Below are positions 1-14,106 of a DNA stretch of 14,106 bases, one piece after another. Under the pieces are notes generated by a model, which saw only the letters and a list, made by a program, of their open reading frames with translations, did not search any database and had not been told where the DNA came from. The position numbers were made by a program, and so were the translations under genes. Every line of letters begins with the position of its first letter. The first letter of the stretch is position 1. The DNA lies in assembly GCA_017520105.1 (NCBI GenBank), contig JAFWRL010000020.1, positions 1 through 14,106 of the forward strand, given 5' to 3'. The stretch is from Fibrobacter sp. (GTDB lineage Bacteria > Fibrobacterota > Fibrobacteria > Fibrobacterales > Fibrobacteraceae).

Positions 1-200
1 GTGCCGCCGGTCGTATCGACGATACCGCCGAAGTTAAGAGTACCGACGTAGTTGCACCACTTGATCGGGGTTGCCGGGGTGGTGAGCACGTATTCTTTTG
101 CAGCGTCATCAAAGTAGCCATACTTCGGGGCAGCGGCCTTGGCGGTCTTCTTAGCCGGGGCCTTCTTTGCAGCGCTCTTCTTCACTTGTTTTGTAGCCAT
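1..200 (-). CDS. GH94 cellobiose/cellodextrin-type phosphorylase, N-terminal fragment
   Basis: The ATG is at 200-198 and the frame stays open to the window edge, so only 66 residues are visible. From residue 26 the sequence (KYGYFDDAAKEYVLTTP, then IKWCNYVGT and FGGIVDTTGG) matches what I know of the conserved start of GH94 phosphorylases. These cytoplasmic enzymes split cellobiose, cellodextrin or related disaccharides with phosphate to give glucose-1-phosphate. Which substrate cannot be told from this part. Residues 1-25 are an extra tail of Lys, Ala and Pro (KKSAAKKAPAKKTAKAAAP), resembling a histone H1 tail. A Shine-Dalgarno sequence (GGAGA, five bases before the ATG) supports the long start, so the tail is probably translated. 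The gene follows the PadR regulator on the same strand, separated by a repeat region. Confidence 0.8.
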   Translation of the reverse strand, partial: MATKQVKKSAAKKAPAKKTAKAAAPKYGYFDDAAKEYVLTTPATPIKWCNYVGTLNFGGIVDTTGG

Positions 201-253
201 TGTATCTCCGTTAGAGAGGGGGTTGTTAATTTTAACGCGGTAAATATAGAAAA

Positions 254-343
254 GTAGGAAGTAGGAGGTAGGAAGTAGGAAGTGTTATAATTGCGGCTTC
301 GCCGCCAAATTATACCTGTCTACTTCCTACTGACTACTGTCTA
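254..343. repeat. Heptanucleotide repeat arrays flanking a GC hairpin
   Basis: Positions 254-281 hold four heptads of GTAGGAR. Positions 316-343 hold four heptads of the form CTNNCTA. Between them is a hairpin: arms GCGGC (293-297) and GCCGC (301-305) with a TTC loop, extended by TATAATT (286-292) and AATTATA (308-314). The right array ends exactly where the PadR stop codon (346-344) begins. The two arrays are roughly inverted relative to each other. This fills nearly all of the spacer between the PadR gene and the GH94 gene. Confidence 0.85.
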
Positions 344-949
344 CTAATCTTTTTTTTGGTTGAAGTTCTCGAAATCGCGGTTACCGAAGTTGATGTAGAA
401 GTAGCCGTCGAGTTTCTTGTTGCGGACTGGGTCGCGCAAAATGCCGATGGCGGCACGCACGTACTTGAGTTCCACAAGAATATGGTCGCGGCTCATGCAG
501 TTGAGGAACGGGCCTTCGGGGTAAAGCGTCGGGCGCGGTTCCTCGGCAATCATCTTCTCGAGGTTCTCGATTTCTTGCACTAGACGTCTTTCATGAACTT
601 CAAGCGTGCGAATAAGTTCTTTGTTATTGGCACCATAGAGGAACGCAAAACCGAGGGTACGCGGATCGTCGTTGAAACCGGTCAAATGCTTGAGGACTTC
701 CTTGCGCAGGACTTCCCTGCCCTTGTCGGTAATGTTGAATACCATGCGTTCTGGGCGGTTTCCGTCACGTTCGGAATGCCCTACGATGCATTCGTTTTTT
801 TCAAGCGTTATCAATCTATTGTAAACAGTCGATGTGCTGATTTTCGCCCAACGATCGAGCTCACGGTCACGGATTTCCGTGATGATGTCATATCCGCTGC
901 GCTCATGCTCCAATATGAGTCCAAGCAATACCAAATCGTAACGGTTCAT
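344..949 (-). CDS. PadR-family transcriptional regulator
   Basis: The 201-residue protein has the PadR layout. The N-terminal winged helix-turn-helix covers about residues 1-85: LVLLGLILEHERSGYDI, then STSTVYNRLITLEKNECI as recognition helix, then a wing ending in TDKGREVL. A helical C-terminal dimerisation region (about 105-175, HERRLVQEIENLEKMI) follows. PadR proteins are small cytoplasmic repressors that often respond to phenolics, drugs or envelope stress; the ligand here is unknown. The ATG is preceded by AAGGA at good spacing. A perfect palindrome at 971-985, 22 bases upstream of the start, is a likely binding site and would allow autoregulation and perhaps control of the divergent kinase gene. 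The stop is TAG, directly at the edge of a heptad array. Confidence 0.88.
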   Translation of the reverse strand: MNRYDLVLLGLILEHERSGYDIITEIRDRELDRWAKISTSTVYNRLITLEKNECIVGHSERDGNRPERMVFNITDKGREVLRKEVLKHLTGFNDDPRTLGFAFLYGANNKELIRTLEVHERRLVQEIENLEKMIAEEPRPTLYPEGPFLNCMSRDHILVELKYVRAAIGILRDPVRNKKLDGYFYINFGNRDFENFNQKKD

Positions 950-970
950 TTAAATTCCTTGATTGTAATT

Positions 971-985
971 ATTCCAAGTTGGAAT
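971..985. promoter_or_regulatory. Perfect palindrome, candidate PadR operator
   Basis: ATTCCAA-G-TTGGAAT is a perfect 7-1-7 inverted repeat in the 221-base divergent region between the PadR gene (start 949) and the kinase gene (start 1171). Its position just upstream of the regulator's ribosome binding site fits an autoregulatory operator. It does not match the ATGT-N8-ACAT pattern described for some PadR proteins, so the assignment rests on position and symmetry. The rest of 950-1170 is AT-rich and shows no clear gene or promoter. Confidence 0.6.
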
Positions 986-1170
986 ATTAAGTCAGTAGAA
1001 AACTACATTATTTTCAAAAAAAAGAATGTTTTGCACAAAAAAATCATATAAAAAATGGTTTACGTCACAAAGGGTGTCTTTTCGGTCTTAAAATAAATCG
1101 GTTTTAAATAATAGGTTATATTTCTGTCAAAATATCCCGGATAGTTGCTGGAAATTGATTTGAGTTTCAA

Positions 1171-3732
1171 ATGGTAAAAAACAAGAAAATACGCTTAAAG
1201 TATTCCATCATAAGATTCGCACCGCTGATTCTTGTCGCTTATTTTATCATAGAGGCTTTTGCGGCATTCCAGCAAGAAGACAAAAATGCGGTCATCACCC
1301 GAAACAGGGACTATATCAAGGATATCACCAATGCCATGGCCGATAAACTTGATGATATTTTCATGAATTCGCTCAAGTCCATCGAGGCCATAGCCAAACT
1401 GAGTTCGAATGACCTTCGGGATGGCGAACTTAACATGGTTTATCTTGCAGAACTCGAAAAGATTGTGCAGTTCGACCACTTGCAGTTTACGGATAAAGAT
1501 GGGGTCATGTTGACCTCTAACGGGAAAAAAATAAAATCCGACAACAAGTGGTTCTATACGGATGGCATGAAGGGAAACAGCGGAATCTTTGTGGTCATGC
1601 CGACCAAGACTTCCATGGCGATGGTCGTTTTTTATGCGCCGATTATTTCCAAAGAAAATGTCGTTGGCGTGCTCTCCTCCACCTTCGACGAAAACACAAT
1701 CAAGAGATTACTGGAATACAAGGTCTATGGTGCAAACGCTTCTGCCGGCATCGTGAATACGGAAGGACGAACTGTAATCCCGCTTATTTCGTTTGATTTA
1801 AAGCAGTCTGCAATTCAAGGACTGTTTAGGGACAACTTCAAGAGCGTTCTCTATACTTCGATGTTCGATGCCGAAAACAGGAATAAGGTCATTAATGCTT
1901 ACACGACGCTCTCGCCGACAAATTTCAAGTTTAACGGAGCCATCGACGACATTCAAGGTTACATGGCTCCGCTCCATACGGTCCCGCTGAATGTTTATTC
2001 GATATTTCCGTCCGAGGCTGCTCAGAGCCTTTATTCCATGGGCATCCAAGCTGGCCGTACGTTGCAGTTCCTGCTCATCCTCATTTTCTTCGGGTATATC
2101 GCCTACCTCGTGTTTGTCCAGTTCCTGATGATGCGTAGCGAGGCGCGCCAGAACAGGATTGCCGGCTATATCGCCAAGGCTGAAAACGCCATTGCCAAGG
2201 CTATTGTTCTTGTCGATGCCGAAAAGCAGACATTCCAGGATTTCTCTTCTATTCCGTTGCCGATTCCCAAGCAAGGCACGATTGACGACATGAGAACAGG
2301 GTTCATCAAGACCTTGGACGACCAGCAGAACGGACAAGATTTCAAGTATTTCTTTGATGACATCATCAAGGGACGGCGCGTCCCGAAGGATATTCCGAGT
2401 GTCGTATTCAGCGGACCAGGACCAAGGGACGAAACCCAATATATCACCATGGTCTATATTCCTGTTGAAATCAAGAAGGACATTGTCCAGAAGGGCGTTA
2501 TCCTTTTCCGCAACATCACCGCCGAAAAGTCTAAAGAAATCGAGGCCAACCGCAGGCTCTCGCTCGCCTTGTCGGCCGCTCGCGAAGCGAACAACGCCAA
2601 GACGGCGTTCCTGTTCAATATGTCGCACGACATCCGTACGCCGATGAATGCGGTGACTGGCTTTACCGCCATGGCCAAAAAACACATCGACAATCCCGAA
2701 ATGGTCAATCGCTACTTGGATAAAATTGACATTGCCGGTCGCCAACTTTTGTCGCTTGTAAACCAGGTTCTAGAAATGTCCCGCATCGAATCAGGTAAGA
2801 TTATTCTCAGCGAACAGAAGTGCGACTTGGAAAGCCTCATCATGGCTTTATCGACAACGTACGGTTCCCATGCGGAATCCAAAGGGATAACGTTTGTCGC
2901 GACCATTTCGAACGTCGATCACAAGTACGTTTGTATAGACTGCGACCGAGTCAACCAAATTGCGGCAAACATCATCGGTAACGCCATCAAATATACGAAC
3001 GAAGGCGGCTCCATCACATGCTCTCTCAAGGAACTCCCCTGCGACCGCGAAGGGTATAGCAATTATGCGTTGACTGTAGAAGATACGGGCATCGGCATGA
3101 GTCCTGATTTCCTTGATCATATTTTTGACGAGTTTGCCCGAGAAAGTTCTACCACCGTAAGTCGAATCCAGGGGACCGGCCTCGGCATGACGATTGTGAA
3201 AAAGCTTACGGAACTCATGGGTGGTACCATTAAAATTGAATCAGAAAAAGGCAAAGGGACTAAAATTACGGTGTTCATCCCCATGAAGTGGTGCGATGAT
3301 TTCAAACAAGAGGATCCGGTCGAGAATGAATCAACATCGACATCGTTAAAGGGCATGAGGGTGTTGCTTGTAGATGACAACGAGATGAATCGTGAAATCG
3401 CCGAAGAAATCTTGATTGAAAGAGGCGTTGTTGTCGATTCCGCCAACGATGGTGATGTCGCCGTTGAAAAGGTCTGCAAAGCCTCCCCTGGCACATACGA
3501 ACTCTTGCTGATGGATATCCAGATGCCGCGCATGAACGGCTATGATGCCACAAGGGCGATTCGCTGCTTGCCGGACCCCCGCAAGGCCAACATCCCGATT
3601 GTCGCCATGACGGCCAATGCTTTCGAGGAAGACCGGAAAAACGCCTTGCTTGCTGGTATGGACGGTCATCTCGCAAAACCCATCGATTACGAAAAGCTCA
3701 TCCAAACATTGACAAAATTCAGAGCGAAGTGA
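1171..3732 (+). CDS. Membrane hybrid sensor histidine kinase with receiver domain
   Basis: This 853-residue protein is an inner-membrane hybrid kinase. Transmembrane segment 1 is about residues 12-32 and segment 2 about 298-320. The stretch between them (about 35-295) is extracytoplasmic and resembles a double Cache sensor (FTDKDGVMLTS, then NKWFYTDGMKGNSG). A cytoplasmic region of about 330-465 could be PAS-like. The dimerisation/phosphoacceptor helix contains SHDIRTPMN with His486. The ATPase domain has N604 (N box), DTGIGM at 638-643 (G1), IFDEF at 651-655 and GTGLGM at 668-673 (G2). A C-terminal receiver (about 729-853) has the acidic pair D735/D736, phosphoacceptor D782, T814 and K836. 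All catalytic residues are present, so it should be active. No separate response regulator or phosphotransfer protein is nearby, so partner and signal are unknown. The ribosome binding site is weak (TGAG). Confidence 0.93.
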   Translation: MVKNKKIRLKYSIIRFAPLILVAYFIIEAFAAFQQEDKNAVITRNRDYIKDITNAMADKLDDIFMNSLKSIEAIAKLSSNDLRDGELNMVYLAELEKIVQFDHLQFTDKDGVMLTSNGKKIKSDNKWFYTDGMKGNSGIFVVMPTKTSMAMVVFYAPIISKENVVGVLSSTFDENTIKRLLEYKVYGANASAGIVNTEGRTVIPLISFDLKQSAIQGLFRDNFKSVLYTSMFDAENRNKVINAYTTLSPTNFKFNGAIDDIQGYMAPLHTVPLNVYSIFPSEAAQSLYSMGIQAGRTLQFLLILIFFGYIAYLVFVQFLMMRSEARQNRIAGYIAKAENAIAKAIVLVDAEKQTFQDFSSIPLPIPKQGTIDDMRTGFIKTLDDQQNGQDFKYFFDDIIKGRRVPKDIPSVVFSGPGPRDETQYITMVYIPVEIKKDIVQKGVILFRNITAEKSKEIEANRRLSLALSAAREANNAKTAFLFNMSHDIRTPMNAVTGFTAMAKKHIDNPEMVNRYLDKIDIAGRQLLSLVNQVLEMSRIESGKIILSEQKCDLESLIMALSTTYGSHAESKGITFVATISNVDHKYVCIDCDRVNQIAANIIGNAIKYTNEGGSITCSLKELPCDREGYSNYALTVEDTGIGMSPDFLDHIFDEFARESSTTVSRIQGTGLGMTIVKKLTELMGGTIKIESEKGKGTKITVFIPMKWCDDFKQEDPVENESTSTSLKGMRVLLVDDNEMNREIAEEILIERGVVVDSANDGDVAVEKVCKASPGTYELLLMDIQMPRMNGYDATRAIRCLPDPRKANIPIVAMTANAFEEDRKNALLAGMDGHLAKPIDYEKLIQTLTKFRAK

Positions 3733-3759
3733 CAGAGTTTCAATAAAATTTTTTATAAT
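3729..3759 (+). promoter_or_regulatory. Candidate sigma-70 promoter for the lipoprotein/pepF pair
   Basis: A perfect -10 hexamer TATAAT lies at 3754-3759, 25 bases before the lipoprotein ATG. The best -35 match is GTGACA at 3729-3734 (five of six), but the spacer is 19 bases, longer than ideal, and it overlaps the kinase stop codon. The -10 element is convincing; the -35 is not. Confidence 0.45.
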
Positions 3760-3784
3760 AGGGATTGAAAGACAAGGAGATATT

Positions 3785-4471
3785 ATGAAAACCAAATTCT
3801 CACGCATTACATCCATCGTTCTCGCAGGCATTTTTGCACTTGCGGTTACGTCTTTTACTGGCTGCTCGTTGATGAAAAAAATCCAGGCGGCGAAAATTCT
3901 CATCAAGACCAAGTTTGAATACAAGGACCTGACTTTCGACTCTGTCGTTATCGATCCGCCGATTCTCGAACTCGTTGACAAAGGGCTCCAGGGCTTCATT
4001 CCGAATCCGGATGCCGTTAAATTGGTGAAGGACCTGGCTAATGGAATCATCAACACAGAACTGGGTGCTGCTAACTTCGACGTGTATCTGAACGCGAACA
4101 ATGGCGGTAAGGACACGCTGTGGATTAACGAACTAAAAATCGAACTGAAGTTCGATACTCTTATCACGCTTCCGCTTACTCTGAAGGATTCCATGGTCCT
4201 TGCTCCGGGCGACAACGACATGCACTTGAACGCGGCTTTCCCGATTGACATGCGCATCTTCAAGCTCAACGAAGTCAAGTTCTACGCCATTGCCGGTTAT
4301 CTTGACGTGTCCCTTGCAGAGGGTGGCAAATCAGTTTCCCAGGATGTGGAAATCAGACGTGATGTCGATTCTGATGACGTATTGAAACTCGAAGGCGCTG
4401 TTCGCGAGAAGCTTATGAAGCGTCTTGTTGACCAATGGGTCGGCAAACTCGGCAAGTTTATTCTGAAGTAA
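3785..4471 (+). CDS. Predicted lipoprotein, LEA14-like
   Basis: The 228-residue protein starts with a lipoprotein signal peptide: basic MKTKFSR, a hydrophobic core (IVLAGIFALAV) and a lipobox-like SFTGC with Cys27 as the expected lipidation site. The mature part alternates beta-strand-like segments (FEYKDLTFDSVVIDPP, WINELKIELKFDTLITLP) with a hydrophilic C-terminus. This resembles the LEA14/WHy fold found in some bacterial lipoproteins, but the match is by general character only. It should sit in the periplasm, anchored to a membrane. The start is well supported by AAGGAG at 3774-3779, five bases from the ATG. The gene is followed after seven bases by the M3 peptidase gene, so the two are probably co-transcribed. 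A functional link is not evident. Confidence 0.75.
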   Translation: MKTKFSRITSIVLAGIFALAVTSFTGCSLMKKIQAAKILIKTKFEYKDLTFDSVVIDPPILELVDKGLQGFIPNPDAVKLVKDLANGIINTELGAANFDVYLNANNGGKDTLWINELKIELKFDTLITLPLTLKDSMVLAPGDNDMHLNAAFPIDMRIFKLNEVKFYAIAGYLDVSLAEGGKSVSQDVEIRRDVDSDDVLKLEGAVREKLMKRLVDQWVGKLGKFILK

Positions 4472-4478
4472 GACTAAC

Positions 4479-6167
4479 ATGGCAAAACGCAACTTTGTTC
4501 CGGACGATTTGAATCCGGATGATGAAAAAGCTGTTTCTAAATTGTATCGAGCGCTTTTGCAGCGTGAAATACCCGTGAACATGGATAAGCTTCGCCAGTG
4601 GATTATGGACTGGAGCGAAGTGGAATCGGTTCTTGGTGAAGAGAGTTCCCGGCGCTATGTCGCAATGACCTGCGACACCCGTGACGAACAGGCAGCAAAG
4701 GCTTATGCTGGTTTTATCGAAAAAATCCAGCCGTTAATGATTGAATACGACGACAAGTTGAACCGCAAGCTGATGGCTCATCCATCCAAGGACGCTCTCA
4801 AGGGAGAATTTGGTGAAAGGCTGAAAGGCGTGCAAGTTTCCTTGGACTTGTTCTCCCCCGACAACATTCCGCTGGAGACCGAAGAAAACAAGGCTATCCA
4901 GGCATACCAGAAAATCACGGGAGGCATGAGCGTCGAATTCGATGGCGAAGTCAAGACTATGCAGCAGTTAAGCGCTTACATGGAAAAGACGGACCGCGAA
5001 CTTCGCGAACGTGCATGGAGAGCGATGTGGGAGCGCCGTCTCAAGGACAAGGAAGCGCTCGACGAATCTTACGACAAACTCTTTGCAATTCGCAAGCAAA
5101 TCGCGAAGAACGCGCACTGCAAGGATTTTGTCGATTACATATTCCTCGCCAAGCACCGTTTTGATTACACTCCTGCCGACTGCGAAAACTTCCATGAAAG
5201 CATCGAGAAGCTTGTGCTTCCGTTGCAGAAGGAAATGTACAAGCGCCGTGCCCAGAAAATGGGACTTTCCAGGTTGCGTCCATGGGACTTGGATGTCGAT
5301 CCGCTTAACCGTCCGCCGCTCAAGCCTTATCATAGCGGTGACGAATTGATAGAAAAAGTCGATTGCATTTTCGAGAGTATCCATCCGCAGGCGGGCAAGT
5401 GGGCCCGCGAGATGCAGGCTAAAAAGCTCATCGACCCAGATTCGAGGCTCGGCAAGGCTCCTGGCGGATACCAGATCGGTTTTGACGAAAGCCGCCTCCC
5501 CTTCATCTTCATGAATTCAGCGAATACGGACCGCGACATCTACACGTTGTTGCATGAATCCGGACATTCGTTCCATCAGTTTGCGCTTGCGAACCAGCCG
5601 ATTTTCGCTTACCGCGATGTGCCGGCTGAATTTGCCGAAGTGGCAAGCATGAGCATGGAACTTATTGGCATGTCGAACTTGAAGCCGTTCTACGGCGACG
5701 ACCATGAAGCGATAGCCCGCAGCGTCGAAGGCGAATTAGCCGATGTGGTTTGGCTGTTCCCGTGGGTTGCGAGCATTGACAGCTTCCAGCACCGCCTGTA
5801 TAACTTCCCGGAGCATACCGCCGAAGACCGCAGCGACATCTGGAGCGAAATCATGGACCGTTATGATGCTGGCGTCGATTACAGCGGTCTTGAAGCTGTC
5901 CGCAGGAATCTGTGGCAGAAACAGCTCCATCTCTTCGAATGTCCGTTCTACTACATCGAATACGGCATTGCGCAGATTGGCGCTCTGCAGGTCTGGGCGA
6001 ACTTCAAGAAAGATCCGCAAAAGGCGATTGACGACTTGTTCAAGGCCGAAAGCCTGGGCAGTAGCCGTCCGATTCCGGAACTTTTCGCCACGGCAAACAT
6101 CAAGTTCGATTTCACTCCGAAAACGCTTGAACCGTTGATGCAGGTTGTATGGGACGAATTGAGTTAA
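4479..6167 (+). CDS. pepF: M3-family oligoendopeptidase (PepF-like)
   Basis: This 562-residue protein is a zinc metallopeptidase of family M3, which cleaves short peptides in the cytoplasm. The signature LLHESGHSFH gives zinc ligands His359 and His363 and catalytic Glu360. The third ligand is most likely Glu387 in PAEFAEVASMSMEL, 24 residues downstream as expected for the family. The length matches the PepF/M3B branch (about 550-600). There is no signal peptide, so it is predicted to act on peptides inside the cell. It begins seven bases after the lipoprotein stop with only a weak ribosome binding site, suggesting translational coupling. The symbol is a family-level name; substrate preference is not visible. 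An AT-rich inverted repeat (6178-6186 with 6197-6204) after the gene could be a weak terminator. Confidence 0.92.
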   Translation: MAKRNFVPDDLNPDDEKAVSKLYRALLQREIPVNMDKLRQWIMDWSEVESVLGEESSRRYVAMTCDTRDEQAAKAYAGFIEKIQPLMIEYDDKLNRKLMAHPSKDALKGEFGERLKGVQVSLDLFSPDNIPLETEENKAIQAYQKITGGMSVEFDGEVKTMQQLSAYMEKTDRELRERAWRAMWERRLKDKEALDESYDKLFAIRKQIAKNAHCKDFVDYIFLAKHRFDYTPADCENFHESIEKLVLPLQKEMYKRRAQKMGLSRLRPWDLDVDPLNRPPLKPYHSGDELIEKVDCIFESIHPQAGKWAREMQAKKLIDPDSRLGKAPGGYQIGFDESRLPFIFMNSANTDRDIYTLLHESGHSFHQFALANQPIFAYRDVPAEFAEVASMSMELIGMSNLKPFYGDDHEAIARSVEGELADVVWLFPWVASIDSFQHRLYNFPEHTAEDRSDIWSEIMDRYDAGVDYSGLEAVRRNLWQKQLHLFECPFYYIEYGIAQIGALQVWANFKKDPQKAIDDLFKAESLGSSRPIPELFATANIKFDFTPKTLEPLMQVVWDELS

Positions 6168-6216
6168 ATGAAAGAGATTTTTTTGCTTTTTTTTACGCAA
6201 AAAAGGGCGAAATCGG

Positions 6217-6245
6217 TTGACAAAACAAAAATATAAACCTATATT
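6217..6245 (+). promoter_or_regulatory. Strong sigma-70 promoter for tRNA-Ser
   Basis: A consensus -35 TTGACA (6217-6222) is separated by exactly 17 bases from the -10 TATATT (6240-6245, five of six). The tRNA begins 16 bases after the -10, so a short 5' leader is expected. This is the best promoter match in the window and fits a stable-RNA gene. Confidence 0.85.
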
Positions 6246-6261
6246 TGGCGCACATCCTAAT

Positions 6262-6346
6262 GGAGGGATGGCCGAGTGGTTGAAGGCGCACGCTTGGAAA
6301 GCGTGTTTACCTTACGGTAACGAGGGTTCGAATCCCTCTCCCTCTT
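6262..6346 (+). tRNA. tRNA-Ser (anticodon GGA)
   Basis: The sequence folds as a class II tRNA. The acceptor GGAGGGA (6262-6268) pairs with TCCCTCT (6339-6345). The anticodon stem CACGC/GCGTG encloses the loop TTGGAAA, giving anticodon GGA, which reads UCC and UCU serine codons. The long variable arm TTACC/GGTAA is typical of tRNA-Ser. The T arm is GAGGG-TTCGAAT-CCCTC. CCA is not encoded and must be added after transcription. Pair 1-72 is a G-T wobble and position 73 is T, whereas serine tRNAs normally carry G73; the fold is otherwise intact. Confidence 0.93.
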
Positions 6347-6368
6347 CTAAAATTTTTCGAGGTACCTT

Positions 6369-6683
6369 ATGGCTGAATCTCAAAGAGTTTATCTTGATGA
6401 TATTTATGCTAGTGAAGAATGTCAAGGCTCGGTCTTCCGTGCTGTTGTCATGATGGCTCACGAAGCTCGCTTCATTAACAATCAGTCCAAGCAGGGGTAT
6501 ATCCAGCTCACGCAGAAGCCGACGACTATTGCTATGAACCGTTTCAAGGAACATAAGCTTACGATGGTCGAAAAAGGCGTGAACGACGTTACGGAAGATG
6601 CCGTTAAGGCCGCTGTTGCCGAAGTCGCTCCGACTGCCGAAGCTGTTGCTGAAGCTAGCGACGCTGCTGCCGACGCATTCTAA
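6369..6683 (+). CDS. rpoZ: RNA polymerase omega subunit (RpoZ-like)
   Basis: The 104-residue protein has the omega core: FRAVVMMAHEARFINNQ corresponds to the conserved helix with an A-x-EAR motif, and QKPTTIAMNRFKEHKL corresponds to the KP-T-A segment and its following helix. Omega assists assembly and stability of core RNA polymerase. The C-terminus (about 75-104) is a low-complexity Ala/Glu tail, often seen in small omega proteins. The start is supported by GAGGT five bases before the ATG. The gene lies 22 bases after tRNA-Ser with no terminator between, so it may be read from the tRNA promoter. It ends just before an intrinsic terminator. The family call is from motif recognition; the protein is too short for certainty. 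Confidence 0.75.
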   Translation: MAESQRVYLDDIYASEECQGSVFRAVVMMAHEARFINNQSKQGYIQLTQKPTTIAMNRFKEHKLTMVEKGVNDVTEDAVKAAVAEVAPTAEAVAEASDAAADAF

Positions 6684-6700
6684 TCTTTCAAAAATATTTT

Positions 6701-6735
6701 AAAAGACCGCTTTTCGTTTAGCGGTCTTTTTGCAT
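6701..6735. terminator. Intrinsic terminator after rpoZ, possibly bidirectional
   Basis: A perfect ten-base stem AAAAGACCGC (6701-6710) / GCGGTCTTTT (6721-6730) with a ten-base loop is followed by T. The A run on one side and T run on the other allow function on both strands, which suits the convergent rpoZ (+) and nadE (-) genes. Confidence 0.88.
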
Positions 6736-6747
6736 TTGTAAAAACTG

Positions 6748-6769
6748 ATGCCGGAACGGAGTCCGGCAT
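6748..6769. repeat. Short palindromic hairpin, REP-like
   Basis: Arms ATGCCGGA (6748-6755) and TCCGGCAT (6762-6769) form a perfect eight-base stem around the loop ACGGAG. There is no T run, so it is not a standard terminator. It sits between the rpoZ terminator and the nadE stop. Similar GCCGG palindromes are dispersed in many bacterial genomes; only one copy is in this window. Confidence 0.6.
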
Positions 6770-6783
6770 GACAGTCTTCAAAG

Positions 6784-8253
6784 TTATACTTGGCTTTCGT
6801 GGTATTCCCCGCCAAAAGCATGGCCGCTTAGCGAAAGAATCGGCGGGAACTGAATGCGCTTGGCAAGTGCTAGTCCCTTGAATCTGCGGTACCAATGGCG
6901 CATGTCTTCAAGTGCGGCATCTGTTGTCGGGAGTTTCGACTTGAAATAAGCATCGTCAACGTTGAGCGTTTCGCAGAGAGTCCCTTCCATCAAAAGTTTT
7001 TCGGTATATGCAAGGCTTACACCCTTCTCGACCCACATCGCAAAAAGCTTGTCGTGGTACGGATAAAGAATCGGATCGCCCTTGCCTTCATCGACATTCA
7101 TCGCTTCGCTAAGTTCCGCGCTCGCCGGAATGTCAATCGAGGCTTTCGGGATGATTTCCTTGTCACGGTTGATGTAACGGGCAAGCGCATAGACTTGAGT
7201 TTTCCATAAATCGCCCAAGGCGCACATTACACCGCAAGTGTCACCGTAAAGCGTGCAGTAGCCCACCATCGCCTCGCTCTTGTTGCCGTTGCAAGTTACT
7301 CCGGCACCAACGATTGACGCCACGGTCGAAAGGATTGAAGCAGAACGCGTCCTAGCCTGCAAATTTTCGTGGTTGATTCCGACGACCTTCATTTCGGTGT
7401 CGTTACGCACGAAAGAACAGCGTTCAAGCGTATGACAAATAGACTCGATGATATCCGAAATCGGGGCGACCATGTAAGGCGTTCCCAGATTTTCGGCTAG
7501 GTCGCGAGCTGCGTTCTTCGTCGTATCGGAATTGAAGCGTGTCGGCATGTTCACGAGGAACACGTTCTCCGGTCCAATAGCCTCTGCATAAAGCGCCGCC
7601 GAAACAGCGCTGTCGATGCCGCCGCTTGCGCCAATCACCATGCGCGAAATGTGGAACATCTTCAGGTTCTCGCGAATCATGAACACGAGCGCGTCATGAA
7701 TTTCCGCAATTTGACTCGGATAAGGTTTTGATGATTCCGCATAAACTTGCACATTCCCATCGACAAATTCGACGACTGCTTCAGCTTCTTTAAAGAGCGG
7801 CATTTCGAAAATAACTTGACCGTCGCAATCAAATACGCGGCTCCCGCCTGCAAGCGCATAAATGTTCTTGCCAGTATTGTCCGTTCCCACTCCGTTCACG
7901 CAAACAATAGGCTTCGCGCTATCCTTGGCAAGGTGCGCAAGTTCCCTGTTCTCGGATTCACGGCGTCCCGCTGCATAAAAATCGCTGCTATGAGTCACAT
8001 GAGCAATACCCAAAACAGGCGTTTCGTCAAGGGCGTCTCCGCTCAAGAAAAACGGCATCGATCCAGCGTACTTTTGAATTTCGGCCCAATCCACAGGGAG
8101 CATCTTATTGCTGGATCCGGTTAATGCATATCGCGGAAAAACAACACAATCGACTTCGGCTGCCTTGGCACGGTCAAAAGCGGCCTTCATCGTTTGCATA
8201 TTTGCCGATACATTACCCGGCAATATCTTCATCTGCACCACGTAAAGTTTCAT
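6784..8253 (-). CDS. nadE: NAD+ synthetase with degenerate glutaminase domain
   Basis: This 489-residue protein makes NAD+ from deamido-NAD+ and ATP, the last step of NAD synthesis. The C-terminal synthetase domain (about 185-489) is well conserved: the P-loop SGGIDSA at 210-216, then NHENLQARTR, EAMVGYCTLYGD and GDLWKTQVYALARY. The N-terminal nitrilase-type domain, which normally frees ammonia from glutamine, is cut to about 165 residues. Arg41 (VVFPRYALTG) replaces the usual catalytic Glu. The segments carrying the catalytic Lys and the Cys (CEDxW context) are absent, although later parts (PIVCVNGVGTDN, GGSRVFDCDGQV) still align. Homologues of this type usually exceed 540 residues. I infer that it uses free ammonia or another ammonia source. 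The ATG has AGAGGA at good spacing. Confidence 0.92.
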   Translation of the reverse strand: MKLYVVQMKILPGNVSANMQTMKAAFDRAKAAEVDCVVFPRYALTGSSNKMLPVDWAEIQKYAGSMPFFLSGDALDETPVLGIAHVTHSSDFYAAGRRESENRELAHLAKDSAKPIVCVNGVGTDNTGKNIYALAGGSRVFDCDGQVIFEMPLFKEAEAVVEFVDGNVQVYAESSKPYPSQIAEIHDALVFMIRENLKMFHISRMVIGASGGIDSAVSAALYAEAIGPENVFLVNMPTRFNSDTTKNAARDLAENLGTPYMVAPISDIIESICHTLERCSFVRNDTEMKVVGINHENLQARTRSASILSTVASIVGAGVTCNGNKSEAMVGYCTLYGDTCGVMCALGDLWKTQVYALARYINRDKEIIPKASIDIPASAELSEAMNVDEGKGDPILYPYHDKLFAMWVEKGVSLAYTEKLLMEGTLCETLNVDDAYFKSKLPTTDAALEDMRHWYRRFKGLALAKRIQFPPILSLSGHAFGGEYHESQV

Positions 8254-8280
8254 GATATAATCCTCTGGCAGAAAAATAAA

Positions 8281-8312
8281 AAATGTACCGCTGTTGCACG
8301 GTACAATTTTTT
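8281..8312 (-). terminator. Terminator-like hairpin in front of nadE
   Basis: TGTACCG (8284-8290) and CGGTACA (8299-8305) form a seven-base stem with an eight-base loop. On the minus strand it is followed by a T-rich run reaching about 8274, immediately before the nadE ribosome binding site. It could terminate transcripts from the upstream lipoprotein gene or act as an attenuator in the nadE leader. It is also flanked by Ts on the plus strand. Confidence 0.7.
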
Positions 8313-8315
8313 ATT

Positions 8316-8385
8316 TAGTTACTAGAATTTAGTTACTAGATACTAGTTATTAGTTATTAGCTATTAGCTAATAGTTACTAGAAAT
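8316..8385. repeat. Ten tandem heptanucleotides beginning with TAG
   Basis: The 70 bases divide without remainder into ten heptads, each beginning TAG: TAGTTAC, TAGAATT, TAGTTAC, TAGATAC, TAGTTAT, TAGTTAT, TAGCTAT, TAGCTAA, TAGTTAC and TAGAAAT. No spacers are present. It lies between the nadE leader hairpin and a second heptad array with roughly the opposite orientation. Confidence 0.93.
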
Positions 8386-8401
8386 TGCAATAAGAACATC
8401 T

Positions 8402-8480
8402 CTAGTAACTAGTAACTTCGAACTTAGAACTGTGCCGTAGGCACCTCAGTAACTAGTAACTCGGAACTCATAACTAAAAA
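8402..8480. repeat. Heptad array (CTNNNAA) interrupted by a GC hairpin
   Basis: Four heptads run from 8402 to 8429 (CTAGTAA, CTAGTAA, CTTCGAA, CTTAGAA). A hairpin follows: GTGCC (8432-8436), loop GTA, GGCAC (8440-8444). Then five heptads run from 8446 to 8480 (TCAGTAA, CTAGTAA, CTCGGAA, CTCATAA, CTAAAAA). The array ends one base from the stop codon of the minus-strand lipoprotein gene (8484-8482). CTAGTAA is close to the reverse complement of the TAGTTAC units in the neighbouring array, so the two may pair. Confidence 0.9.
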
Positions 8481-8481
8481 A

Positions 8482-9870
8482 TCACTCATATTGAACAGAT
8501 TCAAAGGCGGTCGGAATCTTTGGCGTGTCCGGGTCGGAATGCTTGAACGAGAACCCGTTGGATTTACTTTCAATTTCCCCGTAAATACTCGTCGTGCAGG
8601 CATCCTTGTTTAGACAGCCCCTGTTGCGCATCATGAGTTGGTTGCCGTAGATTTCCCAGACTCCGCTCTTGGCTTCGATATTCTTGTTATTTTCGAAGGC
8701 GGCGAGTTCGTATGTGCCGTCTGCCTTTATCGTAAATTGCCATTCGATTCCGTTGTCGAGCGCTTGCCATTCACCGACAATCTTGTTCTTCTCTTGATAA
8801 GTGATGTCACCAAGGTCCTTGACGGTGCAACTCATTGCCTTGGCATTAGATCTGGTCGATGTAATGGTGTTGTCGGTTCCGATTGTATAGCCGAACATGG
8901 TGGTCATGGACCTTGCGTTGTAGTAAGCCGGACGCATCAGCAACGTGCTGCGCTGTATGTCGTAATGTCCGCCAATCCAATTAGCGACTTTGTTTGAAGC
9001 TGAATTTTCCAGGATGTACGAATTGTCGAAGAACGTAAACGACCTTGTCGTATCGCCGTCGGTGCAGCTATAGACTTTGTTCTTTATGTCTTCGGCCTTG
9101 GTGACTTTACCTGCGGCCACTGCGACCTGGGCCTTTACGGCTTCGCTATAGTCCTTTGAGTCGTTAACGGCATACTTGACGACGCCTTCTTTATCGACAA
9201 TGAAGGACAGTTTGACGCCCTTTTCCACCTCGCCCATAATCTTGTTTGCTTTCGGGGAATCAACGTATTCCATACCGACGTTACCCTTGACGAAATTGAC
9301 TTCGCCGTTTGCAAAGTCAACGAAGGTGGTGACCCACAAGGTATCTGGAACGCGGAGAGAGAAAAAGCCCTGCTTGCTGCCGGTCGAAAGGAAAATCTTT
9401 TCGCCAAACAAGTCGAGTTCCATGTTCTTTTCCAGATCTTCAAGCTTTGCTGCACGGGCACCGCTTGGAACAGCAACAGAAGACGAAGAAACCGCTGCGG
9501 ATGAAGAAGACTTGACTTCGTTCACGCTGGAGGATGTTGCATCCTTGCCTGTAGAAGAAGAGGATTTGGCTTCTTTATTTGTACTGGAAGAGGATTCGTC
9601 CTTGTCCTTCATAGAAGATGAAGATTTGGCATCCTTCGAATCGGACGATTTCTTGTCGTCGTTTTTAGAGGAAGAGGACTTGTTGTCGGATTTCTTGGAA
9701 GAAGAAGACTCGACGTCATCGCATTCGTCCTCATCGCAATCATCTTCTTCGGAAGAAGATGAGATTTCTTGAGAATCCTTTTTAGGGGAAGAGGGACTGT
9801 CGTCGTCGCCGCAAGCTGCGAAGAGGAATGCGGAAGACACTAAAAAAGCAAGTAATTTTTTCTTATTCAT
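8482..9870 (-). CDS. Lipoprotein with Ser-rich linker and two beta-rich modules
   Basis: The 462-residue protein starts with a lipoprotein signal peptide (KKKLLAFLVSSAFLFAAC) with Cys20 as the lipidation site. Residues 21-137 are an acidic, Ser-rich linker with blocks of SSSS about every ten residues. The folded part (about 140-462) is not a family I can name. It holds two related modules: RSFTFFDNSYILENS...GGHYDIQRSTLLMR (276-313) and WQFTIKADGTYELAA...SGVWEIYGNQLMMR (377-415). The second, starting at IVGEW, recalls lipocalin-like domains. It should be anchored in the envelope, perhaps at the cell surface. Such Ser-rich lipoproteins are common in Fibrobacter. No Shine-Dalgarno sequence is seen before the ATG; the upstream bases are AT-rich. 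Confidence 0.87.
   Translation of the reverse strand: MNKKKLLAFLVSSAFLFAACGDDDSPSSPKKDSQEISSSSEEDDCDEDECDDVESSSSKKSDNKSSSSKNDDKKSSDSKDAKSSSSMKDKDESSSSTNKEAKSSSSTGKDATSSSVNEVKSSSSAAVSSSSVAVPSGARAAKLEDLEKNMELDLFGEKIFLSTGSKQGFFSLRVPDTLWVTTFVDFANGEVNFVKGNVGMEYVDSPKANKIMGEVEKGVKLSFIVDKEGVVKYAVNDSKDYSEAVKAQVAVAAGKVTKAEDIKNKVYSCTDGDTTRSFTFFDNSYILENSASNKVANWIGGHYDIQRSTLLMRPAYYNARSMTTMFGYTIGTDNTITSTRSNAKAMSCTVKDLGDITYQEKNKIVGEWQALDNGIEWQFTIKADGTYELAAFENNKNIEAKSGVWEIYGNQLMMRNRGCLNKDACTTSIYGEIESKSNGFSFKHSDPDTPKIPTAFESVQYE
9499..9708 (-). repeat. In-gene tandem repeat encoding Ser-rich decapeptides
   Basis: Residues 55-124 of the lipoprotein consist of about eight imperfect repeats, mostly ten residues long, each opening with SSSS or a variant and followed by Lys/Asp/Glu-rich residues (for example SSSSKKSDNK, SSSSKNDDKK, SSSSTNKEAK). 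At DNA level this is an imperfect repeat of about 30 bases that could change length by slippage or recombination. Confidence 0.8.
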
Positions 9871-9994
9871 AGCTAATAATATAATTTATTTAGTCCATTT
9901 TAGACCAACAAATGTTTACAATTTACACAGGATAGACTTGAAAAAAGCTCAATTTTTGCGAAAATGTATTATATGAAATGATTAATAAATATGA

Positions 9995-10134
9995 GCACGC
10001 TTCGCTTGGGCTTTCTTATTACAATTGCCCATACCCCAGTAGCGTGCAAAACGAGCGTCGCAAAAATATGCTTGCATATTTTTATGACCGAGTGCAGCCG
10101 CAGACGCCGAAGGCGTCAAAGGGGCGACAGCCCC
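9995..10134. repeat. Structured intergenic element with four inverted repeats
   Basis: The 281-base gap 9871-10151 contains, in order: GCACGCT (9995-10001) paired with AGCGTGC (10041-10047); a long AT-rich hairpin with AAAAATATGC (10062-10071) and GCATATTTTT (10074-10083), closed by GTC/GAC at 10057-10059 and 10086-10088; GACGCC-GAA-GGCGTC (10103-10117); and GGGGC-GACA-GCCCC (10121-10134). Small open frames across it look like by-products of this structure. It follows the minus-strand dehydrogenase gene and could be a 3' element, a small RNA or a dispersed repeat. The part 9871-9994 is AT-rich with no feature I can support. Confidence 0.7.
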
Positions 10135-10151
10135 GTGCCCATACCTGCACT

Positions 10152-11024
10152 TCACACTTCGAACGGGCAACCTGGATGGTAATCGAGATCGCGTTCGGCT
10201 TCTTCGATGGACGGGGCTGCATCGTACAAAAATCCAGCCAATGCTTGCTCGGCAGAGACTCGTTCCCCGCCAATCCAGCTTTTTAGAACCGCCAGGCGTC
10301 TTGAAAGCCACCACGGGAGAGGTATCATCATGTGACGCATTCCGGCGGCATTAAGCACATGCTTAGCCATTTCCGCCATCGTCATTACGGTCGAGCCCGC
10401 AAGGGCGTAAGTCTTCCCCACGGCATTCGATTCAAGCCCCGCCACAGCAATTCCCTTGACCAAATCTACACTGCGGACCGGGCGCTTTAAGCATTTGCCT
10501 CCGCCCGGCATAAAATAGACCGGAAACTTTTTTACGTAATCGCGGAACATGTTGAACTCCACTCCGCCGCCGTCACCAATCACGAGCGTAGGCCGTACAA
10601 TCGTCCAGTCGAGCCCAGACGCATGCACAAGTTCCTCCCCTTTCTTTTTGCTTTTGCCGTAAGGCGTGAGCACCGGGTACGTCACGGATATGCTTGAAAC
10701 GTACAGAAAGCGGCGTACATGGGCCTTTTGCGAGGCTGTAATGACGTTTCGCGTCCCCTCGGTATTGACGTGTTCGAACGCTCCCGGTTTTGTCGATAAG
10801 AGAATAGCCGCTAGATGATAGACGACATCGACATTCTCGAAAGCATCCCGAATTGAATCAAAATCGGTAACATCGCCGTAGCGGATATCTACCTCAGCAG
10901 GTAGGGATTTTGCCAAAGAATCGCCCGGGAGAGTCAGGACGCGGACACACACTCCACGTGCTATTAGTTCCCGGCACAACGCCTTCCCTACGACGCCGGC
11001 GCCACCCGTCAAAAGAGCAATCAT
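10152..11024 (-). CDS. NAD(P)-dependent epimerase/dehydratase (extended SDR)
   Basis: From the ATG at 11024 the protein has 290 residues. The Rossmann motif TGGAGVVGKAL lies at 6-16. DVTD (51-54) precedes the adenine-contact region, HLAA (70-73) follows, and VSSIS (109-113) with Tyr122 and Lys126 (YGKSK) forms the SDR catalytic set. It should bind NAD(P) and act on a nucleotide sugar or related alcohol; the substrate is unknown. The frame is open further upstream, inside dnaA, but this start is preferred because it opens directly with the Rossmann strand, has GGAAG upstream, and lies one base after the dnaA stop (TAG, C, ATG). That spacing indicates translational coupling with dnaA. The 3' side runs into hairpins. 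Confidence 0.9.
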   Translation of the reverse strand: MIALLTGGAGVVGKALCRELIARGVCVRVLTLPGDSLAKSLPAEVDIRYGDVTDFDSIRDAFENVDVVYHLAAILLSTKPGAFEHVNTEGTRNVITASQKAHVRRFLYVSSISVTYPVLTPYGKSKKKGEELVHASGLDWTIVRPTLVIGDGGGVEFNMFRDYVKKFPVYFMPGGGKCLKRPVRSVDLVKGIAVAGLESNAVGKTYALAGSTVMTMAEMAKHVLNAAGMRHMMIPLPWWLSRRLAVLKSWIGGERVSAEQALAGFLYDAAPSIEEAERDLDYHPGCPFEV

Positions 11025-11025
11025 G

Positions 11026-12504
11026 CTAGGCTTCCAGCATATAACGGATATCCTGGACGCGCCTTGCGAGGGACGCATCCTTATCCATCTGCTTTTTCAG
11101 GGAATTTATGGCGGCGATTACAGTGGCATAGTCTCTACAGAACATCGCACCGATATTTTGAAGCGAATCCGTCGTGAGTTCACGGCAGAGGTACATCGCT
11201 ATTTTGCGTGGCAAGGAAACCGTGGCAGACTGGCGCTTGGACGAAAGTTCGCACACTTCGACGTGGTATTCCAAGGCGACCGCTTCGGCAATGTTTTTTG
11301 CAGTCACTTCCATGTGGGCACCATGTTCCGACGGCGCTACAAGACGCTTGACGCTGTTCAGGTTCAAGTCCGCTTTGCAGAACATGTTCATCGCGCCGAG
11401 ATAGTTCAATAGCCCTTCGATGAGACGCACGTTCTTGCGTGGCGGCATAGAAAGGTAACGGCAGATTTCTTCGCGATCGTTCTTTGCAAAAGGCAAGTCT
11501 TCGGATTTTTTGCTAATCAAGTGCATGCGAGTCGCCAAATCAGGTTCGTCGAGGCCCACGGCAACGCAAGATTCGAGCGGAGTCAGGAGCTTCTTGGAAA
11601 TGCTCGGTATCGAAGACCTCGAAGCGCTGCGGGAATCGTTGTCCGTATCGACAACCTTGAACTTGGACGGATGACGGTCGCACGAAATCACCACCTGCTT
11701 TCCTTCGGCACGTAAATGGCGAATCAGGATAGCTAGGCGTTCTTGTGTCCACAAGCCTTTTTCCAAAAGCTGCACGTCGTCGAGCAAAAGAATATCGCAA
11801 AGTTCATAGCGTTCGCGGAAGTTCTTGGCCAGTTCACGTACATTGCCGGTCTTGTTGTGGAGTGCCGAAGCCATTGCTGTGGCATCACGCAAGAAGTCGT
11901 AAGCGTGGCAATAGACAATAGCTGCCTCGGGGCGGTTTTTCTGGATTCTTGCGGCAATCGACTGCAACAAGTGCGTTTTGCCCAGCCCGCTTTCTCCATA
12001 GACGAACAGCGGATTCAAGGACGGGTCGCCCGGATTTTCGGCAACGGCCTGGCATGCACGGAAAGCAGTAGAATTGCATTCCCCTTCTACAAAGTTTTCA
12101 AAAGTATAGCGGGCATAAAGCGAAAGAGGCTGTGCCGAATGTTTTTTCGGCTTTGGGGTCTCGGCCACTTTCGGGATAATGGGCATCGTGAGCTTGATTT
12201 CGGGAATCGGTTCCGAAGGAGCAATCTGACGAATGCGATAATCCACAAATTCACTACCAAATACATCTGTAAAAGACTTGCGCAATAAATCGCCGTAGTG
12301 CGAATTCACCCAGTTCTCGCGTAATTCGTCGGGAACAGTGAGCAAGGCATAACCATTGCACATACCCTCGTAACCCAGAGTGTCGAGAATCACGGCACCA
12401 AAAAAGTCCTTGCATTCCGAACGCACGCGGTCGAGCACCTGTTGCCAGGGCGTCTCTGCAATATCCAACAAAGAAACAATATTTTCCACGATATAAATAA
12501 CCAA
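11026..12504 (-). CDS. dnaA: Divergent chromosomal replication initiator DnaA
   Basis: The 492-residue frame has the four-domain DnaA layout: domain I (about 15-92, PWQQVLDRVRSEC, then ENWVNSHYGDLL), a short linker, AAA+ domain III (about 130-390) and DNA-binding domain IV (about 400-492). Walker A is GESGLGKT (170-177), Walker B LLLDDV (239-244), sensor I ISCDRHP (273-279), and sensor II is Arg360 in NVRLIEG. It departs from the family in two places. The box VII stretch normally reading RLxSRFxWGL is KLLTPLESCVAVGL, so the arginine finger is missing. The recognition motif normally FGGRDHTTV is FCRDYATV, one residue shorter with His to Tyr. A Ser/Asp-rich insert (285-303) precedes box VII. 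The start is unsure: TTG at 12504 opens the frame, GTG at 12489 is equally likely, and neither has a Shine-Dalgarno sequence. Confidence 0.9.
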   Translation of the reverse strand: MVIYIVENIVSLLDIAETPWQQVLDRVRSECKDFFGAVILDTLGYEGMCNGYALLTVPDELRENWVNSHYGDLLRKSFTDVFGSEFVDYRIRQIAPSEPIPEIKLTMPIIPKVAETPKPKKHSAQPLSLYARYTFENFVEGECNSTAFRACQAVAENPGDPSLNPLFVYGESGLGKTHLLQSIAARIQKNRPEAAIVYCHAYDFLRDATAMASALHNKTGNVRELAKNFRERYELCDILLLDDVQLLEKGLWTQERLAILIRHLRAEGKQVVISCDRHPSKFKVVDTDNDSRSASRSSIPSISKKLLTPLESCVAVGLDEPDLATRMHLISKKSEDLPFAKNDREEICRYLSMPPRKNVRLIEGLLNYLGAMNMFCKADLNLNSVKRLVAPSEHGAHMEVTAKNIAEAVALEYHVEVCELSSKRQSATVSLPRKIAMYLCRELTTDSLQNIGAMFCRDYATVIAAINSLKKQMDKDASLARRVQDIRYMLEA

Positions 12505-12585
12505 TCAATAGAACAAAAGAGCAAGGAAAAAATAAGAAAGGAAAATCCAGGAACAAGCACCTTGAACGAAAAAAATTGGAAATGT

Positions 12586-12605
12586 CCTTTTTTGGTCCAA
12601 AAAGG
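12586..12605. promoter_or_regulatory. Near-perfect palindrome in the dnaA leader
   Basis: CCTTTTTTGG-T-CCAAAAAGG is symmetrical apart from one extra T. It lies just downstream of the candidate dnaA -10 element, at the expected transcription start. It may be an operator or simply a structured leader. Confidence 0.45.
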
Positions 12606-12607
12606 GC

Positions 12608-12636
12608 AATAAAAATTAAAAAACACTTTTTATCAA
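12608..12636 (-). promoter_or_regulatory. Candidate dnaA promoter
   Basis: On the minus strand TTGATA (12636-12631, five of six to TTGACA) is followed after 17 bases by TTTATT (12613-12608, four of six to TATAAT). One of the four TTATCA motifs (12630-12635) overlaps the -35, so bound DnaA could repress its own gene. The -10 is weak. A leader of about 100 bases would result. Confidence 0.4.
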
Positions 12637-12714
12637 ACTTTTTCCATTTTACACCATTCTTACGAACGCATGAGCAACATGATTATCACTATACATTATC
12701 ACAATTTATCAACA
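12630..12714. other. AT-rich region with four TTATCA motifs, candidate origin or DnaA sites
   Basis: The 406-base gap 12505-12910 is strikingly AT-rich and has no credible gene. TTATCA occurs four times on the plus strand, starting at 12630, 12683, 12696 and 12706. The last, TTATCAACA, differs at one position from the DnaA box TTATCCACA; the others fit less well. Three copies within 32 bases beside dnaA suggest DnaA binding, for autoregulation or an origin. No GATC cluster or 13-mer set was recognised, and flanking genes are not divergent. Confidence 0.4.
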
Positions 12715-12765
12715 GGAATTTTTTTTACTATCCCTTGACAAGATTTTTCTTACTTAAAACATACA

Positions 12766-12780
12766 AATTCACAGTGAATT
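12766..12780. promoter_or_regulatory. Perfect 7-1-7 palindrome in the dnaA upstream region
   Basis: AATTCAC-A-GTGAATT is a perfect inverted repeat, typical in size of a dimeric regulator's operator. It lies 26 bases after a consensus TTGACA (12735-12740) on the plus strand, but I find no good -10 and no gene downstream on that strand. Confidence 0.5.
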
Positions 12781-12845
12781 GGCGTTTTTAGCTTAAAATC
12801 GCCACTTTTTTTGTGTGAGAAAAATGTAACTTGTTGATTTTCACC

Positions 12846-12921
12846 GAGTTAGGTGTTAGATGAAAATGGAGAGACGAGAGTGGTAAAACGAAAGATTTAG
12901 ATTGCAGAATTTAGTTGGCAG
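12846..12921. repeat. Degenerate heptad-like array at the 3' end of the 12911-13378 gene
   Basis: The stretch can be divided into units mostly seven bases long ending in AG: GAGTTAG, GTGTTAG, ATGAAAA, TGGAGAG, ACGAGAG, TGGTAAA, ACGAAAG, ATTTAG (six), ATTGCAG, AATTTAG, TTGGCAG. It runs into the stop codon (12913-12911) of the minus-strand gene. It is much more diverged than the 8316-8480 arrays, so the assignment is tentative. Confidence 0.45.
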
Positions 12922-13378
12922 AGGAGTCGTGCGGAGCCTGCTCGGAGCTTTGTTCGTCGAGCTTTTCTTGCAGATGGTCAATACGGTTGGCAAGCATCTT
13001 TTCGATTTCCGGGAGAAGCTTGTCCTTGACCCTGTCGAGATAAAGACACTGCAACTGAATCATGCGGTTGCGGTGGCGCCCGGCAAATTCCTGAATCCAA
13101 TGGCTCACAGCCTGCTGGCGGTCCTGAATTTTATCATGTAGGGACTGCTGGATGAACGTCCTTTGGACTTCCATGTAGCGCTGCATGTTGAACGGCATGC
13201 GGTAAGTACGGATAAACTGTTTCAGGAGGACTAACAAACCAAGTCGTTCATGCTGATGTTCGTGAATGAACAGACGCAATTCCTCCAGGTGCTTCTGGAA
13301 GAAGGGCACGATGGCTTTATCATCTATTTGATAAAGTTCCAACTCGTCCTGTTTTTTCGTCGCTTCATCGACTGCCAT
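12911..13378 (-). CDS. Helical protein of unknown function
   Basis: The 155-residue protein is not one I recognise. It is charged and almost entirely helix-forming, with no signal peptide or membrane segment, and is rich in Gln, Glu, Leu, Arg and His (for example EELRLFIHEHQHERLGLL and LPEIEKMLANRIDHLQEKL). The last 40 residues could form a coiled coil, ending in a polar tail. A cytoplasmic role, perhaps as a partner of another protein, is plausible but unsupported. The ATG at 13378 has no clear Shine-Dalgarno sequence. It lies only 24 bases after the TGA (13405-13403) that ends the extended U32 frame, which suggests the two genes once formed, or still form, one operon. Its 3' end meets a heptad-like repeat stretch. 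Confidence 0.75.
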   Translation of the reverse strand: MAVDEATKKQDELELYQIDDKAIVPFFQKHLEELRLFIHEHQHERLGLLVLLKQFIRTYRMPFNMQRYMEVQRTFIQQSLHDKIQDRQQAVSHWIQEFAGRHRNRMIQLQCLYLDRVKDKLLPEIEKMLANRIDHLQEKLDEQSSEQAPHDSSAN

Positions 13379-13402
13379 AACCCAAATGTATTTTATTAAA
13401 AA

Positions 13403-13558
13403 TCAGAAAGATTTGGAACGCTTCACAAGAAAGCCGAATTTGGCTGTTTTTTCGCTTTTTAGAGTACATTTTGCCAAAAAAACGCGTCCTTCAGTTCCCG
13501 GATTCAGTCGATCGGCGGCTGCACCGCGAAAATCGAGCATTTCTTCGACCTCGCAAGG
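13403..13558 (-). pseudogene. In-frame U32 C-terminal continuation after an amber codon
   Basis: After the TAG at 13561-13559 the same frame stays open for 51 codons to TGA at 13405-13403. The first part, PCEVEEMLDFRGAAADRLNP, and then EGRVFLAK, match the expected end of the TrhP/YegQ C-terminal domain, where a TVEEM-DxxG segment and a final beta-strand follow the PDG turn. So this is coding sequence separated by one stop, not new sequence. It may be a nonsense mutation, a base-call error or a site of read-through. If translated alone it has no good start. Confidence 0.8.
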
Positions 13559-14106
13559 CTACATTCCGTCGGGGGTCATGAGTTCCAGAGAATCGTCCAT
13601 GGAGAACGGATTTTTCACGTTTACAAGGCATGCGCCAGTGGTTTCATCGAAATCCTTGATCTGGGCGGCCACGCAACCTCCCTCGGCATCCACGTGCGTC
13701 GCTTCGTAGTTCTGCGGCAACGGGCCGCGCAAAAAACCGGGCATAAAGCCTCGCCCATCGACAAAGCGAATCGCGCGGCGGCTTTCTTCGGGTACGGGTT
13801 TACCCTCTGCAACGGCGTCTATGGCCATGCGGTAAGCACGGACGACCTGGCTTAAGTAATAGACGGAGCGCGTGCGGCCTTCAATCTTGAAGGAATCAAG
13901 ACCGCCGGCTACAAGCTCCGGAATCACGTCCAAGGCGCAGAGGTCGCGGCTACTCATGAAGTACGTTCCCCAAGTGTCCTCGTCGAGAGCAATCGGGTCG
14001 AGTTCGGGGCGGTCGGTACGTTGGAGCGTAAAGGAACCTTCGTGCTCCCGGTAGTCTTCGACCTGCGGCCCTGGATTTGCGTACAAACGGTACGGCATGC
14101 GGCAAC
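13559..14106 (-). CDS. trhP: U32 family protein (TrhP/YegQ-like), C-terminal part, amber-interrupted
   Basis: The gene enters from the right edge of the window; the frame is open at 14106 and reads CRMPYRLYANPGP. The visible ~182 residues match the TrhP (YegQ) branch of the U32 'peptidase' family: TYFMSSRDLCALDVIPELVAGGLDSFKIEGRTRS, then YYLSQVVRAYRMAID, then GFLRGPLPQNYEA and the C-terminal beta domain. TrhP proteins act with prephenate in 5-hydroxyuridine formation at tRNA position 34; some relatives modify 23S rRNA instead, so the exact target is uncertain. The frame stops at TAG (13561-13559) after LELMTPDGM, in the middle of the C-terminal domain. The missing end follows in frame. An internal ATG at 14098 is not the real start, because conserved sequence lies before it. 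Confidence 0.85.
   Translation of the reverse strand, partial: CRMPYRLYANPGPQVEDYREHEGSFTLQRTDRPELDPIALDEDTWGTYFMSSRDLCALDVIPELVAGGLDSFKIEGRTRSVYYLSQVVRAYRMAIDAVAEGKPVPEESRRAIRFVDGRGFMPGFLRGPLPQNYEATHVDAEGGCVAAQIKDFDETTGACLVNVKNPFSMDDSLELMTPDGM

Follow-up and report, generated by a model that had tools for sequence, protein, structure and literature searches.

A premature amber stop in a Fibrobacter trhP-like gene, which most likely reflects recent mutation or faulty assembly and not new decoding

An amber codon lies within a conserved gene near one end of a stretch of Fibrobacter DNA, and the question is whether it marks a mutation, an error in the sequence, or a stop that the cell reads through. 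The analysed stretch of DNA (14,106 nucleotides, hereafter the window) carries on its minus strand the truncated 3' part of a trhP-like gene (13559..14104), which comprises 181 codons plus the TAG and was recognized by Pfam and NCBIfam models. The window covers the last 233 codons of the gene (14104-13406) out of about 430, and the 5' part lies beyond it. The in-frame TAG (13559..13561, minus strand, read 13561-13559) sits 545 bases from the window end and corresponds to residue 379 of the 430 in L051, the intact counterpart in the nearest genome. Compared with this 430-aa protein, 52 residues are lost. The frame reads ...LELMTPDGM before the TAG and PCEVEEMLDFRG... after it, and runs on for 51 codons to a TGA at 13405-13403 (continuation including the TGA, 13403..13558, minus strand). 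The downstream gene, a 155-aa ORF on the same strand (12911..13378), begins with an ATG at 13378, which lies 24 bases beyond the TGA and 180 bases beyond the TAG. No Pfam or NCBIfam match was obtained for this ORF in the profile search, and it adjoins the trhP-like gene in the nearest genome too. The position of the TAG, the length of the continuation and both spacings were given exactly so in the preliminary description of this DNA.

The window fragment matched the Peptidase_U32 domain (PF01136) with 87.6 bits against a cut-off of 22.4 (E 9.7e-25), and the intact relative did so with 258.9 bits. Among four NCBIfam models, the TrhP model NF011996 was the best for both the read-through fragment and the intact relative; the latter scored 442.4 bits, with residues 1-424 aligned to model positions 2-440 of 449. 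Because of these domains and the best model match, and with the NCBI equivalog cut-off for TrhP (534 bits) missed by the intact relative, the gene was filed as TrhP-like. It appears to be an ordinary Fibrobacter trhP-like gene, encoding a putative prephenate-dependent tRNA uridine-34 hydroxylase of the U32 family. The preliminary description had spoken of a U32 tRNA-hydroxylation protein. The family name is right, U32 being a peptidase family, whereas the base that is hydroxylated is uridine 34 (PMC6599085). With TrhP (YegQ) of E. coli, a prephenate-dependent tRNA U34 hydroxylase, the gene shares the U32 and U32_C domains and the best NCBIfam model; it differs in the sub-equivalog score of its intact relative and in the early stop of the window copy. 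YrrO and YrrN (TrhP1 and TrhP2) of B. subtilis belong to the same enzyme class, and YrrO is described as carrying a C-terminal motif (PMC6599085), half of which is lost in the window copy. These two are encoded by tandem genes in B. subtilis, whereas Fibrobacter has one strong match per genome. The second U32 match of the genus is longer (mostly an 830-980 aa frame) and represents a distant paralogue. The enzymatic role in Fibrobacter is taken from homology and from what has been published for E. coli and B. subtilis, and would hold by analogy. No solved structure was found by sequence; by fold, Foldseek retrieved 5d88 (U32 peptidase Mk0906) as well as 4he5/4he6 (U32 C-terminal domain), the latter over 89 columns with a target TM of 0.67-0.68.

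The TAG bisects the U32 C-terminal domain (PF16325) at position 40 of its 83-position profile. When the frame is ended at the TAG, the match covers profile positions 6-40 and reaches 24.8 bits, below the cut-off of 28.2; read through, it covers positions 6-66 and reaches 36.6 bits, above the cut-off. An AlphaFold2 model of the L051 protein had a mean pLDDT of 80.6, with values in ten-residue blocks of 85-92 for residues 351-400 and 74-85 for residues 401-430. The C-terminal strands of this model were located at 341-350, 355-360, 370-374, 377-381, 383-387, 402-407 and 422-425. The stop falls inside strand 377-381, and strands 383-387, 402-407 and 422-425 are also lost. Judged from the model, a C-terminal beta domain without its last strands would be unlikely to fold. 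Against this stands the idea that the shortened protein is a functional variant for which the last 52 residues are dispensable. It is favoured by the position of cysteines C171, C178, C194 and C198, which are invariant in a 34-sequence alignment and all lie upstream of the stop; such cysteines, we assume, hold an Fe-S cluster. The cut in mid-domain and mid-strand argues against it. The B. subtilis enzymes bear on both sides, as U34 hydroxylation is reported to need YrrN, described as being without the C-terminal motif, and also YrrO, which has it (PMC6599085). This double requirement suggests, by analogy, that the C-terminal motif matters.

The codon was then compared among relatives. The genome nearest to the window was G001, which had 40% of sampled 31-letter words in common with it; L051 is its contig C75, recorded as from yak reticulum, and the named relatives are Fibrobacter metagenome-assembled genomes, many of them recorded as from ruminants or from horse faeces. 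Window and L051 were 94-98% identical across four aligned blocks. The truncated fragment was 98% identical to G001, and 50 of the 51 residues behind the TAG matched this genome. The highest identity protein among the matches listed was P0132 (JGI, a 141-aa fragment representing a cluster of 7), which is identical in 51/51 residues after the stop and carries Gln in place of the stop. It agreed with the frame read through with Q in 138 of 141 residues, all three differences lying within its first 11, which indicates that the 3' part of the gene is intact in a very close relative. Across the genus, some match was found in 80/80 genomes and an orthologue (E < 1e-100) in 79; the exception, G018, is 62% complete and gave no more than a weak match of the kind seen with the distant paralogue. 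None of the 79 orthologues had a stop inside the matched part, and in all of them the match went past the stop position, reaching at least residue 218 of 233, which also argues against a functional short protein.

Similar results were obtained with 56 named loci, a set that overlaps with the 79 orthologues and is not independent of them. These were kept out of 77 for being labelled Fibrobacter, Fibrobacteraceae or Fibrobacterales, and 21 from other phyla were set aside. Each of the 56 shows a sense codon at the TAG position, encoding one of 17 residues, and none has a gap in this column. Entropy over these sequences peaked in the site column, at 3.60 bits against 3.39 for the next of the 233 window residues, which suggests that the identity of this residue matters little. 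The segment that follows does not vary freely, as 6 of its 51 positions are invariant across the 56 sequences. On these alignments the post-TAG segment is the missing C-terminus of the gene, its similarity to the relatives being beyond chance. The preliminary description was thus correct in placing the TAG within a conserved C-terminal domain with the continuation behind it, and the comparison with sister genomes that it had proposed gave a sense codon in all 56 loci.

Broken copies of the gene do occur in other data. A protein search with the read-through frame gave 718 hits, of which the best 120 were looked at and ten new ones examined. None of these ten ended exactly at the TAG site, a further point against a functional short protein, in a database clustered at 90% identity where a shortened twin could hide within a cluster. 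One distant Fibrobacter protein, P0131 (390 aa), extends only five residues beyond the site. It tracks its near twin P0126, which continues past the site, through the site and two more residues, and then has three unrelated residues, indicating an apparent frameshift; late truncations therefore do occur in such data. Apparent frameshifts further upstream were seen in P0141 and P0144 (environmental copies, compared as protein sequences), and P0063 (348 aa) stops well short of the site and may be cut by a contig end. P0131, P0141 and P0144 show that assembled data contain damaged copies of the gene, whether these arose by error or through mutation. P0131, being likewise shortened, lends something to the idea of a functional short protein, which we nevertheless regard as the least probable of the readings considered. 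Another record, P0145 (JGI), has a PF21445 domain fused to a U32 C-terminus of Fibrobacter type and is probably a chimeric contig.

The same comparisons bear on tolerated read-through, in which a real TAG would be decoded often enough, because termination is leaky or the strain has a suppressor tRNA of its own, to give a useful full-length enzyme. Two observations are in its favour: the stop stands at the most variable residue (rank 1 of 233), where an inserted residue would probably be harmless, and the post-stop codons are undecayed. However, an in-frame stop was absent from the 79 orthologues and from the 56 named loci, and TAG is an ordinary terminator here, ending 15 of the 56 intact orthologues (TAA 38, TGA 3) and dnaA in both the window and G001. 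The preliminary description had already taken the TAGs of dnaA and the PadR gene for normal stops, and the G001 orthologues do end at the homologous place, with TAG for dnaA and TGA for PadR. Release factor RF1 (PrfA) was over the cut-off in 14/16 same-genus genomes, G001 included. Of the other two, G014 (77% complete) gave two partial matches only, and G013 (96% complete) gave only a 240-bit match below the cut-off, which resembles the weaker second match of other genomes, taken for RF2. No stimulatory RNA structure was detected after the stop: by single-sequence folding, the 103 bases from the stop fold no better than 200 shuffles (z -0.33). The only tRNA gene within the window is tRNA-Ser(gga). 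Read-through or a change of code was accordingly rejected as the main reading because the relatives examined have no stop, TAG is an ordinary terminator and RF1 was found in most same-genus genomes. From the sequence evidence, programmed or reassigned read-through is unlikely. Tolerated read-through we hold to be very improbable, and it is slightly more improbable still that the TAG is fixed in the strain and regularly decoded, at a position that accepts any residue, so that the full-length enzyme is made through its own in-frame stop. Of the three causes between which the preliminary description had made no choice, read-through thus loses ground, and mutation and error both remain.

A base-calling or consensus error in a contig that is probably metagenome-assembled would mean that trhP is intact in the real strain. 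This is a substantial possibility, although one that we put at less than even. It is in line with the lack of a stop here in the relatives examined, with the Gln at the site in the near-identical P0132, with the undecayed segment after the stop and with the closeness of the site to the window end. The apparent frameshifts in P0131, P0141 and P0144, which are broken versions of the gene in assembled data, point the same way. On the other side, ten other ORFs of the window have no internal stop relative to G001 and end at the homologous place, with the qualifications that the window start cuts one of them, that another is unequal in length by one residue and that the 155-aa ORF has its last nine residues unaligned with G001. 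The TAG is the only such lesion seen in the window, and a generally poor window sequence is not supported by these ORFs. Furthermore, two of the three bases of the stop codon are unlike those in the two nearest genomes, both changes being assigned to the window branch, and one wrong base would be insufficient unless the true codon differed. The latter argument is weak, since a site that varies so much could well have had a differing true codon.

In sum the preliminary observation is accurate and its cause appears ordinary, and most likely lies in recent mutation or faulty assembly, not in new decoding. We consider it somewhat more probable than its opposite that the premature amber stop is private to the strain, and likeliest a recent nonsense mutation in an ordinary trhP-like gene; the weights given to the nonsense allele and to the base error were judged, not computed. 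The mutation reading is preferred because no stop occurs in the 79 orthologues, the codon is a sense codon in all 56 loci and Gln in P0132, and because the stop bisects both PF16325 and a strand of the model. Strain-private nonsense alleles and young pseudogenes are a known kind in bacteria, and the present case resembles them in its one in-frame stop, its intact relatives and its lack of decay. Translation would end at the TAG, the last 52 residues would be missing and the truncated C-terminal beta domain would fail to fold properly. The enzyme would then lose most or all of its activity, and U34 would remain unhydroxylated in the tRNAs concerned.

Base changes around the stop were placed on branches by comparison with L051 and L096. 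The 51 post-stop codons plus the TGA differ from L051 at six bases. Polarised by L096, two of the six fall on the window branch, both silent, and three on the L051 branch; the sixth, in the sole codon with an amino-acid difference, could not be placed. One of the two silent window-branch changes lies in a codon with a different residue in L096, so its direction is shaky. Upstream of the stop, 16 silent changes and one amino-acid change were assigned to the window branch. No sign of post-stop decay was seen in this comparison, in which two silent changes carry little weight, and an undecayed segment fits error or efficient read-through equally well. P0131 counts against the mutation reading, as it points either to errors at such places or to a C-terminus that is sometimes dispensable.

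A further point against a nonsense mutation is its possible cost. The TrhO marker Rhodanese_C (PF12368) had no match in any of 16 same-genus genomes and was found in 5/14 controls, which included E. coli and B. subtilis. The aerobic TrhO back-up known from E. coli hence seems to be missing in Fibrobacter, and the loss of TrhP could be costly. CmoB was above the cut-off in 0/16 same-genus genomes, which gave weak sub-cut-off methyltransferase matches only. Neither the TrhO marker nor a CmoB above the cut-off was thus seen in the 16 genomes, although the TrhP-like gene is present in 79/80 Fibrobacter genomes. E. coli without trhP and trhO is reported to be temperature sensitive and to decode GCG and UCG less efficiently, the strain used in the growth test also being without serU (PMC6599085). 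Should the stop be real, loss of TrhP would probably leave a Fibrobacter viable but with changed wobble decoding, and this strain would offer a natural experiment on TrhP loss in an anaerobe seemingly without the oxygen-dependent TrhO. As it stands the significance is small: one gut bacterial strain has one early stop in a gene of a well-known family. It does teach that stops in draft contigs need checking against reads before any claim of read-through.

Some other features of the window were observed in the course of these comparisons. A plasmid origin was considered and rejected, as a 1207-base stretch had no match in a plasmid collection and the window is collinear with the G001 contig. Between dnaA and the 155-aa ORF, window 12851-12954 corresponds to 13365-14864 of L120 (L051 4652-5542); this gap is about 1.5 kb in the nearest genome versus about 100 bases in the window, and the extra sequence of about 1.5 kb includes a 296-aa ORF with a signal-like N-terminus. 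G015 aligns in one piece across the gap. A 228-aa lipoprotein-like ORF (window 3785-4471) is a fast-changing gene with 86% identity to its G001 counterpart, compared with 96.5-99.3% for the nine other window ORFs compared with G001.
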